From Cellulomonas shaoxiangyii (GTDB lineage: Bacteria > Actinomycetota > Actinomycetes > Actinomycetales > Cellulomonadaceae), in the NCBI RefSeq assembly GCF_004798685.1, contig NZ_CP039291.1, positions 2,542,001 to 2,606,000 of the forward strand: a stretch of 64,000 nt of DNA, read 5' to 3'. Below, piece by piece: positions 1-64,000 of this stretch. Within the stretch, counting starts at the first letter, position 1. Each line of letters starts with the position of its first letter. Made by a program: the position numbers and the translations under genes. The notes under the pieces are model-generated. The model was not told the DNA's origin and ran no database searches. It was given only the letters and a program-made list of their open reading frames with translations.

Positions 1-68
1 GGTCGCTCATGGCCCCCATGCTACGTCGGGGGTCCGACGGACCGGCGTGGCGCCGGCCGGACGCGCGG

Positions 69-106
69 TTGACACGACGGCGACACATGTATCAATGTAT
101 TGATAC
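69..106 (+). promoter_or_regulatory. Promoter with GntR-type palindromic operator
   Basis: A perfect -35 hexamer TTGACA lies at 69-74. A perfect inverted repeat follows at 89-106: GTATCAAT, a 2-base GT spacer, then ATTGATAC. The palindrome is AT-rich in a genome above 70% GC and covers the place where the -10 box must lie (TATCAAT at 90-96, 15 bp spacing, is one candidate). It sits just upstream of an AGGAAGGGAG ribosome site at 115-124 and the GTG start at 130. The small GntR regulator encoded second in this operon is the obvious ligand, giving autoregulation. The palindrome is observed; the ligand is inferred. Confidence 0.8.
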
Positions 107-129
107 TTTGAACCAGGAAGGGAGACGCC

Positions 130-1104
130 GTGTCGGGTCATCTGCTGCTCGTGCTGGTCGTCCTGCTCGGGACCGCGCTCGCGCTCGCCGTCGTCGTGGG
201 GCTCGTGGCCGCGTCGCGCACGGCCGGCGAGCCGCCGGGCACCGTGGACGTCGCCCGGGCGCCGGCCGCGTACCGGCACGCGCGGCGGCACGCCGGCGTC
301 GTGGCGGTGGTGGCGTGGGCGGCGCTGCTCGTCGTCGCGCTCACCGGGCCCGTCCTGGCCGCGCACGGCCGGTGGCAGGGCGTGCTGCTCGGCAGCATCC
401 CGGCCGCGGCGGGCCTGGCCTTCCTGCTCGTCGGCGCCGTCGGCGAGCGGACGTGGCCACGCCCCGACGGCACCGTGCGGCGCGCGCCGCTGCGCCCCCG
501 GCGCGTCGCGGACGTCGCACCGCCGGCGCTGCGCCGGCTGACGTGGGCCTGGACCGGCGGGCTCGCCCTGGCGACGCTCGCGTTCGGTGCCACCGCCGGC
601 CCCGACGGACGCTCCGTCGCGCTGACCTACGCCGCCGGGCACAGCGCCGCCGCCGGCCCCTACCCGGGCTGGACCTACGGCGTCCCGCTCACGCTGGCGG
701 CACTCCTGGTGCTCGGCGCCGGGGAGGGCGTCCTGCGGCTCGTGACCGCGCGCCCCGTGGTCGCGGCCACGACGCAGGACGACGACGCCCGGCTGCGGCG
801 CGCCTCGGCGCGGCGCCTGCTCGCCGGCACGCAGCTCGTGCTGGGCGGGACGCTCGCCGGCGTGCTCGGGGCGGGCGGTGCGGCCCTGCGGTCCGTCGGG
901 CGGGCGCACGAGTACGCCGCCGACGGCGTGGCGTACTCGCTGGGCGCGCCGTGGGTGGTCGCCGCCGGCACGGCGGCACTGGTGGCCGGCCTGGCCGTCG
1001 GCGTCACCGCGCTGGTCGTCGCGGCTCGCGCGCTGCACCGCGCGGCACGCGACGCCGGCGCTCCCGTCGTCCCCGTCCCCGTCCCCGTTCCCCGGCTCCC
1101 GTGA
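130..1104 (+). CDS. Polytopic membrane protein of unknown function, co-transcribed with a GntR regulator
   Basis: This is a 324-residue integral membrane protein. About seven hydrophobic segments are visible, near residues 4-26, 55-80, 84-105, 137-157, 180-200, 229-252 and 270-300, separated by Arg-rich loops. The C-terminus ends in a Val-Pro repeat. I recognise no catalytic motif and assign no reaction. The GTG start at 130 is supported by the AGGAAGGGAG site 5 bases upstream. The stop overlaps the next start by 4 bp (GTGA), so it is translationally coupled to a small YtrA-like GntR regulator. In such pairs the regulator usually controls a membrane or transport protein involved in stress, but that role is only inferred here. 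Confidence 0.8.
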   Translation: MSGHLLLVLVVLLGTALALAVVVGLVAASRTAGEPPGTVDVARAPAAYRHARRHAGVVAVVAWAALLVVALTGPVLAAHGRWQGVLLGSIPAAAGLAFLLVGAVGERTWPRPDGTVRRAPLRPRRVADVAPPALRRLTWAWTGGLALATLAFGATAGPDGRSVALTYAAGHSAAAGPYPGWTYGVPLTLAALLVLGAGEGVLRLVTARPVVAATTQDDDARLRRASARRLLAGTQLVLGGTLAGVLGAGGAALRSVGRAHEYAADGVAYSLGAPWVVAAGTAALVAGLAVGVTALVVAARALHRAARDAGAPVVPVPVPVPRLP

Positions 1105-1493
1105 GCGTCCAGCTCGAGGTCGACCTGGCCTCCGGTGTCCCCGTCTACGAGCAGGTGCGCGCCCAGGTCGTCGCGCACGTCGCCGCCGGGCGGCTGAGCC
1201 CGGGCGACCGGCTGCCGACGATCCGCGCCCTCGCGACCGACCTCGGCGTGGCACCGGGGACGGTCGCCCGCGCCTTCCGCGAGCTCGAGGCCGCCGGGGT
1301 CGTGGTCACGCGCCGGCGGGCCGGCACCCAGGTCGCCGCGGGGGCGGCGCCCGCCGACGCCGCGCCGCGCGCCGCGGCCCTCGCCTACGCCGACGTCGCC
1401 CGGGCCGCGGGCCTGACGCCGGACGAGGCGCTCGACCTCGTCCGCGGCGCCCTGCTCGCCCCGACCGCCCCGCGGGACCCCGGCGGGCGCTGA
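1101..1493 (+). CDS. Small GntR-family (YtrA-like) transcriptional regulator
   Basis: This 130-residue protein has an N-terminal GntR winged helix with the family hallmarks PVYEQVRAQV, LPTIRALATDLGVAPGTVARAF and a wing ending GVVVTRRRAGTQV at about residue 76. Only about 50 residues follow, too few for an FadR/HutC effector domain, which is typical of the YtrA subfamily whose short helical tail only dimerises. The GTG start overlaps the upstream membrane gene by 4 bp. The perfect palindrome at 89-106 in the operon promoter is its likely binding site. No effector can be named. Confidence 0.88.
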   Translation: MSVQLEVDLASGVPVYEQVRAQVVAHVAAGRLSPGDRLPTIRALATDLGVAPGTVARAFRELEAAGVVVTRRRAGTQVAAGAAPADAAPRAAALAYADVARAAGLTPDEALDLVRGALLAPTAPRDPGGR

Positions 1494-1554
1494 CGGTCAC
1501 CGGCACGGACCCGCCGAACGAGCAGCCCGGGCGGCCGCGCCGCACCCCGAGGGG

Positions 1555-2337
1555 CTAGATGCCCTGCCACGGCGGCTTCGACGCCCAGGTCTCCCGGTAG
1601 TAGCCGGCGAGCTGCAGGCGGCTCGCCGCGGGCTCGTCGACCAGGACCGTGACGTGCGGGTGCATCTGCAGCACGGTCGCCGGCCACATCGCGCTGACCG
1701 GCCCCTCGACGAGCTGGTGCACCGCCTCCGCCTTGTGCCGGCCCTGCGCGAGGAGCACGAGGTGCCGGGCCGACAGGATCGTCGCGAGGCCCTGCGTGAG
1801 GCAGTGCGTGGGCACCGCGTCGAGGTCGTCGCCGAAGAACCGCGCGTTGTCCTCGCGCGTCTGCCGCGTGAGCGTCTTGATGCGCGTGCGCGAGGCGAGG
1901 GACGAGCCGGGCTCGTTGAACGCGACGTGCCCGTCGGTGCCGATGCCGAGCAGCTGCAGGTCGACCCCGCCGGCGTCGGCGATCGCCCGCTCGTACGACG
2001 CGCACGCGCCCGCGAGGTCCGCCGCGAGCCCGTCGGGCCCGTGCACCGCGCCGGGCGCGAGGTCAACGCGCGAGACCAGGTCGCGCTCGATGACGTTGCG
2101 GTACCGCTCCGGGTGGTCGGCCGGCAGGCCGACGTACTCGTCCAGCATGAACGCCCGCGCCCGCGCGAACGTCAGGCCCTCCTCCGCGTGCCGGCGCGCG
2201 AGCTCGTCGTAGACCGCCAGCGGGCTCGACCCGGTGGCCAGGCCGAGGACGGCCTCGGGCCGGGCGGTGAGCAGGCGCTGGACGGCGTCGGCGGCGAGGC
2301 GTGCGAGCTCCGCGACCGGCGCGACGACGACCTCCAT
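1555..2337 (-). CDS. nagB: Glucosamine-6-phosphate deaminase NagB
   Basis: The 260-residue protein is close to the usual NagB length. It converts glucosamine-6-phosphate to fructose-6-phosphate and ammonia in the cytoplasm. Visible family signatures are LGLATGSSPLAVYDEL (phosphate loop), FMLDEYVGLP, LLGIGTDGHVAFNEPGSS (the His-containing catalytic stretch) and a C-terminal region ending in KPPWQGI. The ATG start shares one base with the stop of the upstream ROK kinase (TGATG), so translation is coupled. It is the last gene of the ABC transporter-kinase operon and feeds its sugar into glycolysis. No nagA (GlcNAc-6-phosphate deacetylase) is present in the operon. Confidence 0.95.
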   Translation of the reverse strand: MEVVVAPVAELARLAADAVQRLLTARPEAVLGLATGSSPLAVYDELARRHAEEGLTFARARAFMLDEYVGLPADHPERYRNVIERDLVSRVDLAPGAVHGPDGLAADLAGACASYERAIADAGGVDLQLLGIGTDGHVAFNEPGSSLASRTRIKTLTRQTREDNARFFGDDLDAVPTHCLTQGLATILSARHLVLLAQGRHKAEAVHQLVEGPVSAMWPATVLQMHPHVTVLVDEPAASRLQLAGYYRETWASKPPWQGI

Positions 2338-3380
2338 CAGACGACCTCCCCCCGCCCCACCAGCGCGGCACCCACCGCACCCACCGGCACGCCGGCCGGC
2401 GCGAGCCGCACCCGGTCGGCCAGGCGCAGCGACGCGAGGAACGGCGAGCCGGCCGCCTCGGCGTCCAGCGCGCGGCGCACGGCCTGCAGCAGCGGCTCCC
2501 CCACGTTGCTCACGCCGCCCCCGACGACGACGCGGTCCACGTCGCAGGTGAGCACCAGGATCCGCACGGCCGCGCCGACGGCCCACGCGTAGCGGTCGCG
2601 CAGACGCACCGCCGCCGGGTCGCCGGCCGCCGCCGCCTCGAACAGGGCCGCGGGCGCAGGGCGGCCGTCGGTCGACGGCCACGCGGCGTCGAGCGCGCTG
2701 CCCGACGCGTACTGCTCGACGCACCCGCGCTGCCCGCACTTGCACGCCAGCCCGTCGGGCACGAGCGTCAGGTGCCCCACCTCGCCGGCCGCGCGGTGCG
2801 TCCCGCGGCGCAGCTGCCCGTCGAGCAGCAGGCCCGCGGCGACGCCCGTGCCGAGCGCCAGGAACGCGAGGTCCCGGGCGTGGCCCGCGCGGTCCGGGCC
2901 GGGCACGGTGTGCGCGGCGCCGAGCACGGCGACGTTGAGGTCGTTCTCGACGCGTACGGGCGTGCGGCCGCCGAGCACCGCGGACACCGCCGCGGCCAGC
3001 GCGAACGGCCGGTCGACGCCGACGTTGACGGCGTGCTCGAGGGTGCCCGTCAGCGGGTCCACGACGCCGGGGATGCCGATGCCGACCCCGGCGAGCCGCT
3101 CGAGCGGGACGCCGTGCGCGGTCGCGAGCGACTGCACGGCCGTCGCGACGACGTCGAGCAGGCCGTCGGGCCCGGGGACGGTCGACGCCCGGTGGGTGCG
3201 GGCCACGCGGCCGTCGCCGTCGAGCAGGACAGCGAGCACCTTGGTCCCGCCGACGTCGACACCGACGGCCCAGTCGGGCGGACGGGCGGGTGCGAGCACG
3301 GCCCGCACGCCGTCGGGGGCGCCGGCCGGGCCGGCGCGCAGCGGCGCGGGCCCCCCGGCACCGAGGGTGGTCGTCTCCAT
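2337..3380 (-). CDS. ROK-family sugar kinase
   Basis: This 347-residue protein carries the ROK kinase features: an ATP-binding DVGGTK motif near residue 42, the general-base region IGIPGVVDP, EVGHL, and the zinc-binding CKCGQRGCVEQYASG cluster. A second glycine-rich stretch, VVVGGGVSN, lies near residue 290. About 35 Pro/Ala-rich residues precede the catalytic core, so translation may start further downstream. Its place directly before nagB and after the sugar permeases suggests phosphorylation of an imported amino sugar (GlcNAc or glucosamine), although ROK members also include glucokinases. The stop overlaps the nagB start by one base. Confidence 0.88.
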   Translation of the reverse strand: METTTLGAGGPAPLRAGPAGAPDGVRAVLAPARPPDWAVGVDVGGTKVLAVLLDGDGRVARTHRASTVPGPDGLLDVVATAVQSLATAHGVPLERLAGVGIGIPGVVDPLTGTLEHAVNVGVDRPFALAAAVSAVLGGRTPVRVENDLNVAVLGAAHTVPGPDRAGHARDLAFLALGTGVAAGLLLDGQLRRGTHRAAGEVGHLTLVPDGLACKCGQRGCVEQYASGSALDAAWPSTDGRPAPAALFEAAAAGDPAAVRLRDRYAWAVGAAVRILVLTCDVDRVVVGGGVSNVGEPLLQAVRRALDAEAAGSPFLASLRLADRVRLAPAGVPVGAVGAALVGRGEVV

Positions 3381-3383
3381 CGC

Positions 3384-4316
3384 TCAGCCCTTGACCGCTC
3401 CCGAGACGAGCCCGCCGGTCATCCGTCCCTGCACGACGAGGAAGAAGACGATCACGGGCACCGCCACGAGCACCGAGCCCGCCATGAGCGCCCCCCAGTC
3501 CGTCGCCTTCGTCGCCTGCTGGAACGTGCGCAGCCACACGGGCAGCGTCATCTGCTCGGGCCGCGTCATGATGATGAGCGCCATCATGAACTCGTTCCAG
3601 GCCTGCAGGAACGCGAACACGCCCGTGGCGACGAGGCCGGGTGCGAGCAGCGGGAACGTCACCTTCCAGAACGCACGTCCCCGCGAGCAGCCGTCGATCA
3701 TGGCCGCCTCCTCCAGCTCGACCGGCACGCCGTTGACGAACCCGCGCAGCGTCCACAGCGTGAACGGCAGCACGCCGGCGAGGTAGACGACGCCCAGGCC
3801 GACGACCGTGTTGAGCAGGCGCCACCCGTCGACCAGCTGGAAGACGCTGATCATCATGGCCTCGCCCGGGATCATCTGGACGACCAGGATCGAGAGCACG
3901 AACGCGCGCCGGCCCCGGAAGCGGAACCGCGTCACCGCGAGCGCACCGACGAACGCGAACACCATCGACGTGACGAGCACGAGGAACGTCACGGACAGCG
4001 ACGTGCCGAGCGCCGGCAGGAACGGTGAGCGCTCCTGCTCGAAGATCGCCGTCTCGTAGTTGCGCAGCGTGAGCTGGTCGGGCCAGAGGTGCACGCGCGG
4101 GCCGATGATCTCGTTCGTCGGCAGCAGCGACGTGTTGACCATCCAGTAGACGGGGAAGGCGAACGCGGCGGCGACCAGCAGCGCCACGACGCGCCACCCC
4201 CACTGCGACGCGCGCCGGCGGGCCGAGCGGCGGCGCGGCGGCACGACGGCGCGCACCGCCAGGGGGCGCGGGTCGGCGCTGACGGCCGGCGCGGCGCCGG
4301 CGGCTGCGATGCTCAC
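3384..4316 (-). CDS. Carbohydrate ABC transporter permease (MalG/CUT1 type)
   Basis: A 310-residue inner-membrane permease with six predicted helices. The conserved coupling-helix EAA motif appears as ELEEAAMIDGCSRGRAFWKV at about residue 205, where the ATPase docks. The protein ends with the typical GLVSGAVKG tail of CUT1 MalG-like permeases. The GTG start overlaps the stop of the other permease by 4 bp (GTGA at 4313-4316). It forms the heterodimeric channel for the sugar bound by the lipoprotein encoded at 5334-6608. No ATP-binding subunit is encoded nearby, so a shared MsiK-type ATPase elsewhere is likely. Confidence 0.93.
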   Translation of the reverse strand: MSIAAAGAAPAVSADPRPLAVRAVVPPRRRSARRRASQWGWRVVALLVAAAFAFPVYWMVNTSLLPTNEIIGPRVHLWPDQLTLRNYETAIFEQERSPFLPALGTSLSVTFLVLVTSMVFAFVGALAVTRFRFRGRRAFVLSILVVQMIPGEAMMISVFQLVDGWRLLNTVVGLGVVYLAGVLPFTLWTLRGFVNGVPVELEEAAMIDGCSRGRAFWKVTFPLLAPGLVATGVFAFLQAWNEFMMALIIMTRPEQMTLPVWLRTFQQATKATDWGALMAGSVLVAVPVIVFFLVVQGRMTGGLVSGAVKG

Positions 4317-5269
4317 AGCTCCTCCTCCTTGACGGTCGCGCGCACGTAGTAGGCCGAGATCGCGAGCATGATGACCGTGAAGACGACGGCGATGGCGCTG
4401 GCCGTGCCGTAGTGGCCCTGCGCCATGCCCATCTCGTAGATGTAGACGCCGAGCGTGTTCGTCTCGGACTTCACGCCCCCGATGCCCTGCAGCACGAAGA
4501 TCTGCGTGAACACCTTCAGGTCCCAGATCATCGACAGCACGATGAGGACCGTGTAGACCGGCTTCACGTACGGCACCTGGATGCGGAAGAAGCGCTTCGC
4601 CGCGTTCGCGCCGTCGATCTGGGCGGCCTCGACGACCTCGTGCGGGATCTGCGTGAACCCCGCGTAGAGCGTGAAGGCCACGAACGGGATCGCGCCCCAG
4701 ACGATGACGAGCGTCGCGACGGCGAAGAACTGCAGCGGCTCGATGAGCCAGGAGTGCCCCATCCAGCTGGTCCCCGTCACGGACGTGAGCAGGTGGTTCA
4801 CGACGCCGTACTGCGTGTCGAACATCCAGCCCCACACGAGCATCGCCGCGAGCGGCGGCATGGCCCACGCGAGCAGCAGCCCGACGGACAGCACGAGCCG
4901 CATCACGCGCCCGAGCCTCATGAGCAGCAGGGCGACGAGCGTGCCGAGCGTGATGGTGAGGACGACGCACACGACCATCAGCGCGAAGCTGCGCACCGTG
5001 ACGGTCCAGAACCTCGGATCCGTCAGCGTGTCGGTGTAGTTCTGCAGCCCCACCCACTCGGCCGGCACGCCCATCAGCTGGGCGCGCTCGTACTCCTGGA
5101 ACGACAGCCACAGCATCCGCACGAGCGGCCAGCCGGTCACGACGACGAGGGCGGCCAGGCTCGGGGCGAGCAGCAGCCACGGCAGCAGCCGGGCCGGGGT
5201 GATCGCGCGCGAGGCGCGGGGGGCGGGCGCCGCCGAGGGCGGCGCGGCCTGGAGCGAGGTGGAGCTCAT
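4313..5269 (-). CDS. Carbohydrate ABC transporter permease (MalF/CUT1 type)
   Basis: A 318-residue permease beginning at the ATG at 5269, which has an AGGA ribosome site upstream; longer readings only add low-complexity sequence. A leader of about 30 Ala/Pro-rich residues precedes the first helix (LLPWLLLAPSLAALVVV). The EAA loop reads EVVEAAQIDGANAAKRFFRI. It pairs with the MalG-like subunit, with which it shares a 4-bp overlap. Between it and the upstream binding-protein gene lies a strong stem-loop (5287-5328) that probably adjusts the ratio of binding protein to permease, as known for malE-malF type operons. Confidence 0.92.
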   Translation of the reverse strand: MSSTSLQAAPPSAAPAPRASRAITPARLLPWLLLAPSLAALVVVTGWPLVRMLWLSFQEYERAQLMGVPAEWVGLQNYTDTLTDPRFWTVTVRSFALMVVCVVLTITLGTLVALLLMRLGRVMRLVLSVGLLLAWAMPPLAAMLVWGWMFDTQYGVVNHLLTSVTGTSWMGHSWLIEPLQFFAVATLVIVWGAIPFVAFTLYAGFTQIPHEVVEAAQIDGANAAKRFFRIQVPYVKPVYTVLIVLSMIWDLKVFTQIFVLQGIGGVKSETNTLGVYIYEMGMAQGHYGTASAIAVVFTVIMLAISAYYVRATVKEEEL

Positions 5270-5286
5270 GGGGGTCCTTCCCGCGC

Positions 5287-5328
5287 CGCGCCGGGTCCCG
5301 CCCCGCCCTGGGGGCGGGACCCGGCGCG
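5287..5328 (-). terminator. Intercistronic stem-loop between binding protein and permease genes
   Basis: Two perfect 18-base arms (5287-5304 and 5311-5328) are separated by the 6-base loop GCCCTG. The hairpin lies in the 64-bp gap between the binding-protein stop (5334) and the MalF-type start (5269) and has no U-tract. It is best read as a partial terminator or RNase barrier that raises expression of the first gene relative to the permeases. Confidence 0.75.
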
Positions 5329-5333
5329 TGCGA

Positions 5334-6608
5334 TCAGCCGTTGAGGATGGACTCGATCGTGGAGTCGAGCTCCTCGGCGACCGTCGGGACGTCCTCACCC
5401 TGGGCGATCCGCACGAGCGCGTCCTGCATGACCTTCTGCGCCTCGACGTCGCCCCACTTGGGCGTGGCCGGCGTGAGCCGCGCGTTCGCCGCGGCAGCGG
5501 CCGCGGCCGCGGTGATCTCGTCGTCCGGCAGCGCGTCGGCGAGCGAGACCTTCGCCGGGATCAGGCCGTTCTCGGCGAGGATCGTCTGGTACTCGTCGGA
5601 GAGCATGATCGCCAGCGCCTCCGTGGCGAGGTCGGGGTTCGCCGACTTCGCCGCGACGGCGATGTTCGAGCCGCCGGCGAACACCGTCGCCGCTCCGCCG
5701 TCCTTGCCGGGCAGCGGGAAGGCGTGCAGGTCGGCGCCGTAGGTCTCGGGGCAGCCCGGGACCTCCGCGTCGGCCTCCGCGAGGATCGACCACTTGATCC
5801 AGCTCGGTGCCGAGAGGAAGGTCGTGGCGCCCTCGCAGAAGGGCACCTGCAGGTTCGTCTCGTCGCCGTCCTTGGGGGCGTTGGACGCGTTCTGGAACAG
5901 GTCCTGGACCTGCTGGAGGCCCGCGACGCCGCCCTCCGAGGAGAACCCGGCCTCCCACTGGTCGCCCTCCTGCTCGGCGATGAAGCCGCCGTTCTCCCAG
6001 ACGAACGGGAGCATGTTGTACCAGTCCTGGCCCGGGAACCACACGCCGGAGTGGCCGTCGGTGCGGGCCTGCGTCGCGGTGGCGACGTACTCGTCGAGCG
6101 TCGTGGGGACCGGTGCGCCGCCGAGGATCTGCTCGCTGTAGAACACGACGCGCGAGCCGGCGTAGTACGGCGCGGCGTAGAACGTGTCCTCCCAGGTGCC
6201 CGACTCCACGAAGCCCGGCAGCAGGTCGTCGCCGCCGAGGTCCTCGGCGACGTCGTCGAGCGGCGCGAAGTAGCCGGCCGACGTGAACGTGGGCGCCTGC
6301 GTGTTGCCCACCTCGACGACGTCGGGGCTGTCGGAGCCCGACAGCGACGTCGTCAGCTTGTCGACGAGGCCGGTCCAGGACTGCTCCTGGATCACCAGGG
6401 TCGAGCCCGGGTTCTCCTCCTCGAACGTCTCCTTCAGGTAGTCGCGGGCGTCCTGCGGCGTGTCCGACCCGACGAGCCAGACGCGGATCTCGGCCCCCTC
6501 CGAGCCCCCGCCCTCTGCGTCGGTGGAGCCACCGGCCGAACCGGACGAGCACGCCGTCAGCGTGAGCGCCGCCGCGAAGCCGGCGGCCGCGAAACGTAGG
6601 ATCTTCAC
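5334..6608 (-). CDS. Sugar ABC transporter substrate-binding lipoprotein
   Basis: This 424-residue extracellular solute-binding protein starts with a lipoprotein signal: MKILRF, a hydrophobic stretch, then the lipobox LTAC with Cys20, followed by a Ser/Gly/Glu-rich tether. The mature part shows the family-1 fold signs (IRVWLVG near the N-terminus, the PDVVEVGNTQAPTFTSAGYFAPLD hinge region, and aromatic residues WYNMLPFVW and PSWIKW that could stack on sugar). It has an AGGA ribosome site. Its neighbours nagB and a ROK kinase suggest an amino-sugar or chito-oligosaccharide ligand, similar in logic to NgcE or DasA systems; the ligand is inferred only. Confidence 0.92.
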   Translation of the reverse strand: MKILRFAAAGFAAALTLTACSSGSAGGSTDAEGGGSEGAEIRVWLVGSDTPQDARDYLKETFEEENPGSTLVIQEQSWTGLVDKLTTSLSGSDSPDVVEVGNTQAPTFTSAGYFAPLDDVAEDLGGDDLLPGFVESGTWEDTFYAAPYYAGSRVVFYSEQILGGAPVPTTLDEYVATATQARTDGHSGVWFPGQDWYNMLPFVWENGGFIAEQEGDQWEAGFSSEGGVAGLQQVQDLFQNASNAPKDGDETNLQVPFCEGATTFLSAPSWIKWSILAEADAEVPGCPETYGADLHAFPLPGKDGGAATVFAGGSNIAVAAKSANPDLATEALAIMLSDEYQTILAENGLIPAKVSLADALPDDEITAAAAAAAANARLTPATPKWGDVEAQKVMQDALVRIAQGEDVPTVAEELDSTIESILNG

Positions 6609-6694
6609 GTTGGGGTTCCTCCCATGAGCGAGGCGGTCGTCACACCGACGACGCCGGGGGTAGCTGCCGACCTGGTGACGGTCGGCTCGGGGTC

Positions 6695-6739
6695 GTCACG
6701 TGACCCCGGGCCGGCCCGTCGCCCGGGACCGTCACGTGA
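6695..6739. promoter_or_regulatory. Two CACGTG-centred palindromes upstream of the sugar-binding protein gene
   Basis: GTCACGTGAC (a perfect 10-base palindrome, 6695-6704) and GTCACGTGA (6731-6739) lie 36 bp apart in the gap between the ROK regulator stop and the binding-protein start. The second one includes the regulator's stop codon. They may be operator half-sites for the transporter promoter or parts of an imperfect hairpin, since each is flanked by GGG/CCC. The ROK repressor encoded immediately upstream is a candidate ligand, but this is speculative. Confidence 0.4.
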
Positions 6740-7910
6740 TCCCGAGCTGACCGGAGAGCACGAGCACCGCGGCGCCCGCGAGCGCCGCGTCCTCGTCGAG
6801 AGCCGCCATCCGCAGTGCGAGCTCGTGCCCGATGACGGGCATGGTGCGGGCGCGGACGGTGGCCAGCGCCGCCTCCCGCAGAGGTCCGTCGAGCAGCTCC
6901 GGCGGGCCGGAGAGCAGGACCTCGGCGAGGTTGAGCGCACTGGCGACGGGTGCCAGGGCGCGCCCCAGCATCCGTCCGACCGACGCCAGCGCGGCGTCGG
7001 AGTCCTCGGGGGTGAGACCGGCGACGCGGCGGCGCAGGGCCGGCGCGCTCAGCACGGTCTCGAGGCAGCCGCGGCGGCCGCACGCGCACTCCTGCGCGTC
7101 CTCGCCGGGCGTCGTCTCGTCCACGACGGTGACGTGCCCGATCTCCCCCGCGGCGTGGCCGCGGCCGCGCACGAGCGAGCCGTCGACCAGCAGCCCGGCG
7201 CCGACGCCCTGGCCCACCGTGACGATCATCGTGCTGGCGTCCGCACCGCCGTACGTGAACTCGCCGAGGGCGCGGGTGTTCGCGTCGTTGGCGACGTGCA
7301 CGGGCACGCCGAGGCCGGCGGTCAGCCGGGCGGCGAGCGGCACGTCGAACCAGCCGCGGTTGGGCGCCTCGAGCACGGTGCCCGTGTCGTCGATGACGCC
7401 GGGCGAGGAGATGCCGACGCCGATCACGGGGCACGTGGCGCCCTCGAGGAGCCGGCGGCACACGTCCTCGACCAGGTCGACGGCCGCCGCACCGGTGGTG
7501 CCGCCGCTCGGCTCGTGGATCCGGGTGACGACCCCGGCGTCGAGCGTCATGACGGCGCCGTGCACGGTCTCGTCGTCCGTGAGGTCGACCGTGACGACGT
7601 GGTGGTCGGCGGACCGCAGGCCCACGAGCGTGGCGGGCTTGCCGACGCGCGCCTCCGAGCGCACGCCGAGCTCGGCCACGAGGCCCTCCCCCAGCAGCGC
7701 GGCCACGAGGTCGGAGACGGTGACCCGGGTGAGCCCCGTGCTGCGCGCGATGTCGGCGCGGGACGAGGGGCCCTCGTGGAACAGGTGGCCGAGGACGAGC
7801 GACCGGTTGTGCGCACGGGCGTGCTCCGGGAGCACCTTCACGGTGGGCCGCAGGCCGCGCCGCACGGGGTTGGTCGCGGGGCCGCCGGCCGACCGCGTCG
7901 TCGTCGTCAC
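6732..7910 (-). CDS. ROK-family transcriptional regulator (NagC/XylR type)
   Basis: The 392-residue protein joins an N-terminal winged helix (residues about 20-85, SRADIARSTGLTRVTVSDLVAALLGEGLV) to a ROK sugar-sensing domain. The ROK part retains GVGISSPGVID, EIGHVTVVDE and the zinc cluster ECACGRRGCLET. The start is GTG at 7910. It lies directly upstream of, and in the same orientation as, the sugar ABC/kinase/nagB operon and is the probable local repressor released by the imported sugar or its phosphate. A GGAAGG sequence lies 13 bases before the GTG; the AT-rich promoter just upstream could alternatively give a leaderless transcript. Confidence 0.9.
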   Translation of the reverse strand: MTTTTRSAGGPATNPVRRGLRPTVKVLPEHARAHNRSLVLGHLFHEGPSSRADIARSTGLTRVTVSDLVAALLGEGLVAELGVRSEARVGKPATLVGLRSADHHVVTVDLTDDETVHGAVMTLDAGVVTRIHEPSGGTTGAAAVDLVEDVCRRLLEGATCPVIGVGISSPGVIDDTGTVLEAPNRGWFDVPLAARLTAGLGVPVHVANDANTRALGEFTYGGADASTMIVTVGQGVGAGLLVDGSLVRGRGHAAGEIGHVTVVDETTPGEDAQECACGRRGCLETVLSAPALRRRVAGLTPEDSDAALASVGRMLGRALAPVASALNLAEVLLSGPPELLDGPLREAALATVRARTMPVIGHELALRMAALDEDAALAGAAVLVLSGQLGIT

Positions 7911-7946
7911 GGTGATTAGTAGACCTTCCTTACAAAAGGCCGGTCA
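7911..7946 (-). promoter_or_regulatory. Candidate promoter of the ROK regulator operon
   Basis: On the minus strand a TTGACC (-35 like) is followed 20 bases later by TACTAAT, which ends 4 bases before the GTG start at 7910. The stretch, including CTTTTGTAAGG, is far more AT-rich than its surroundings. The spacing is longer than the optimal 17, so this is a candidate only; the placement would make the transcript almost leaderless. Confidence 0.4.
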
Positions 7947-8054
7947 AGACGGTCCCGTGACCGTGATCACATCGTGACCGCCGGTTCACGGGCCCGTAGC
8001 ACGCGCGCCCCGGCGTCCCCGGCCCGTCGCGCGACGACCGCCCCGGCGGTCGGC

Positions 8055-9023
8055 TCAGCCCGCGGCGGGCGCGCCGCGCAGCGCGGCGAGCCACCCGCGC
8101 GCGCCGCGGTGCTCGACGGACAGGGTGGCGCAGCGCACCCCCTCGGCCAGCGCGGGGAGCGGCGCGGCACCGCGGACCAGGGCCGCCGCCATGGCGCCGT
8201 GCAGCACGTCCCCGGCGCCCACCGTGTCGACGACCGCCCCCGGCACGAGCCGAGCGGGACGCACGACCGAGCGCCGCACGCCGTCCCCTCCCGCCAGGAT
8301 CGACCGCACGCGCACCGGGCCGGGGCCGGCCGAGCGCGCGACGAACCCCGGTCCGTACGCCGCGACCGCGTCGAGCAGCGCGTCGACGTCCTCGTCGGGC
8401 ACGCGTGCGCCGCCGTGGGCCGGCTGCCCCACCTCGGCCGGCAGCGCGAAGTCCGCCGACAGCACGGCGAGGTCGACGTGGGCGAGCAGCGCCGCCGTGC
8501 CGGGCTTCCAGCTGCCGCCGTCGAGGAGCACGGGCACACCGGCCGCGCGGGCGGCCGCCGCGACCGCGGTGGCCACGCCGGCGAGGTGCCCGTCGACCAG
8601 CACGACCGCGGCGCCGTCGAGCAGCGCGTCGACCGGCCCGGCCGGCACGACCCCGCCCGCCCGCGTCCCGTTCACCGACGCGACCGCGCGCGCCCCCGTG
8701 GCACGCGTCACGAGGACCGTGGAGACGGGCAGCACGTCCGGCCGGCCGGCCGCGACGTCGACGACGTCCACGCCCGCGGCCGCCAGCCCGGCGCGCGCGA
8801 CGTCCGCCAGCGGCCCGGTGCCGAGCGCGGTGACGAGCCGGGTGGGCACACCCAGCGCGACGGCGACGGCGGCCGCGTTCGCCGCCGGACCGCCGAACGT
8901 CACCTCAAGGTCGCTGGCGACCACCTTCTCGTCCGGGCCGGGGACGGCCTCGACGGTCTGCTGGACGTCCAGCGTCGTCAGGCCGCAGCACACGAGCGCG
9001 CCGCTCCCCCGCGCCGTCCGCAC
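8055..9023 (-). CDS. PfkB-family carbohydrate (ribokinase-like) kinase
   Basis: A 322-residue ribokinase-fold kinase. The N-terminal sugar-binding signature GGPAANAAAVAVALG lies near residue 45 and the C-terminal ATP/catalytic signature DTVGAGDVLHGAMAAAL, with its catalytic Asp, near residue 270. I chose the GTG at 9023 because GAGGGG lies 5 bases upstream; a GTG two codons earlier is possible. The substrate cannot be read from the sequence, since the family covers ribose, fructose, nucleosides and ketodeoxygluconate. It is a single gene between the sugar operon and a small membrane protein. Confidence 0.88.
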   Translation of the reverse strand: MRTARGSGALVCCGLTTLDVQQTVEAVPGPDEKVVASDLEVTFGGPAANAAAVAVALGVPTRLVTALGTGPLADVARAGLAAAGVDVVDVAAGRPDVLPVSTVLVTRATGARAVASVNGTRAGGVVPAGPVDALLDGAAVVLVDGHLAGVATAVAAAARAAGVPVLLDGGSWKPGTAALLAHVDLAVLSADFALPAEVGQPAHGGARVPDEDVDALLDAVAAYGPGFVARSAGPGPVRVRSILAGGDGVRRSVVRPARLVPGAVVDTVGAGDVLHGAMAAALVRGAAPLPALAEGVRCATLSVEHRGARGWLAALRGAPAAG

Positions 9024-9105
9024 CGTCACCCCTCGATCGTCGCAGCGGTCCGGGCCCGGCGCACACCCGCGGCACGTCCCCGCTCCCCCGAGCGGGCCCG
9101 TCCGC

Positions 9106-9150
9106 CGCACCTACCCGCCGCCGCACCTACCGCCGGCGCACCTACCGCCG
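9106..9150. repeat. 15/16-bp tandem repeat carrying repeated TAG stop codons
   Basis: The motif CGCACCTACCGCCG is repeated about three times with periods of 16 and 15. On the minus strand each unit contains TAG (9142-9144, 9127-9129, 9111-9113). The first of these is the stop codon of the small membrane protein gene, so the repeat duplicates the gene end. Confidence 0.8.
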
Positions 9151-9471
9151 ACGCACCACGGCGGCCCGCGCCCGCGGCCGGTCGACGACCGCCCACGTCG
9201 TCGCACCGAGCACCGCGGCGGCCAGCAGGACCGCCGTCCACGGCCCGAGCGCGTCGGCCGCCACGTGGGACAGCACGAACGCGGCCACGGCGACGAGCAG
9301 CACCGCCGCGGCGGCACCCCACCCGACGCGGCGGACCGCGCGCCAGGCGCACCACGCGCCGCCGGCCAGCAGCACCGCACCGCCGAGGGCCCGCACGCCG
9401 GTGCCCTGGGCGAGGGCGAAGGCGAGCAGGAGGGTCACGGTGGCGACCGGCCAGACGGGGAGGCGGCTCAT
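9142..9471 (-). CDS. Small hydrophobic membrane protein, unknown function
   Basis: A 109-residue protein with four hydrophobic stretches, starting MSRLPVWPVATVTLLLAFALA and continuing with ALGGAVLLAGGAWCAW, AAAAVLLVAVAAFVL and AVLLAAAVLGATTWAV. The C-terminus is strongly basic (RPRARAAVVRRR). No domain is recognised. It is a monocistronic gene whose TAG stop lies in a short tandem repeat that supplies two more TAG triplets downstream. Codon use matches its neighbours. Function is unknown. Confidence 0.7.
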   Translation of the reverse strand: MSRLPVWPVATVTLLLAFALAQGTGVRALGGAVLLAGGAWCAWRAVRRVGWGAAAAVLLVAVAAFVLSHVAADALGPWTAVLLAAAVLGATTWAVVDRPRARAAVVRRR

Positions 9472-9634
9472 GCCGCCACTGTAGGCAGCACCGTGCGCGG
9501 CTCCGGGCGGCCGGAGTCCCGTGCGGGCGCCGCCCCACCGGCCCTACGGTGGACCGTGGTCGGCACCGCCCGCGTCACGCGGCGCGGGCCGCGACCGCCG
9601 CAGGCCAGCACCCATCGCGCACCCGGAGGCCCAC

Positions 9635-11317
9635 GTGCCCACGCCGCCCATCGACCCGACGACCACCAGCGCCTGGCAGGGCCTCTCGGAGCACGGGAGC
9701 GCGTTCCGGCCGGACCTGCGCGGCTGGTTCGCCGCCGACCCCGGCCGCGCGGGCCGCCTGACGTTCGGGCTCGGGGACCTGACCGTCGACCTGTCGAAGA
9801 ACCTCGTCACCGACGAGACCCTGGCGCTGCTCGTCCGGCTGGGCGAGGAGGTGCAGCTGACCGACCGGTTCGCCGCGATGCTCGCCGGTGAGCACATCAA
9901 CGTCACCGAGGACCGCGCCGTGCTGCACACGGCCCTGCGCCGCCCCGCCGACGCCGAGCCCCCGCTCGTGGTGGACGGCCAGCACGTCGACGACGACGTG
10001 CAGCAGGTGCTCGGGGAGGTCTTCGCGTTCGCGGAGCAGGTGCGCTCGGGCGAGTGGACGGGTGTGACCGGCGAGCGCGTGCGCACCGTGGTCAACATCG
10101 GCATCGGCGGCTCGGACCTCGGGCCGGTCATGGTGTACGAGGCGCTCGAGCCGTACGTCGCGGACGACCTCGAGGTGCGGTTCGTCTCCAACATCGACCC
10201 GACCGACATCGCGCAGAAGACGTCGGACCTCGACCCGGCGACCACGCTGTTCATCGTCGCGTCGAAGACGTTCACCACCCTGGAGACGCTCACCAACGCG
10301 CGGCTCGCGCGGCAGTGGCTGTGGGACCGCCTGGCCGCCGACGGGCACCTCGAGGACTCCGACGAGGCTCGGCGCGACGCCGTGGCGAAGCACTTCGTCG
10401 CCGTGTCCACCGCCCTGGACAAGGTCGCGGACTTCGGCATCGACCCGGACAACGCGTTCGGCTTCTGGGACTGGGTCGGGGGGCGCTACTCCGTCGACTC
10501 GGCCATCGGCACGTCGCTCGCGATCGCCGTCGGCCCGGACGCCTTCGGCGACCTCCTCGAGGGCTTCCACGCCGTCGACGAGCACGCGCGCACCACCCCG
10601 CTCGAGCGGAACGTGCCGTTCCTCATGGGGCTGCTCAACGTCTGGTACGTCAACTTCCTCGGCGCGCACACGCACGCCGTGCTGCCCTACGCGCAGCAGC
10701 TGCACCGCTTCCCCGCGTACCTGCAGCAGCTCACGATGGAGTCGAACGGCAAGTCCGTCCGCTGGGACGGCACGCCGGTGACGACGCAGACGGGCGAGGT
10801 CTTCTGGGGCGAGCCCGGCACGAACGGGCAGCACGCGTTCTACCAGCTCATCCACCAGGGCACGCGCCTGATCCCGGCCGACTTCATCGCGGTCGCGAAC
10901 CCGGCGTACCCGCTGCACGACGCCGGGACCGACGTGCACGCCCTCTTCCTCGCGAACTTCTTCGCGCAGACCAAGGCGCTCGCGTTCGGCAGGACCGCCG
11001 ACGAGGTGCGCGCGGAGGGCACGGCCGAGGAGATCGTCCCCGCGCGCGTGTTCCCGGGGAACCGCCCGACCACGTCGGTCCTCGCCCCGGCGCTCACCCC
11101 GTCGGTGGTCGGCCAGCTCATCGCGCTGTACGAGCACATCACCTTCGCGCAGGGCATCGTCTGGGGCATCGACTCGTTCGACCAGTGGGGCGTCGAGCTC
11201 GGCAAGAAGCTCGCGACGGAGATCGCACCCGCGGTGCAGGGCGACGCGGCCGCACTCGACGCGCAGGACCCGTCGACGCGCGCGCTCATCGCCCGCTACC
11301 TCGAGCTGCGCGCCTGA
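9635..11317 (+). CDS. pgi: Glucose-6-phosphate isomerase
   Basis: The 560-residue enzyme interconverts glucose-6-phosphate and fructose-6-phosphate in glycolysis. It has typical length and signatures: [18 protein letters not shown], the phosphate-binding [43 protein letters not shown] and [25 protein letters not shown], plus the C-terminal [17 protein letters not shown]. The GTG start at 9635 follows a GGAGG ribosome site by 5 bases. It stands alone and ends in a strong hairpin shared with the convergent amidohydrolase gene. It would also receive the fructose-6-phosphate made by NagB. Confidence 0.97.
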
Positions 11318-11335
11318 CGCGGGCCCGACCGGATG

Positions 11336-11376
11336 CGCCGACGGCGCCGACCCCCGCGGGGGCGGCGCCGTCGGCG
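11336..11376. terminator. Bidirectional hairpin between pgi and the amidohydrolase gene
   Basis: Perfect 13-base arms CGCCGACGGCGCC (11336-11348) and GGCGCCGTCGGCG (11364-11376) enclose a second palindrome, CCCCCGCGGGGG. It lies between two convergent genes, 18 bp after the pgi stop, and has no U-tract, as is common in actinobacteria. Confidence 0.85.
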
Positions 11377-11381
11377 TACCG

Positions 11382-11426
11382 GGCCGGAGGTAGTCAGGCC
11401 GGAGGTAGTCAGGCCGGAGGTGGTCA
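11382..11426. repeat. 15-bp triplicated repeat containing the amidohydrolase stop codon
   Basis: Three contiguous copies of GGCCGGAGGTAGTCA (11382-11396, 11397-11411, and 11412-11426 with one change). Read on the minus strand, each unit begins with TGA. The first TGA is the stop of the amidohydrolase and the other two are in the same frame, because the unit is 15 bp. Confidence 0.9.
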
Positions 11427-12665
11427 GGCCGTGAACCGCTCCGCGCGCTCGACGACGCGGCCCACGCCGGCCTCGGCATCCCACCTGTAGACCGTCCGGC
11501 CCTCGATGAGCACGTGCTCGACGCGCGCGTGCACGTCCAGCGGGTCGGCGGACCACACGACGACGTCGCCGTCGCGGCCCGGCTCCAGCGCGCCCACGCG
11601 GCCCTCGAGGCCGAAGAACGAGGCGGGGTTGACCGTGAGGGCCTCGAGCGCGGTCTGCGGCGGCAGCCCCTCCTTGACGGCGAGCGTCGCCTGGTGGACG
11701 AGGAAGTTGATCGGCACGACCGGGTGGTCGGTCGTGATGGCCACGCGCACGCCGGCGGCCGCGAGCGCGGCGAGGTTGCCGATCGCGCGGTCGCGCAGCT
11801 CCACCTTGGAGCGGCTCGTGAACATCGGGCCGAAGATCACGGGCACGTCGCGCTCCGCGAGCACGTCGGCGAGCTTGTGGCCCTCGGTGCCGTGGTTGAT
11901 GACGAGCCGGTACCCGAACTCGTCGGCCAGGCGCAGGGCGGTCGCGATGTCGTCGTGCCGGTGGGTGTGCTGGTCCCAGACCAGCTCGCCGTCGAGGACG
12001 CGGACGAGCGTCTCGAGCGCCAGGTCGGGGGCGAACGGCTCGCCCTTGGTCGCGGCGGCGGCGCGGGCGGCCGCGTAGTGGCGGGCCTTGGCGAACGCCT
12101 CGCGGATGACCAGCGCGGTGCCGAGGCGCGTGGACGGCAGCTGCTTGCGCTCGCCGTAGACCCGCTTCGGGTTCTCCCCCAGCGCCGACTTCACCGACAC
12201 CGACGCGGCGATGACCTGCTCGTCGACCGTGCGCCCACCCCACGTCTTCATCGCCACCGACTGGCCGCCGATCGGGTTGCCCGAGCCCGGCTTGACGACG
12301 ACCGACGTGATTCCGCCGGACAGCGCGTCGCGGAAGCCCTCGTCCTCGACGTTGACGGCGTCGATCGCGCGCACGGCCGCCGCGTTGGGCACGGTCATCT
12401 CGTTCGTGTCGTTGCCCGCGACGCCCTCGCCCTCCTCGTGCAGGCCGACGTGCCCGTGCGCCTCGACGAAGCCGGGCAGCACCCACCGGCCCGTCGCGTC
12501 GACGACGCGTGCGCCGGCCGGCACGACGACGTCCGCACCGACGGCCGTGATGCGGCCGTCCTCGACCAGCACGGTCCCGCCCTCGACGGGCGGGCCGACG
12601 ACGGGCACCACGTACCCGCCGGTGATCGCGACGACGGACGGACGGACGGTGGTCCCAGAGGTCAT
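11424..12665 (-). CDS. Imidazolonepropionase-like amidohydrolase
   Basis: A 413-residue metal-dependent hydrolase of the COG1228 type. The N-terminal beta-sandwich leads to the metal motif EAHGHVG at about residue 72, followed by a GGITSV strand, VWDQHTHRHDDI, VINHGTEGHKLADVL (metal His ligands), ITTDHPVVP (catalytic Asp) and the closing sandwich strand LEPGRDGDVVVWSADPLD. The substrate is unknown: members cleave imidazolonepropionate, prolyl peptides or other cyclic amides. It does not look like NagA, so it should not be used to complete the amino-sugar route. A start three codons upstream (12674) is possible. Its stop lies in a tandem repeat. Confidence 0.85.
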   Translation of the reverse strand: MTSGTTVRPSVVAITGGYVVPVVGPPVEGGTVLVEDGRITAVGADVVVPAGARVVDATGRWVLPGFVEAHGHVGLHEEGEGVAGNDTNEMTVPNAAAVRAIDAVNVEDEGFRDALSGGITSVVVKPGSGNPIGGQSVAMKTWGGRTVDEQVIAASVSVKSALGENPKRVYGERKQLPSTRLGTALVIREAFAKARHYAAARAAAATKGEPFAPDLALETLVRVLDGELVWDQHTHRHDDIATALRLADEFGYRLVINHGTEGHKLADVLAERDVPVIFGPMFTSRSKVELRDRAIGNLAALAAAGVRVAITTDHPVVPINFLVHQATLAVKEGLPPQTALEALTVNPASFFGLEGRVGALEPGRDGDVVVWSADPLDVHARVEHVLIEGRTVYRWDAEAGVGRVVERAERFTA

Positions 12666-12707
12666 GGGCACCACCGTACGGCCGTGCGCGGGGCGCGCCC
12701 GGCGCTG

Positions 12708-12735
12708 CTCAGGACGCCCGCCTCAGGACGCCGGC
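12708..12735. repeat. 14-bp duplicated repeat spanning the SGNH hydrolase stop codon
   Basis: CTCAGGACGCCCGC (12708-12721) is followed by CTCAGGACGCCGGC (12722-12735), 13 of 14 bases identical. On the minus strand each contains TGA; the one at 12723-12725 ends the SGNH-CBM2 gene and the other is in a different frame. Confidence 0.8.
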
Positions 12736-13865
12736 GTCGCGACGCACCGCACGCGGGGCGTCCCCGGCGACCCCGTGCCCTGGTACCCGAGCTCGGTCGT
12801 GCCACCGGCGGCGAGCCGCCCGTTCCACGCGGCGTTCGTGAACCCGCCGCCGGTGGAGGTCGAGCTCCACGCGTGCGCGACCGTGGGCGCGGGACCGCCG
12901 ACGAACTCCACGCGCCAGCCGGACACGGCGGCCGACCCCGCCTCGACGCGCACGGTCGCGACCCAGCCGCCGGGCCACGCGCTGGTCACGGTGTGCGTGG
13001 CGTGGCAGCCGTCGTCGGTGGTCGGCGGGACCGTCCAGGACGGGGTGGGGGTCGGGGTCGGTGTGGGCGTCGGGGTCGGTGTGGGCGTCGGGGTCGGGGT
13101 CGCCGTGGGCGCCGGGCCCTGCCCGCCGACGATCTTGAGCGCGCGCACGACCGCCGGGAACCAGGCGGCCGCCATCCGCGCGAAGCCGCCGGCGTGCGGG
13201 TGCACGCCGTCGTCCGTGTCGCGCGCGGGGTCCCAGCCGGTCCACTGGTCGACGACCAGCACGGGCGAGCGGTCGGTCGACGTGGCGGCGGCCCAGCCGG
13301 GCACCTGCGCGTTGAGCGCCCGCGTGCGCTCGGGGCACTCGGCGCACGTGGGCGGCGCGACGGGGATGATCTGCGCGACGACGAGCACCACCTCGGGGTC
13401 GACGGCGCGCGCCTGGCGCACGAGGGTCGTCCACGCGTCGAGCACCTGCGCCGGTGTCCGCGCGCTCCACACGTCGTTGGTCGCGAAGTGCAGCAGGACG
13501 ACCTGGGGCCGCGCCGCGGCGAACCACCCCGCCGCCTGCCCGGACGCGGCGACGTCCGTCACCAGGGCCCCGCCGTGGCCCTCGTTGTCGCCGTCGTGCG
13601 CGATGCCGCAGCCCTGGGCCGGCAGGGACCCGACCATGTCGACGGCGTGACCGGCGGCGGTGAGGTCGCGGTGCAGCATCGCGCGCCAGCAGCCGGGGTT
13701 CCCGGTGATCGAGTCGCCCAGCGCCATGACGCGCACGGGTGGCGACGAGGCCGCCGCGGGCCGCGGCGCGGCCGTGCCCGGCACGGCGGCGAGCGCGCAC
13801 GCGGCGAGCGCCGCGGCGAGGGCGCAGAGGACGGCGAGGACGCGGCGCAGCGGGTGGGTCGGCAT
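12723..13865 (-). CDS. Secreted SGNH-hydrolase with C-terminal family-2 cellulose-binding module
   Basis: The 380-residue protein starts with MPTHPLRR and a hydrophobic Sec signal (residues about 9-32, likely cut after GTAA). An SGNH/GDSL esterase domain follows: block I MALGDSITGN with the nucleophile Ser, block III HFATNDVW, and DGVHPHAGG with the catalytic Asp/His. A long Thr-Pro linker (residues about 250-275) joins it to a CBM2 domain beginning with Cys (GCHATH) and ending RVRCVATPAS, with conserved Trp residues in SAWPGGW, SGWRV and NAAWNG. It is probably a secreted esterase acting on cellulose-associated hemicellulose such as acetylated xylan. GAAGGAG lies 8 bases before the ATG. Confidence 0.92.
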   Translation of the reverse strand: MPTHPLRRVLAVLCALAAALAACALAAVPGTAAPRPAAASSPPVRVMALGDSITGNPGCWRAMLHRDLTAAGHAVDMVGSLPAQGCGIAHDGDNEGHGGALVTDVAASGQAAGWFAAARPQVVLLHFATNDVWSARTPAQVLDAWTTLVRQARAVDPEVVLVVAQIIPVAPPTCAECPERTRALNAQVPGWAAATSTDRSPVLVVDQWTGWDPARDTDDGVHPHAGGFARMAAAWFPAVVRALKIVGGQGPAPTATPTPTPTPTPTPTPTPTPTPSWTVPPTTDDGCHATHTVTSAWPGGWVATVRVEAGSAAVSGWRVEFVGGPAPTVAHAWSSTSTGGGFTNAAWNGRLAAGGTTELGYQGTGSPGTPRVRCVATPAS

Positions 13866-13973
13866 GCGGACGGCTCCTTCGGCGCGGGCGGCCCGCGCTC
13901 CGGCACGGGCGGGCCCGGCACGGCGGCCGGGCGCCAGCAGCCTCCCGTGGCGGCGGCACCCGGTGGCACCGTC

Positions 13974-13983
13974 GAAGCGTTTC
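13974..13983. promoter_or_regulatory. LacI-type operator candidate in the divergent SGNH/S4 intergenic region
   Basis: GAAGCGTTTC differs by one base from the LacI-family consensus palindrome GAAACGTTTC. It lies 109 bp upstream of the cellulose-binding esterase start, where a catabolic repressor site would be expected. It is a single short site with no second copy seen nearby, so it is weak evidence. Confidence 0.3.
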
Positions 13984-14094
13984 ACCGACGCGACCCCCTG
14001 CCACCCGCCGTGCGGGCCGGGTGCGCGCGGCCGGCGCGTCCTCCGGGGCCGGCGCGTGGCAGGCTGGCGGTCCGGCAGCGGGAGGGAGACGACC

Positions 14095-14469
14095 ATGGCC
14101 GAGCCGCTCGGACGCGTGCGCGTCGACGCCTGGACGTGGGCGGTGCGCCTGTTCCCGACCCGGTCCGCGGCCGCCGCCGCGTGCCGCGCGGGGCACGTGC
14201 GCGTCAACGGGGAGCGCGCCAAGCCCGCGACGCAGGTCGTGCCCGGCGACGAGGTGCTGGTCCGGGGTGGCGAGCGCGAGCGCCTCGTCGTGGTGCAGCG
14301 GATGCTCGTCAAGCGGGTCTCCGCGGAGGTCGCGCAGGCGTCCTACCTGGACCGCTCCCCGGCGCCCGTCCCGCGCGAGCGGGTCGCCGTCGCGGCGGCG
14401 CGCGACCGCGGCGCCGGGCGGCCCACCAAGCGCGACCGGCGCGAGATCGACCGCCTCCGCGGGCGCTGA
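14095..14469 (+). CDS. S4-domain RNA-binding protein (Hsp15-like)
   Basis: A 124-residue protein with an N-terminal S4 fold: MAEPLGRVRVDAWTWAVRLFPTRSAAAAACRAGHVRVNGERAKPATQVVPGDEVLV in pieces, followed by a basic tail ending RPTKRDRREIDRLRGR. This is the layout of Hsp15/YrfH-type proteins, which bind stalled 50S subunits carrying peptidyl-tRNA. The ATG at 14095 follows a clear GGAGGGAG site at 14081-14088. It is transcribed away from the secreted esterase and converges on the STAS gene. Confidence 0.88.
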   Translation: MAEPLGRVRVDAWTWAVRLFPTRSAAAAACRAGHVRVNGERAKPATQVVPGDEVLVRGGERERLVVVQRMLVKRVSAEVAQASYLDRSPAPVPRERVAVAAARDRGAGRPTKRDRREIDRLRGR

Positions 14470-14506
14470 CCGGCCCGGCGCCCGCGCCCTGCGCCCCGAC
14501 GGCGGC

Positions 14507-14890
14507 TCAGCGCCGCGCGCCCTGCGGGGTCGACGCGGCCAGGTGGTCCATCCACGCGCGCACGCCGGTCTGGTCGAGCAGCTCCTCGACGGGCCGGCTC
14601 AGGGCCTCGACGTGCACGGGCAGGCCCCGCTCGGCCGCGTCGCGCACGAGCCGCACGACGACGGACAGGCCGCTCGAGTCGAGGAACGACACGTCGGCGG
14701 CGTCCAGCGCGACCGCGTGCACGTCCGGGCCGGCGAGCTGCGCCCACAGCACCGGTGCGTCCTGCTCACGCACCTGGAGGTCGACCGCGCCGTGCAGCAC
14801 GACGCGCAGCATGCCGCCGTCGCGGCGCACGTCGAGGCGCCCGGCCCGGTCCGCGCCGGGCCGGTCCGCACCACCGGGCACCGACGTCAC
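14507..14890 (-). CDS. STAS-domain anti-sigma factor antagonist
   Basis: This 127-residue single-domain protein matches SpoIIAA/RsbV-type STAS proteins. After a charged leader, the core includes VVLHGAVDLQ and the phosphorylation loop DVSFLDSSGLSVVVRLV, whose Ser residues would be the target of an anti-sigma kinase, and ends with a long amphipathic helix (RPVEELLDQTGVRAWMDHL). In its dephosphorylated form such a protein binds the kinase and frees an alternative sigma factor. No partner kinase is next to it. The GTG start at 14890 is the best available in frame. Confidence 0.82.
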   Translation of the reverse strand: MTSVPGGADRPGADRAGRLDVRRDGGMLRVVLHGAVDLQVREQDAPVLWAQLAGPDVHAVALDAADVSFLDSSGLSVVVRLVRDAAERGLPVHVEALSRPVEELLDQTGVRAWMDHLAASTPQGARR

Positions 14891-14993
14891 GGCGGCAGTC
14901 TGCCCCGCACGCCACGCGACCGGCGACACCGACCCGCCGTCCCGCGCGCGGCGCCTGCCCGGGTGCGTCCCCCGGCGGGTGCATCCTGGTGCC

Positions 14994-16091
14994 GTGCCGC
15001 CGCCCGTCCCCGCAGCCGCCCCCGCCGTCGCGGGCACCGCAGGCGCGGGCACCGCAGGCACGGGCACCGCAGGCACGGGCACGGCAGGCGCGGGCACGGC
15101 AGGCGGCGCCCGGGCACCCGCGCCGCCGGCCGGCCGCACCGCCGTCAGCCGCCGCGTCGCCGCGCACGCGGTGCCCCGTGCCCCGACCGGGGACGTGCAC
15201 GCCCTGGTCCCCCTGCCCGCGGACGTCGACGTGCGCCGCACCGTCGGGCGCCTGCGCCGCGGCGCCGGCGACCCGACGTGGGTGCACGACGCCGACGGCA
15301 CCGTGTGGCACGCCGTCCGCCGGCCCACCGGCACCGCCACGCTGCGCCTGCGTCCGGTCCGCGGCGGCGTCCGCGTGGACGCGTGGGGCGCGGGCGCGGC
15401 GCAGGCGCTCGCCGACGCGCCGGGGCTCCTGGGCGCACTCGACGACCCCCGCGGGTTCGCCGACCACCTGCACCCGGCGGTGGCGCGCGCCCGCCGCACG
15501 TACGGCGGCGTCCGGCTGGCCCGCAGCGGCGACGTGTGGGACGCCGTCGTCACGGCCGTGCTCGAGCAGCGGGTCGTCGGCCTCGACGCGCAGGCGTCGT
15601 GGCGACGGCTCGTCGCGGCGCACGGCGAGCCCGCCCCAGGGCCCGCCCCGGCGCGGCTGCGCGTGGCTCCCCCGCCGGGCGCCTGGGCGACCCTGCCCGT
15701 GTGGGAGTGGCGGCGCGCGGGCGTCGACGCGCAGCGGTCCGACACGGTGCGCCGGGCGGCGCGCGTCGCGCACGCGCTGAGCCCCGCGCTGGACCCCGAC
15801 GAGCTCGCGCGGCGGCTGCGCACCGTGCCGGGCATCGGCCCGTGGACCGTCGCCGAGGTGACCTCCCGGGCGCTCGGCGACCCGGACGCGGTGTCGGTGG
15901 GCGACGCGCACCTGTGCCACCTCGTCGGCTGGGCGCTCACCGGCCGCCGCGCGGACGACGCCGGCATGCTGCGCCTCCTCGAGCCCTGGCGCGGGCACCG
16001 GCAGCGCGTCCTGGTGCTGCTCGAGCTCGCCTACCGTGGCGGGATGCCGGCGTACGGCCCGCGCGCACCGCGCGCACGCGCCCTGGTCTGA
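14994..16091 (+). CDS. DNA-3-methyladenine glycosylase (AlkA/HhH-GPD family)
   Basis: A 365-residue base-excision repair glycosylase. The first 55 residues are an Ala/Gly/Thr-rich tail encoded by five 15-bp tandem repeats (15031-15105), so the true start may lie downstream. The catalytic domain shows DVWDAVVTAVLEQRVVGLDAQ, the helix-hairpin-helix RTVPGIGPWTVAEVTSRALG and the following Asp-containing stretch PDAVSVGDAHLCHLVGWAL. The enzyme removes alkylated bases such as 3-methyladenine. It is followed by a small membrane protein in the same direction, 88 bp away, and is probably monocistronic. Confidence 0.88.
   Translation: MPPPVPAAAPAVAGTAGAGTAGTGTAGTGTAGAGTAGGARAPAPPAGRTAVSRRVAAHAVPRAPTGDVHALVPLPADVDVRRTVGRLRRGAGDPTWVHDADGTVWHAVRRPTGTATLRLRPVRGGVRVDAWGAGAAQALADAPGLLGALDDPRGFADHLHPAVARARRTYGGVRLARSGDVWDAVVTAVLEQRVVGLDAQASWRRLVAAHGEPAPGPAPARLRVAPPPGAWATLPVWEWRRAGVDAQRSDTVRRAARVAHALSPALDPDELARRLRTVPGIGPWTVAEVTSRALGDPDAVSVGDAHLCHLVGWALTGRRADDAGMLRLLEPWRGHRQRVLVLLELAYRGGMPAYGPRAPRARALV
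15031..15105 (+). repeat. Five 15-bp in-frame tandem repeats at the AlkA N-terminus
   Basis: Five uninterrupted units of the form CGGGCACCGCAGGCG (15031-15045, and every 15 bp to 15105) differ only at two positions. They encode repeating Gly-Thr-Ala-Gly-Thr/Ala pentapeptides. The copy number is expected to vary between strains because the unit is a multiple of three. Confidence 0.92.
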
Positions 16092-16179
16092 CGCGCCCGG
16101 ATGCCCGATCCCGGCCCGCGCGGCGATACTGGGGCCGGCACGCGGGCGCACCGCGGGCGAGGACGACGCAGGAGGACCG

Positions 16180-16419
16180 ATGGCGTACGACACGACCGAG
16201 CCGCACCAGGACGCACCCCCGGAGGCCCCCAGCCGGGTGGCGGCGGGCGTGCTGTCGCTCGTCTTCTTCTTCGGCTCGTTCGCGCTCATCGCGTGGGGCT
16301 TCGACATCGACGGCGCGCTCGGCATGACCATCGCGGCCGCGGGGATCCTCACGTTCGCCCTCGCCTACGCGATCCCGACGGCGATCGTCCCCGCGCTCGA
16401 CCGCGGCGGACGGCGCTGA
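16180..16419 (+). CDS. Small two-helix membrane protein, unknown function
   Basis: A 79-residue protein with an acidic/Pro-rich N-terminus (MAYDTTEPHQDAPPEAPS) and two hydrophobic helices, AAGVLSLVFFFGSFALIAWGF and MTIAAAGILTFALAYAIPTA, ending in a short basic tail. The ATG at 16180 has a GGAGG site 4 bases upstream, which strongly supports that this small gene is real. It is followed after 5 bp by the histidine phosphatase gene and may be co-transcribed with it. No known family is recognised with confidence. Confidence 0.75.
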   Translation: MAYDTTEPHQDAPPEAPSRVAAGVLSLVFFFGSFALIAWGFDIDGALGMTIAAAGILTFALAYAIPTAIVPALDRGGRR

Positions 16420-16424
16420 CCGCC

Positions 16425-17171
16425 GTGAGCGCGGGCACGCCCGCACCCACGTCCCTCGTCCTCGTCCGGCACGGCGAGAGCGTCGGGAACCTCGCCGCGG
16501 CACGTGCCGAGCAGGCCGGTGCCGAGGTCGTCGAGATCGACACCCGCGACGCCGACACGCTGCTGTCCGACCGCGGCCTCGAGCAGGCGCGGGCCCTGGG
16601 TGTGTGGCTCGGCGGGCTGCCCGCCGACGAGCGTCCCGAGGTGGTGTGGTGCTCGCCGTACGTGCGCACGCGGCAGACGGCGGCGACCGCGCTCGAGGCC
16701 GCCGGGATCGACCTGCCCGTCGTCGTCGACGAGCGGCTCCGCGACCGCGAGCTCGGCGTGCTGGACCGGCTCACCCGCGCCGGGGTCGAGGCGCGCCACC
16801 CCGGCGAGGCGGAGCGCCGCCGGCTGCTCGGCAAGATGTACCACCGGCCGCCGGGTGGCGAGTCCTGGGCCGACGTGGCGCTGCGCCTGCGCTCGCTGCT
16901 GCGCGACCTCGCCGAGCGCGAGGACGGCCGCCGCGTCCTGGTGGTCGCGCACGACGCGGTGGTCATGCTGCTGCGGTACGTGCTCGAGGGGATGGACGAG
17001 GACGAGCTGATGGCGATCATCCGCGAGCGCAGCGTGCGCAACGCATCGGTCACGCGGCTCGACCGGGTCGACGGCGCGTGGCTGCTCACGGCGTTCGACG
17101 AGGTCGGGCACCTCGCGGCGCTCGACGCGCCCGTGACCGAGCACGAGGGGACGGACGACTCCGGTGGCTGA
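16425..17171 (+). CDS. Histidine phosphatase family protein (phosphoglycerate mutase-like)
   Basis: The 248-residue protein carries the phosphohistidine motif VLVRHGESVGN near residue 12 and the second catalytic block VLVVAHDAVVMLLRYVLEG near residue 175. An RTRQTA stretch (CSPYVRTRQTAATAL) supplies the phosphate-binding Arg. RERELGVLD-like text (DRELGVLDRLTRAGVEARHP) is typical of the branch that removes phosphate from small metabolites. The exact substrate is unknown. The GTG start at 16425 is 5 bp from the previous stop, and the gene overlaps the nnrD start by 8 bp, suggesting one operon. Confidence 0.87.
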   Translation: MSAGTPAPTSLVLVRHGESVGNLAAARAEQAGAEVVEIDTRDADTLLSDRGLEQARALGVWLGGLPADERPEVVWCSPYVRTRQTAATALEAAGIDLPVVVDERLRDRELGVLDRLTRAGVEARHPGEAERRRLLGKMYHRPPGGESWADVALRLRSLLRDLAEREDGRRVLVVAHDAVVMLLRYVLEGMDEDELMAIIRERSVRNASVTRLDRVDGAWLLTAFDEVGHLAALDAPVTEHEGTDDSGG

Positions 17172-18054
17172 GGACGGCGGTGTCCTGACCCCGGCGCGGC
17201 TGCGCGGCTGGCCGCTGCCCGAGCCCACGGGCGGCAAGGACGCGCGCGGCAGCGTGTGCGTCGTCGGCGGTGCCCGCGGGACTCCCGGTGCGGCGATGCT
17301 CACGGGGCTCGCGGCGCTGCGGGTGGGTGCCGGGCGCCTCACCCTCGCGGTCGCGGGCTCGGTGGCGCCGCACGTGGCCGTCGCGGTGCCCGAGGCGGGC
17401 GTCGTGGCGCTGCCCGAGGACGCGGCCGGCTCGGTGACGGGCACGGACGACGACGGCGCGCTCGCCCGCGAGCTCGCCCGGGCGGACGTCGTGGTGGTCG
17501 GTCCCGGCCTGGACTCCCCCGAGGGCACGCTCGCGGTGCTGCGCGCGGTCGTGGACGGAGCCGGCGACGACGTGCCGCTGGTGCTCGACGCCTTCGCCCT
17601 CGGCGTGCTGCGCGACGCCGACGACCTGCGCGACGCGGTGCGCGGGCGCGCGGTCCTGACGCCGAACGCGACCGAGGTGCGGTACCTGCTCGGCGACGAC
17701 GACGGCCCGGCGGAGGGCGAGGGTGCGCTCGACGGCGCCGCCGCCCGCGCCGCCGACCGGTACGGCGTCGTCGTGGCGTGCTCGGGCAGCGTGGCCGCGC
17801 CCGACGGCCGCCGGTGGCAGTCGTCCACGGGCTACTCGGGGCTCGGCACGTCGGGCAGCGGCGACGTGCTCGCGGGTGCCGTCGGCGGGCTGCTGGCCCG
17901 CGGGGCCGACCCGGCCCACGCGGCGTGCTTCGGCGTCGAGGCGCACGGCACGGCCGGCGACCGGCTCGCGGCGCGCGTCGGGCCGCACGGGTACCTCGCG
18001 CGCGAGCTGCTCGAGGAGCTGCCGCGCGTGCTCGTCGAGCTGCGCGCCCGCTGA
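17164..18054 (+). CDS. nnrD: ADP-dependent (S)-NAD(P)H-hydrate dehydratase
   Basis: A 296-residue YjeF C-terminal-type repair enzyme that dehydrates damaged NAD(P)H hydrates using ADP. Visible are [22 protein letters not shown] at the start of the ribokinase-like fold, [10 protein letters not shown], and the catalytic [22 protein letters not shown] with its Asp. The usual TPHxGE segment reads TPNATE here, losing the His, which is worth noting. The epimerase domain often fused to this enzyme is absent, so it must be encoded elsewhere if present. The gene overlaps the upstream phosphatase by 8 bp and ends at a strong hairpin. Confidence 0.9.
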
Positions 18055-18059
18055 CGCGC

Positions 18060-18089
18060 CCCGGTCCGGCGACCACCCGCCGGACCGGG
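18060..18089 (+). terminator. Hairpin terminator between nnrD and luxS
   Basis: Perfect 12-base arms CCCGGTCCGGCG (18060-18071) and CGCCGGACCGGG (18078-18089) flank the 6-base loop ACCACC. It starts 6 bases after the nnrD stop, separating that operon from luxS. Confidence 0.85.
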
Positions 18090-18125
18090 CCGCGCGCCCG
18101 CCGGCCGATGGCGCAGACTGGGGAC

Positions 18126-18593
18126 GTGGACACCCCTCGCATGAATGTCGAGTCGTTCAACCTCGACCACCGGACCGTCGCCGCGCCGTACATCCGCCTC
18201 GCGGACCTCAAGCAGCTCCCCCACGGCGACGTGATCAGCAAGTTCGACGTGCGCCTCGCGCAGCCGAACCACGGGCACGTCGAGATGCCCGCCGTGCACT
18301 CGCTCGAGCACCTCTTCGCCGAGCACTCCCGCAACCACAGCGACCGCGTGCTCGACTTCTCCCCCATGGGCTGCCAGACGGGGTTCTACCTCATGCTCGA
18401 GGGCCGCTGGGAGCAGTCGGAGGTCGAGGAGCTCGTGGCCGCGACGCTCGAGGACGTCGTGGGCGCGCACGAGGTGCCCGCCGCCAACGAGGTGCAGTGC
18501 GGCTGGGGCGCCAACCACACGCTCGAGGGCGCCCAGGAGGTCGCGCGCGCGTTCCTCGCCCAGCGCGCGGGTTGGTCGCAGGTCACCGCGTGA
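18126..18593 (+). CDS. luxS: S-ribosylhomocysteine lyase LuxS
   Basis: The 155-residue enzyme cleaves S-ribosylhomocysteine to homocysteine and the autoinducer-2 precursor DPD. The metal ligands are visible: HSLEH (His58, His62) and the Cys in EVQCGWG, together with the catalytic Cys in [13 protein letters not shown]. The start is GTG at 18126; an ATG five codons later ([10 protein letters not shown]) is also possible. The stop overlaps the mtnN start by 4 bp, so substrate production and LuxS are made from one message. It completes the activated methyl cycle and could supply AI-2. Confidence 0.96.
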
Positions 18594-19297
18594 GCGTCGA
18601 CGCCGTCGTCGTCACGGCGATGGGCGTCGAGGCGACGCCGTTCCTCGACCGCGCCACGTCCGTCGGGGACGAGACCGAGGTCGCCGGTGCCCGCCGGCGC
18701 CTGCTGCACGTCGGCGACAGCCGCGTGCTGCTCGTGACGTGCGGCATCGGCCTGGTGAACTCGGCGACGGCCGCGGCGCTCGTCCTCGCCGAGCACACGC
18801 CGCGGCTCGTCGTGAGCGCCGGCTCGGCCGGTGGCATGGGGCTGCAGGTGCGCGTCGGCGACGTCGTCGTCGGTGCCTCGACGGTCTACGCCGCGGCCGA
18901 CGCCCGCGTCTTCGGCTACGCGCTCGGCCAGGTGCCGGGCATGCCGGCCCGCTACGACGCCGACCCGGCCCTCCTCGCCGCCGCAGCCGCGGCGCAGGCA
19001 CCGGGCCTCACGGTGCGCACGGGGACCATCCTGTCGAGCGACGTGTTCGTCGACGCCGAGCGCGTCGAGCCGCTGCGCACCGCCTTCCCCGACGCCCTCG
19101 CGTGCGACATGGAGTCGGCCGCGCTCGCGCAGGCCGCGCACCTGTTCGGCGTGCCGTTCCTGTCGGTCCGGGGCATCTCGGACCTGTGCGGTCCCATCGC
19201 GGGGGTCGACTTCGACGCGCACGTCGACGACGCCGCCGAGCGCTCGGCCACGGTCGTCCTCGGCGTGCTCGACGCGGCGCTCGCGCCCGCGCGCTGA
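18590..19297 (+). CDS. mtnN: 5'-methylthioadenosine/S-adenosylhomocysteine nucleosidase
   Basis: A 235-residue MtnN/Pfs-type nucleosidase. It begins [14 protein letters not shown], has the nucleoside-phosphorylase fold loop [10 protein letters not shown] with VRVGDVVVG, the ribose/purine segment [26 protein letters not shown] (catalytic Asp in the RGISD motif) and a length typical for the family. It cleaves S-adenosylhomocysteine to adenine and the LuxS substrate. Coupling to luxS by a GTGA overlap gives a complete two-step route to homocysteine plus DPD. It ends at a strong terminator hairpin. Confidence 0.94.
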
Positions 19298-19314
19298 GCC
19301 CTCCGGGCACCTCG

Positions 19315-19353
19315 TCGGGGGCGGTGGCACGGATCCGTGCCCACCGCCCCCGA
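19315..19353 (+). terminator. Terminator of the luxS-mtnN operon
   Basis: A long stem pairs TCGGGGGCGGTG with CACCGCCCCCGA and continues through the inner palindrome CACGGATCCGTG with one bulge. It starts 17 bases after the mtnN stop. The following T-containing stretch (TGACTTG) is short. Confidence 0.85.
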
Positions 19354-19557
19354 TGACTTGTGCGCCGGCACCGGGTCGGCACCACTGCGGCGACGCGCCC
19401 GCGGCGGAATCCCGTCGACGTCCGCGCGGTTGTCGCCAGAGACTTCGGTCCTCCCCGCCGACGACGCCGCCCCGGCGACCCACGCGCGCCGGCGCACCGC
19501 ACGACCGCCCACCCGCACGACCGCCCACCCGCACGACCCGACCCGACAGGTGGCCCC

Positions 19558-21093
19558 GTGACCGACCAGCACCTCGACGCCTCGACCGCGACGGTCGAGG
19601 AACCGCCGGCGAGCCCGGCCCCCGCACCGTCCGGGCCGACCGCCGCCGCCGGGGGCACCGCCGCCGGCACGATGTCCGCGCGCGACCGTCTCGCGGTCAC
19701 GCTCCTCCTGGTGTCGACGTTCGTCGTCATCCTCAACGAGACGATCATGGGCGTCGCGCTGCCGCGGCTGCGCGACGACCTCGGCGTCACCGCGTCCGCC
19801 GCGCAGTGGCTGACGACGGGCTTCCTCCTGACGATGGCCGTCGTCATCCCGGTCACCGGCTTCCTGCTCCAGCGGCTGACGACGCGTGCCGCCTTCCTCG
19901 GTGCCATGACCGCGTTCTCGGTCGGCACCACGGTGTGCGCGCTCGCCCCCGGGTTCGAGGTGCTGCTCGCCGGTCGCGTCGTGCAGGCCCTCGGCACCGC
20001 CGTCATGCTGCCGCTGCTCATGACGACCGTCATGAACGTGACGCCGCCCGAGGGGCGCGGACGCACCATGGGCAACATCTCCGTCGTCATCTCGGTCGCC
20101 CCGGCCATCGGCCCGACCGTGTCCGGCCTGATCCTGTCCGTGCTGGACTGGCGGTGGATGTTCGGGCTCGTGCTGCCGATCGCCCTGACCGCGCTCGTCC
20201 TCGGCGCGCTGCGCCTGCCGAACGTCACCGAGCCGCGCTGGGCGCGCGTCGACGTGCCGTCGGTCGTGCTGTCCGCGATCGGGTTCGGCGGTCTGGTGTT
20301 CGGGCTGTCGCACGTCGGCGAGGCGGCGCAGGGCGGCGTGGACCCGACCACGGTCGGCGCGCTCGCCGTCGGCGTCGTCGGGCTCGGCGTCTTCGTCGCG
20401 CGCCAGCTGCGCCTGCAGCGCCGCGACGACGCCCTCCTGGACCTGCGCACGTTCCGGGTGCGGACCTTCGCCGTCGGCGTCGCGCTGATGGCGGTCATGA
20501 TGATGTCGCTGTTCGGCTCGATCATCATGCTGCCCATCTACGCGCAGGACGTGCTCGGGCTCGACACCCTGCGCACCGGCCTGCTGCTCCTGCCGGGCGG
20601 TCTGCTCATGGGCCTGCTCGCCCCGATCGTGGGGCGCGCGTACGACCGCCTCGGCCCGCGTCCGCTGCTGGTCCCGGGCACGGTGCTCGTCTCCCTCGCC
20701 GTGTGGGCGATGGCGCTGCTGCTGCGCGAGGGCGGCACGCCGTGGGTCGTCGTGGGCGCCCACCTGACGATGTCCGCGGGCCTCGCGCTCGTGTTCACGC
20801 CGCTGTTCACGTCGGCGCTCGGCGCCGTGCCGAAGCCGCTGTACTCGCACGGCAGCGCCGTCATCGGCACGGTGCAGCAGGTGGCCGGCGCGGCGGGCAC
20901 GGCGGTGTTCGTCACCGTGCTCACGGCCGTGTCGGCGGGCCTGGTGGCCGACGGCGCCGACGCGGTCACCGCGACGGCGGGCGGCGTGCGCGGGGCGTTC
21001 CTGCTCGGCGCGATCCTGTCCCTGCCCGCGATCGGCGCCGCGCTGCTCGTGCGGCCGGCGCCGCCCGGTGCGGAGCGCCCCGTCGGGCACTGA
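19558..21093 (+). CDS. MFS multidrug transporter (DHA2, 14-TM EmrB/QacA type)
   Basis: A 511-residue exporter with about 14 hydrophobic helices after a 40-residue Ala/Pro/Thr-rich cytoplasmic leader. The family motifs are clear: motif D LNETIMGVALPRLRDDL with the intramembrane acidic residue, AAQWLTTGFLLTMAVVIPVTGFL, GRVVQALGTAVMLPLL, and motif C NISVVISVAPAIGPTVSGLIL, typical of drug:proton antiporters. The GTG start at 19558 has an AGGTGG site. The 200-bp upstream gap contains a 16-bp direct duplication (19499-19530) but no regulator gene. The transported compound is unknown. Confidence 0.9.
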   Translation: MTDQHLDASTATVEEPPASPAPAPSGPTAAAGGTAAGTMSARDRLAVTLLLVSTFVVILNETIMGVALPRLRDDLGVTASAAQWLTTGFLLTMAVVIPVTGFLLQRLTTRAAFLGAMTAFSVGTTVCALAPGFEVLLAGRVVQALGTAVMLPLLMTTVMNVTPPEGRGRTMGNISVVISVAPAIGPTVSGLILSVLDWRWMFGLVLPIALTALVLGALRLPNVTEPRWARVDVPSVVLSAIGFGGLVFGLSHVGEAAQGGVDPTTVGALAVGVVGLGVFVARQLRLQRRDDALLDLRTFRVRTFAVGVALMAVMMMSLFGSIIMLPIYAQDVLGLDTLRTGLLLLPGGLLMGLLAPIVGRAYDRLGPRPLLVPGTVLVSLAVWAMALLLREGGTPWVVVGAHLTMSAGLALVFTPLFTSALGAVPKPLYSHGSAVIGTVQQVAGAAGTAVFVTVLTAVSAGLVADGADAVTATAGGVRGAFLLGAILSLPAIGAALLVRPAPPGAERPVGH

Positions 21094-21111
21094 GGCGCCC
21101 GCACCCCGCGC

Positions 21112-22134
21112 TCAGGCGGAGGTCCCCCGCGGCCCGTCGACGTCCGCGTCGGCGGGCCGCGCCGCGTCCGGACCCGTCGGCCGGTGCGCCGGGTCGTGGG
21201 TCGCCGCGCCGGTCGGCGCACGGTTCGGCGCGTCCGCCGGCGAGCCGGGCCCCGCCGCCGCGGCCTCGACGACCTCCACCGCGGTCGCGACCATCCCGGA
21301 GCCCGCCAGGCCGCCCGTGCCCGGCACGCCCTGCGCCGCGCGCACGGCGTCGACGGCGGCGGCGCTCGGCGGCACGTGGGAGCGGCACTCCCACGCGGCG
21401 GCGAGCTCGCGGACGCCGTCGAGCACGGCGGCGTGCACGCGCGGGTCGGCCAGCGGCCGGAAGTGCCCGTCCACGGGCAGCCGCACGTTCACCGCACCGG
21501 GCAGCTCGCTGCCGCCCGGCACGTGCGGGTCGAACCGCGCGAACACCGACCGGATGCGCCCGTTGGCCGCCACCTGGCGCGCGAGCGCGAGGATCTGCGG
21601 GTCGAGCGGCGACAGGGCGCGCACCGCCCGCACGGGGAACCACCGCGCGTACACCGAGCCCGAGAAGGGCGTGTTCACCGCGACCATCCCGGCGATGCGG
21701 TCGCCGGCACCGGGCGTGCCGAGCACGAGCTTGCCGATGAGGCCGCCCTTGGAGTGCGCGACCAGCACCACCTCGTCGAGGTCGAGCTCCGCGAGCCGGT
21801 CGACGACGCGCTGCGCGGACTCCTCGAGGCCGCGGCCGTTGTAGCCGAGCGCGGGGACGGTGTGCACCGGGTGCCCGGCGTCGTGCAGGTGCCGGACGAG
21901 GCCGTCCATGACCGGCCACGTCTCGTAGATCCCGGGGAGCAGCAGCACGGGCGTGCGCGTGCCCGTCGCGAGGTCGTCGGGCGGCGGCGGGCGCACGGTC
22001 GCGTGCGCCTGCGCCGCGGCGATCCACGCGTAGTCCCGTCCCCACGCGACCGCCTGCTCCAGGCGCCGGCGCCAGCCGGTCGGCACGGCGTCCTGCACCG
22101 GCACCCCGCGGACGTCGGAGCGCGCGTCCGTCAT
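21112..22134 (-). CDS. Alpha/beta-hydrolase (PGAP1/lipase-like) in the putA operon
   Basis: A 340-residue predicted esterase or lipase. After a short leader it shows PVLLLPGIYETWPVMDGLVRHL (oxyanion region) and the nucleophile elbow VLVAHSKGGLIGKLVL, where a Lys follows the Ser as in PGAP1/triacylglycerol-lipase families. A possible Asp/His pair lies around DGHFRPLADP. The last 60 residues are Pro/Ala/Asp-rich and probably disordered. The ATG at 22134 overlaps the stop of the next upstream hydrolase gene by 4 bp. Three coupled genes (putA, hydrolase, hydrolase) form an operon, but the link to proline metabolism is not evident. Confidence 0.82.
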   Translation of the reverse strand: MTDARSDVRGVPVQDAVPTGWRRRLEQAVAWGRDYAWIAAAQAHATVRPPPPDDLATGTRTPVLLLPGIYETWPVMDGLVRHLHDAGHPVHTVPALGYNGRGLEESAQRVVDRLAELDLDEVVLVAHSKGGLIGKLVLGTPGAGDRIAGMVAVNTPFSGSVYARWFPVRAVRALSPLDPQILALARQVAANGRIRSVFARFDPHVPGGSELPGAVNVRLPVDGHFRPLADPRVHAAVLDGVRELAAAWECRSHVPPSAAAVDAVRAAQGVPGTGGLAGSGMVATAVEVVEAAAAGPGSPADAPNRAPTGAATHDPAHRPTGPDAARPADADVDGPRGTSA

Positions 22135-22916
22135 CGGTCCTGGTGCTCGCGGACGAGGGCGGCGACCTCGGCGGCGTGGTCGGCGAAGGCGGCGTGCGCG
22201 GCGTCGGGGACCTCGGCCCACCGGCCGTCGGGTGCCGCGGCGGCGACCCGCTGCACCCAGGCGCGCGGCGCGACGGCATCGCGCTCCCCGCGGACGACGA
22301 GGACGGGCACCGGCACCTGCGCGATGCGCTCCTCGGTGCGGTAGGCCAGCATGCTCGGCAGCACCTGCGCGTACCAGTACGGCCCCGACAGCAGGTAGTC
22401 GAGCGTGAGCGTGTGCCGCGTGCGCGCCGCCTCGGACAGCGTCGCCCGGGCCAGGCGGGCACCCTGACGCACCGCGGAGCGCGCCGACGCGTCCGTCGTC
22501 GGGCCCACGAGCACGGCGTGCCCCGCGACGTCCGGGGACTTGGCCAGCAGCTCCGTGACGATCTGTGCGCCCATCGAGTGCCCGAGGACCGTCGGCCGGA
22601 CGAGGCCCTCGTGCCGCACCCACCGCTCGACGACGGCCGCGAAGTCCTCGACGGCGAGCCGCCGGTCGGGCCGCGGCACGTCGCCGAAGCCCGGCAGGTC
22701 GATGAGGTGGACCACGCCGCGGTCCGCGAGCTCGGACGCGAGCGGGCCGAAGTAGCGCGAGCTCACGCCGAGCCCGTGCACGAGCACGACGTCGTGGCGC
22801 TCCTGCGGCGGCACGCGGTCCATCCCGTCGCGCCAGGTGGTCCACGTGCGCACCGGCAGCCCGTCGTGGCGCCAGCGGTCGATCCGGATGTTGAGTCCGC
22901 TCGGCAGGGGGATCAC
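22131..22916 (-). CDS. Alpha/beta-fold hydrolase
   Basis: A 261-residue enzyme with the canonical fold: VVLVHGLGVSSRYFGPLASELADRGVVHLIDLPGFGDVPRP, nucleophile elbow TVLGHSMGAQIVTELL, acid region VLVVRGERDAVAP and a final His in DAAHAAFADH. The start is GTG at 22916, overlapping the putA stop by 4 bp. It sits between putA and a second hydrolase in the same orientation. Substrate unknown; carboxylester or peptidase activity is possible. Confidence 0.87.
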   Translation of the reverse strand: MIPLPSGLNIRIDRWRHDGLPVRTWTTWRDGMDRVPPQERHDVVLVHGLGVSSRYFGPLASELADRGVVHLIDLPGFGDVPRPDRRLAVEDFAAVVERWVRHEGLVRPTVLGHSMGAQIVTELLAKSPDVAGHAVLVGPTTDASARSAVRQGARLARATLSEAARTRHTLTLDYLLSGPYWYAQVLPSMLAYRTEERIAQVPVPVLVVRGERDAVAPRAWVQRVAAAAPDGRWAEVPDAAHAAFADHAAEVAALVREHQDR

Positions 22917-25900
22917 AGGGCTCCTAGCACGTCGTCAGCCAGTGGGTCGGGGGTACCGAAGCGGTGCGCGGTCACGCTGACCGCCTGCTCGCGCACGAAG
23001 GGCAGCAGCTCGACGAGCCCGGAGGACGTGACCGCCGCGCCGTGCACGGTCAGGTCGGCCCGCCCCTCGGCCGCGCGGGCGGCGGCCGCCGCGTCGCCGC
23101 CCACGAGCCGGACCCGGCCGGCGGGCAGGTGCGGCAGGTCGGCCGCCCACGCCTCGTCGTCCTGCACGTGGACCTCGAAGCCCGCCGCGGCGAGCGCGGC
23201 CGTGACGGCGCCGGGCAGCGCCGCCGGGACGCTGACCTCGCCGGTCGCCCCCGCCACCAGCGCGGCGGCGAGCACCCGCAGCAGGTCGGCGACGGGCGCC
23301 GCCGCGGCGAGGCGCACGTGCACCGGCACGGGCAGGTGCCGCAGGACGTTGCGCTCCGGCTCCAGGCCGGTGACGTCCCGGGGGACGCCCAGGTCCGTGG
23401 TCCACGCGTGCGCGGCCGCCGCCGCGGCGGCGCGCACCGTGCCCGCGTCCGCGGGCCACGCCGCGGCCGCCGCCTCGACCAGCGCCGCGACGGGGGCGGG
23501 CAGCGGCACGTCCGGCGACGTGGCGGTCGCGGGCTCGTCGTGCCACGTGCCGAAGCCGTGCAGGTAGTGCGGGCCCCCCGCCTTGGTGGTCGGGCCCACG
23601 ACCGAGCGCTTCCAGCCGCCGAACGGCTGGCGCTGCACCACCGCGCCCGTGATGCCCCGGTTGACGTAGACGTTGCCGGCCTCGACCCCCGCGAGCCAGC
23701 GCGCGACCTCGTCGGCGTCGAGCGAGTGCAGGCCGGCCGTGAGGCCGTAGTCCACCTCGTTCTGCAGGGCGATCGCCTCGTCGAGCGTGCGCGCGGTCAT
23801 CACGGCGAGCACGGGGCCGAACCACTCGGTCCGGTGCGCCTGCGAGCCGCGCCGCACCCCCACCCGGACGCCGGGCGTCCACAGCCGACCCTCGGCGTCG
23901 AGGCGGCGTGGCTCGACAGCCCACCGCTCCCCGGGGCCGAGCGTCGTCAGGCCGTCCAGCAGCTTGCCGGCAGCGGGCTCCACCAGCGGACCCATCTGCG
24001 TCGCCGGGTCGTCCGGCGGGCCGACGCGCAACGACGTCACGGCGTCGAGGAGCTGCGTGCGGAAGCGCCGCGAGCGGGCCACCGACCCGACGAGGACCAC
24101 GAGCGACGCGGCCGAGCACTTCTGCCCCGCGTGCCCGAACGCCGAGGTCACGACGTCCCTCACCGCGAGGTCGAGGTCCGCGGACGGCGTCACGACGATC
24201 GCGTTCTTGCCGGAGGTCTCGGCGAGCAGCGGCAGGTCGGGGCGCATCGAGCGGAACAGCTCGGCGGTCTCCCACGAGCCCGTGAGCACGACCCGGTCGA
24301 CCCGGGGGTCGGCGACGAGCGCGGAGCCGAGCGTGGACTCGTCCACGTCGACGAGGTGCAGCACGTCACGCGGCACGCCCGCCGCCCACAACGTCTCGGC
24401 GAGCACGGCGCCGCAGCGGCGGGCGGGCGGCGCCGGCTTGAGCACGACCGACGACCCCGCGGCCAGCGCGGCGAGCACCGAGCCGGCCGGGATCGCCACC
24501 GGGAAGTTCCAGGGCGGGGTGACGACCGTGAGGCGGGCAGGCGCGAAGCGTGCGCCGGGCACCCGCTCGAGCCCCGGCGCCCGGTCGGCGTAGTACCGGG
24601 CGAAGTCGACGGCCTCGGACACCTCGGGGTCGCCCTGGTCGAGGGTCTTGCCGGCCTCCGCGGCCATGACCTCGAGCAGGTCGGCGCGGCGGGCCTCGAG
24701 CGCGTCGGCGGCGGCGCGCAGCACGGCCCGGCGGCCGGCGCCGCCACGCGCCGCCCACGCGTCCGCGGCGGTCACGGCGGTCGCGAGCACCGCGTCGAGC
24801 GCGTCGGCGTCCTCGAGCCGGGCCGCCGCGAGGGTGTCCGTGCCGAGGCGGGACCCCGGCACGCGCGCGAGCACCGCACGCCCCCAGTCCCGGTTCGCGG
24901 GCAGGGCCGGGTCGGTGTCGGGCGCGTTGGCGAACGGCGCGTCGCCGACCGGCTCCGGCGGACGCGCGCGGTCCTGCGTGCGCCGCGGGCTGGGCACCGT
25001 GTCGTCGAGCGCACGCAGGGACGCGGAGAACCGGGCACGCTCCCGCTCGAACGCCGCCGCGTCCTCGCCGAGGTCGTACGCCGCCGACATGAAGTTCTCC
25101 GGGCTCGCGCCCTCCTCGAGCCGGCGCACCAGGTACGCGACGGCGACGTCGAACTCGCGCGGGTGCACGACCGGCACGTACAGCAGGAGGCGGCCGACGT
25201 CCCGGCGCACCGCCTCGGCCTGCGCCTGCGCCATGCCGAGGAGCATCTCGACGTCCATCGCGTCCTCGACGCCGCGCGAGCGGGCGAGCAGCCACGCCAG
25301 CGCGAGGTCGAACAGGTTGTGGCCCGCCACGCCGAGGCGGACGGCGTCGACCGCACCCGGGCGCAGGCCGACGTCGAGCACCCGCTTGTACTGCGTGTCC
25401 GTCTCCTGCTTGGTGGCCCACGTCGCGGCGGGCCACCCGTGCACCGCCGCCTCGACGCGCTCCATCGGGAGGTTCGCTCCCTTGACGAGCCGCACCTTCA
25501 CGGGGGCGCCGCCGCGCGCACGCCGCGCCGCGGCCCACTCCTGCAGCCGCAGCATCGCGTCGACCGCGTCCGGCAGGTACGCCTGCAGGACGATGCCGCC
25601 GGACCAGGCGAGCAGCTCCGGCCGGTCGAGCAGCCGCGTGAACACCGCCACCGTCAGGTCGAGGTCGCGGTACTCCTCCATGTCGAGGTTGACGAACGTG
25701 CCCGTCGCGGCCGCACGGTCGTACAGCGGCGCCAGCCGCTCGACGACCTCGTCGACCGCCTCGTCGAAGGCGTACGGCGCGTGCGGCGCCACCGCGGCGG
25801 AGACCTTCACCGACACGTAGTCGACGTCCTCGCGCTCGACGAGCGCGCGGATGCCCGCGAGCCGCCGGTCGGCCTCCCGGCGCCCCAGCACGGCCTCACC

Positions 25901-26512
25901 GAGCAGGTTGAGGTTGAGCTGCACGCCCGGGCGGCGCAGCCGTGCGATCGCGGCGCCCAGGCGCGCGTCGGACGCGTCGACCAGGAGGTGCCCGACCATC
26001 GCGCGCAGCGCGCGGCGCACCACCGGCACGACGAGACCGGGCGCCACCCGCGCGGCCACCGCACCCGCTCGCACGCCCAGGCGCAGGTGCGGCGCGAGGA
26101 AGGACGGCGCCCGCGACGCCAGGGCGGCGAGCTCGCGCGCCGCGACGGCGTCGTCCTCGGGCCGGACCACCCGGTCGACGAAGCCGACCGTGAACGCGAG
26201 GCCGTCCGGGTCGGCGAGCACGTCCGCGAGCTGCTGGGCCGCGCGGTCGACCGGCTCGTCGGCGCTCGCGTCGAGCCAGCGCCGCACGAGCGCGACCGCG
26301 TCGTCCTCGAGGCGGCGCAGGTCCTGGGGGCCGTGGCGGTCGTCGGCGGTCGTGCGGGGCTCAGCGGCCGGGCGCGCCGCGGTGCGGGGCGGGTCGGTGC
26401 GGGGCGGGTCCGTGCGGGGCGGGTCGGTGGCGTGCGGGTCCGTGCGGGGCCCGGTGCCGCCGGGCCCGGTGGGGCCGCTGCTGCGGGGGTCGGGCCGGTG
26501 GTCGACGGTCAC
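22913..26512 (-). CDS. putA: Bifunctional proline dehydrogenase / glutamate-semialdehyde dehydrogenase PutA
   Basis: A 1199-residue enzyme oxidising proline to glutamate. A disordered leader with DPPRT repeats (about residues 25-60) precedes the FAD-dependent proline dehydrogenase barrel, marked by GTFVNLDMEEYRDLDLT, GIVLQAYLPDA and VRLVKGANLPMERVE. The aldehyde dehydrogenase part has LTVVTPPWNFPVAIPAGS, catalytic Glu in LLAETSGKN, catalytic Cys in GHAGQKCSAASLV and FGGWKRSVVGP. About 180 further residues form a C-terminal domain of the long PutA type. The E. coli DNA-binding ribbon-helix-helix is absent. Start GTG at 26512; two hydrolase genes follow with 4-bp overlaps. Confidence 0.95.
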   Translation of the reverse strand: MTVDHRPDPRSSGPTGPGGTGPRTDPHATDPPRTDPPRTDPPRTAARPAAEPRTTADDRHGPQDLRRLEDDAVALVRRWLDASADEPVDRAAQQLADVLADPDGLAFTVGFVDRVVRPEDDAVAARELAALASRAPSFLAPHLRLGVRAGAVAARVAPGLVVPVVRRALRAMVGHLLVDASDARLGAAIARLRRPGVQLNLNLLGEAVLGRREADRRLAGIRALVEREDVDYVSVKVSAAVAPHAPYAFDEAVDEVVERLAPLYDRAAATGTFVNLDMEEYRDLDLTVAVFTRLLDRPELLAWSGGIVLQAYLPDAVDAMLRLQEWAAARRARGGAPVKVRLVKGANLPMERVEAAVHGWPAATWATKQETDTQYKRVLDVGLRPGAVDAVRLGVAGHNLFDLALAWLLARSRGVEDAMDVEMLLGMAQAQAEAVRRDVGRLLLYVPVVHPREFDVAVAYLVRRLEEGASPENFMSAAYDLGEDAAAFERERARFSASLRALDDTVPSPRRTQDRARPPEPVGDAPFANAPDTDPALPANRDWGRAVLARVPGSRLGTDTLAAARLEDADALDAVLATAVTAADAWAARGGAGRRAVLRAAADALEARRADLLEVMAAEAGKTLDQGDPEVSEAVDFARYYADRAPGLERVPGARFAPARLTVVTPPWNFPVAIPAGSVLAALAAGSSVVLKPAPPARRCGAVLAETLWAAGVPRDVLHLVDVDESTLGSALVADPRVDRVVLTGSWETAELFRSMRPDLPLLAETSGKNAIVVTPSADLDLAVRDVVTSAFGHAGQKCSAASLVVLVGSVARSRRFRTQLLDAVTSLRVGPPDDPATQMGPLVEPAAGKLLDGLTTLGPGERWAVEPRRLDAEGRLWTPGVRVGVRRGSQAHRTEWFGPVLAVMTARTLDEAIALQNEVDYGLTAGLHSLDADEVARWLAGVEAGNVYVNRGITGAVVQRQPFGGWKRSVVGPTTKAGGPHYLHGFGTWHDEPATATSPDVPLPAPVAALVEAAAAAWPADAGTVRAAAAAAAHAWTTDLGVPRDVTGLEPERNVLRHLPVPVHVRLAAAAPVADLLRVLAAALVAGATGEVSVPAALPGAVTAALAAAGFEVHVQDDEAWAADLPHLPAGRVRLVGGDAAAAARAAEGRADLTVHGAAVTSSGLVELLPFVREQAVSVTAHRFGTPDPLADDVLGAL
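26381..26425 (-). repeat. Three 15-bp tandem repeats in the putA leader
   Basis: Three contiguous 15-bp units GGTGCGGGGCGGGTC (26381-26395, 26396-26410, 26411-26425, the last with one change) encode repeated Asp-Pro-Pro-Arg-Thr at the PutA N-terminus. A degenerate fourth unit follows. Confidence 0.85.
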
Positions 26513-26560
26513 GTGCGCTCCGGGGTCGGGGTGCGCGGGGGTCGCCCGCGGGTCCCACCA

Positions 26561-28024
26561 TCATCCGTCACCGACGTGGACCCCCGCACGCGGGGCCTGC
26601 GCGCGCAGGGCCGGGAGGGTGACGACCGCCCGCAGGCCGCCCGCCGGCGCCTCGCCGAGCACCACGTCGCCGCCGAGCTCGCGCGCCACCTCGCGGGCGA
26701 TCGCGAGGCCGAGCCCCGTCCCGCCGGCGTCGCGCTCGCGCGCGTCGTCGAGGCGGACGAACCGCTCGAAGACGCGCTCACGGTCCGCCGCCGGGATGCC
26801 CGGGCCGTCGTCGTCCACGCTCACCCGCGCGTCGGTGACGGTCACCTCGACGGCCATCGCCGCGTGCCGCGCGGCGTTCGCCACGAGGTTGCGCAGCACG
26901 CGGCGCACCGCGTCGTCCGTGCCGAGCGCGGCGCCGGCGCCGCGCACGTCGACCCGCACCCCGCGTGCTGCGGCGACCGGTGCCGCCGACCCGGCGGCCT
27001 CCTGCGCGGCCGCGCCGAGGTCCACGCGCACGCGCGGCACGGGCGCCGCGCCGACGCGCGCGAGCACGAGCAGGTCGTCGACGAGCGCCTGCATGCGCTC
27101 GACCTCCGGTGCGAGGTCGGCGACGAGGTCGTCGACCGGGTACGCGTCGGGGTGCGCGCGCGCCACCTCGACGGCCGCGCGCACCGCGGCGACCGGCGAG
27201 CGCAGCTCGTGCGCGGCGTCGCCGACGAACGTGCGCTGCCGCGCCGCCGACGCCTCGAGCCGGTCGAGCATGGCGTTCAGGGTCCGGGCCAGCGCGGCCA
27301 GCTCGTCGTCGGCCGCCGGCACCGGCAGCGACCCGGGCCCGCCCGCGAGCGCGACGCGGTCGGCCGCGGCACGCAGGTCCTCGACCGGGGCGAGCGCGCG
27401 CCCCAGCAGGGTCCGCACGAGCAGGGCGACGCCGAGCGTGAGCACCGGCACGACGAGCAGCAGGGCCAGGCGCGTCGCGTCGAGCACGCCGCGCACCTCG
27501 TCGAGGGGCACGCTCGTCACGACGGTCGCGGGCGCGCCGTCGAGCACGACCGCCTGCACCGCGACGCGGGCCTGCGCGTCGTAGGCGCTGCGGTCGGTCG
27601 TCCGGACCAGGACGTCGTCGCCGGCCTCCGCACGCCACGCGGCGACGGTCCCGGCGTCGAGGACCGGGAGCGTCCGGCTCGCCGTGGCCGAGGACGCGAG
27701 CACGCCGCCGTCGGCGTCGAGGACCTGCGCCACCTCGCCGGGCTCGGCGACGGGCAGCGGGTCGGGCACGCGGTCGTCGCCGACGAGGGCGGCGACCGTC
27801 GCGGCCCGGGCGCGGACGACCTCGTCGAGCGCCGCGACCCGGCCGGCGCCCAGCACGGCCGACAGCGCGAGCGCACCCACGACGAGCGCGACCGCGACGA
27901 CACCCGTGGCGAGCAGCGTCAGCCGGTCCCGCAGCGACATCGCCGGGCCGGCGCGGCGGGACGGGCGTGCCGGGCCGGCGCCCGCCCGGGCGCGCGCCGG
28001 CGGTCCGCCGGGTGCCGCGCTCAC
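26561..28024 (-). CDS. HAMP-containing sensor histidine kinase
   Basis: A 487-residue membrane kinase. Helix 1 (LLATGVVAVALVVGALALSAVL) and helix 2 (LALLLVVPVLTLGVALLV) bracket an extracellular sensor of about 130 residues, followed by HAMP, the phosphoacceptor H-box GDAAHELRSPVAAVRAAVEVA, the N-box RNLVANAARHA, the G1 box VDDDGPGIP and the G2 box GGTGLGLAIA. The GTG start overlaps the response regulator stop by 4 bp, so the pair is co-expressed. The H-box and organisation resemble MprB/TcrY-type actinobacterial sensors of envelope conditions. Signal unknown. Confidence 0.92.
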   Translation of the reverse strand: MSAAPGGPPARARAGAGPARPSRRAGPAMSLRDRLTLLATGVVAVALVVGALALSAVLGAGRVAALDEVVRARAATVAALVGDDRVPDPLPVAEPGEVAQVLDADGGVLASSATASRTLPVLDAGTVAAWRAEAGDDVLVRTTDRSAYDAQARVAVQAVVLDGAPATVVTSVPLDEVRGVLDATRLALLLVVPVLTLGVALLVRTLLGRALAPVEDLRAAADRVALAGGPGSLPVPAADDELAALARTLNAMLDRLEASAARQRTFVGDAAHELRSPVAAVRAAVEVARAHPDAYPVDDLVADLAPEVERMQALVDDLLVLARVGAAPVPRVRVDLGAAAQEAAGSAAPVAAARGVRVDVRGAGAALGTDDAVRRVLRNLVANAARHAAMAVEVTVTDARVSVDDDGPGIPAADRERVFERFVRLDDARERDAGGTGLGLAIAREVARELGGDVVLGEAPAGGLRAVVTLPALRAQAPRAGVHVGDG

Positions 28025-28698
28025 GGGTCCGGCACGACCGGTGCCGCGGTGCCGATCCGGTAGCCCGCTCCGCGCACGGTCGCCACGGCGTCCTTGCCGA
28101 GCTTGCGGCGCAGGTAGCCGACGTAGACCTCGACGACGTTGGGGTCCTCCCCGCCGGTGTCGAAGACGTGGTCGAGCAGCTCGAGCTTGCCGACGACGCG
28201 GTCGCCGTGGCGCAGCAGGTACTCGAGCAGGGCCGTCTCGCGTGCGGTGAGGTCGACCGCGCGCTCGCCGCGCGAGACCTCGCGCGTGGCGGGGTCGAGC
28301 ATCAGCTCGCCGGCGCGCAGCACGGCGGGGCGGGGCGCGACGGGCCGGCGCACGAGTGCGCGCAGCCGGGCCACGAGCACGACGAACGAGAACGGCTTGG
28401 TGAGGTAGTCGTCGGCGCCCACGTCGAGCCCGTCGGCGACGTCGTGCTCACCGTCCTTGGCGGAGAGCATGAGCACGGGCGTCCACACCTCGCGCTCGCG
28501 CAGGGTCGTCACGACGTCGTACCCGTGCCGGCGCGGGAGCATGACGTCGACGACGAGGACGTCGTACTCGCCGTCGGTGGCCATGCGCAGTCCCGTGTCG
28601 CCGTCGTGCGCGACGTCGACGGTGAAGCCCTCGGCGCCGAGCCCGCGGCGCAGCGCGCGCGTCAGCCCGACCTCGTCGTCCACCAGGAGCACCCGCAC
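28021..28698 (-). CDS. OmpR/PhoB-family response regulator
   Basis: The 225-residue regulator has a receiver domain with the acidic pair Asp7/Asp8, phosphoacceptor Asp51 in VVDVMLP, the switch Ser in VLMLSAKDG and Lys in DYLTKPF. A winged helix of the OmpR type follows (ARETALLEYLLRHGDRVVGKLELLDHVFDTGGEDPNVVEVYVGYLRRKLG in pieces). It is the first gene of the two-component operon and is transcribed divergently from the secreted LolA-like gene. A direct repeat CTCAG-N6-CTCAG in the shared promoter region is a candidate binding site for it. Confidence 0.94.
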   Translation of the reverse strand: MRVLLVDDEVGLTRALRRGLGAEGFTVDVAHDGDTGLRMATDGEYDVLVVDVMLPRRHGYDVVTTLREREVWTPVLMLSAKDGEHDVADGLDVGADDYLTKPFSFVVLVARLRALVRRPVAPRPAVLRAGELMLDPATREVSRGERAVDLTARETALLEYLLRHGDRVVGKLELLDHVFDTGGEDPNVVEVYVGYLRRKLGKDAVATVRGAGYRIGTAAPVVPDP

Positions 28699-28752
28699 CC
28701 CGGCAGCATCCCACCGCGGACGACGCGCGGCCGCAGGCGTGCCCGGGCACCT

Positions 28753-28768
28753 CTCAGGGTGTGCTCAG
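28753..28768. promoter_or_regulatory. Direct-repeat candidate site for the OmpR-type regulator
   Basis: CTCAG at 28753-28757 and again at 28764-28768 are 11 bp apart start to start, one helical turn, as expected for head-to-tail binding of OmpR-family dimers. The site lies in the 94-bp divergent region between the regulator and the LolA-like gene. The regulator-site pairing is inference. Confidence 0.5.
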
Positions 28769-28792
28769 CGCACCCGGGCCACAGTGGTCGGC

Positions 28793-30112
28793 ATGGACAC
28801 CAGCACCCCCGCACCCGGCCCCCGGGACGACGCCGACTCCCCCGCCCCCGTGCGCCGGCACCGCGCGCGGTGGGCCGTCCCGGCCGTCGCCGCCGCAGCC
28901 GTCGCGGCGGCGTTCGCCGCGCCGCCGCTGCTCGCGACCGCGGGCACCGCCGGCCTGCCGGAGGTCACGCCCGACGAGCTGCTGGCGCGCGTCGCCGCGG
29001 CCGAGCCGCAGGCGCTGTCCGGCACGGTCGTGCACACGGCCCGCCTGGGCCTGCCGGACCTCTCGCTCGTCGAGGTCGGCGGCGCCGACCCCGTCGCCCT
29101 GCTGGGCGGCTCGTCGACGCTGCGCGTGTGGAGCGACGGCGGTGAGCGCTCGCGCGTGTCGCTGCTCGGCCAGGCCTCGGAGTACTCGGTCGTCGCGGAC
29201 GGGCCCGAGGCCTGGACGTACTCGTCCGCCGACGACGAGGTCGTGCACTACGCCCTGTCCGACGCCGACCGCACGCGGCTCGAGGCGGCGGCCGAGCAGC
29301 ACGCGGCGGCACCGCCCGTCGCGGGCGACCTGCCCACGCCCGAGGAGCTCGGCCGGGCGGCGCTCGAGCGTGCCGAGCAGCACGCGACCGTCGGGGTCGA
29401 CGCGGCCACGACCGTCGCCGGGCGCGACGCGTACCAGGTGGTCCTCACGCCGCGCGGCGACGCCACGCTGCTCGGCCGGGTCGTCGTGGCGGTGGACGCC
29501 GAGACGTGGACGCCGCTGCGCGTGCAGGTGTGGAGCAGCGACGACGCGGCGACGCCCGCCCTCGAGCTCGGCTTCACCGACGTGACGTTCGCGGCGCCGT
29601 CCGACGCGGTGCTCGCGTTCTCCCCGCCGCCCGGCGCGAGCGTGCGCGACGTCGTCGTGCCGCTGCCCGAGCAGCCCGCGCCGGCCGGCGTCGCCGGCGC
29701 CGACGACGCGCAGGCCCTGGCCGACGCGCTCGAGGACCCGGCGGCGACGCCGCCGCTGCCCGAGGGCGTGACCGTGACGGGTGACGGCTGGGACGCGGTC
29801 GTGCAGGTCGCGGGCGTCGACGTGGCGGGCCTGCTCGCCGCCGACCCGGCGGCGCTGGCGGAGATGTCGATGCCGGACAAGAGCATCGGCTCCTCCGAGG
29901 GCGCGCAGGAGCTCTTCGACCAGTTCGTGCCCGCCGAGGGCGAGGGCCCCGTCCCCGACCTCGACCAGCAGGCGCTGTACGACCAGCTGACGACGCCCGT
30001 CGCGGGCGGTCGGCTGCTGGAGTCCTCGCTGCTGTCGGTGCTGGTGCTCGACGACGGCCGCGTGCTGGCCGGCGCGGTGCCCGCGCAGACGCTGCTCGAC
30101 CTGGCCGGCTGA
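28793..30112 (+). CDS. Secreted LolA/DUF2092-like protein
   Basis: A 439-residue exported protein. A basic N-terminal region is followed by a signal/anchor helix (AVPAVAAAAVAAAFAAPPLLATAG). The mature part, rich in beta-strand, opens VTPDELLARVAAAEPQALSGTVVHTARLGLP and contains GRDAYQVVLTPRG and VVVAVDAETWTPLRVQVW, reminiscent of outer-membrane lipoprotein carrier-like folds found in actinobacterial cell-surface proteins. It starts divergently from an OmpR-type two-component system and is followed after 7 bp by an ABC exporter, suggesting an envelope-stress operon. The ligand is unknown. Confidence 0.78.
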   Translation: MDTSTPAPGPRDDADSPAPVRRHRARWAVPAVAAAAVAAAFAAPPLLATAGTAGLPEVTPDELLARVAAAEPQALSGTVVHTARLGLPDLSLVEVGGADPVALLGGSSTLRVWSDGGERSRVSLLGQASEYSVVADGPEAWTYSSADDEVVHYALSDADRTRLEAAAEQHAAAPPVAGDLPTPEELGRAALERAEQHATVGVDAATTVAGRDAYQVVLTPRGDATLLGRVVVAVDAETWTPLRVQVWSSDDAATPALELGFTDVTFAAPSDAVLAFSPPPGASVRDVVVPLPEQPAPAGVAGADDAQALADALEDPAATPPLPEGVTVTGDGWDAVVQVAGVDVAGLLAADPAALAEMSMPDKSIGSSEGAQELFDQFVPAEGEGPVPDLDQQALYDQLTTPVAGGRLLESSLLSVLVLDDGRVLAGAVPAQTLLDLAG

Positions 30113-30119
30113 GCCGGCC

Positions 30120-31238
30120 GTGACCACGACGGGTGCGGCAGGCGCGCGCGCGGCGGCGACCGCGGGGCAGTCTGGTGCGGTGACCGCTGCGCAGGACTCC
30201 CCGCGGCCCGTCGACGCGCGACCCACGACGGGGCAGCCGCGCGCGGGCGGGGACCGCACGCCGGACGACGCCGCCGCCGCGGTCCGCACGCGGGGGCTGA
30301 CGAAGCGGTTCGCGACCGGCCAGGTCGCCGTCGACGGGCTCGACCTGCACGTGCCGCGCGGTGCGGTGTTCGGCTTCCTCGGCCCCAACGGGTCGGGCAA
30401 GACGACGACGATCCGCATGCTGCTGGGGCTCGTGCGACCCACCGCCGGCACGGTGCACCTGCTCGGCGCCCCCATGCCGGACGCCGCCGGGCGCGTGCTG
30501 CCCCGGGTCGGGGCGCTCGTCGAGGGGCCCGCGTTCCACCCGTACCTGTCCGGCCGCGCCAACCTCGCACGACTCGACGCCGCGGACGCGACGACGGACC
30601 CGCGCACCCGCGTGCACCGCACGGGCGAGGCGCTCGAGCGCGTGGGCCTCGGCGCGGCGGCGGACAAGCGCTACCGCCAGTACTCGCTCGGCATGAAGCA
30701 GCGGCTGGGCCTCGCGGCGGCGCTGCTGCGCCCCCGGGACCTGCTGGTGCTCGACGAGCCGACGAACGGCCTCGACCCGCAGGGCACGCGCGAGGTGCGC
30801 CACCTGGTGCGCGAGCTCGCGGACGGGGGCGCGACCGTGCTCGTCTCGTCGCACCTGCTGACGGAGATCGAGCAGGTCTGCACGCACGTCGGGATCATGG
30901 GCCGCGGCCGCCTGCTGCTGCAGGGGCCGCGTGCCGAGCTCACCGCGCGCCGCGGCGTGCACGTCGTGGTCCGCACGACCCCGCGCGGCGTGCAGCCCGG
31001 GCTCGCGGAGCTGCGCCGGCTGGGCCTGCCCGACGTCCGGGTCGACGGGCACGCCGCGGCCCCGGCGGACGAGCCGACCCTCGTCGCCGGCCTGCCGGAC
31101 GACGCGCCGCCGCCGCAGGCCGTCGCCGCCGCGCTCGTGCGCGCGGGCGTCGACCTCGTCGCGTTCGAGGTGCGCCGGCCGTCGCTCGAGGAGCTGTTCG
31201 TCGAGCTCACCGGGGAGGGATTCGATGTCGCTCGCTGA
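30120..31238 (+). CDS. ABC transporter ATP-binding protein
   Basis: A 372-residue exporter-type ATPase. A 55-residue low-complexity leader precedes VRTRGLTKRFATGQVAVDGLDL. Walker A is GPNGSGKTTTIRM, the signature reads YSLGMKQRLGLAAALL, Walker B LLVLDEPTNGLDPQG, and the switch His lies in SSHLLTEIEQ. A C-terminal extension of about 80 residues ends with RPSLEELFVELTGEGFDV, typical of BcrA/NatA-like subunits. The GTG start is 7 bp after the previous stop and the gene overlaps its permease by 14 bp. The transported molecule is unknown. Confidence 0.92.
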   Translation: MTTTGAAGARAAATAGQSGAVTAAQDSPRPVDARPTTGQPRAGGDRTPDDAAAAVRTRGLTKRFATGQVAVDGLDLHVPRGAVFGFLGPNGSGKTTTIRMLLGLVRPTAGTVHLLGAPMPDAAGRVLPRVGALVEGPAFHPYLSGRANLARLDAADATTDPRTRVHRTGEALERVGLGAAADKRYRQYSLGMKQRLGLAAALLRPRDLLVLDEPTNGLDPQGTREVRHLVRELADGGATVLVSSHLLTEIEQVCTHVGIMGRGRLLLQGPRAELTARRGVHVVVRTTPRGVQPGLAELRRLGLPDVRVDGHAAAPADEPTLVAGLPDDAPPPQAVAAALVRAGVDLVAFEVRRPSLEELFVELTGEGFDVAR

Positions 31239-32118
31239 CACCACGACCACCGCCGCCGGCCCCGACGCCGCGGACCTCGGGACGTCCGGCCCGCGCCGCG
31301 GCGCCCTCGGCCGGCTCGTGCGCTCGGAGCTGCGCCTCGTCCTGGGGCGCCGGCGCAACGTCGTGCTGCTGGTCGGCCTGGCGCTGGTCCCCGTGCTGCT
31401 CGCCACCGTGCTCTTCCTCACGCAGGACTCGGCCCTCGGCGGGCAGGGCCCGCCGTTCGTGGCGCGCGTCACCGGCAACGGGCTGTTCCTCGTGGTGGCG
31501 TCCCTGTTCCTGTGCCTGCCGTTCCTGCTGCCGCTGACGATCGGCATCGCGTCGGGTGACGCGGTGGCGGGCGAGGCCGCCGCGGGGACGCTGCGCTACC
31601 TGCTCGTCGTGCCGGTGGGCCGGACGCGGCTGCTGCTGGTCAAGGCGGCGGCCGCCCTCGCGTTCGCCGCGGCGGCCGTGCTGGCGATCGCGGTGGTCGG
31701 GCTCGTGGTCGGCGGCGCGCTGTTCGGGCTGGGCGACCTCACGCTGCTGTCGGGCGACACGATCCCGCTGTCCGCGGGCGTGCTGCGGGTCGCGGGCGTG
31801 GTCGCGTACGTGGGCCTGTCGATGACGGGCCTCGTCGCGGTCGGGCTGTTCTTCTCGACGCTCACGGAGGTGCCGGTGGGCGCGATGGCGGCGACCGTCG
31901 TCGTCGCGGTCGTCTCGAGCGTCCTCACGCAGCTGCCGCAGCTCGCCGCGATCCACCCGGCGCTGCTGACCACGCACTGGTTCGACTTCGCCGAGATGCT
32001 GCGGATCCAGCCGGACGCGGGCGTCCTGCTCGAGGGGCTCGCGGTGCAGGCGGGCTGGGTCGCGGTGTTCGGCTCGCTCGCCTGGGCGCGGTTCACGACT
32101 GCCGACGTCTCGTCGTGA
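31225..32118 (+). CDS. ABC transporter permease (ABC-2 type)
   Basis: A 297-residue membrane protein with six hydrophobic helices, beginning after about 40 residues with RNVVLLVGLALVPVLLATVLFL and including FLVVASLFLCLPFLLPLTIGIASGDAVAGEAAAGTLRYLLVVPVGRTRLLLVKA in pieces, where EAAAGTLRYLL is characteristic of ABC-2 permeases that couple to NatA/BcrA ATPases. The ATG at 31225 has GGGAGGGA upstream and overlaps the ATPase gene by 14 bp. With that ATPase and the secreted LolA-like protein it forms a predicted envelope export unit. Confidence 0.9.
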   Translation: MSLADTTTTAAGPDAADLGTSGPRRGALGRLVRSELRLVLGRRRNVVLLVGLALVPVLLATVLFLTQDSALGGQGPPFVARVTGNGLFLVVASLFLCLPFLLPLTIGIASGDAVAGEAAAGTLRYLLVVPVGRTRLLLVKAAAALAFAAAAVLAIAVVGLVVGGALFGLGDLTLLSGDTIPLSAGVLRVAGVVAYVGLSMTGLVAVGLFFSTLTEVPVGAMAATVVVAVVSSVLTQLPQLAAIHPALLTTHWFDFAEMLRIQPDAGVLLEGLAVQAGWVAVFGSLAWARFTTADVSS

Positions 32119-32158
32119 CCACCCGTCGGGCGCCGGGCGCGGTGCCAGACTCGGGCGC

Positions 32159-32830
32159 ATGACGATCTTCGGGACCGACGTCGACCGCACCGAGGGGCTG
32201 ACCTACGCCGTCGTCCTCACCCGCGCCGGCCGCGACGCGGTGCTCGCGGCGCTCACGGCGGAGCGGTTCTCGGGCTGGGTCGGCCCCGCGGACGAGTGGG
32301 TCGTCGTCGTCCCCCAGACGCCGCTCGGCCACGTCGCCGCCCGGCGCCAGCACGTCGAGGAGCTCGGTCGCACGCTGTCCCTGGCGGTCGGCGCGCCCGT
32401 CGTCGTGGTGGTCGTGACGAGGGACGAGCTGCTGCAGCTGTGGGCGTGGGACGGTGCGACGCTCGTGGCCGAGTACGTCTCCGACCCGTCCGTGGCGGAC
32501 CCGGACGACGAGACCGCGGCCTGGTCGGGCCCGACGGGCGCGCACCGGGCGCCGGCGCTGGCCGCGCTCGCCGGGCGGCCCGACGCCGCCGAGGAGGTCG
32601 GGGAGCTGCTCGGCGAGGAGCTGGGCGAGTCCGAGCAGGAGTCGGAGCGGCTCGTGGCGCTCGCGCGGCTGCTGGGCTGGCCGGACTGGCTCGTCGCCGT
32701 CGACTCGCTGCCGCGCCGCGTGCCCGGCGGCCCCGACGCCGACGCCTTCCAGCGCCTGCGCGTCGGGCGGACGGGCGCCGCGGGCGTGCTGGCCGCGCGG
32801 GCGGCGCGCGTCGTGCGCCGCGAGTCGTGA
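32159..32830 (+). CDS. Hypothetical cytoplasmic protein
   Basis: A 223-residue soluble protein beginning MTIFGTDVDRTEGLTYAVVLTRAG. The N-terminal half alternates short hydrophobic strands (EWVVVVPQTPLG, APVVVVVVTRDELLQLW) and acidic loops; the C-terminal part is helical and charged (GELLGEELGESEQESERLVALARLLGWPDWLV). I recognise no domain and no catalytic motif. The ATG start lies 40 bp after the ABC permease stop, so co-transcription is possible. Codon use is typical of the window. Confidence 0.7.
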   Translation: MTIFGTDVDRTEGLTYAVVLTRAGRDAVLAALTAERFSGWVGPADEWVVVVPQTPLGHVAARRQHVEELGRTLSLAVGAPVVVVVVTRDELLQLWAWDGATLVAEYVSDPSVADPDDETAAWSGPTGAHRAPALAALAGRPDAAEEVGELLGEELGESEQESERLVALARLLGWPDWLVAVDSLPRRVPGGPDADAFQRLRVGRTGAAGVLAARAARVVRRES

Positions 32831-32886
32831 CGCCCGGGCGCCGCGAGACCCTGGGCAGCGGCGCCCGCGCGCGGCAGGCTGGACCC

Positions 32887-33345
32887 GTGACCGCCGAGCC
32901 GCCGACCAGTGCGACCGCCGCGCGGCTGCGCGAGCTGGTGCTCCTGCGCCGGGTCCGCGACCGCATGGACCGCGACTACGCCCAGCCGCTCGACGTCGAG
33001 GCGCTCGCGCGCGACGTCCACCTGTCGGCCGGGCACCTGAGCCGGCGGTTCCGTGCCGTGTTCGGGGAGTCCCCCCACAGCTACCTGATGACCCGGCGGA
33101 TCGAGCGCGCGATGACGCTCCTGCGGCGCGGCGACCTGTCCGTCACGGACGTGTGCTTCGCGGTGGGCTGCTCGTCGCTCGGGACCTTCAGCACGCGGTT
33201 CTCCGAGCTCGTCGGCATGTCCCCGAGCGCGTACCGGCGGCTCGCCGCCGACGAGGGCCGGGGCCTGCCCGGCTGCGTCGCCAAGCAGGTCATGCGACCC
33301 GTCAGGAATCGAGAAGCACGACCGGCGCGCGGCTCCCTAGCGTGA
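32887..33345 (+). CDS. Short AraC-family transcriptional regulator
   Basis: A 152-residue protein consisting almost only of an AraC double helix-turn-helix: QPLDVEALARDVHLSAGHLSRRFRAVFGESPHSYLMTRRIERAMTLLRRGDLSVTDVCFAVGCSSLGTFSTRFSELVGMSPSAYRR in pieces. No ligand-binding domain is present. The C-terminus is short and basic. The VOC gene starts 5 bp downstream, an arrangement often seen in actinobacteria where a stand-alone AraC protein controls the adjacent glyoxalase-like gene. The start is GTG at 32887. Confidence 0.92.
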   Translation: MTAEPPTSATAARLRELVLLRRVRDRMDRDYAQPLDVEALARDVHLSAGHLSRRFRAVFGESPHSYLMTRRIERAMTLLRRGDLSVTDVCFAVGCSSLGTFSTRFSELVGMSPSAYRRLAADEGRGLPGCVAKQVMRPVRNREARPARGSLA

Positions 33346-33350
33346 GCGGC

Positions 33351-33761
33351 ATGGACCTCATCATCAGCTCGACGTTCCTGCCGGCCGACGACCCGGAGAC
33401 GTCCCTGGCCTTCTACCGCGACGTGCTCGGCTTCGAGGTGCGCCTCGACGTCGGCTACGGCGACATGCGCTGGATCACGGTCGGCGCCCCCGAGCAGCCG
33501 CAGACGTCCGTCGTGCTGCACCCCCCGGGCGCCGACCCCGGCCTCACGGACGACGAGCGCCGCACGATCGCCGAGCTCATGGCCAAGGGCAGCTACGCCT
33601 CGATCGTCCTGGGCACCTCGGACGTCGACGCGACCTTCGCCCGCGTGGAGGCCGCCGGCGGCGAGGTCGTGCAGGAGCCGACGGACCAGCCGTACGGCCT
33701 GCGCGACTGCGCGTTCCGCGACCCCGCCGGCAACATGATCCGCATCAACCAGCTGACCTGA
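33351..33761 (+). CDS. VOC-family (glyoxalase-like) protein
   Basis: The 136-residue protein has the paired beta-alpha-beta-beta-beta modules of the vicinal oxygen chelate fold: IISSTFLPADDPETSLAFYRDVLGFEVRLDVGYGDMRWITVG, then SIVLGTSDVDATFARVEAAGGEVVQEPTDQPYGLRDCAFRDPAGNMIRINQL (quoted in segments of the protein). Metal ligands may include residues in the first strand and the Glu/Asp of the RDPAGNMIRI strand. Members include glyoxalase I, dioxygenases and antibiotic-binding proteins; the substrate here is unknown. It is paired with the AraC regulator just upstream. Confidence 0.9.
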   Translation: MDLIISSTFLPADDPETSLAFYRDVLGFEVRLDVGYGDMRWITVGAPEQPQTSVVLHPPGADPGLTDDERRTIAELMAKGSYASIVLGTSDVDATFARVEAAGGEVVQEPTDQPYGLRDCAFRDPAGNMIRINQLT

Positions 33762-33830
33762 CGCCGCGGGCGGGGCGCGCCCGGGGGCGTCGACGCCGCC
33801 CGCACCCGCGACGCAGGGCAGGATGGGCGC

Positions 33831-35225
33831 GTGAGCGTCACCGGTACCGATCAGCCCCGCGTCCTGCGCAGTGCCCTCCTCGTCGACTTCGACAACGTCT
33901 ACATCGGCCTCAAGCGGCTCGACCCCGCCGCGGCCGAGGCGTTCGCCACCGACCCGGCCCACTGGCTCGCCGAGCTCGCGCAGGGCTCCGACACGGACGG
34001 CGAGCTGACCCGCCGGTTCCTCGTGCGCGCCTGCTACCTCAACCCGTCGGTGTACTCGCGGTACCGCCCCAACTTCACGCGCGCCGGGTTCCGGGTCGTC
34101 GACTGCCCGTCGCTGACGCAGCAGGGCAAGAGCAGCGCCGACATCAACCTGGTCCTCGACGCGGTCGACGCGCTCGCCGCGCCGACGCGGTACGACGAGT
34201 TCGTCATCGTCTCGGCCGACGCGGACTTCACCCCGCTCGCCCAGCGGTGCCGCGCCGACGACCGCCGCGTCACGATCATCACCGCGAGCCCCGCGGCCAG
34301 CGCGTACCGCGCGGTCGCCGACACCGTCGTGGGCGCCGACGCGCTCGCCGACCTCGTGACCCAGACCTTGTCCCCGCTGGACGCGGACCAGGCCGTGACG
34401 CCCGACGCGGCCGCCGGCCTGCCGGTCGAGGCGCCGGCGACGCAGCGCCCCGCGACGGGCACCGCGGCCGCGGGCCCGGCGCCCGTCGCGGCGGCCCCCA
34501 CGGCGGCCGCCACGGACGCGACCACTCCGGGGACCGCGGCCGGCGGCACGGACCACGTGACCGGCCCCGCCGCCGTGCAGCCGAGCCAGGCCGAGGCCCG
34601 CGCGCGCCGCGCCGTGCTCCGCCACGTGCGCACCGCGGACGGACCCGTGCCGCTCGGCGCGGTCGCACAGGCCGCACTCACGGCCGACCCGAGCATGACG
34701 GCGACGCAGTGGGCCGGCGCGGGCGGGTTCACGGCGTGGCTCACGCGCACGCTGCCCGAGCTCGGCGTCTCGACCCGCCCGCCGGGTCACGTGTGGGACG
34801 CCCGCCGGTTCGGCGAGGCGGACCTGCCGGGAGCGGTGGCCGACACCGACCCGACCGACCTGCAGCGCCAGGTCATCGCCGTGACGGACACCCCCGGCCT
34901 GAGCCAGGCCCAGTACCGCGTGCTGCTCGAGACGCTCGCGCACGACGTGACGGCGCACCCGTTCGACCGCGTGACGACGTCGCGCCGGGTGCACGAGGCC
35001 TGCCAGCAGGCGGGCGCGAAGGTCGGCCGGTCGACCGTGAACTTCGTCATCTCGGGCGTGCTGTACGTGGGGCTGTCCCTGACGGAGCCGCGCACCCCGC
35101 GGGACGTCGCGCGCGCCTGGTCGGACAACGTCATCGGCCTGTGCCGCGGCGCGCGCATGGAGCTGACCTCGGGGGACGCCGCGGCGATCCGCTCGTGGGT
35201 CGGCGGCGGCCTCGCGGACGCCTGA
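33831..35225 (+). CDS. NYN-domain putative ribonuclease with LOTUS/OST-HTH domain
   Basis: A 464-residue protein. Residues about 10-185 form a NYN (PIN-like) nuclease domain with the acidic residues ALLVDFDNVYIG, ADINLVLDAVD and VIVSADADFTPL placed as in LabA/MARF1 nucleases. After a Pro/Ala-rich linker, residues about 255-320 (ARRAVLRHVRTADGPVPLGAVAQAAL to VWDARRFG) resemble an OST-HTH/LOTUS RNA-binding domain, and a third helical region follows. The architecture matches NYN-LOTUS proteins linked to RNA binding and cleavage. Start GTG at 33831. The stop lies in a 10-bp tandem repeat. Confidence 0.85.
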   Translation: MSVTGTDQPRVLRSALLVDFDNVYIGLKRLDPAAAEAFATDPAHWLAELAQGSDTDGELTRRFLVRACYLNPSVYSRYRPNFTRAGFRVVDCPSLTQQGKSSADINLVLDAVDALAAPTRYDEFVIVSADADFTPLAQRCRADDRRVTIITASPAASAYRAVADTVVGADALADLVTQTLSPLDADQAVTPDAAAGLPVEAPATQRPATGTAAAGPAPVAAAPTAAATDATTPGTAAGGTDHVTGPAAVQPSQAEARARRAVLRHVRTADGPVPLGAVAQAALTADPSMTATQWAGAGGFTAWLTRTLPELGVSTRPPGHVWDARRFGEADLPGAVADTDPTDLQRQVIAVTDTPGLSQAQYRVLLETLAHDVTAHPFDRVTTSRRVHEACQQAGAKVGRSTVNFVISGVLYVGLSLTEPRTPRDVARAWSDNVIGLCRGARMELTSGDAAAIRSWVGGGLADA

Positions 35226-35254
35226 GCACGCCTGAGCACGCCTGAGCACGCCTG
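35221..35254 (+). repeat. 10-bp tandem repeat giving stop codons in all three frames
   Basis: CCTGAGCACG is repeated exactly three times (35221-35250), followed by the partial unit CCTG. The first TGA is the stop of the NYN-LOTUS gene. With a 10-bp period the next TGAs fall in the other two frames, so ribosomes in any frame are stopped. Confidence 0.9.
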
Positions 35255-35281
35255 ACGAGCGCTGCGCACGAGGACAGCACG

Positions 35282-35321
35282 ACGACGGCCCGGCCGCCCG
35301 ACAGGGCGACCGGGCCGTCGT
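35282..35321. terminator. Bidirectional terminator between the NYN-LOTUS and DUF5684-like genes
   Basis: Perfect 12-base arms ACGACGGCCCGG (35282-35293) and CCGGGCCGTCGT (35310-35321) enclose a smaller GCCC-GACA-GGGC hairpin. The two flanking genes are convergent, so it can serve both. Confidence 0.88.
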
Positions 35322-35338
35322 GTGCCGGTGCGGTGGCG

Positions 35339-35758
35339 TCAGGCAGCGACGGGCGGGGCCACACGCTCGCCCGCGGCCGGCCCCCGGTACGTGCTGCCGT
35401 CGAGCCACAGGACGTAGAGGAAGACGAAGGGCAGCAGCACGAGCCCGACGGTGAAGCCGGTGCCGTGGCCGAAGGACGTGGACAGGTCGTTCCACAGGAT
35501 GACGGCGACGACGACGTTCACGACGGGCACGAGCATGAGCAGGACCCACCAGAGCGGGCGCCCGGCGATCTTGAGCAGCACGATCGTGTTCAGGATGGGC
35601 ACGAAGCCCTTCCACCCCGCCTCGCCGGCCTTGGTGAAGATGCCGTAGAGAGGCAGGCCCATGATGACGATGCCGAGGACGAGGCCGATGAGGGAGCCGA
35701 CGCCGGCGCCGGCCGCGACGGCGGCGGGGTCGGTCGTGGTGGTGAGCGCGGTGAGCAT
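35339..35758 (-). CDS. DUF5684-like small membrane protein
   Basis: A 139-residue membrane protein with about four helices. The conserved stretch KAGEAGWKGFVPILNTIVLLKI, followed by a Trp-containing helix (LWWVLLMLVPVVNVVVAVIL) and FGHGTGFTVGLVLLPFVFLYVLWLDGSTYRG, is the pattern of DUF5684/signal-peptidase-associated small membrane proteins. The function is unknown. The ATG at 35758 is preferred; a longer reading adds MAVTFRA. The C-terminus is short and Ala/Pro-rich. It is separated from its convergent neighbour by a hairpin. Confidence 0.8.
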   Translation of the reverse strand: MLTALTTTTDPAAVAAGAGVGSLIGLVLGIVIMGLPLYGIFTKAGEAGWKGFVPILNTIVLLKIAGRPLWWVLLMLVPVVNVVVAVILWNDLSTSFGHGTGFTVGLVLLPFVFLYVLWLDGSTYRGPAAGERVAPPVAA

Positions 35759-35852
35759 GGCGCGAAACGTAACGGCCACGGTCGCGTCCGCGCCGGTCGG
35801 CGTCCGGATCGGTCCCTCGATCGGCGTAGCCGGGCACCCGACCGCCGCCGCG

Positions 35853-36590
35853 TCAGCGCAGGAAGCCCTCCACCAGCGCCGCGAGCTCGCGCGGGCGCCG
35901 GGTCGGCAGGAAGTGCCCCGCGCGCGGCACGACCGCCAGGCGCGCGTCCGGGAGGGAGTCCACCAGGAGCGCGGTGTGCTCGGGACGGACGGCGTCGCGC
36001 TCCCCCACGACCACCAGCACGGGCACGGTCACGCGCACCAGGTCGGCGGGGTCGATCTGCGGGTGCTCCGTCATGAGCGCCGTCCGCTCGGCCACCGCCC
36101 CCAGCGCGGGCACGACCCGGGACAGCCCGCGCAGGAGCCGTTCCGCCACCACCGTGGCGCGCAGCGTGGCCGCGGTCAGACCGGCCGGGAACAGGTTCGC
36201 GCCCACGGCGACGAGCCGCCCGACCAGCCCGGGCCGGCGCAGCGCCAGCTCGAAGGCCACGTTCGCGCCGTCGCTGAAGCCCAGCACGTCGACGTCGCGC
36301 AGCCCGAGCAGGTCGAGCACGACGGCGACGTCGTCCGCCATCGACGCGATGGACAGGGGCCCGCCGCCACGCAGGGAGCGCCCGTGGGCCCGCGAGTCGA
36401 GACCCACGAGCGTGCGCCCCCGGCCCAGCAGCGGCACGAGGCGGTCGAACACGTGGTGGTCCTCCGCGTTGCCGTGCAGCAGCACGAGCGGGCGGCCCGA
36501 CCCGCGCGTGACCACCCAGAGCGGACCGACGCGCCCGCCGGGCGCGGCGAGGTCGCGCAGGGACGGTCGGGGCGCGCCGGGCTCGGTCAT
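35853..36590 (-). CDS. Alpha/beta-fold hydrolase
   Basis: A 245-residue enzyme. RPLVLLHGNAEDHHVFDRLVPLL gives the oxyanion loop, LVGLDSRAHGRS follows, and the nucleophile elbow is DVLGFSDGANVAFELAL with Ser-Asp. The acid lies in VLVVVGERDAVRPEH and the catalytic His in VPRAGHFLPTRRP. This arrangement fits the esterase/peroxidase-like branch of the superfamily; the substrate is not known. The ATG at 36590 is upstream of a short gap to the luciferase-like gene, which runs in the same direction. Confidence 0.88.
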   Translation of the reverse strand: MTEPGAPRPSLRDLAAPGGRVGPLWVVTRGSGRPLVLLHGNAEDHHVFDRLVPLLGRGRTLVGLDSRAHGRSLRGGGPLSIASMADDVAVVLDLLGLRDVDVLGFSDGANVAFELALRRPGLVGRLVAVGANLFPAGLTAATLRATVVAERLLRGLSRVVPALGAVAERTALMTEHPQIDPADLVRVTVPVLVVVGERDAVRPEHTALLVDSLPDARLAVVPRAGHFLPTRRPRELAALVEGFLR

Positions 36591-36664
36591 CCTGGCAGGC
36601 TAACGCCGCCCGACCAGGGCCGGCGGGGCGCCGCTCGCGTCCACCGCGACCCCCGTCGGCCGAC

Positions 36665-37699
36665 TCAGCGCAGCGCCTCGGCGAGCAGGCGCAGCGTGTC
36701 CTCGCGCGCCGGGGCGCGGTCGGCCGGGGTGTCGCGGAACGCACCCGTGACGGGCGAGACCATGAGCTCGTCGGTGCCGAGGTGGGCCGCGAGGTCGCGC
36801 ACCTGCGCCGCCGCGGACGCCGGGTCGCCGATGATCCACGACGCGGTCTGCGCCGCGAGCAGCTCGTCGGCGGCTGCCGGCAGCGGGCTCGCCTCGGCGT
36901 CCTCGACGAGCTCCTGCGGTGCCAGGGTCTGGCCCGCGCGCAGGCGCCACATCGTGCGGACCTGCGGCAGGGCGAGCCGGCGGGCCTCGTCCTCGGTGGC
37001 GGCGACCGCGACGTTCGCGACCGCGATGGTGCGGGGCTCGGCGAGCTCCTCCGACGGCACGAACGTCGACCGGTACAGCGCGACGGCCTCGCCCGTGCCG
37101 CGGCCGGCGAAGTGGTGGGCGAACACGTACGGCAGGCCGAGCCGCCCGGCGAGCTGCGCCGAGTACGAGGACGACCCGAGCAGCCACAGCTGGGGCGCCG
37201 ACGTGGCGAGCGGCGTCGCGCGCAGCGGGTACGTGCCCGAGCCGACGCGGACCTCGACGCCGCCGGGCCGCACGAGCGCGCGCAGGGTCGCGACGTCGTC
37301 GTCGAAGGTGTCGACCGCGTCGGCGGACTGCCCGCGCCGCAGCAGGTGGCTGGTCACCGGGTCCGACCCGGGCGCGCGCCCGATGCCGACGTCGACGCGC
37401 CCCGGGTACGCCGCCTCGAGGAGGGCGACCTGCTCGGCGACGACCAGCGGCGAGTGGTTCGGCAGCATGACACCGCCCGAGCCGACCCGGATGCGCGACG
37501 TCGCGGCGGCGATGAGCGCCATGAGCAGCGGCGGGTTGGTCGCGGCCACGGCCGGCATGTTGTGGTGCTCGGCGACCCAGTACCGGCGCGCCCCCACCTC
37601 GTCCGCGACGCGGGCCAGCGCGAGCGTGGCGGCCAGCGCGTCGGCGGTGGTCTGGTCGGAGCGGACGGGGACGAGGTCGAGCACGGAGAGAGCGGTCAC
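36665..37699 (-). CDS. LLM-class flavin-dependent oxidoreductase
   Basis: A 344-residue luciferase-like monooxygenase of the F420/FMN TIM-barrel family. It opens LSVLDLVPVRSDQTTADAL, has RYWVAEHHNMPAVAATNPPLLMALIAAAT with the conserved His pair, VMLPNHSPLVVAEQVALLEAAYPGRVDVGIGRAPGSD, and VFAHHFAG, all diagnostic of the group annotated as MsnO8-type or alkanal monooxygenase-like. The GTG at 37699 gives the best-conserved start. Substrate and cofactor preference (FMN or F420) cannot be decided from the sequence. Confidence 0.9.
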   Translation of the reverse strand: MTALSVLDLVPVRSDQTTADALAATLALARVADEVGARRYWVAEHHNMPAVAATNPPLLMALIAAATSRIRVGSGGVMLPNHSPLVVAEQVALLEAAYPGRVDVGIGRAPGSDPVTSHLLRRGQSADAVDTFDDDVATLRALVRPGGVEVRVGSGTYPLRATPLATSAPQLWLLGSSSYSAQLAGRLGLPYVFAHHFAGRGTGEAVALYRSTFVPSEELAEPRTIAVANVAVAATEDEARRLALPQVRTMWRLRAGQTLAPQELVEDAEASPLPAAADELLAAQTASWIIGDPASAAAQVRDLAAHLGTDELMVSPVTGAFRDTPADRAPAREDTLRLLAEALR

Positions 37700-37745
37700 G
37701 TGCGTGCCAACCCCCGGGGCCCGCCCCGGCATTCCGGGACGTGCG

Positions 37746-38906
37746 TCACGGCGCGGCGGACGTCCCCGGTCCGGCGCCGTCCCCGTCGCGCTCGAGCAGC
37801 GTCAGGACCTCGTAGTGGCCGGTGTGCGGGAACATGTCGAGCACCTGCGCCCGGCGCGGTCGCAGCGACGGCATCGCGGCGAGGTCCCGCGCGAGCGAGC
37901 CGGCGTGGCACGAGGAGTACAGGACGCGCCGCACCCCCGACGCCTCGAGCCACCGGCTCAGCGGCTCACCCAGCCCGCGCCGCGGCGGGTTGACGACGAC
38001 GAGGTCGGGGACGTCCCGCGACGCGAGCGCGAAGCCCGTGGCGTCACCGGCGAGGAACCGCGTGCCCGGCAGCCCGGCCTCGCGCGCGGACTGCTCCGCG
38101 CTCGCGACGGCCTCCGCGCTCGTCTCGACCCCGACCACCGTGCGCCCGGGGCGCGCCAGGTGCAGCGCGAACCCGCCGACGCCGCAGTACAGGTCCCACA
38201 CGGTGCGGGGGTCGAGCTCGTCCGCCCACGCGGTGGCCTGCCGGTACAGCGCCGCGGCGACGTCCGTGTTGGTCTGGAAGAAGCTGCGGGGCCGCAGGTG
38301 CAGGTCGAGGCCGTTGACGCGCATGCGCAGGGTGTCGCGCTCGGTCAGCACCTCCTCGCGCTCGCCCTCGAGCACCGCCGCGTGCGCGGGCTGGACGTTC
38401 ACCGACGCCACCGCGAGCGCGGGCACCTCGGCACGCAGCCACGGCAGGTGCTTGCGCACGCGCGCCAGCGCCTCGGTGCTGCGCAGCACGAGGCGGACCA
38501 TGAGCTCGCCGTCCGGGCTGACGGTGACGAGCAGGTGCTTGAGCTCCCCGCGGCGGGTGGGCACGTCGTACGGCGCGAGGCCCGCGCGCGTGACGAACGC
38601 GGCGAGGGGCGCGAACGCGTCCGACAGGGCCGCGGGGTAGAGCGGGCAGCCCTGCAGGTCCACGCCGTGACCGTGCGGGTCGAGGATCCCGAGCGTCGGC
38701 GCGTCGGGGGTGCCGGCGACCACCATCTTGGCCTTGTTGCGGAAGCCCGCCTCGGCGCTCGTGACCGGCGGCAGCCACGTCAGCCCGCCCCGGTCCCCCA
38801 GCAGGACGCGCACGCGGCGGTCCTTGTCGGCGACCTGCGCCGGGTACGGCTGCGGCAGGAGCGTGCACGAGCCGCACACGCCCGCGTCGTAGTAGGCGCA
38901 GCGCAC
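37746..38906 (-). CDS. rlmC: 23S rRNA (uracil-5-)-methyltransferase RlmC/RumB type
   Basis: A 386-residue SAM-dependent methyltransferase. The N-terminus carries the [4Fe-4S] cysteine set (RCAYYDAGVCGSCTLL plus a Cys in LQGCPLY). The Rossmann methyltransferase motifs are FFQTNTDVAAALY, VWDLYCGVGGFALHLA, VVVNPPRRGL and the catalytic Cys in VLYSSCHAGSLARDL. It should methylate a uridine of 23S rRNA. The GTG at 38906 begins with the first conserved Cys block. A strong hairpin at 38938-38981 separates it from the upstream DUF3618 operon. Confidence 0.92.
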   Translation of the reverse strand: MRCAYYDAGVCGSCTLLPQPYPAQVADKDRRVRVLLGDRGGLTWLPPVTSAEAGFRNKAKMVVAGTPDAPTLGILDPHGHGVDLQGCPLYPAALSDAFAPLAAFVTRAGLAPYDVPTRRGELKHLLVTVSPDGELMVRLVLRSTEALARVRKHLPWLRAEVPALAVASVNVQPAHAAVLEGEREEVLTERDTLRMRVNGLDLHLRPRSFFQTNTDVAAALYRQATAWADELDPRTVWDLYCGVGGFALHLARPGRTVVGVETSAEAVASAEQSAREAGLPGTRFLAGDATGFALASRDVPDLVVVNPPRRGLGEPLSRWLEASGVRRVLYSSCHAGSLARDLAAMPSLRPRRAQVLDMFPHTGHYEVLTLLERDGDGAGPGTSAAP

Positions 38907-38937
38907 GGGTCCAGGGTAGGCGCCCGGGGGCGCGCAC

Positions 38938-38981
38938 ACGGCGCGGCGGCCCGGTCCTGGTGGACCGGGCCGCCGCGCCGT
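38938..38981 (-). terminator. Strong terminator hairpin of the DUF3618/holin-like operon
   Basis: Perfect 20-base arms (38938-38957 and 38962-38981) separated by the tetraloop TGGT lie 17 bases past the stop of the DUF3618 gene. Its strength and position suggest efficient termination of the three-gene operon before rlmC. Confidence 0.92.
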
Positions 38982-38998
38982 GACGTGCGGGAGGAGCG

Positions 38999-39694
38999 TC
39001 AGTAGCCCTGGGGGCTGTACGCCTGGCTCCCCTGGTCCTCGTCCTGGCCGGAGCCGCCCTGGACGCGCTCGCGCGCACCCTGGGCGTCGTCCTTGACCGA
39101 GGCCACCTCGTCCTGGCTGACGTCCTTGACCGACTGGACGCCCTCCGTCGCGCGCTCCTTGAGCGCACCGGCCGCCTCCTGCGCGGGCTCCCGCAGGTTC
39201 TCGGCGGCCTCCTGGGCGGCGCCCTTCACCGCGGGCGCGAGGTCCTGCGCCTTGTCCTTGACCGCCGAGGCGGCCTGCGTCTCCCGCTGGCTGGCGGGCA
39301 GCAGGGAGCCGACGATCCAGCCGATGCCGAAGGCGACGAGCCCGGCGGCGAGCGGGTTGCCCGCGGCCGCCTCCCTGGCACGGGCGGGGGCGGCCGCAGC
39401 CGCGTCCCGCACGTTCCCGGGGGCGCCCGCGATGGTGCCACCGACGGACGAGCCCGCCGACGACGCCGAGTCCTTGACGCCGTGCGCCTTGTCCGAGACC
39501 GACTGGCCCGCGTCGCTGACCGTGCCCATGACCCGCTCCTTCACGTCGGCGAGCCGACCCTTGACCTCGTCGGCCTTGCGGTGCGCGACCGTCTTGGGGT
39601 TGACGCTGTCCGTCAGCTGGTCGACGTTGGCGGAGAGGTCCGCGCGGGTGCGCTCGATGTCGGCGCGGATCTGGTCCGGGTCGCTCGTGCTCAT
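38999..39694 (-). CDS. DUF3618-domain membrane-associated protein
   Basis: A 231-residue protein with the DUF3618 N-terminal signature DQIRADIERTRADLSANVDQLTDSVNPKTVAHRKADEVKG in part, a central transmembrane helix (NPLAAGLVAFGIGWIVGSLLPAS) and long flanking Ala/Lys/Glu/Asp-rich helical repeats (AVKDKAQDLAPAVKGAAQEAAENL) that resemble LEA/YtxH-type stress proteins. The ATG overlaps the holin-like gene stop by 4 bp. It is the last gene of a three-gene operon that likely acts on the envelope during osmotic or desiccation stress; that role is inferred. Confidence 0.88.
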   Translation of the reverse strand: MSTSDPDQIRADIERTRADLSANVDQLTDSVNPKTVAHRKADEVKGRLADVKERVMGTVSDAGQSVSDKAHGVKDSASSAGSSVGGTIAGAPGNVRDAAAAAPARAREAAAGNPLAAGLVAFGIGWIVGSLLPASQRETQAASAVKDKAQDLAPAVKGAAQEAAENLREPAQEAAGALKERATEGVQSVKDVSQDEVASVKDDAQGARERVQGGSGQDEDQGSQAYSPQGY

Positions 39695-40188
39695 CGGTTC
39701 TTCTCCTCGTGTCCTCGGGCGGCGTTGGGGATCTTCTTCAGGGTCTCGGCCGTGCGCGGAGCGCCACGGACCTCCTTGACCTGCTTCTGCCCGCGCTTGA
39801 CCAGCACGTACGCGACGACTCCCCACAGGATCGCCACGACGAGGGCCGACCAGCCCCGGTTGATGAGCGCGCCGAGCGCCCACCACAGGGAGATCGACAC
39901 GAACACCAGCGCGAGCTGGGCCGCGACGAGCGCGCCGCCGAACATCCCGGCACCCGCCCCGGCCTTCTTCGCCTCCTCGGTGAGCTCGACCTTGGCGAGC
40001 TCGACCTCCTGGCGGAACAGCGTCGACAGGTCCTCGGTGATCTCGCTGAGGAGCGTGCCGATCGACGGACGGTCGTCCGCGTCGGGGGCTGCCTCCGTCG
40101 CGCCGACCGGCGTGCTCGCCGGGAAGCCGGCCGACCCCGCGGCGCCGGGGGCGCCGAGGGGGTCGGTGGCCCCGTAGCCGGTGGTCAT
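39691..40188 (-). CDS. Phage-holin-superfamily (DUF1469) membrane protein
   Basis: A 165-residue protein. A Pro/Ala-rich leader precedes SIGTLLSEITEDLSTLFRQEVELAKVELTEEAKKAGAGAG in segments, a coiled-coil region typical of putative actinobacterial holin/YqjE-like proteins, then two transmembrane helices (AQLALVFVSISLWWALGALI and WSALVVAILWGVVAYVLV) and a basic tail. Despite the holin name, such proteins are chromosomal membrane proteins and no phage genes surround it. It overlaps both operon partners by 4 bp. Confidence 0.86.
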   Translation of the reverse strand: MTTGYGATDPLGAPGAAGSAGFPASTPVGATEAAPDADDRPSIGTLLSEITEDLSTLFRQEVELAKVELTEEAKKAGAGAGMFGGALVAAQLALVFVSISLWWALGALINRGWSALVVAILWGVVAYVLVKRGQKQVKEVRGAPRTAETLKKIPNAARGHEEKNR

Positions 40189-41150
40189 CGCTGGTCCTCC
40201 CGCTCGACGCCGGTCCACGGCTCACCCGTCGCGGTACCGCCCACGCCGGGCTGGTCGTCCGGGATGCCGCCGGGCGTCGTCTGCACGGGTGCGGGGCCGC
40301 CGACGGTCTCGTCGGACGCGGCGCCCTCCCCGTAGACGGCGCGCGACGCGGCGAGGTACTCGGGCTCCTCGGCGGCGGGCGTGGGCGTCCCCCACGCCCC
40401 CTCGGTGCCGACGGTCGAGGCGTCGTCCGCGACGGACCCGGTCGGCAGCGTGCCGCCCAGGTCGTCGTCGGCCGTCGTCGCCGCACCCGCGTAGCCGGCA
40501 CCCGTGGCGTAGCCGGCACCCGTCGCGTAGCCGGCGTCCGTGGCGTAGCCGGCGTCCGTGGCGTAGCCGCCCGTCGTGGTGACGTCGGTCGTGGTGCCCG
40601 TGGTCGTCGAGTCGGTGCCGGAGGCCGCGCTCAGACCGCGCGTCAGGCGACCGGCCAGGAGGCCCGCACCGGCCGCGACGGCCAGGAAGACGCCCGGCCG
40701 GCGGCGTGCGAAGTCGGAGACGGCCGTGAGCAGGTCGGCCGGCTCGCGGTCCTCGAGCCAGGACGCGGCGGTGCCGGTCCGGTCGGCGAGCTCGCGGGCG
40801 AGCCCCGTGGCGAGGCCGCCGCCCTGGGCGTTGTCCGCCATGGTGCTGAGCTCGTCGCCGAGCCCACGCAGGCCCTCGGCGAGCCGCTGCTGCTGCGCGC
40901 CGGCCTGGCCGCTCACCTCGGTGCGTGCCTGGTCGAGGAGGGTGCGGGCCTGCTCCTTGGCCTCGGCCGTCACCTGGCGTACCTGGTCCTTGGCCTCGTG
41001 CGCCACGGTGCGGCCGCTCTCGGCTGCGCTCTGGGCGACGCCTGCCGCCTCCTGCTGCGCCGCCTGAGCGGTCTCCTTGGCGGTCTGCGTGGCCGATCCC
41101 GTGCCGCTGCTTGCGCCGCCGGCCTGGCCGGCTGCGTAGTCGGTGCTCAT
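40185..41150 (-). CDS. Repeat-containing membrane-anchored protein of the DUF3618 operon
   Basis: A 321-residue protein. The N-terminal half is a long Ala/Gln/Glu/Lys-rich helix resembling LEA/apolipoprotein-like sequence (TAKETAQAAQQEAAGVAQSAAE, AEAKEQARTLLDQARTEV), followed by one hydrophobic helix (RPGVFLAVAAGAGLLAGRL). The C-terminal half is Gly/Tyr/Thr-rich and includes tandem GYATDA/GYATGA hexapeptides encoded by 18-bp DNA repeats (40489-40560). An envelope or osmotic stress role is plausible from the operon partners. It is the first gene of the operon and has a GAGAGGA site before the ATG. Confidence 0.84.
   Translation of the reverse strand: MSTDYAAGQAGGASSGTGSATQTAKETAQAAQQEAAGVAQSAAESGRTVAHEAKDQVRQVTAEAKEQARTLLDQARTEVSGQAGAQQQRLAEGLRGLGDELSTMADNAQGGGLATGLARELADRTGTAASWLEDREPADLLTAVSDFARRRPGVFLAVAAGAGLLAGRLTRGLSAASGTDSTTTGTTTDVTTTGGYATDAGYATDAGYATGAGYATGAGYAGAATTADDDLGGTLPTGSVADDASTVGTEGAWGTPTPAAEEPEYLAASRAVYGEGAASDETVGGPAPVQTTPGGIPDDQPGVGGTATGEPWTGVEREDQR
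40489..40560 (-). repeat. Four 18-bp in-frame tandem repeats (GYAT motif)
   Basis: Four contiguous 18-bp units of the form GCGTAGCCGGCRYCCGTS begin at 40489, 40507, 40525 and 40543; a degenerate fifth follows. On the minus strand each encodes Gly-Tyr-Ala-Thr-(Asp/Gly)-Ala. Spacing and content exclude a CRISPR array. Confidence 0.9.
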
Positions 41151-41556
41151 GTCGTCGTCCTCTCACCACGGGTGCGCGTGCACCCGTCGGACCGCTGGGG
41201 TCGTTCGATCCGTCCCGCTGCGACCAGGGGGGGCCGGCGCGGCGACCGGGAGGTCGCCGTGCGGGACGGATGTGCTGATGGCCGTGTTCTCGACCTGTCG
41301 ACGCGGGGACCGCGCCGTCCTCCGGGGTGCGCACCCCGGCCATGCATCCGGCCCACGGGATGCGCATCACCGTGGCCGGCGTCGTAGTGCGACGCTAGGC
41401 ACACCGTCCAGGTCTCGCCACCGGAACGGGTCCGTCCGTACCGAAGCGGACGGCGCCGGGACCGGCCGGAGGGCCACCGCCCGGGCGCTCGCCGGGCGCG
41501 CCGGCTCCCGCGCCCCTACGGTCGTAGCCGGACGTCCGTCGAGACCGGGAGGCGCC
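41151..41556. other. 406-bp divergent intergenic region with two related palindromes
   Basis: This gap separates the DUF3618 operon (minus) from a DoxX-like gene (plus). It holds two related palindromes: CGGGTGC-GCGT-GCACCCG (41169-41186), just 19 bp upstream of the operon's start codon, and CCGGGGTGCGCACCCCGG (41322-41339, perfect). Both share GGTGC...GCACC and could be operators for one regulator. No convincing open reading frame is seen in the gap. A GCATCC-N8-GGATGC element lies around 41345. Confidence 0.6.
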
Positions 41557-42033
41557 GTGCCAGACCGCCGATCCGCGAGGACGAGCGCCACGCGCGACCC
41601 CGCCGCACCCGGCCGGGACGACCCGGCCCGGACCGTCGGACGCGTGCTGCTGGGCGCGGTGCTCGCGCTGGCGGGCACGGGCCACCTGACGTTCGCACGC
41701 CAGGACTTCCAGGCGCAGGTGCCCGCGTGGGTGCCCCTGGACCCGGACGTGACGGTCGTGGCGTCGGGCGTCGTCGAGGTGGCCCTCGGGACGGCGCTGG
41801 TCGTGGCGCCGCGGCGCTGGCGGCCGCTCGTCGGCGGGGTCGTCGCCGCCTTCTTCGTCGCGGTCTTCCCGGGCAACGTCTCCCAGTACGTCACCGGCAC
41901 CGACGCCTTCGGGCTCGACTCGGACGCGCGGCGCCTCGCGCGGCTGCCGTTCCAGCCGCTGCTCGTGGTGTGGGCGCTGTGGTCGACCGGTGCGTGGCGC
42001 GCCTTCCGCGGGTGGCGGCGCGCGCGACGCTGA
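41557..42033 (+). CDS. DoxX-family membrane protein
   Basis: A 158-residue protein with four helices: RVLLGAVLALAGTGHLTFA, VVASGVVEVALGTALVVAP, LVGGVVAAFFVAVFPGNV and LPFQPLLVVWALWSTGAW. The pattern RxxLGxxLxxxGxxHL...FPGNVSQYV is that of DoxX/DoxD-like membrane proteins found near redox and stress genes. GGGAGG lies 4 bases before the GTG start. The first 30 residues are basic and Ala/Arg-rich. It converges on the SRPBCC gene after 20 bp. Function is unproven. Confidence 0.85.
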   Translation: MPDRRSARTSATRDPAAPGRDDPARTVGRVLLGAVLALAGTGHLTFARQDFQAQVPAWVPLDPDVTVVASGVVEVALGTALVVAPRRWRPLVGGVVAAFFVAVFPGNVSQYVTGTDAFGLDSDARRLARLPFQPLLVVWALWSTGAWRAFRGWRRARR

Positions 42034-42053
42034 GCCGACGGCCGGCCCGCGCG

Positions 42054-42542
42054 TCAGGCCGCGGCGAGCGCCGCGTCGATCTGCCCGAACGCCTGCGCCA
42101 TCCCCTCGGCCATGCCGGTGGCGAGCATCTGCTCCATCACGTCCGCGCCGGCGAACTGCGTCGTCACGGTCATCGTCGTGCCGGCCCCGGCGGGCTCCAG
42201 CGTGACGACCATCCGCATGGCGGGGACCGTGGTCGTCGGCTCGCCGTCGTCGTCCGCGAACGCGTCGTCGAGCTCGAGCCGGTGCGGTGCGTCCACCGCG
42301 ACGAACCGCCAGTGGCCACGGGCGACCTCCCCCGCCGGGCCGGTCATGTGGTACTTCGCCACGCCGCCCGGACGCAGGTCGTGGCTGTCGAACGTGGCGG
42401 GCCAGGTCGGCGGTCCCCACCAGCGCTCGAGCCGGCGCGGGTCGGCCCACAGGTCCCAGGCGCGCTCGGGCGGGGCGGCGAGGTCGGCGACGAGGGTGAG
42501 CGTCAGCGCCTCGGGGTCGGTGGTCGTGCGGGTGACGGTCAT
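42054..42542 (-). CDS. SRPBCC/AHSA1-domain protein
   Basis: A 162-residue START-like protein: LVADLAAPPERAWDLWADPRRLERWWGPPTWPATF is the AHSA1 signature, followed by VAKYHMTGPAGEV, MRMVVTLEPAGAGTTMTVTTQF and a C-terminal helix GMAQAFGQIDAAL, which forms the lid over the hydrophobic cavity. The ligand is unknown. The ATG overlaps the ArsR regulator stop by 4 bp. ArsR plus SRPBCC pairs are common in actinobacteria, and expression is controlled here by a palindromic operator at the regulator's start. Confidence 0.92.
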   Translation of the reverse strand: MTVTRTTTDPEALTLTLVADLAAPPERAWDLWADPRRLERWWGPPTWPATFDSHDLRPGGVAKYHMTGPAGEVARGHWRFVAVDAPHRLELDDAFADDDGEPTTTVPAMRMVVTLEPAGAGTTMTVTTQFAGADVMEQMLATGMAEGMAQAFGQIDAALAAA

Positions 42543-42943
42543 GCGGGGACTCCGTCCGGTGCGGCGGGAGGTGCGGGAGCGTCGGGCGGTGTCCCACCGT
42601 CCGGGTCGAGCTCGGCGAGGACGGCCGCCATGCGGTCGGCCCGTCCGCGCCAGAGCTCCTCGAGGGCCGCCAGCAGGCGCGCCGCCCGGCGCAGGGCGTC
42701 CACGTGCCCGTGGACGATCTGCTCGCGCCCGCGCCGCTGCTTCACGACGAGGTGCGCGCGCTCCAGGACGGCCACGTGCTTCTGGACCGCCGCGAAGCTC
42801 ATGGCGTAGTGGGCCGCGAGCGCCGAGACCGACGCCTCCTGCACGAGCACGCGGCGCACGATGTCGCGCCGGGTCGCGTCCGCGAGGGCGTGGAAGAGCA
42901 GGTCGGTCTGCTCGTCCTCGCACGGTAACTCATCTACAACCAT
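42539..42943 (-). CDS. ArsR-family transcriptional regulator
   Basis: A 134-residue winged-helix repressor: LLFHALADATRRDIVRRVLVQEASVSALAAHYAMSFAAVQKHVAVLERAHLVVKQRRGREQIVHGHVDALRRAARLL in segments. No Cys-rich metal site is visible (a single Cys in the N-terminal DELPCED), so it is not an obvious arsenic sensor. It is the first gene of the pair with SRPBCC and its ATG at 42943 lies inside a perfect TACAACCA-TG-TGGTTGTA palindrome, which is the likely self-operator. The transcript may be leaderless or nearly so. Confidence 0.94.
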   Translation of the reverse strand: MVVDELPCEDEQTDLLFHALADATRRDIVRRVLVQEASVSALAAHYAMSFAAVQKHVAVLERAHLVVKQRRGREQIVHGHVDALRRAARLLAALEELWRGRADRMAAVLAELDPDGGTPPDAPAPPAAPDGVPA

Positions 42944-42952
42944 GTGGTTGTA
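42935..42952 (-). promoter_or_regulatory. ArsR operator palindrome overlapping the start codon
   Basis: TACAACCA (42935-42942), TG, TGGTTGTA (42945-42952) is a perfect inverted repeat. On the minus strand it covers the start codon at 42943. A TAACGT (-10 like) lies 8 bases upstream of the ATG. Repressor binding would block initiation directly. Confidence 0.9.
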
Positions 42953-43051
42953 CGTTACGCGCGCGGCGCACGCGGGACAAGGCGACGTCATGCCGGCTGC
43001 GGACCCGGCGCGCGCGTCGGGCCTCGACCAGGGCCCGTGTCGGTGGCAGGG

Positions 43052-43067
43052 TCGAACATGTGTTCGT
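43052..43067 (+). promoter_or_regulatory. LexA (SOS) box overlapping the dinB start
   Basis: TCGAACATGTGTTCGT at 43052-43067 matches the actinobacterial SOS box TCGAAC-N4-GTTCGA with a single mismatch in the last base. It covers the GTG start codons at 43060 and 43066, so LexA would repress dinB by occluding initiation. Confidence 0.85.
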
Positions 43068-44262
43068 GCCCGAGCCGCGCGCCGCGATCCTCCACGCCGA
43101 CCTCGACGCGTTCTACGCGTCGGTCGAGCAGCGTGACGACCCGCGCCTGCGCGGGCGCCCCGTCGCGGTCGGCGGCGGGGTCGTGCTCGCCGCGTCGTAC
43201 GAGGCGAAGCGGCGCGGGGTGCGCACGGCCATGGGCGGGCGGGCCGCGCGCATCGCGTGCCCCGACCTGATCGTGGTGCCGCCCCGGTTCGAGGCCTACG
43301 TCGAGGCCAGCCGCGCGGTCTTCGAGGTGTTCCACGACACGACCCCGGCCGTGCAGGGCGTGTCGATCGACGAGGCGTTCCTCGACGTCGGAGGCCTGCA
43401 CCGCCTCGACGCGACACCGCCCGTGGACGTCGCCGCGCGGCTGCGCGACCGCGTGCGGGACGAGGTCGGCCTGCCGATCACCGTGGGGGTCGCCCGCACG
43501 CCGTTCCTGGCGAAGGTGGCCAGCCGCGTCGCCAAGCCGGACGGCCTGCTGCTCGTGCCGCCCGACGGGGAGGACGCGTTCCTGCACCCCCTGCCGGTCG
43601 AGCTGCTGTGGGGCGTCGGCGACGTCACCGCGGGCCGGCTGCGCGCCTACGGGCTGCACACGGCCGGTGACGTGGCCGCGCTGCCGGAACCGGTCCTCGT
43701 CGGCGTGCTGGGGCCGGCGGCCGGGCGCCACCTGCACGCGGTCGTGCACGGGCGCACGCCCGAGCGGGTGGTCACCGACCGGCGGCGGTCCTCGATCGGC
43801 GCGCAGCGCGCGCTCGGCCACGGTCCGCACTCCCCCACGTTCGTGCGCTCCGCGCTGCTGGGTCTCGTCGACCGGGTCGCGCGGCGCATGCGCGGCGCGC
43901 ACCGGACGGCGCGCACGGTCGTGCTGCGGCTGCGCTTCGACGACTACACGCGGGCGACGCGCTCGCACTCCTTCGCGCACGCCACCGACTCGGGCGAGCA
44001 GCTCGCCGCGGCCGCGACGGCGCTGCTCGACGACGCGGCCGGGCTCGTGCGCGAGCGCGGGCTCACGCTGGTCGGGGTCGCGCTGACGAACCTCGGCTCG
44101 GACGCGGCCGTGCAGGACACGCTGCCCCTCGAGCACGCCGACCGCTCCGCCCTCGACACCGCGGCCGACGCGGTCGCGCAGCGGTTCGGCAGCGGTGCGG
44201 TGGTGCGGGCGAGCCTGCTGCGGTCGGGCGACGGGGTCGCGGTGCCCCTGCTCCCCGACTGA
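43060..44262 (+). CDS. dinB: DNA polymerase IV (Y-family, DinB)
   Basis: A 400-residue translesion polymerase. Palm residues are visible in ILHADLDAFYASVEQRDDP and in SIDEAFLDVGG (catalytic acidic pair), with YEAKRRGVRTAMGGRAARIACPDLIVVPP and KVASRVAKPDGLLLVP typical of DinB. The thumb HhH segment is LLWGVGDVTAGRLRAYGLHTAGDVA, and the little-finger domain follows. No clear C-terminal clamp-binding motif is seen. The start, GTG 43060 or 43066, falls within a LexA box, so SOS regulation is strongly implied. It is monocistronic. Confidence 0.95.
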   Translation: MFVPEPRAAILHADLDAFYASVEQRDDPRLRGRPVAVGGGVVLAASYEAKRRGVRTAMGGRAARIACPDLIVVPPRFEAYVEASRAVFEVFHDTTPAVQGVSIDEAFLDVGGLHRLDATPPVDVAARLRDRVRDEVGLPITVGVARTPFLAKVASRVAKPDGLLLVPPDGEDAFLHPLPVELLWGVGDVTAGRLRAYGLHTAGDVAALPEPVLVGVLGPAAGRHLHAVVHGRTPERVVTDRRRSSIGAQRALGHGPHSPTFVRSALLGLVDRVARRMRGAHRTARTVVLRLRFDDYTRATRSHSFAHATDSGEQLAAAATALLDDAAGLVRERGLTLVGVALTNLGSDAAVQDTLPLEHADRSALDTAADAVAQRFGSGAVVRASLLRSGDGVAVPLLPD

Positions 44263-44302
44263 CGGCCGACCGCGCGCCGGCGAGGGCGCACGGGGCGCAG
44301 GC

Positions 44303-44896
44303 TCAGGTCCCGCCGTCGGTGGTGCCCGCGGGCACGCCGAGCTCGCGGCGCATGAGCCACCGCTCGCGGTGCCCGCTGTGCGCAGCCGTGGGTGCGGCGC
44401 GGTGGAACCCGGCCGCCTCGAACAGCTCGACGGTGCCCACGTAGCCCGAGACGACGTCGAGGCGCGTGCCCCCGGTCTCGGCCGGATACCCCTCGACCAC
44501 CTGCGCGCCGTGCGCCCGCGCGTGCTCCACCGCGCCGGCGAGCAGCACGTGCATGAGTCCCCGCCGCCGGTACGGCGGCCGCACGACGAAGCACACCACG
44601 CTCCACGCGTCGCGCTCGTCGAGGAACGGGATGGTGCGTGAGCGCATGAGCCGGCGGTAGGTGCTGCGCGGCGCGACCGAGCACCACCCCGCGACCTCGT
44701 CGTCGACGTACGCGAGCACACCCGGTCCGGGCTCGGCGGCGCACAGCGCCCGCACGGCCGCGGGCCGCTCGAGGTTCGGCACGCGGGAGTCCCGGTAGGA
44801 CATGCACCAGCACCCGCCCGCGTCGGGCCGGCGCGTGCCGACGACGGCGGCGAGGTCGTCGAACCGGCCGACGGCCGGGCGGACGTCCGGGGTCAT
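44303..44896 (-). CDS. GNAT-family N-acetyltransferase
   Basis: A 197-residue acetyltransferase. The acetyl-CoA loop is CFVVRPPYRRRGLMHVLLAGAVEHARAHGA, matching the R/Q-x-x-G-x-G/A pattern of GNAT motif A in a variant form. DEVAGWCSVAPRSTYRRLM and the aromatic N-terminal GGCWCMSYRDSRVP resemble the group of GNAT proteins fused to or associated with antibiotic and small-molecule acetylation. The substrate is unknown. It lies 47 bp downstream of the histidine-kinase gene of the six-gene operon, with no shared overlap. Confidence 0.85.
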   Translation of the reverse strand: MTPDVRPAVGRFDDLAAVVGTRRPDAGGCWCMSYRDSRVPNLERPAAVRALCAAEPGPGVLAYVDDEVAGWCSVAPRSTYRRLMRSRTIPFLDERDAWSVVCFVVRPPYRRRGLMHVLLAGAVEHARAHGAQVVEGYPAETGGTRLDVVSGYVGTVELFEAAGFHRAAPTAAHSGHRERWLMRRELGVPAGTTDGGT

Positions 44897-44943
44897 GTCG
44901 TCACCCTAGGCGCGCGCACCGACACCGTCCCGGGCGGCACCCG

Positions 44944-46776
44944 TCAGCGGTCGCCGGGCGGCACCGCCGGCAGCGACACGACGAACGTCGTGCCCTCGCC
45001 GACCGTGCTCTGCACGTCCAGCTCCCCGCCGTGGGCGTCGATCACCGCCTTGGTGATCGACAGGCCCAGCCCGACGCCCGGGATCGCGCGACGCGCGGCG
45101 TTCGACGCGCGGAAGAACCGCGCGGTGAGGTCGCCGAGCTCGTCCGCCGGGATGCCGATGCCGGTGTCGGAGACGGCCAGGAGGGCACCGCCGTCCGGCA
45201 GCGGCGCCACCTCGACCCGCACCGAGCCACCCGGGGGCGTGAACTTCACGGCGTTGGACACGAGGTTGTCGACGGCCTGCCCGAGCCGCACGGGGTCGGC
45301 CACGAGCGGGGCGTCCTGCACGGCCGGGACGAGCGTCACGCCGGCCTGCTCGGCGGCCGGTGCGGCGGAGGCGAGCGACGCGCGCGCCACCGCACCGAGG
45401 TCGGTCGGCTGGGGCGTGATGGCGAACGTCCCCGCGTCGACCTGCGCGGACAGCAGGAGGTCGCTGACGAGCCGCAGCTGGCGCCGGGCGTTGCGCTCGA
45501 CCACCTGGAGGTACTCGCGCTGCTCGTCGCTGAGGGGCTCCGTGCCGTCGAGGAGCAGCTCGAGGTAGCCCAGCACCGACGTGAGCGGCGTGCGCAGCTC
45601 GTGGCTGACCAGGCCGAGGAACTGGTCCTTGAGCAGCGCGGCCTCGCGCTCGGCCGTGACGTCGGTCGCCACGACCACGTACCCGCTCACCGACCCGTCG
45701 GGCTCCACCCGGCGCGTCACCGCGAGGCGGACGATGACGGTGGTGCGGTCGCCGCGCACGTACGTCCAGTCGCGCACGTCGGCGCTGCCGGCGCGGGCGG
45801 GCGCCACGAGCGCCTCGACCAGCTCGCGCTGCTCGGCCAGCGCGTCGCTGCCGCCGCGCGGCGGCGAGCCGCGGTGGCGCGGACGCCGCTCGTCGATCTC
45901 GGCCCGCACGTGGAAGTCGGTGAGGTGCATGCGGCCGACGACCTCGCCCTGCGCGTACCCGAGCAGGCGCTCCGCACCGGGGTTGAAGACCTCGACGCGC
46001 CCCTCCCGGTCCGTCGCGATGATCGCCTGCTCGGTGGCCGAGTCGATGACGGAGATCAGCTGGTCACGTGCGGCGCGCCGCGTGCTCGCCACCCGCTGCA
46101 GCGCCACCGCCGACTCGCGCGTGCGCTCCAGCAGCTCGGTCTGCGCGACCTGCAGCCCCTCGAGGCGGGCGCTGTACGCACGCTGCCGCTCGGTCGTCTC
46201 GTGCACGAACACGCTGATGGCGAGCGCGCTCGCGGCGACGAGGAAGCTGCGCAGCACGACGACGTCCTGGTCGACGGTCGGGTCCAGCCACGACGAGGCC
46301 GCCACGGTGGCGGCGGTCGCGAGCGTGGCCACCAGGATGCGGGCCCGGCCGGGGCGCGCGCTGAGGGTGATGACCGGCAGGTAGACGAGGGCGGCGTACG
46401 GCGAGCCGAGCCCGCCCGTGCCCATGCGCAGCGCCGCGACGGCGGCGATCTGCAGCAGCGGCAGCACGTCCTGGGCGCTGGGCCGCAGGCGCCGCCACGG
46501 CACGACGAGCGCGAGCACGAGGGACGCCAAGGTCAGCCCGCCCGCGACGACGACGGGCGCCACGGCGGTGACGTCGATGCCGGGCAGCCCGAGCGTCACG
46601 GCCGCCGCGGCGGACAGCACGGCGAACGGCAGCTGCCGTTCGAGGACGGTGCCGTCCGGCCAGAGCCGTCGGGTGAGCGCGCGCGGGAGGGGCGAGGCCG
46701 ACGGCGCGCGGTCCGCTGCGACCCTGCCGCCCGGCGGGAGCGCGTGACCCGTGGTCAGCGGGGCGCGGTCCGTCAC
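44944..46776 (-). CDS. PAS-domain membrane sensor histidine kinase
   Basis: A 610-residue kinase and last gene of a six-gene operon. The N-terminal region has about six hydrophobic helices (residues about 45-200: LPFAVLSAAAAVTLGLPG, VAPVVVAGGLTLASLVLALVV and others) rather than an extracellular loop, then a PAS domain (STEQAIIATDREGRVEVFNPGAERLLGYAQGEVVG), the H-box GLVSHELRTPLTSVLGYLELLLDG and the ATPase boxes DNLVSNAVKFTPPGG, VSDTGIGIP and GVGLGLSITK. Its GTG start overlaps the small membrane gene by 4 bp. The receiver domain fused to the deacetylase five genes upstream is its likely partner. Confidence 0.93.
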   Translation of the reverse strand: MTDRAPLTTGHALPPGGRVAADRAPSASPLPRALTRRLWPDGTVLERQLPFAVLSAAAAVTLGLPGIDVTAVAPVVVAGGLTLASLVLALVVPWRRLRPSAQDVLPLLQIAAVAALRMGTGGLGSPYAALVYLPVITLSARPGRARILVATLATAATVAASSWLDPTVDQDVVVLRSFLVAASALAISVFVHETTERQRAYSARLEGLQVAQTELLERTRESAVALQRVASTRRAARDQLISVIDSATEQAIIATDREGRVEVFNPGAERLLGYAQGEVVGRMHLTDFHVRAEIDERRPRHRGSPPRGGSDALAEQRELVEALVAPARAGSADVRDWTYVRGDRTTVIVRLAVTRRVEPDGSVSGYVVVATDVTAEREAALLKDQFLGLVSHELRTPLTSVLGYLELLLDGTEPLSDEQREYLQVVERNARRQLRLVSDLLLSAQVDAGTFAITPQPTDLGAVARASLASAAPAAEQAGVTLVPAVQDAPLVADPVRLGQAVDNLVSNAVKFTPPGGSVRVEVAPLPDGGALLAVSDTGIGIPADELGDLTARFFRASNAARRAIPGVGLGLSITKAVIDAHGGELDVQSTVGEGTTFVVSLPAVPPGDR

Positions 46777-46976
46777 CGCGTCACGGCCTGGAGCACGACC
46801 GCGACCGCGGTGACCGCCGCGCCGGACGCCGACGCGACGACGACCCACCGCTCGGAGCGCCGGTTGGCGTCGATCTCGTCCCGGAGCGCCTCGGGGGTCA
46901 GCGTGGCCCACCGTCGGGTGCGCGGGGCGGCCGGCTCCTGCGCCCCGGCGTCCGGCGTGGGCGTCGGCGCGCTCAC
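46773..46976 (-). CDS. Small single-helix membrane protein in the GT/HK operon
   Basis: A 67-residue protein: a Pro/Thr/Ala-rich N-terminus, a charged middle (TPEALRDEIDANRRSERW) and one C-terminal hydrophobic helix (VVVASASGAAVTAVAVVLQAV). Both its GTG start and its stop overlap neighbouring genes by 4 bp, which is strong support that it is translated. It may help anchor or regulate the glycosyltransferase or the kinase. No family is recognised. Confidence 0.8.
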   Translation of the reverse strand: MSAPTPTPDAGAQEPAAPRTRRWATLTPEALRDEIDANRRSERWVVVASASGAAVTAVAVVLQAVTR

Positions 46977-48460
46977 GCCGCCACCTTCCCCGTCTTGACG
47001 GTCTTCTCCCACACCATCGCGGCGCCCCGCCACTCCTGGACGTAGGCGTCGAGCGTGATGGCGCACAGCAGGGGCCCGTAGCCGACGACGTACAGCAGCG
47101 GGCGGGACAGCCACCCCACCGCGCGCCGACCCTCGAGGGCGCGCACGACCCGTGCCATGACCATCGAGACCGCGGGCCAGGAGTACAGCAGCAGGAGCCA
47201 CGCCTCCCGCCCGTCCGGGCTGAGGCGCAGCCCGAACCAGCCGGGCACCACGACCTCCCAGAACTGCGGGAACCCCGCCGCGACGATGAGGACGAGCGCA
47301 CCGAGGCCGGGGAACGTGAGCCCCTCCAGCCACGACCGCCGCGCGGTCTCGAGGTCGACGAGCAGCGCCGTGACCGTGAGGTACACGTACGCGGCGATGC
47401 CGACCCACCACAGGTTGCCGAACAGGCGCCCGGCCAGGGCCGGTTCCACGAGGTGCAGGCCGACCAGCCCGACCGACGACAGGATCAGCGTGAACGGCAG
47501 CACGTACGTCGAGAACCACACGAGCCCGAAGCCGAACGACCCGAGGCGGTGCGTGCGCGACGGACGGAACCACACCTTGCGGAACCGCTTGGTGACCTGC
47601 ACGTTCCCGCGTCCCCAGCGGGCGCGCTGCTTCCACAGCGCCCGGACGGAGTCGGGCTCCTCGGCGAGCACGACCGCGGAGCCGTCGAACACGACGCGCC
47701 GCCCGTCGAGCTGCGTGAGGAACGTCGTCACGGTGTCCTCGGCGAGCGTGGTGGTGTCGATCCGCCCGCCGAGCGCCTCGAGGTTCGTGCGCGTGTGCAG
47801 CTGTGCGCCGCCCGCGAGGCACGCGAGCGCGCCGATGACGTTCTGCGCGCGGCGCGCGCACGCCTGGGCGGTCACGTACTCGTACCCGATGTACCGCGCC
47901 ACGCCGCCGGGGCGCCGGCTGCCCTCCCGGATGTAGGCGGTCACCGCACCGATGGTCGGGTCGGCGAGGTGGCGGGTCATGCGGCGCAGCGCGTCGGGCC
48001 GGAAGATGACGTCGGCGTCCGTGATGAGCAGCGCCTGCATCCAGTCGTCGGCGAGCACCTCCCGGATGCCGTGGTTGAGCGTGTGCGCCTTGCCCTGGCC
48101 GCCCTGCGCGCGGCGCAGGTGGATGACGCGGCCCGGGTAGCGCTCGGCCTCGGCGCGCACCACGTCGGGCGTGTCGTCGGTGCTGGCGTCGTCGATGACG
48201 TACACGCGCAGCCGCTCGGGCGGGTACTGCAGCCGCATCAGCCGCTCGATCGACGCGTGCAGGACCGCGCCCTCGTTCCAGGCGGGGATGAGGACGGCCA
48301 CGTTCGGCAGGTACGGCGCGGCCTCGCCCAGGTGGTTGCGCCACGCGTGCACGGGCAGCAGCGCGTACTGGTAGAGGCCACCGATCGCCGGGAAGACCCC
48401 GGCCATGACGCACGCGACGAGCAGGACGACGAGCGCGTCGTGGAGCAGGTCGCCGGTCAT
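46973..48460 (-). CDS. Processive family-2 glycosyltransferase (membrane)
   Basis: A 495-residue GT2 enzyme. Helix 1 is near the N-terminus (LVVLLVACVMAGVFPAIGGLY). The catalytic domain has AVLIPAWNEGAVLHASI, VIDDASTDDT, the DxD-type ITDADVIFRP, the acceptor Asp in LAEDTVTTFL and the processive QxxRW motif as KQRARWGRGN. Four to five C-terminal helices follow, as in poly-N-acetylglucosamine (PgaC/IcaA) and hyaluronan-like synthases. It should polymerise a sugar at the membrane. The coupled PIG-L deacetylase could modify its product. ATG at 48460 overlaps the PHP gene stop. Confidence 0.94.
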   Translation of the reverse strand: MTGDLLHDALVVLLVACVMAGVFPAIGGLYQYALLPVHAWRNHLGEAAPYLPNVAVLIPAWNEGAVLHASIERLMRLQYPPERLRVYVIDDASTDDTPDVVRAEAERYPGRVIHLRRAQGGQGKAHTLNHGIREVLADDWMQALLITDADVIFRPDALRRMTRHLADPTIGAVTAYIREGSRRPGGVARYIGYEYVTAQACARRAQNVIGALACLAGGAQLHTRTNLEALGGRIDTTTLAEDTVTTFLTQLDGRRVVFDGSAVVLAEEPDSVRALWKQRARWGRGNVQVTKRFRKVWFRPSRTHRLGSFGFGLVWFSTYVLPFTLILSSVGLVGLHLVEPALAGRLFGNLWWVGIAAYVYLTVTALLVDLETARRSWLEGLTFPGLGALVLIVAAGFPQFWEVVVPGWFGLRLSPDGREAWLLLLYSWPAVSMVMARVVRALEGRRAVGWLSRPLLYVVGYGPLLCAITLDAYVQEWRGAAMVWEKTVKTGKVAA

Positions 48461-49215
48461 GCGGCGCCCCCGCCGAGCGGTGCCGGTGCGAGCGTGCGGT
48501 AGACGCCCACGTCGCCGGCGACGTGCGCGTCGGTGGACGCGACGAGCAGGACGCCGGCCCGTTCCCACCGCGCCCGCACGCGCGGGCCGGGGCACGCCCA
48601 CTTCTCGTTCACCTCGGCGGGGGTGCCGGTGGCGACGAGGACGGCCGCGAGCGCGTCGAGCAGGTCGTCGGGCACGTCGTCCTCGGTGAGCCCCACCTTG
48701 GGGAGCACGGAGAAGGGGTGCGCGAGCTGGGCGCGCCCGGTGCGCTCCACGGCGCGCGCGGTCGCCGTGACGAGCATCTCGACGACGTCCCCGGGGCGCA
48801 GCGCGCCGGCGTGGAGCCGCTCGCGGACCGTGCGCGGGCTCCACGGCCCATCCGGACCGGGGAGCTGGTGGTCGGCGAGCAGGACGCGGTCGGGGCCGTC
48901 GGGCGTGCCGAGCGCGGCGAGGACGGAGGCGGGGGCGTCGACGCGTCCCGCGACGTCGAGCACCTTCGCCTCGACGCCGGTGAGCACCTCGAGCCCGTCG
49001 ACCGGCGGCAGCGAGCGGACGGCCGCGAGCATGTCCGGCACGTGGGTCGACGTCACCCGCACGTGGTCGACCATGCGCACCCGCCGCAGCCCGGCGCGCC
49101 GCGCGGCGGCGAGGTTCTCCGCGGGCGTGGAGACCGCGTCGTCGGAGAACGTCGAGTGGACGTGGTGGTCCTCGTCGAGCGCGGGCACGGCGACGGGACC
49201 GGCGGCGGCTCTCAC
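48457..49215 (-). CDS. PHP-domain phosphoesterase
   Basis: A 252-residue protein with all PHP metal motifs: HHVHSTFSDDA at the N-terminus, MVDHV, VLTGVEAKVLD, QLAHPFSVLPKVG and VASTDAHVAGD at the C-terminus. The metal centre is therefore complete and a phosphoesterase activity (histidinol-phosphate-like or nucleic-acid related) is possible. The GTG start overlaps the ATP-grasp gene by 4 bp. In this operon it may remove phosphate from a sugar or an amino-sugar intermediate, or act as a regulator; its substrate cannot be read from the sequence. Confidence 0.9.
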   Translation of the reverse strand: MRAAAGPVAVPALDEDHHVHSTFSDDAVSTPAENLAAARRAGLRRVRMVDHVRVTSTHVPDMLAAVRSLPPVDGLEVLTGVEAKVLDVAGRVDAPASVLAALGTPDGPDRVLLADHQLPGPDGPWSPRTVRERLHAGALRPGDVVEMLVTATARAVERTGRAQLAHPFSVLPKVGLTEDDVPDDLLDALAAVLVATGTPAEVNEKWACPGPRVRARWERAGVLLVASTDAHVAGDVGVYRTLAPAPLGGGAA

Positions 49216-50180
49216 CGCCGCCCCAGGACGTCCTCGACGGGCAGGAACACGTCCTCGAGGTAACGGACGTTCGCGATCGCGCGGTGCGCCACCCGGTCCG
49301 GGACGGGCCGCCCGAGGACGGCGTCGAGCACGAGCGACGGCATGTCGACGCCGGACGCGATCGTGAGCGGCATGGCGCCGGGGAACCGCGGGTTGACCTC
49401 GAGCAGCGCGGGCGCACCGTCCGCGTCGCGCTTGAGCTGCACGTTCGCGACCGAGGTCAGCCCGACGGCGCGGGCGACGGCCGACGCGGTCTCCACGAGC
49501 TCGTCGTCGTGCAGCGTGACGCCGGCGACGGCCACGCCCGAGTCGACCCGCATCCGGGCCCGCGGGACGGCCGCGACGACGTGGCCGTCGGGCGCCGCGA
49601 GCACGTCGACCGAGTACTCGTCGCCCGGCAGGAGCTCCTGCACGAGGAGGTCCTCCTCGGCGTGCACGGCGTCGAGCTCGGTGGCCGAGCGGACCGTGCG
49701 GACCCCGCGCGAGCCCGCGCCGCGGCGGGGCTTGACGATGACGGGGAACTGCCACCCGCCCAGCGCCTGCGGTGTGCCGAGCAGCTCGGTCCGCGGCACG
49801 CGCACCGTCCCCCGGCACGCGGCCGCCAGGGCGAGCTTGTCGAGGCACGTCTCGATCGTCGCGAGCGACGGCGACGCCAGCAGCGTGCCCGCCGCGGCGA
49901 GCTCGTCCCGCACGGCGGCGAGCCGCGGGAGCTCCACGTCGACGGTCGGGAACAGCACGTCGACACCCTCGTCGCGGCACAGGGCCCGCACGACGTCGAC
50001 GAAGTCGTCGGCGCGGCCGGCCGGGACGAGGCGCCGGTTCCCGGCCTGCACGAGGTAGAGCCCGCTGGCCCAGCGGTCCATGTCCGCCGCGACGACGTCG
50101 ACGTCGCCACGGCGCAGCAGGGAGCGGATGACCGCGACGCCCGCCGGTCCGCCGGCTCCCGTGACCAGCACCCGAGTCAT
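49212..50180 (-). CDS. ATP-grasp ligase (CarB-like/PylC-like)
   Basis: A 322-residue ATP-grasp protein. The N-terminal preATP domain reads MTRVLVTGAGGPAGVAVIRSLL, the ATP-binding part shows CLDKLALAAAC, FPVIVKPRRGAGSRGVRTV (Lys in the P-loop-like glycine strand), LVQELLPGDEYSVDVL, and the Mg-binding APALLEVNPRFPGAMPLT. Such carbamoyl-phosphate-synthase-like ligases couple an acid to an amine. It overlaps the RR-deacetylase and PHP genes by 4 bp each. It may attach an amino acid or similar group to an amino sugar exposed by the deacetylase; this is inference. Confidence 0.91.
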   Translation of the reverse strand: MTRVLVTGAGGPAGVAVIRSLLRRGDVDVVAADMDRWASGLYLVQAGNRRLVPAGRADDFVDVVRALCRDEGVDVLFPTVDVELPRLAAVRDELAAAGTLLASPSLATIETCLDKLALAAACRGTVRVPRTELLGTPQALGGWQFPVIVKPRRGAGSRGVRTVRSATELDAVHAEEDLLVQELLPGDEYSVDVLAAPDGHVVAAVPRARMRVDSGVAVAGVTLHDDELVETASAVARAVGLTSVANVQLKRDADGAPALLEVNPRFPGAMPLTIASGVDMPSLVLDAVLGRPVPDRVAHRAIANVRYLEDVFLPVEDVLGRR

Positions 50181-51247
50181 GCCACCACCCCGTCGTCGTG
50201 CTGCTGTGCGCGTGCGGCGGGTGCCGCCGCGCGGCCCGTGCCGCCGACCGCGGTCGCGGCGCGCACCGTCTCCAGCGGCTCGGCGTACGCACCCGCGCCG
50301 AACCGCGACCAGTACCGAGCCGTGGCCCGCACGACGTCGGGGGCCATGTAGTCGCGGTGCGCCTGCGACGCGAACGCGGCGAGCATCTCGAGCTTGGCGT
50401 CGAGGAACCCGTCGACGGGCACGAACCGGTCCGGGCGGTAGTCGATCGTCCCGGACGGGCTCTGGAAGCAGGCCAGCGACGGCACCTGCCGCGTCGCGAC
50501 CGCGACGGCCTCGTGCACGGCCCGGTGGTCCTGGTGCCGGTCGTTGCGGGAGTGCGTGTAGCAGATCGTGGGTGCCACGTCGGCGACGGTCCGCTCGACG
50601 ACCTCGATGAGCCCGTCGGCCTGCGCCATGCGCGTGTCCGGGAAGTCGTGCAGGAACAGCCGCGCGCCGATGACGGCGGAGGCGGCCAGCGCCTCGCGAC
50701 GTCGCGCGTCCGCGTCCCCGCCGACCGCGCCGCCGGACATGGTCAGGACGACCACCGTGTCGCCGGCCGCGCGGTGCGACGCGAGCGTCGCACCGATGCC
50801 GATCTCGACGTCGTCGGGGTGCGCACCGACGGCGAGCACGACGGCGCCGGAGGACACGGTCGCGCGGCGGCGGCCCTCGGCGGCCAGGGCGGTCACCCGC
50901 TCGAGGAGCACGGCCGCGGCGAGGGGCTTGACGAGGAACTCGTCGGCGTCGCGCCGCAGCGCCTCGACCGCGTAGTCGACGCTCGCGAAGGCCGTCATGA
51001 CCGCGACCGGCACGCCCGGCGCGCGGGACCGGAGCTCGACGAGCAGCTCCAGGCCGCTCATGCCCGGCATCTGGATGTCGGTCACGACCGCGTCGAACGT
51101 GCGCTGCGCGACCTCGGCCAACGCGGACACCGGGTCGTGCACGACGGTCACGGACATGCCGCCGCGCCGGCTCAGCACCGTGCGCACGTACTGCGCGGTG
51201 TCGACGTCGTCCTCGACGACGAGCACCTCGTACTGCTCCCCCGCCAC
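50177..51247 (-). CDS. Response-regulator receiver fused to a PIG-L/LmbE deacetylase
   Basis: A 356-residue fusion. Residues about 7-118 form a receiver domain with acidic pair Asp13/Asp14, phosphoacceptor Asp57 (TDIQMPG), Thr85 and Lys107 (LVKPL). From about residue 134 a PIG-L deacetylase follows with the zinc motif GAHPDD (His143, Asp146) and the second metal/catalytic motif HQDHRAVH (His238 to His245). It is the first gene of the six-gene operon, GTG at 51247 with GGGGGGAG 5 bases upstream. Deacetylation of an N-acetyl sugar would be switched by phosphorylation from the operon's own kinase. No DNA-binding domain is present. Confidence 0.93.
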   Translation of the reverse strand: MAGEQYEVLVVEDDVDTAQYVRTVLSRRGGMSVTVVHDPVSALAEVAQRTFDAVVTDIQMPGMSGLELLVELRSRAPGVPVAVMTAFASVDYAVEALRRDADEFLVKPLAAAVLLERVTALAAEGRRRATVSSGAVVLAVGAHPDDVEIGIGATLASHRAAGDTVVVLTMSGGAVGGDADARRREALAASAVIGARLFLHDFPDTRMAQADGLIEVVERTVADVAPTICYTHSRNDRHQDHRAVHEAVAVATRQVPSLACFQSPSGTIDYRPDRFVPVDGFLDAKLEMLAAFASQAHRDYMAPDVVRATARYWSRFGAGAYAEPLETVRAATAVGGTGRAAAPAARAQQHDDGVVA

Positions 51248-51378
51248 CCTGGCTCCCCCCACCGGCTGGCGCAACGCTAACCCGCCCGAGCGGCCGCGGC
51301 ACACCGCGCCCGTCCGGCGCGCACGCCTCTGACCAGGCACTTCGGGACGTTCGGGGACGAGGCGGGCACGCCGCGCAC

Positions 51379-51409
51379 GCCCCGGCGCCGCGGGTGCGGC
51401 GGCCGGGGC
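51379..51409 (-). terminator. Hairpin between the symporter gene and the six-gene operon
   Basis: GCCCCGGCGCCGC (51379-51391), the loop GGGT, and GCGGCGGCCGGGGC (51396-51409) pair with one bulged base. It lies 22 bp after the symporter stop on the minus strand. The remaining 130 bp before the RR-deacetylase start contain a TAGCGT element (-10 like) and the GGGGGGAG ribosome site. Confidence 0.75.
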
Positions 51410-51430
51410 GCGCGGTCGAGGCCGGGCGCG

Positions 51431-52888
51431 TCAGGGGCGCAGGCCCGCTGACTCCTCCCGCGCCGGGACGGTCGCGTCGGTGACGTCGGTCGTGGCCCGC
51501 TCGTCGCGTGCCTCGGCGACCTCGTCGCGGAACAGGTCCTCCGCCGACCCCGACTCGTACCTCGCCACGTCGAGGATCCCCTCCCGCTTGGCGACGATCG
51601 CCGGCACCAGCGCCTGTCCGGCGACGTTCACCGCCGTCCGGCCCATGTCGAGGATCGGGTCGATCGCCAGCAGCAGGCCGACGCCGGCCAGCGGCAGGCC
51701 CAGCGTCGACAGCGTCAGGGTCAGCATCACGACGGCCCCGGTGAGCCCCGCCGTCGCGGCGGAGCCGACCACCGACACGAACGCGATGAGCAGGTAATCC
51801 AGGACGGACAGGTCGACGCCGAACAGCTGCGCGACCGTGATGGCGGAGATCGCGGGGTAGATCGAGGCGCAGCCGTCCATCTTGGTCGTGGCGCCCAGCG
51901 GCACGGCGAACGCCGCGTACGAGCCGGGGACCCCGAGGTTCCGCTCCGTGACGCGCTGCGTCACGGGCAGCGTCCCGATCGACGAGCGCGACACGAACGC
52001 GAGCTGGATCGCCGGCCAGGCGCCGCGGAAGAACGCGCCGACCCGCAGGCCGTTGGCGCGCAGCAGCACCGGGTAGACGACGAGGAGGACGACCACGAGG
52101 CCCGTGTAGACCGCGACGGCGAACGTCGCGAGCGGCCCGAGCAGGTCCCAGCCGTAGGTGGCGACGGCGCGCCCGATGAGGCCCAGCGTCCCGAGCGGCG
52201 CCAGGCGGATGACCCACCACAGCACCTTCTGCACGACCGCGAGCGCCGAGCGGCTGAACGCGAGGAACGGCTCGGCCGCCGTGCCGGTGCGCAGCGCGGC
52301 GATGCCCACGACCAGCGCGATCACGACGATCTGGAGCACGTTGAAGTCGATCGACGTGTCGGCGCTCAGCGCGCCGTCGGCCCCCGCCTCGACGCTCGTC
52401 TCGCCGCCGAGGCCCAGGAAGTTGCCCGGGATCAGGCCGTTGAGGAAGTCGAGCCAGCTGCCGGTGGTGCCGGGCTCGACGGCCTCGTCGGTGCTCAGCG
52501 TCGTGCGGGCACCGGGCCGGAAGACCAGGCCGAGCGTGATGCCGACGGCCACCGAGATCGCCGCGGTGATCGCGAACCACAGCAGGGTCTGGCCGGCGAG
52601 GCGCGCCGCGTTCGTCACCTGCCGCAGGTTCGCGATGGACGCCACGATCGCCAGGAACACGAGCGGCGGGACGATCGCGCGCAGGAGCGTGACGAACGCG
52701 GAGCCGATCTCGCTCAGCGTGGTGGTCAGCCAGTTGGCGTCGCCCTCGGCGTTGACGGGGCCCATGCGCAGGGCGATCCAGCCGAGCAGGACGCCGAGGC
52801 CGAGACCGAGGAGCACCTGGACGGTGAAGGACGGCATCCGCAGGCGACGCCTCGGCTGCGCGGACGTGGTGGTGGGGCTGGAGGACAC
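51431..52888 (-). CDS. DAACS-family dicarboxylate/amino-acid:cation symporter (possibly cystine)
   Basis: A 485-residue transporter of the glutamate/dicarboxylate symporter family with eight to ten hydrophobic segments. The hallmark elements are the serine-rich stretch AFVSRSSIGTLPVTQRV, the unwound segment VPLGATTKMDGCASIYPAI and the cation/substrate motif AIDPILDMGRTAVNVAG. The C-terminus is acidic and cytoplasmic. I chose the GTG at 52888 because GAAAGG lies 9 bases upstream; an ATG at 52933 is also in frame. It is preceded by a 27-codon leader peptide ending in a Cys-containing motif, which suggests control by cysteine supply and fits a TcyP-like cystine uptake role. Confidence 0.9.
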   Translation of the reverse strand: MSSSPTTTSAQPRRRLRMPSFTVQVLLGLGLGVLLGWIALRMGPVNAEGDANWLTTTLSEIGSAFVTLLRAIVPPLVFLAIVASIANLRQVTNAARLAGQTLLWFAITAAISVAVGITLGLVFRPGARTTLSTDEAVEPGTTGSWLDFLNGLIPGNFLGLGGETSVEAGADGALSADTSIDFNVLQIVVIALVVGIAALRTGTAAEPFLAFSRSALAVVQKVLWWVIRLAPLGTLGLIGRAVATYGWDLLGPLATFAVAVYTGLVVVLLVVYPVLLRANGLRVGAFFRGAWPAIQLAFVSRSSIGTLPVTQRVTERNLGVPGSYAAFAVPLGATTKMDGCASIYPAISAITVAQLFGVDLSVLDYLLIAFVSVVGSAATAGLTGAVVMLTLTLSTLGLPLAGVGLLLAIDPILDMGRTAVNVAGQALVPAIVAKREGILDVARYESGSAEDLFRDEVAEARDERATTDVTDATVPAREESAGLRP

Positions 52889-53011
52889 GGTGGGGCGCCT
52901 TTCGAGCGGGCGCGCGACGGCGCCGGTCGGCATGCGTGCCCGGTCTCGGCACGCGGCGTGCGGGGCGCCCGGGGCGGGCGCGTGGCTGTCCGGTCGCGCC
53001 GGACGGCGTCG

Positions 53012-53030
53012 GCCGAGCGCGCGGCTCGGC
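53012..53030 (-). promoter_or_regulatory. Stem-loop between leader peptide and symporter (possible attenuator)
   Basis: GCCGAGC (53012-53018) and GCTCGGC (53024-53030) form a 7-bp stem with loop GCGCG; CGGC at 53004-53007 and GCCG at 53031-53034 can extend it past a 4-base bulge. It lies about 30 bp downstream of the leader peptide stop on the minus strand, where an attenuation structure or a ribosome-site sequestering hairpin would be placed. Confidence 0.55.
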
Positions 53031-53035
53031 GCCGT

Positions 53036-53066
53036 TCAGCGCGGGAGATCAGCGCGGGAGGTCAGC
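53036..53066. repeat. 13-bp tandem repeat with stop codons in three frames after the leader peptide
   Basis: GCGGGAGATCAGC (53041-53053) and GCGGGAGGTCAGC (53054-53066) are adjacent copies, with TTCAGC before and GCGGGAAGG after. On the minus strand they give TGA at 53062-53064 (the leader stop), 53049-53051 and 53036-53038, 13 bp apart, one in each frame. Confidence 0.88.
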
Positions 53067-53145
53067 GCGGGAAGGCGCGACAGAGCGCGCTGGCGACCCG
53101 GCGCAGGTCGACGGCGCGGCGCTCGATCGCGTGCCACGTGCTCAC
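53062..53145 (-). CDS. Cysteine-type leader peptide upstream of the symporter
   Basis: A 27-residue peptide read from GTG at 53145: MSTWHAIERRAVDLRR followed by VASALCRAFPR. The core VDLRRVASALCR closely resembles the short 'putative leader peptides' annotated upstream of sulfur, cysteine and transport genes in actinobacteria, whose conserved Cys and Arg codons act in ribosome-mediated attenuation. GGGGGA lies about 8 bases upstream of the start. The stop is followed by a tandem repeat with stops in all frames and a hairpin, then by the DAACS symporter 173 bp downstream. It is too short for ordinary gene finders. Confidence 0.72.
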   Translation of the reverse strand: MSTWHAIERRAVDLRRVASALCRAFPR

Positions 53146-53388
53146 GTGGGTGTTCCCCCGGTCCGTCGTGACGGGCCGCACTGCCGTGGCCCCGTCCAGT
53201 GCCAACAGCGTCCCACCGGCGCGCATTCCGTGCGGCCGGGGCGGCCGGGCCGGCGGTCCCCGACGGGGCGCGTCCTGGTGTGCCCGCCCGCCCCGCTCCG
53301 CCCCTCCCGATGAGTTGGCGGCGGCGCGCGGGTCGGACGCAGGTGGACGCACGACGCGTCGAGCGATGCACCCACGAAGGAGCCACCC

Positions 53389-54261
53389 ATGACCGAGACC
53401 GCCACCCACCGCATCCTCGAGGTGCCCGGCGCACGCATCGCGTACGACGTCCGTGGCCCCCTCCCCACGGCGGGTGAGCCGCCGCTCGTCCTCATCGGCC
53501 AGCCGATGGACGCGTCCGGCTTCGGCACGCTGGCCTCGCACTTCCCCGACCGCACGGTCGTCACGTACGACCCGCGGGGCCTGGGCCGCAGCACGCGCAG
53601 CGACGGGACCACGACGCAGGACCCGCGCCAGCAGGCGGCGGACCTGCACGCGCTGGTCGCGGAGCTCGGCGGCGGCCCGGTCGACCTGTTCGGGTCGAGC
53701 GGCGGCGCCGTGACCGCGCTCGCGTGGGTGACGGAGCACCCGGGCGACGTGCGCACCCTCGTGGCGCACGAGCCGCCGCTCCTGGGCGTGCTGCCCGACG
53801 CGGAGCACGCCCGCGCGGCGAGCGCACGCGTCGACGCGGCGTACCAGGCGCACGGCTGGGGCCACGGCATGGCCGCGTTCATCGCGCTGACGTCGTGGCA
53901 GGGCGAGTTCCCCGCCGACTTCCTCACGGAGCTGCCCGACCCCGCGGCGTTCGGCATGCCGGCCGAGGACGACGGGGGCCGCGACGACCCGCTGCTGTCG
54001 GGCGCCGCCGCGGCCGTGACGGCGTACGAGCCGGACGTGGCGCGGCTGCGGGCCACGTCGACCCGCGTCGTGCTCGCCGCGGGCATCGAGAGCCGCGACA
54101 TCATCACGTGGCGCACGACGCACGCCCTCGCCGACCGGCTGGGCACCGACGTCGCCGTCTTCCCGAGCAACCACGGCGGGTTCCTCGGCGACGAGTTCGG
54201 CATGCCCGGCCAGCCCGAGGCGTTCGCGACGCGCCTGCGCGAGGTGCTCGCGGAGGGCTGA
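53389..54261 (+). CDS. Alpha/beta-fold hydrolase
   Basis: A 290-residue hydrolase of the proline-iminopeptidase/epoxide-hydrolase-like group. It has PPLVLIGQPMDASGFGTLASHF, VVTYDPRGLGRSTRSDG, the nucleophile elbow PVDLFGSSGGAVTALAW (Ser-Gly-Gly), TLVAHEPPLLGVL and a C-terminal His in PSNHGGFLGDEFG. The acid lies in the intervening strand. GAAGGAG precedes the ATG by 7 bases. It is transcribed divergently from the symporter and ends at a hairpin. The substrate is unknown. Confidence 0.9.
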   Translation: MTETATHRILEVPGARIAYDVRGPLPTAGEPPLVLIGQPMDASGFGTLASHFPDRTVVTYDPRGLGRSTRSDGTTTQDPRQQAADLHALVAELGGGPVDLFGSSGGAVTALAWVTEHPGDVRTLVAHEPPLLGVLPDAEHARAASARVDAAYQAHGWGHGMAAFIALTSWQGEFPADFLTELPDPAAFGMPAEDDGGRDDPLLSGAAAAVTAYEPDVARLRATSTRVVLAAGIESRDIITWRTTHALADRLGTDVAVFPSNHGGFLGDEFGMPGQPEAFATRLREVLAEG

Positions 54262-54273
54262 CGCCCCACCGCA

Positions 54274-54305
54274 CCGGGCCCGCCGCAGCACGGCGACGGG
54301 CCCGG
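54274..54305. terminator. Hairpin after the alpha/beta hydrolase gene
   Basis: CCGGGCCCG (54274-54282) and CGGGCCCGG (54297-54305) pair around a 14-base loop. It lies between the convergent hydrolase and FBP-domain genes and may terminate both. Confidence 0.7.
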
Positions 54306-54323
54306 CGGGCGTGCCGTGCGCCG

Positions 54324-54830
54324 TCAGCGCGTGCTGAGCACCTCGCCCACGAACCGCGCGGACCGCTCGCGCAGCCCGGCGACCCGGCGCGCGACGATCT
54401 CCTCGCGCACGGACTCGACGTCCGAGCCGGCCTCCGTGCGCGTCGGCGGGCGCCGCACGTTCGCGGAGCACAGGAAGTCGGTGCAGATCAGCGTGCCGAT
54501 GGTGTTGCCGCGCCGGCCGGACGCGCCGCCGCGGCGGGCGACGTACAGCGTGACGTCCTCGGTGACGACGACGTCCTCGCACCACGCGCACACGGCGCGG
54601 CGTCGCACGCGTGCGGTGCGCTCACCGGAGCGCAGCAGCACGCCGGTCGGCTCGGCGTCGACCTCCAGGACGACGTACGCGGACAGGGGCGCCTTGCGGT
54701 CGCGCCAGCCCAGGTAGTCGAGACGGTCCCAGTCCAGGGCGTCCAGGTCGGGCAGGGTCGCCTGGGTGGCCTCGCGGCGGCTGGCGTTGACGAACGAGCT
54801 GCGGATCTGCTTCTCGGTCAGGGGGTGCAT
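54324..54830 (-). CDS. FBP-domain (FusB-like, EF-G-associated) zinc protein
   Basis: A 168-residue protein starting MHPLTEKQIRSSFVNASRREA, the conserved opening of the FBP family. It contains a treble-clef type cysteine set (CAWCEDV and ICTDFLCSANVR) that probably binds zinc, as in FusB-type proteins that act on EF-G and modulate translation. The helical N-terminal half (LDALDWDRLDYLGWRDRKAPLSAYVVLEVDAE) matches the family. The cellular role in this organism is not established. Confidence 0.85.
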   Translation of the reverse strand: MHPLTEKQIRSSFVNASRREATQATLPDLDALDWDRLDYLGWRDRKAPLSAYVVLEVDAEPTGVLLRSGERTARVRRRAVCAWCEDVVVTEDVTLYVARRGGASGRRGNTIGTLICTDFLCSANVRRPPTRTEAGSDVESVREEIVARRVAGLRERSARFVGEVLSTR

Positions 54831-55329
54831 GTCGGGCTCGGCTTCCGTGGGTGCGGGCAGCCGCCGAGGGCCGCGGGCCTGCGTGCGCAGACCGACGGGC
54901 GCGCGGGTGCGCTGTCCGGAGGCAGCGCCGGGCCGGCGGTTCGGCGGCGGGGACGGACGTGCCGCGTCCGCTCCCCCGACGCGCCCGGGCCGTGCCGACG
55001 GCCGACGGCGGCACGCAGGTGCTGCCGCGGTCGGCGCCGTCACCGTGGCGGCGTGCGCGGCGGAGCCGTCGTCACGTCACCGCGGGAGGCGGTGGGTCCG
55101 GGGTGTCAGGGGCGCGCGACGCGATCGCGCGCGGACACCGAGCAGGCCTGCACGGCCACCTCGCGCTCCGCGGTCTCGTCCCGCACGTCTCGCTCCCGGT
55201 TCTCGGTCCTGCCCGTGCCGTCCGGCGAACGTGAGGGACGCGCGGACCGGACGAGTGTACGCCGCACGCACCGCGGCCCCTCCCGGAGCACTCCGGGAGG
55301 GGCCGCGAACGTGCGGTTCTGCGCTGAGG
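54831..55329. other. 499-bp gap between the FBP and helicase genes
   Basis: No convincing coding sequence is seen here. It holds the promoter region of the FBP-domain gene and, near its right end, the strong helicase terminator (55272-55307). The several open frames on both strands are Arg/Pro/Ala-rich artefacts of the base composition. Confidence 0.6.
55272..55307 (-). terminator. Terminator of the DEAD-box helicase gene
   Basis: Perfect 16-base arms CGCGGCCCCTCCCGGA (55272-55287) and TCCGGGAGGGGCCGCG (55292-55307) with the loop GCAC, 22 bp past the helicase stop on the minus strand. Confidence 0.9.
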
Positions 55330-56811
55330 TCAGCGGCTGCGGCGCGAGCCGGCGCGGCTGCCCATCGACATGCCGACGGCTCCACCGCGCGACGCGGGCG
55401 CGCCCTCGCGGCGACGGCCGCCGTCAGCGCCCTGCCCGCCACCCGCGGTGCCGGCGCGACGGGCGTCTCCGCCCGGACGGCCACCGGTGCGCGCACCACC
55501 GGAGGTCGCGCCACCGGAGGTCGCGCCACCACCGCGGCGGCCACGACCGCCCGCGGCACCGCCGCCGCCACCGCCCCGGCGACCGGACGACGTCCGGACC
55601 GGCTCGGCGACGACGGGCGCCGGAGTGACGTGGGCGGCCTGCTCGCCGACCAGCGCCGTGAGCGCGGGGTCGCCGGCACGCACGCGGCGGGGCGTCACCT
55701 TGATGCCGGCGAGGCGCGTGAGCGTGCGGACCTCGGACTCCTCCTGCGGGAGGACCAGGGTCGCGACCGCGCCCTCGGACCCGGCGCGGGCCGTGCGGCC
55801 CGAACGGTGCAGGTACGCCTTGTGCTCGGCCGGCGGGTCGACGTGGACGACCAGCTCGACCTCGTCGACGTGGATGCCGCGGGCCGCGATGTCCGTCGCG
55901 ACGAGCACCCGCACGCCGCCGTTGGAGAACGCCTCGAGGTTGCGCTCGCGCGCACCCTGGCTGAGGTTGCCGTGCAGGTCGACCGCGGGCACGCCCGCCG
56001 CCGTCAGCTGCTTGGCGAGCTTCTTGGCCTGGTGCTTCGTCCGCATGAACAGCACGCGACGGCCGGTGCCGGACGCGAGCTGGTGGACGACGTCCTTCTT
56101 GGCGTCGACGCCGTCGACGAGGAACACGTGGTGCGTCATCGCCGAGACGGGCGACTCGGCGCTGTCCACGGCGTGCCGCAGCGGGTTGCGCAGGAACCGC
56201 TGGACGATCAGGTCCACGCCGTTGTCGAGCGTGGCGGAGAAGAGCATCCGCTGCCCGTTCGGGTCGGTCGCGGCCAGGATCCGCTTGACGCCCGGGAGGA
56301 AGCCGAGGTCGGCCATGTGGTCGGCCTCGTCGAGCACGGTGATCTTGATCGCGGCGAGCGAGACGACGCCCTGCTTCATCAGGTCCTCGAGGCGGCCCGG
56401 GCAGGCGACGACGATGTCGACGCCGGCCTTGAGGACCGACTCCTGGGGACGCTGCGAGACGCCGCCGAAGATGGTGGTGACGTGCAGGCCGGCGGCCTTG
56501 GCCAGCGGCTCGAGCGTCGCGGCGATCTGCGACGCGAGCTCACGCGTCGGGGCCAGCACGAGCCCGCTGGGGCGGCCCGGCACGCGGCGCACGCCCTGCA
56601 CGCCGGCGACGAGGCCGGCCAGGCGGGCGACGAGCGGCAGGCTGAACGCGAGCGTCTTGCCGGAGCCGGTGCGGCCGCGGCCGAGGACGTCGCGACCCGC
56701 GAGCGTGTCGGGCAGCGTCGCGGTCTGGATGGGGAAGGCGTCCGTCAGGCCACCTTGGGCGAGGGAACGGACGAGGACCTCGGGCACGCCGAGGGAGGAG
56801 AAAGTAGGCAC
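55330..56811 (-). CDS. DEAD-box ATP-dependent RNA helicase (RhlE-like)
   Basis: A 493-residue helicase. Motifs in order: Q-motif region DAFPIQTATLP, motif I GRTGSGKTLAF, Ia PTRELASQI, Ib PGRLEDLM, II VLDEADHM, III FSATLD, IV VLFMRTKHQAKKLA, V ATDIAARGIHVDEVE and VI HRSGRTARAG. The C-terminal 110 residues are Gly/Arg-rich (RGG-like), with two copies of SGGAT from a 15-bp repeat. Such proteins remodel RNA and ribosome assembly intermediates, often at low temperature. GTG at 56811 is preferred (GAAAGG upstream); an ATG at 56859 would add 16 residues. Confidence 0.95.
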   Translation of the reverse strand: MPTFSSLGVPEVLVRSLAQGGLTDAFPIQTATLPDTLAGRDVLGRGRTGSGKTLAFSLPLVARLAGLVAGVQGVRRVPGRPSGLVLAPTRELASQIAATLEPLAKAAGLHVTTIFGGVSQRPQESVLKAGVDIVVACPGRLEDLMKQGVVSLAAIKITVLDEADHMADLGFLPGVKRILAATDPNGQRMLFSATLDNGVDLIVQRFLRNPLRHAVDSAESPVSAMTHHVFLVDGVDAKKDVVHQLASGTGRRVLFMRTKHQAKKLAKQLTAAGVPAVDLHGNLSQGARERNLEAFSNGGVRVLVATDIAARGIHVDEVELVVHVDPPAEHKAYLHRSGRTARAGSEGAVATLVLPQEESEVRTLTRLAGIKVTPRRVRAGDPALTALVGEQAAHVTPAPVVAEPVRTSSGRRGGGGGGAAGGRGRRGGGATSGGATSGGARTGGRPGGDARRAGTAGGGQGADGGRRREGAPASRGGAVGMSMGSRAGSRRSR

Positions 56812-56997
56812 AGGTTGGTCGCCTTTCGCGGCGTTCGTGGGGGCGTCCGCCAGCACCACGAGCCGGGACGCGGGCCTGCTCCCGAGTCGTTACCGGGGCG
56901 GGGCCGTGACCAGTGTGCCTCATGTTCGACCTGGACGCACCGACGACTCGCTCACACCACGGCCCCGCACCGGGCGGCGAGTGGGCGCGGGCCCGCC

Positions 56998-60620
<3,623 letters not shown>

Positions 60621-60621
<1 letters not shown>

Positions 60622-61304
60622 CACGCGGCTCCCTCGTCCGCGCCGGCGTCCTCGCCCGACCACACGACCATCTCGGCGCGGCTCGGGTCGAACCCGTTGC
60701 ACGGGTTGTTCACCTGGGGGCAGTTCGAGACGACGACGAGCACGTCGCGCTCGGCGCGCACGCTCACGCGCAGGCCGGGCGCGGAGATCCCGTCCACGAT
60801 GCCGAGCGCGCCGTCGGCGTCGACCGGCACGTTCATGAACCAGTTGACGTTCGACACCTGGTCGCGCTTACCCATCCCGTACCGCGACAGCTCGGCGAGG
60901 AAGTTGTCCGCGCAGGCGTGCTGCGCCCACGTGTGGTGGCCGTAGCGCAGCGCGTTCGACTCCTTCGAGCAGGCCCCGCCGAGCGTGTCGTGGCGCTCCA
61001 CGTCGTCGTCGACGACCGTCAGGAGCGCGTCGCCGTCCGCCGTGCGCAGCACCGAGCCCCGCACGAGGAACACCGACCCCTGCTCCGCGAGCGTGGCCTG
61101 CGCGCTGTAGGCGTTCGCGGTGTCGTGCGCGTCGTAGGCGAGGAAGTCGACGGCCTGGTTGCCGTCGACGTCGACGACCGTCAGCACCTGCCCCCGTCGC
61201 AGCACGTGCGACCAGGGCGAGCGGGGCGCGACGGTCTCGCGGTGCAGCACGCGGCCGAAGGTGTGGCGCCCGGCAGCGCTCGCCGGGCTCGTCGTCGTGG
61301 TCAT
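60621..61304 (-). CDS. DUF1989 urea amidolyase-associated protein 2 (carboxyguanidine deiminase subunit candidate)
   Basis: A 227-residue DUF1989 protein. Conserved elements include the N-terminal RGQVLTVVDVDGNQAVDFLAYDAHDT (with the aspartate cluster), CSKESNALRYGHHTWAQHACADNFLAELSRYGMGKRDQVSNVNWFMNVPV in segments (Cys and His residues likely binding zinc), and NCPQVNNPCNGFDPSRAEMVVW at the end. UAAP2-type proteins form with UAAP1 the enzyme that converts carboxyguanidine to allophanate in guanidine degraders. The stop overlaps the carboxylase start by one base; the start overlaps the other DUF1989 gene by 4 bp. Confidence 0.9.
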
Positions 61305-62167
61305 GCGATCCCCCGGGCGGTGAGGTGGTCGGTGGTGGCGAGGAAGGCGCGGCGACCCTCGGGCGTGGCGTCCCAGAGCGGGTCGGACGGCGCGGTCGGG
61401 GCGCCGCGCCAGGCGACGACGTCGACGGGGCCGCAGCTCCAGCGCTCGCGCGGGTCCAGCGGGTGCGCGGTGGCGGCCAGCAGCAGCACCGCGGGCATCT
61501 CGAGGCGGAGCACGACGCTCGCACCCGGCCCCGCGGAGCCGGTCGGCTCGGCCGTGCCGTCGGGCGCCACGCGCACGCCCTGGAAGAACGTCACGCACGG
61601 CGGCACGTCGCGCCGCGACAGCCCCTGCTTGGCCGCGGCGAGGACCAGCAGCTCGCGGCCGGCGGGCGACCCGCCGTGCGGGCCGGCGTCGCCGTACCGG
61701 CGCTCGTTGCGCGCGCGTGACGACGTGCCGAACACGGCGTCGTGGTGGCCGGACGTGTCCTCGACGACCGTCGCGAGCACGCGGCCCTGGTCCGACAGCA
61801 GCAGCTGCCCCACGCCCGTGTAGACCTGCCACTGCACCTTGACGGTGTCGGCCACGTTGAGGCGCTCGTGCGTCCGACCGGCGCTGTGCAGGACGACCGC
61901 GACGCTCGCGTCGCCGGTGACGTCCGTGAGGCGCACGTGCGTGCCGCGGGCGAGCTCGCGGTGGGCGTACCCGCCACCCGCGACCCGCTCCGCCCAGACG
62001 AGGTCGTCCGCCCCGGGGCCGACGGGCAGACCGCCCGCGAGCGCGGCGGCGGGGACGGCGGACGCGGGCAGCCACGGCCGCTCGGCGACGACCGTGCCCT
62101 CCTGCGCGCGGGCGTGGGCGCGGGCGCCCGCGGTGGTCGACGTCCCGGCCTCGCTCGTGGCGCTCAT
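61301..62167 (-). CDS. DUF1989 urea amidolyase-associated protein 1 (carboxyguanidine deiminase subunit candidate)
   Basis: A 288-residue DUF1989 protein, first gene of the carboxylase operon. It shows YAHRELARGTHVRLTDVTGDASVAVVLHSAGRTHERLNVADTVKVQWQVY in segments, LSDQGRVLATVVEDTSGHHDAVFG, KQGLSRRDVPPCVTFFQGVRV and ERWSCGPVDVVAW, all conserved in UAAP1. It is longer than UAAP2 and probably its obligate partner. The ATG has AGGGGTG upstream, and the operon promoter contains the palindrome TTTCTGTC-GGTG-GACAGAAA. A divergent TetR gene is the likely repressor. Confidence 0.9.
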   Translation of the reverse strand: MSATSEAGTSTTAGARAHARAQEGTVVAERPWLPASAVPAAALAGGLPVGPGADDLVWAERVAGGGYAHRELARGTHVRLTDVTGDASVAVVLHSAGRTHERLNVADTVKVQWQVYTGVGQLLLSDQGRVLATVVEDTSGHHDAVFGTSSRARNERRYGDAGPHGGSPAGRELLVLAAAKQGLSRRDVPPCVTFFQGVRVAPDGTAEPTGSAGPGASVVLRLEMPAVLLLAATAHPLDPRERWSCGPVDVVAWRGAPTAPSDPLWDATPEGRRAFLATTDHLTARGIA

Positions 62168-62180
62168 GCGCTCACCCCTT

Positions 62181-62200
62181 TTTCTGTCGGTGGACAGAAA
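62181..62200. promoter_or_regulatory. TetR-type operator in the carboxylase/TetR divergent region
   Basis: TTTCTGTC (62181-62188), GGTG, GACAGAAA (62193-62200) is a perfect 8-base inverted repeat with a 4-base spacer, lying between the carboxylase operon (start 62167, minus) and the tetR gene (start 62317, plus). The same GACAGAAA half-site recurs at 63101-63108 before the symporter gene. Confidence 0.88.
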
Positions 62201-62316
62201 GGAGCGAACACCGGTGCCGTGACGTCCCGATGTGCGCGGTGTTGCGCGGCTGTTACCGATGGCACGGGCGTCGTGCGCGGAGGTCCGCGCGGGCACGGCT
62301 GCTAGCGTCGGCGCCC

Positions 62317-62988
62317 ATGCCCCGCCGCACCGGACGCCCGCGGACCGCGGGCGACTCCCCCACCGGCCTCGGCACGCGCGAGGACATCCTGCACGCGGGG
62401 GCGCGCCTGTTCTGCACGGTCGGGTACGGCAGCACCAGCACGCACGCGCTCGCCGAGGTCGCCGGCGTGCGGCAGGCCACGCTCTACCACCACTTCCCCG
62501 GCAAGCACGCGGTGCTGCTCGAGCTGCTGCTGGGCACGGTGCAGCCGTCCCTCGACGCCGCCCGTGCGCTCCTGCGCCGCGACGAGCCGGCCCCCGCCCG
62601 CCTGTGGGCGCTCGCGGCCGGCGACGTCCGGCTGCTGTGCGCGGGCGAGGACAACCTCGGCGCGCTGTACCTGCTCCCCGAGCTCGACGACGAGCGGTTC
62701 GCCGCCTTCCACGCCCGGCGCACCGAGCTGGAGGCCGCCTACCGCGAGCTCGTGGCCGCGTGCGGCGTGGCCCCGGACGACGTCGTGCGCACCGCCGCGC
62801 TCGTGCTCGGCCTGGTCGAGAGCGTCATCCTGCAGCGACGGCGCTCACCCGCCACGCTCGACGCGCGCACACCGGACGCCGTCGCCGACGCCGCGCTGGC
62901 CCTCGTCGGCCTCGAGCCGGCGCACCGTGCGGCGCACGCGGCGGCGGGGCGTCGCCTGACGGCGACCGCGGACGTCGCCGCGGGCTGA
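62317..62988 (+). CDS. TetR-family transcriptional regulator
   Basis: A 223-residue regulator. The N-terminal HTH is clear: GTREDILHAGARLFCTVGYGSTSTHALAEVAGVRQATLYHHFPGKHAVLLELL in segments. The C-terminal ligand domain has several helices and Trp/Cys residues. The ATG at 62317 follows a gap containing the TetR palindrome 62181-62200 that also covers the promoter of the DUF1989/carboxylase operon. The regulator presumably responds to guanidine, urea or a pathway intermediate and controls operon and transporter together. Confidence 0.93.
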   Translation: MPRRTGRPRTAGDSPTGLGTREDILHAGARLFCTVGYGSTSTHALAEVAGVRQATLYHHFPGKHAVLLELLLGTVQPSLDAARALLRRDEPAPARLWALAAGDVRLLCAGEDNLGALYLLPELDDERFAAFHARRTELEAAYRELVAACGVAPDDVVRTAALVLGLVESVILQRRRSPATLDARTPDAVADAALALVGLEPAHRAAHAAAGRRLTATADVAAG

Positions 62989-63100
62989 GCCCGCTGCCGC
63001 CCGCACGACGGGCGTGGACACCGTGCGCGACCGCCTTAACACGATCGTTTCGTGCGGGACGCGGGCCGGTCACACCCGCGCGGATGAATACGGGTCGAAC

Positions 63101-63108
63101 GACAGAAA
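63101..63108 (+). promoter_or_regulatory. Second TetR half-site before the symporter gene
   Basis: GACAGAAA at 63101-63108 repeats one arm of the operator at 62181-62200, and the 4-base spacer followed leftwards by GTC is conserved, so the left half matches in 4 of 8 bases (TACGGGTC versus TTTCTGTC). It lies 51 bp upstream of the symporter start. Confidence 0.6.
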
Positions 63109-63159
63109 CGCCGCGCTCGCCCGCCACCCGATCTCCGCCGCATCCCGCCGGGAGCCCTC

Positions 63160-64000
63160 ATGATCATCGCTGGAGTGGGTCTGACCGTCCTGGTCGTCCT
63201 CGTCGTCGGCGTCGCCGTGGCCCGCAAGGTCGACGGGGACAGCGCCAACTACCTCGTGGCCGGGCGGCGCCTCGGCGTGCCGCTCGTCGCCGTCTCCCTC
63301 ACCGCGGCGGCCGTCGACTCCAACGCCACGGTCGGCAACACCGACCTGACCTCCCAGTTCGGCTTCTGGTCGGGCGCCTCGCTCGCCCTCGGGCTGAGCA
63401 TCTGCCTGCTGCTCACCGGCCTGTTCCTGGCCAAGCCGATCAACCGCATGAAGCTGTTCACGCTCGGCGACTACTTCCGCATCCGGTACGGACGGCCCAC
63501 GGAGGTCGTGGCGTCGGTCGTCATGCTGCTCTCGTTCGTCACGCTGCTCGCGGGCAACCTCGTCGCGTGCGGGTTCCTCCTCGAGCGGTTCGCGCGCATC
63601 CCGTACGCCTGGGGCGTGCTCCTGTCGGTCCTCCTCGTGCTCGCGTACACGGTCGCCGGCGGGCTGTTCTCCGACGCCTACACGGCCGTGATCCAGACGG
63701 CCATCACGCTGGTCGCCGCGGTGAGCCTGCTCGCGTGGGTCGCCCTGAGCTTCGGGATCGTCGTGCCCGCGGGCATGGGCCCGTTCGACCTGGGCCAGCT
63801 GACCGACAGCGCGCAGGGAGCCCCCGTCAACTGGGCGACGCTCGTCTCGCTCGGCATCGGCGACATCGTCGCGATCGACTTCATGCAGCGCATCTTCGGG
63901 GCGAAGAGCCCCGAGGTCGCCCAGCGCTCCTGCTTCGCGGCGGCCGGCTTCACCGCCGTGATCGGCACCGTCTTCGCCCTGGTCGCGCTCACGGCGTCGG
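63160..64000 (+). CDS. Sodium:solute symporter (SSS family), truncated by the window edge
   Basis: The reading frame is open from the ATG at 63160 to the window end (280 residues seen). It begins MIIAGVGLTVLVVLVVGVAV, continues with DSANYLVAGRRLGVPLVAVSLTAAAVDSNATVGNTD (the sodium-site region of the SSS family), and shows KLFTLGDYFRIRYGRPTEVVAS, VLAYTVAGGLFSDAYTAVIQT and MQRIFGAKSPEVAQRS, typical of the SSS fold. GGAG precedes the start. The GACAGAAA half-site upstream suggests co-regulation with the carboxylase operon, so it may import guanidine, urea or a related compound. Its stop lies outside the window. Confidence 0.88.
   Translation, partial: MIIAGVGLTVLVVLVVGVAVARKVDGDSANYLVAGRRLGVPLVAVSLTAAAVDSNATVGNTDLTSQFGFWSGASLALGLSICLLLTGLFLAKPINRMKLFTLGDYFRIRYGRPTEVVASVVMLLSFVTLLAGNLVACGFLLERFARIPYAWGVLLSVLLVLAYTVAGGLFSDAYTAVIQTAITLVAAVSLLAWVALSFGIVVPAGMGPFDLGQLTDSAQGAPVNWATLVSLGIGDIVAIDFMQRIFGAKSPEVAQRSCFAAAGFTAVIGTVFALVALTAS

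What the first reader, a model, noticed from the sequence alone, without database searches (positions are those of the whole stretch)
44944..51247. Six-gene 'glycan-editing' operon with its own two-component switch
Six minus-strand genes, each overlapping the next by exactly 4 bp, encode receiver-PIG-L deacetylase, ATP-grasp ligase, PHP phosphoesterase, processive GT2 (QxxRW), a 67-residue membrane protein and a PAS histidine kinase. The order and overlaps are seen directly. Biochemically the set could polymerise an N-acetylated sugar (GT2), deacetylate it (PIG-L), ligate a group to the freed amine (ATP-grasp) and process a phosphate (PHP), with the kinase sensing and the receiver gating the deacetylase. 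I know of no described system with this exact gene set, so it is the best candidate here for an undescribed pathway.
Basis: partly seen in the sequence, partly recalled or inferred. Interest (0 to 1): 0.82.

Follow-up and report, generated by a model that had tools for sequence, protein, structure and literature searches.

The report
New type of polysaccharide-making operon
Six overlapping bacterial genes are part of a gene set, found together in distantly related bacteria, that appears to build and export a surface sugar polymer from building blocks edited inside the cell, possibly under the control of a sensor; the searches made here found no published description.

Summary
In detail: six minus-strand genes, five 4-bp overlaps, the stated domains. 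It is no local accident. Searching genomes with the GT2 alone, 15 of 15 further actinobacterial GT2 loci carry receiver-PIG-L (or PIG-L) / ATP-grasp / PHP / GT2 in a row (three of these contigs had also fed the search profile). Of 17 further proteobacterial GT2 loci, 16 carry the ATP-grasp and 15 PIG-L at my cut-offs; a His-phosphatase stands in place of PHP in 15, and all 17 have a TPR protein. Such a TPR protein from a related locus models as TPR plus 14 strands, with E. coli BcsC as best PDB match. A GT2 relative models as a processive membrane synthase. The 67-aa protein is a conserved neighbour of the GT2, apparently fused to it in several Legionella. Verdict: an apparently undescribed class of synthase-dependent exopolysaccharide system with a cytoplasmic deacetylase-ligase-phosphatase module and, in many Actinobacteria, a nearby kinase. 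Polymer and chemistry are unknown. Deacetylation of the finished polymer, as first proposed, is unlikely. The cassette is sparse: 3 of 396 genomes of the phylum, own included.

The parts
50177..51247 (-). Gene A: receiver domain fused to PIG-L (LmbE-like) deacetylase, 356 aa; AHPDD and HQDH motifs and receiver Asp57, Thr85, Lys107 present
49212..50180 (-). Gene B: ATP-grasp ligase (PF15632 / PRK12767-like, PylC-like N-domain), 322 aa
48457..49215 (-). Gene C: PHP-domain phosphoesterase (nearest solved relatives YcdX and Pol X PHP domains), 252 aa; His/Asp/Glu positions of the putative metal site invariant in 16 of 16 aligned
46973..48460 (-). Gene D: processive-type family 2 glycosyltransferase with membrane helices, 495 aa; DDxS, DxD, ED, QxxRW and C-terminal WxKTxK invariant in 21 of 21 aligned
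   Evidence: fold from a relative
46773..46976 (-). Gene E: 67-aa single-helix membrane protein, conserved small neighbour of the GT2 (apparently fused to it in several Legionella)
44944..46776 (-). Gene F: membrane PAS-HisKA-HATPase sensor kinase, 610 aa

Best explanation
The operon encodes a synthase-dependent polysaccharide system of an apparently undescribed class. GT2 (D) with its small membrane partner (E) polymerises a sugar from cytoplasmic nucleotide-sugar and passes it through the membrane; in Gram-negative relatives a BcsC-like TPR-barrel protein takes it across the outer membrane. Three cytoplasmic enzymes serve it: PIG-L (A) removes the acetyl group from an N-acetylhexosamine building block, ATP-grasp (B) joins a carboxylic or amino acid to the freed amine, and a phosphatase (C here, a His-phosphatase in most of the proteobacterial loci examined) removes a phosphate from a substrate or by-product. 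In Actinobacteria the kinase (F) phosphorylates the receiver of A and so sets how much precursor is edited. Shown by sequence and model: gene linkage, enzyme families, conserved active-site residues, synthase and exporter folds in relatives, D-E linkage. Inferred: substrates, order of steps, cytoplasmic editing before polymerisation, F-to-A phosphotransfer. Unknown: the polymer.
For: A-B-C-D in a row in 15 of 15 actinobacterial loci found with the GT2 profile; L137, L146 and L150 lie on contigs of the same length as L032, L061 and L064, which had fed the profile, leaving 12 of 12 new ones. In 17 proteobacterial GT2 loci: B in 16, A in 15 (a 16th, L183, below cut-off at 167 bits), T (TPR protein) in 17, H (His_Phos_1) in 15. 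Model of a D relative with an E-like tail: pLDDT 92.6, pTM 0.91; best Foldseek PDB matches hyaluronan synthase, PcManGT, BcsA, chitin synthases. Model of a T (L059): 11 helices plus 14 strands, best match E. coli BcsC, PelBC at rank 7. A BcsB-family and a GH81 gene directly before D in one Legionella locus, GH81 in another. E: a model built only from actinobacterial sequences, run on 1808 ORFs of proteobacterial loci, has as its 11 best hits frames that overlap, contain or follow D; E scored in 42 of 52 D loci outside the training list. Two unrelated phosphatase families accompany the set, roughly along the GT2 tree. Other clusters hold PIG-L + ATP-grasp + a distant GT2, one with WecB. Receiver-PIG-L plus kinase without the rest: 5 of 19 loci.
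Against: No product is known. L194 keeps A-B-C-F with D and E missing, and L031 keeps A-B-F with no D in its genome, so A and B may have a role apart from the synthase. L045, L048 and L050 have A without B or D. In the genome of L036 D lies on another contig with none of A-C around it (L152). Four further D loci in genomes reached through A are incomplete, at or near contig ends: L153 (D, B, T), L154 (D, A), L155 and L156 (D alone). GH81 and BcsB beside D in Legionella point to a beta-glucan, which has no acetyl group to remove. No phosphatase of either kind was found in L049, L052 and L174. A lacks the receiver in L149 (same gene as L021); receiver residues are eroded in L061, L063, L107 and L049. 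E did not score in 10 of 52 D loci, and its scores in Legionella tails are weak. Kinase scores are not specific: unrelated-looking neighbouring kinases in L048 score 326-385 bits. The GT2 profile was built from loci found through A, so D homologues far from A could have been missed.
Confidence: 0.6

Rival explanations
1. The polymer is a neutral beta-glucan-like chain made by D-E, and A, B and C build a separate amide-linked substituent or primer that is added to it.
For: GH81 beside D in two Legionella loci and a BcsB-family gene in one of them; the D fold matches BcsA as well as hyaluronan synthase.
Against: These genes were seen in Legionella loci only; no transferase for adding a substituent is seen in the window operon; NCBIfam's best match for D is PgaC/IcaA, though far below its cut-off.
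Confidence: 0.15
2. A, B and C make a small protective or regulatory metabolite, in the manner of mycothiol or bacillithiol (GT, phosphatase, PIG-L, ligase), and D is only a neighbour or a single-sugar transferase.
For: The enzyme order mimics thiol-sugar pathways (recalled); A resembles BshB1 at 73.5 bits; A-B-C-F without D in L194 and A-B-F in L031.
Against: D's family has a processive-synthase fold, and the set travels with an exopolysaccharide-type exporter in Proteobacteria; BshB1 cut-off of 182.5 not met.
Confidence: 0.13
3. A, B and C produce or remove an allosteric ligand of the synthase, playing the part that c-di-GMP has for cellulose, so the module is regulatory rather than part of the polymer chemistry.
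For: Receiver on A and a nearby kinase.
Against: Three enzymes with conserved active sites would be costly for a switch (inference); no ligand-binding domain on D was found by Pfam.
Confidence: 0.08

Closest known systems
PNAG systems PgaABCD / IcaADBC
   Same: GT2 synthase plus small membrane partner, a deacetylase, and in Gram-negatives a TPR beta-barrel exporter: the same division of labour (the Pga/Ica side is recalled).
   Different: D scores 115.7 against a PgaC cut-off of 422.3 and E has no NCBIfam match. The deacetylase is a soluble PIG-L fused to a receiver, not an extracytoplasmic CE4-type enzyme (recalled for PgaB/IcaB). ATP-grasp and phosphatase are extra.
Bacterial cellulose synthase (BcsABCZ)
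   Same: BcsA-like fold of a D relative, BcsC-like T, and in one Legionella locus a BcsB-family gene and a glycoside hydrolase.
   Different: D's CelA model score is 54.7 against 699.1; no PilZ domain found on D; extra editing enzymes.
Cluster of L096: PIG-L, PgaC-like GT2, exosortase-like protein, ATP-grasp and WecB
   Same: The same PIG-L / GT2 / PRK12767-type ATP-grasp triad.
   Different: No receiver, PHP, E or kinase seen there; has an exosortase-family protein and UDP-GlcNAc 2-epimerase; its GT2 scores only 98 bits to D.
Mycothiol / bacillithiol biosynthesis
   Same: GT, phosphatase, PIG-L deacetylase and amine-ligase logic (recalled).
   Different: GT2 synthase instead of a GT4, ATP-grasp instead of the Cys ligases (pathway side recalled); BshB1 cut-off not met.

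Membership tests
Synthase-dependent exopolysaccharide systems | Processive membrane GT2 with catalytic motifs and a membrane-channel fold | tested here: met
   DDxS, DxD, ED, QxxRW invariant in 21 of 21; HAS/BcsA fold in the model of a relative, 43% identical to the window's D
Synthase-dependent exopolysaccharide systems | TPR beta-barrel outer-membrane exporter in Gram-negative members | tested here: met
   T in 17 of 17 loci by sequence; one T, from L059, modelled: TPR plus 14 strands, best match BcsC
Synthase-dependent exopolysaccharide systems | A secreted polysaccharide product | not testable with these tools
   needs biochemistry
PNAG systems (Pga/Ica) | PgaC/IcaA synthase (TIGR03937 cut-off) | tested here: not met
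   115.7 bits against 422.3
PNAG systems (Pga/Ica) | Extracytoplasmic polysaccharide deacetylase PgaB/IcaB in the operon | tested here: not met
   no such domain in the six genes; the deacetylase is PIG-L. Rest of the genome not searched
PNAG systems (Pga/Ica) | PgaD/IcaD small subunit | tested here: not met
   E has no NCBIfam or Pfam match, though it may play the same part
Cellulose synthase (Bcs) | BcsA/CelA model score and PilZ domain | tested here: not met
   CelA 54.7 against 699.1; no PilZ found
Bacillithiol / mycothiol pathways | BshB1-type deacetylase at curated cut-off | tested here: not met
   73.5 against 182.5
Two-component system with an enzymatic output | Receiver with canonical residues fused to an enzyme, kinase gene nearby | tested here: met
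   receiver residues present in the window; kinase in the same operon
Two-component system with an enzymatic output | Phosphotransfer from the kinase to this receiver | not testable with these tools
   needs biochemistry

The most novel reading that the evidence does not exclude
A widespread but undescribed class of exopolysaccharide whose amino-sugar units are deacetylated and then amide-coupled to an amino acid in the cytoplasm before polymerisation, in which a two-component system acts directly on sugar chemistry (receiver fused to the deacetylase) rather than on transcription.
Probability: 0.3. Interest if true: 0.85.

Novelty: new variant of a known kind. Interest (0 to 1): 0.68.

Why it matters
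A conserved gene set spanning Actinobacteria and Proteobacteria that looks like a polymer synthesis and export route, for which ten searches of an open-access library found no description, is a concrete target: it predicts a polymer, a small synthase subunit and a post-translational route from sensor kinase to cell-surface chemistry. That a His-phosphatase stands where other lineages have PHP argues that a phosphatase step belongs to the pathway.

Tried and rejected
Promoter and terminator consensus scan of 44700-51700 found none of either; uninformative, since the sigma-70 consensus is a poor guide here. Literature: ten searches of an open-access library. Searches returned nothing. The hits of the others were judged from the search listing (titles and starts of abstracts; for only 15 of 79 papers were listed). 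Only PMC12419801 was opened, for passages on two terms; they do not describe this set. A paper on Pig-L in Clostridioides difficile (PMC12613277) was seen in the listing only. Most subscription papers are not held.

The homologue search with B gave no functional name beyond ATP-grasp or carbamoyl-phosphate-synthase-like among the 120 listed; that with a Legionella D gave general glycosyltransferase or cellulose/PNAG-synthase-like names. PDB sequence search places D near no single characterised synthase. I considered a chance cluster (rejected) and E as a kinase partner (rejected: E follows D in loci such as L144 and L148 where no F was found).

The VIA comparisons listed no PgaA, PgaC or curdlan synthase chain; that is no evidence of difference. 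My greedy gene caller merged some GC-rich frames, so presence was scored again on stop-to-stop frames. Of the 52 loci, L137, L146, L150 and L202 lie on contigs of the same length as training loci and are probably the same genomes, so 42 of 52 is somewhat generous. No signal-peptide or topology predictor was run; one search is a hydrophobicity window only.
Full report
Observation. The six genes, their coordinates and the five 4-bp junctions are exactly as described, and Pfam confirms every named domain; the 67-aa protein has no family. The window lies in a 3.9-Mb single-contig genome whose closest named protein relatives are Cellulomonas. The flanking genes, a dicarboxylate symporter upstream and a GNAT acetyltransferase downstream, do not overlap the run.

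Conservation. A genome scan with an alignment of receiver-PIG-L proteins kept 80 loci. I mapped the window genes in 36 of them (L031-L064, L078, L107), those whose match spans receiver and PIG-L, plus L061. Left out were 44, which match PIG-L only, except the archaeal L071 (residues 8-312). In the 36, ATP-grasp lies within 1 kb of PIG-L in 33, PHP is present in 23 and GT2 in 26; some contigs end early (counted from its listing).

Because that sample was chosen through PIG-L, I searched whole genomes with a GT2 profile (itself built from 21 such loci). It hit 3 of 396 genomes of the phylum and 14 of 297 of the order, each including the own genome; 1 of 321 and 1 of 240 in two proteobacterial classes, only the centre genome each time; and, centre genomes included, 10 of 112 in the Legionella order, 11 of 76 in an alphaproteobacterial order and 2 of 150 in the family of the Comamonas genome. 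So the family is sparse but wide. In 15 genomes searched at 1e-60, all 10 matches were at 1e-165 or better, which suggests a discrete family. A protein search scored 1570 relatives at 1e-100 or better, a lower bound.

All 15 non-own actinobacterial GT2 loci have A-B-C-D in a row on one strand; three (L137, L146, L150) lie on contigs of the same length as loci that fed the profile, and in L149 A lacks the receiver. Of 17 new proteobacterial GT2 loci, 14 have A, B, D, H and T; L174 lacks H; L183 has A below my cut-off; L178 ends at its contig end after T. Five other D loci, in genomes reached through A, are less complete: L152 has D alone inside a long contig; L153, L154, L155 and L156 lie at or near contig ends. 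PHP occurs in none of the 17, but does occur in one proteobacterium, L078, whose genome's GT2 (L155) falls among the actinobacterial GT2s; L052 and L153 do too. Phosphatase type thus roughly follows the GT2 lineage. The His-phosphatases keep RHG and GHG residues in 6 of 6 aligned; PHP keeps its His/Asp/Glu positions in 16 of 16.

E goes with the synthase. After D, most loci inspected have a 40-92-residue frame with a charged motif and one C-terminal hydrophobic stretch. In Legionella a similar segment is the C-terminus of D. A model built from actinobacterial E sequences alone, run on 1808 frames from proteobacterial loci, has as its 11 best hits frames that overlap, contain or follow D; the best unrelated frame has E = 0.25. 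At E 0.01, 42 of 52 D loci outside the training list score; the Legionella tails score weakly (6 of 10, E 0.008 to 6e-5), and at least four of the 52 probably share a genome with a training locus. The tail helix is modelled at pLDDT 95-97.

The soluble module. A, B and C show no strong hydrophobic stretch: the only windows over 1.5 are A 104-122 (1.54) and B 4-22 (1.52), the latter in a nucleotide-fold-like N-terminus (no signal-peptide predictor was run). In 22 aligned A proteins the AHPDD residues and the last two residues of HQDH are invariant; L045 and L048 have HEDH and L050 NQDH. The ATP-grasp has a PylC-like N-domain, which suggests, but does not show, amide formation with an amino acid. 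In other clusters whose GT2s score only about 100 bits to D, PIG-L, GT2 and ATP-grasp recur; I scanned two, L066 and L096, and L096 also has WecB. This triad is my main ground for a hexosamine substrate.

The sensor. The receiver in the window has all canonical residues. They are eroded elsewhere: Asp57 in L063 and L107, the acidic pair and Lys107 in L061, the acidic pair in L049. A kinase match above 300 bits is near D in 7 of 15 actinobacterial loci; in some, a stand-alone receiver lies between E and F. In 18 of the 19 congeneric genomes with a full-length match (the 19th, G002, was read as L139), 19 receiver-PIG-L loci comprise 11 complete A-F operons, 1 cut by a contig end, 1 A-B-C-F without D and E, 5 with A and a nearby kinase only (267-305 bits), and 1 A alone. 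The A-plus-kinase loci suggest that kinase and A signal to each other independently of the synthase. Kinase scores are not specific, however: three neighbouring kinases in L048 besides the first score 326-367 bits.

Reading. The evidence points to polymer synthesis and export; the editing chemistry is inferred from families. Because A looks soluble, the acetyl group is most simply removed from a precursor. Against this reading stand L031 and L194, where A and B persist without D, and the GH81/BcsB genes, which hint at a glucan.

Noticed in passing
L061, L063, L144, L146, L148 downstream of D; L154:2817-4973 (+): A 600-720-residue protein, without a Pfam family above cut-off in the three copies scanned, shared between actinobacterial loci (L146 is probably the same genome as L061) and one alphaproteobacterial GT2 locus; could be the polymer's hydrolase.
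   Followed up: partly
L096:5599-10883: A different cluster: PIG-L, PgaC-like GT2, exosortase-family protein, ATP-grasp and WecB; similar hits by score in L072, L081, L091, L104, L108.
   Followed up: partly
L204-L208: Receiver-PIG-L with a nearby histidine kinase and without the rest of the cassette, in the same genus.
   Followed up: partly
L041:8083-8904; relatives in L036, L045 and L048: A carbon-nitrogen hydrolase (nitrilase family) near receiver-PIG-L in several Microbacteriaceae-type loci.
   Followed up: no
window 42112-44262 (+): Long frame with a DNA polymerase IV-like stretch (HADLDAFYASVEQ; motif recalled, seen in the ORF list).
   Followed up: no
window 55330-56859 (-): Frame that reads like a DEAD-box RNA helicase (seen in the ORF list; not searched).
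   Followed up: no
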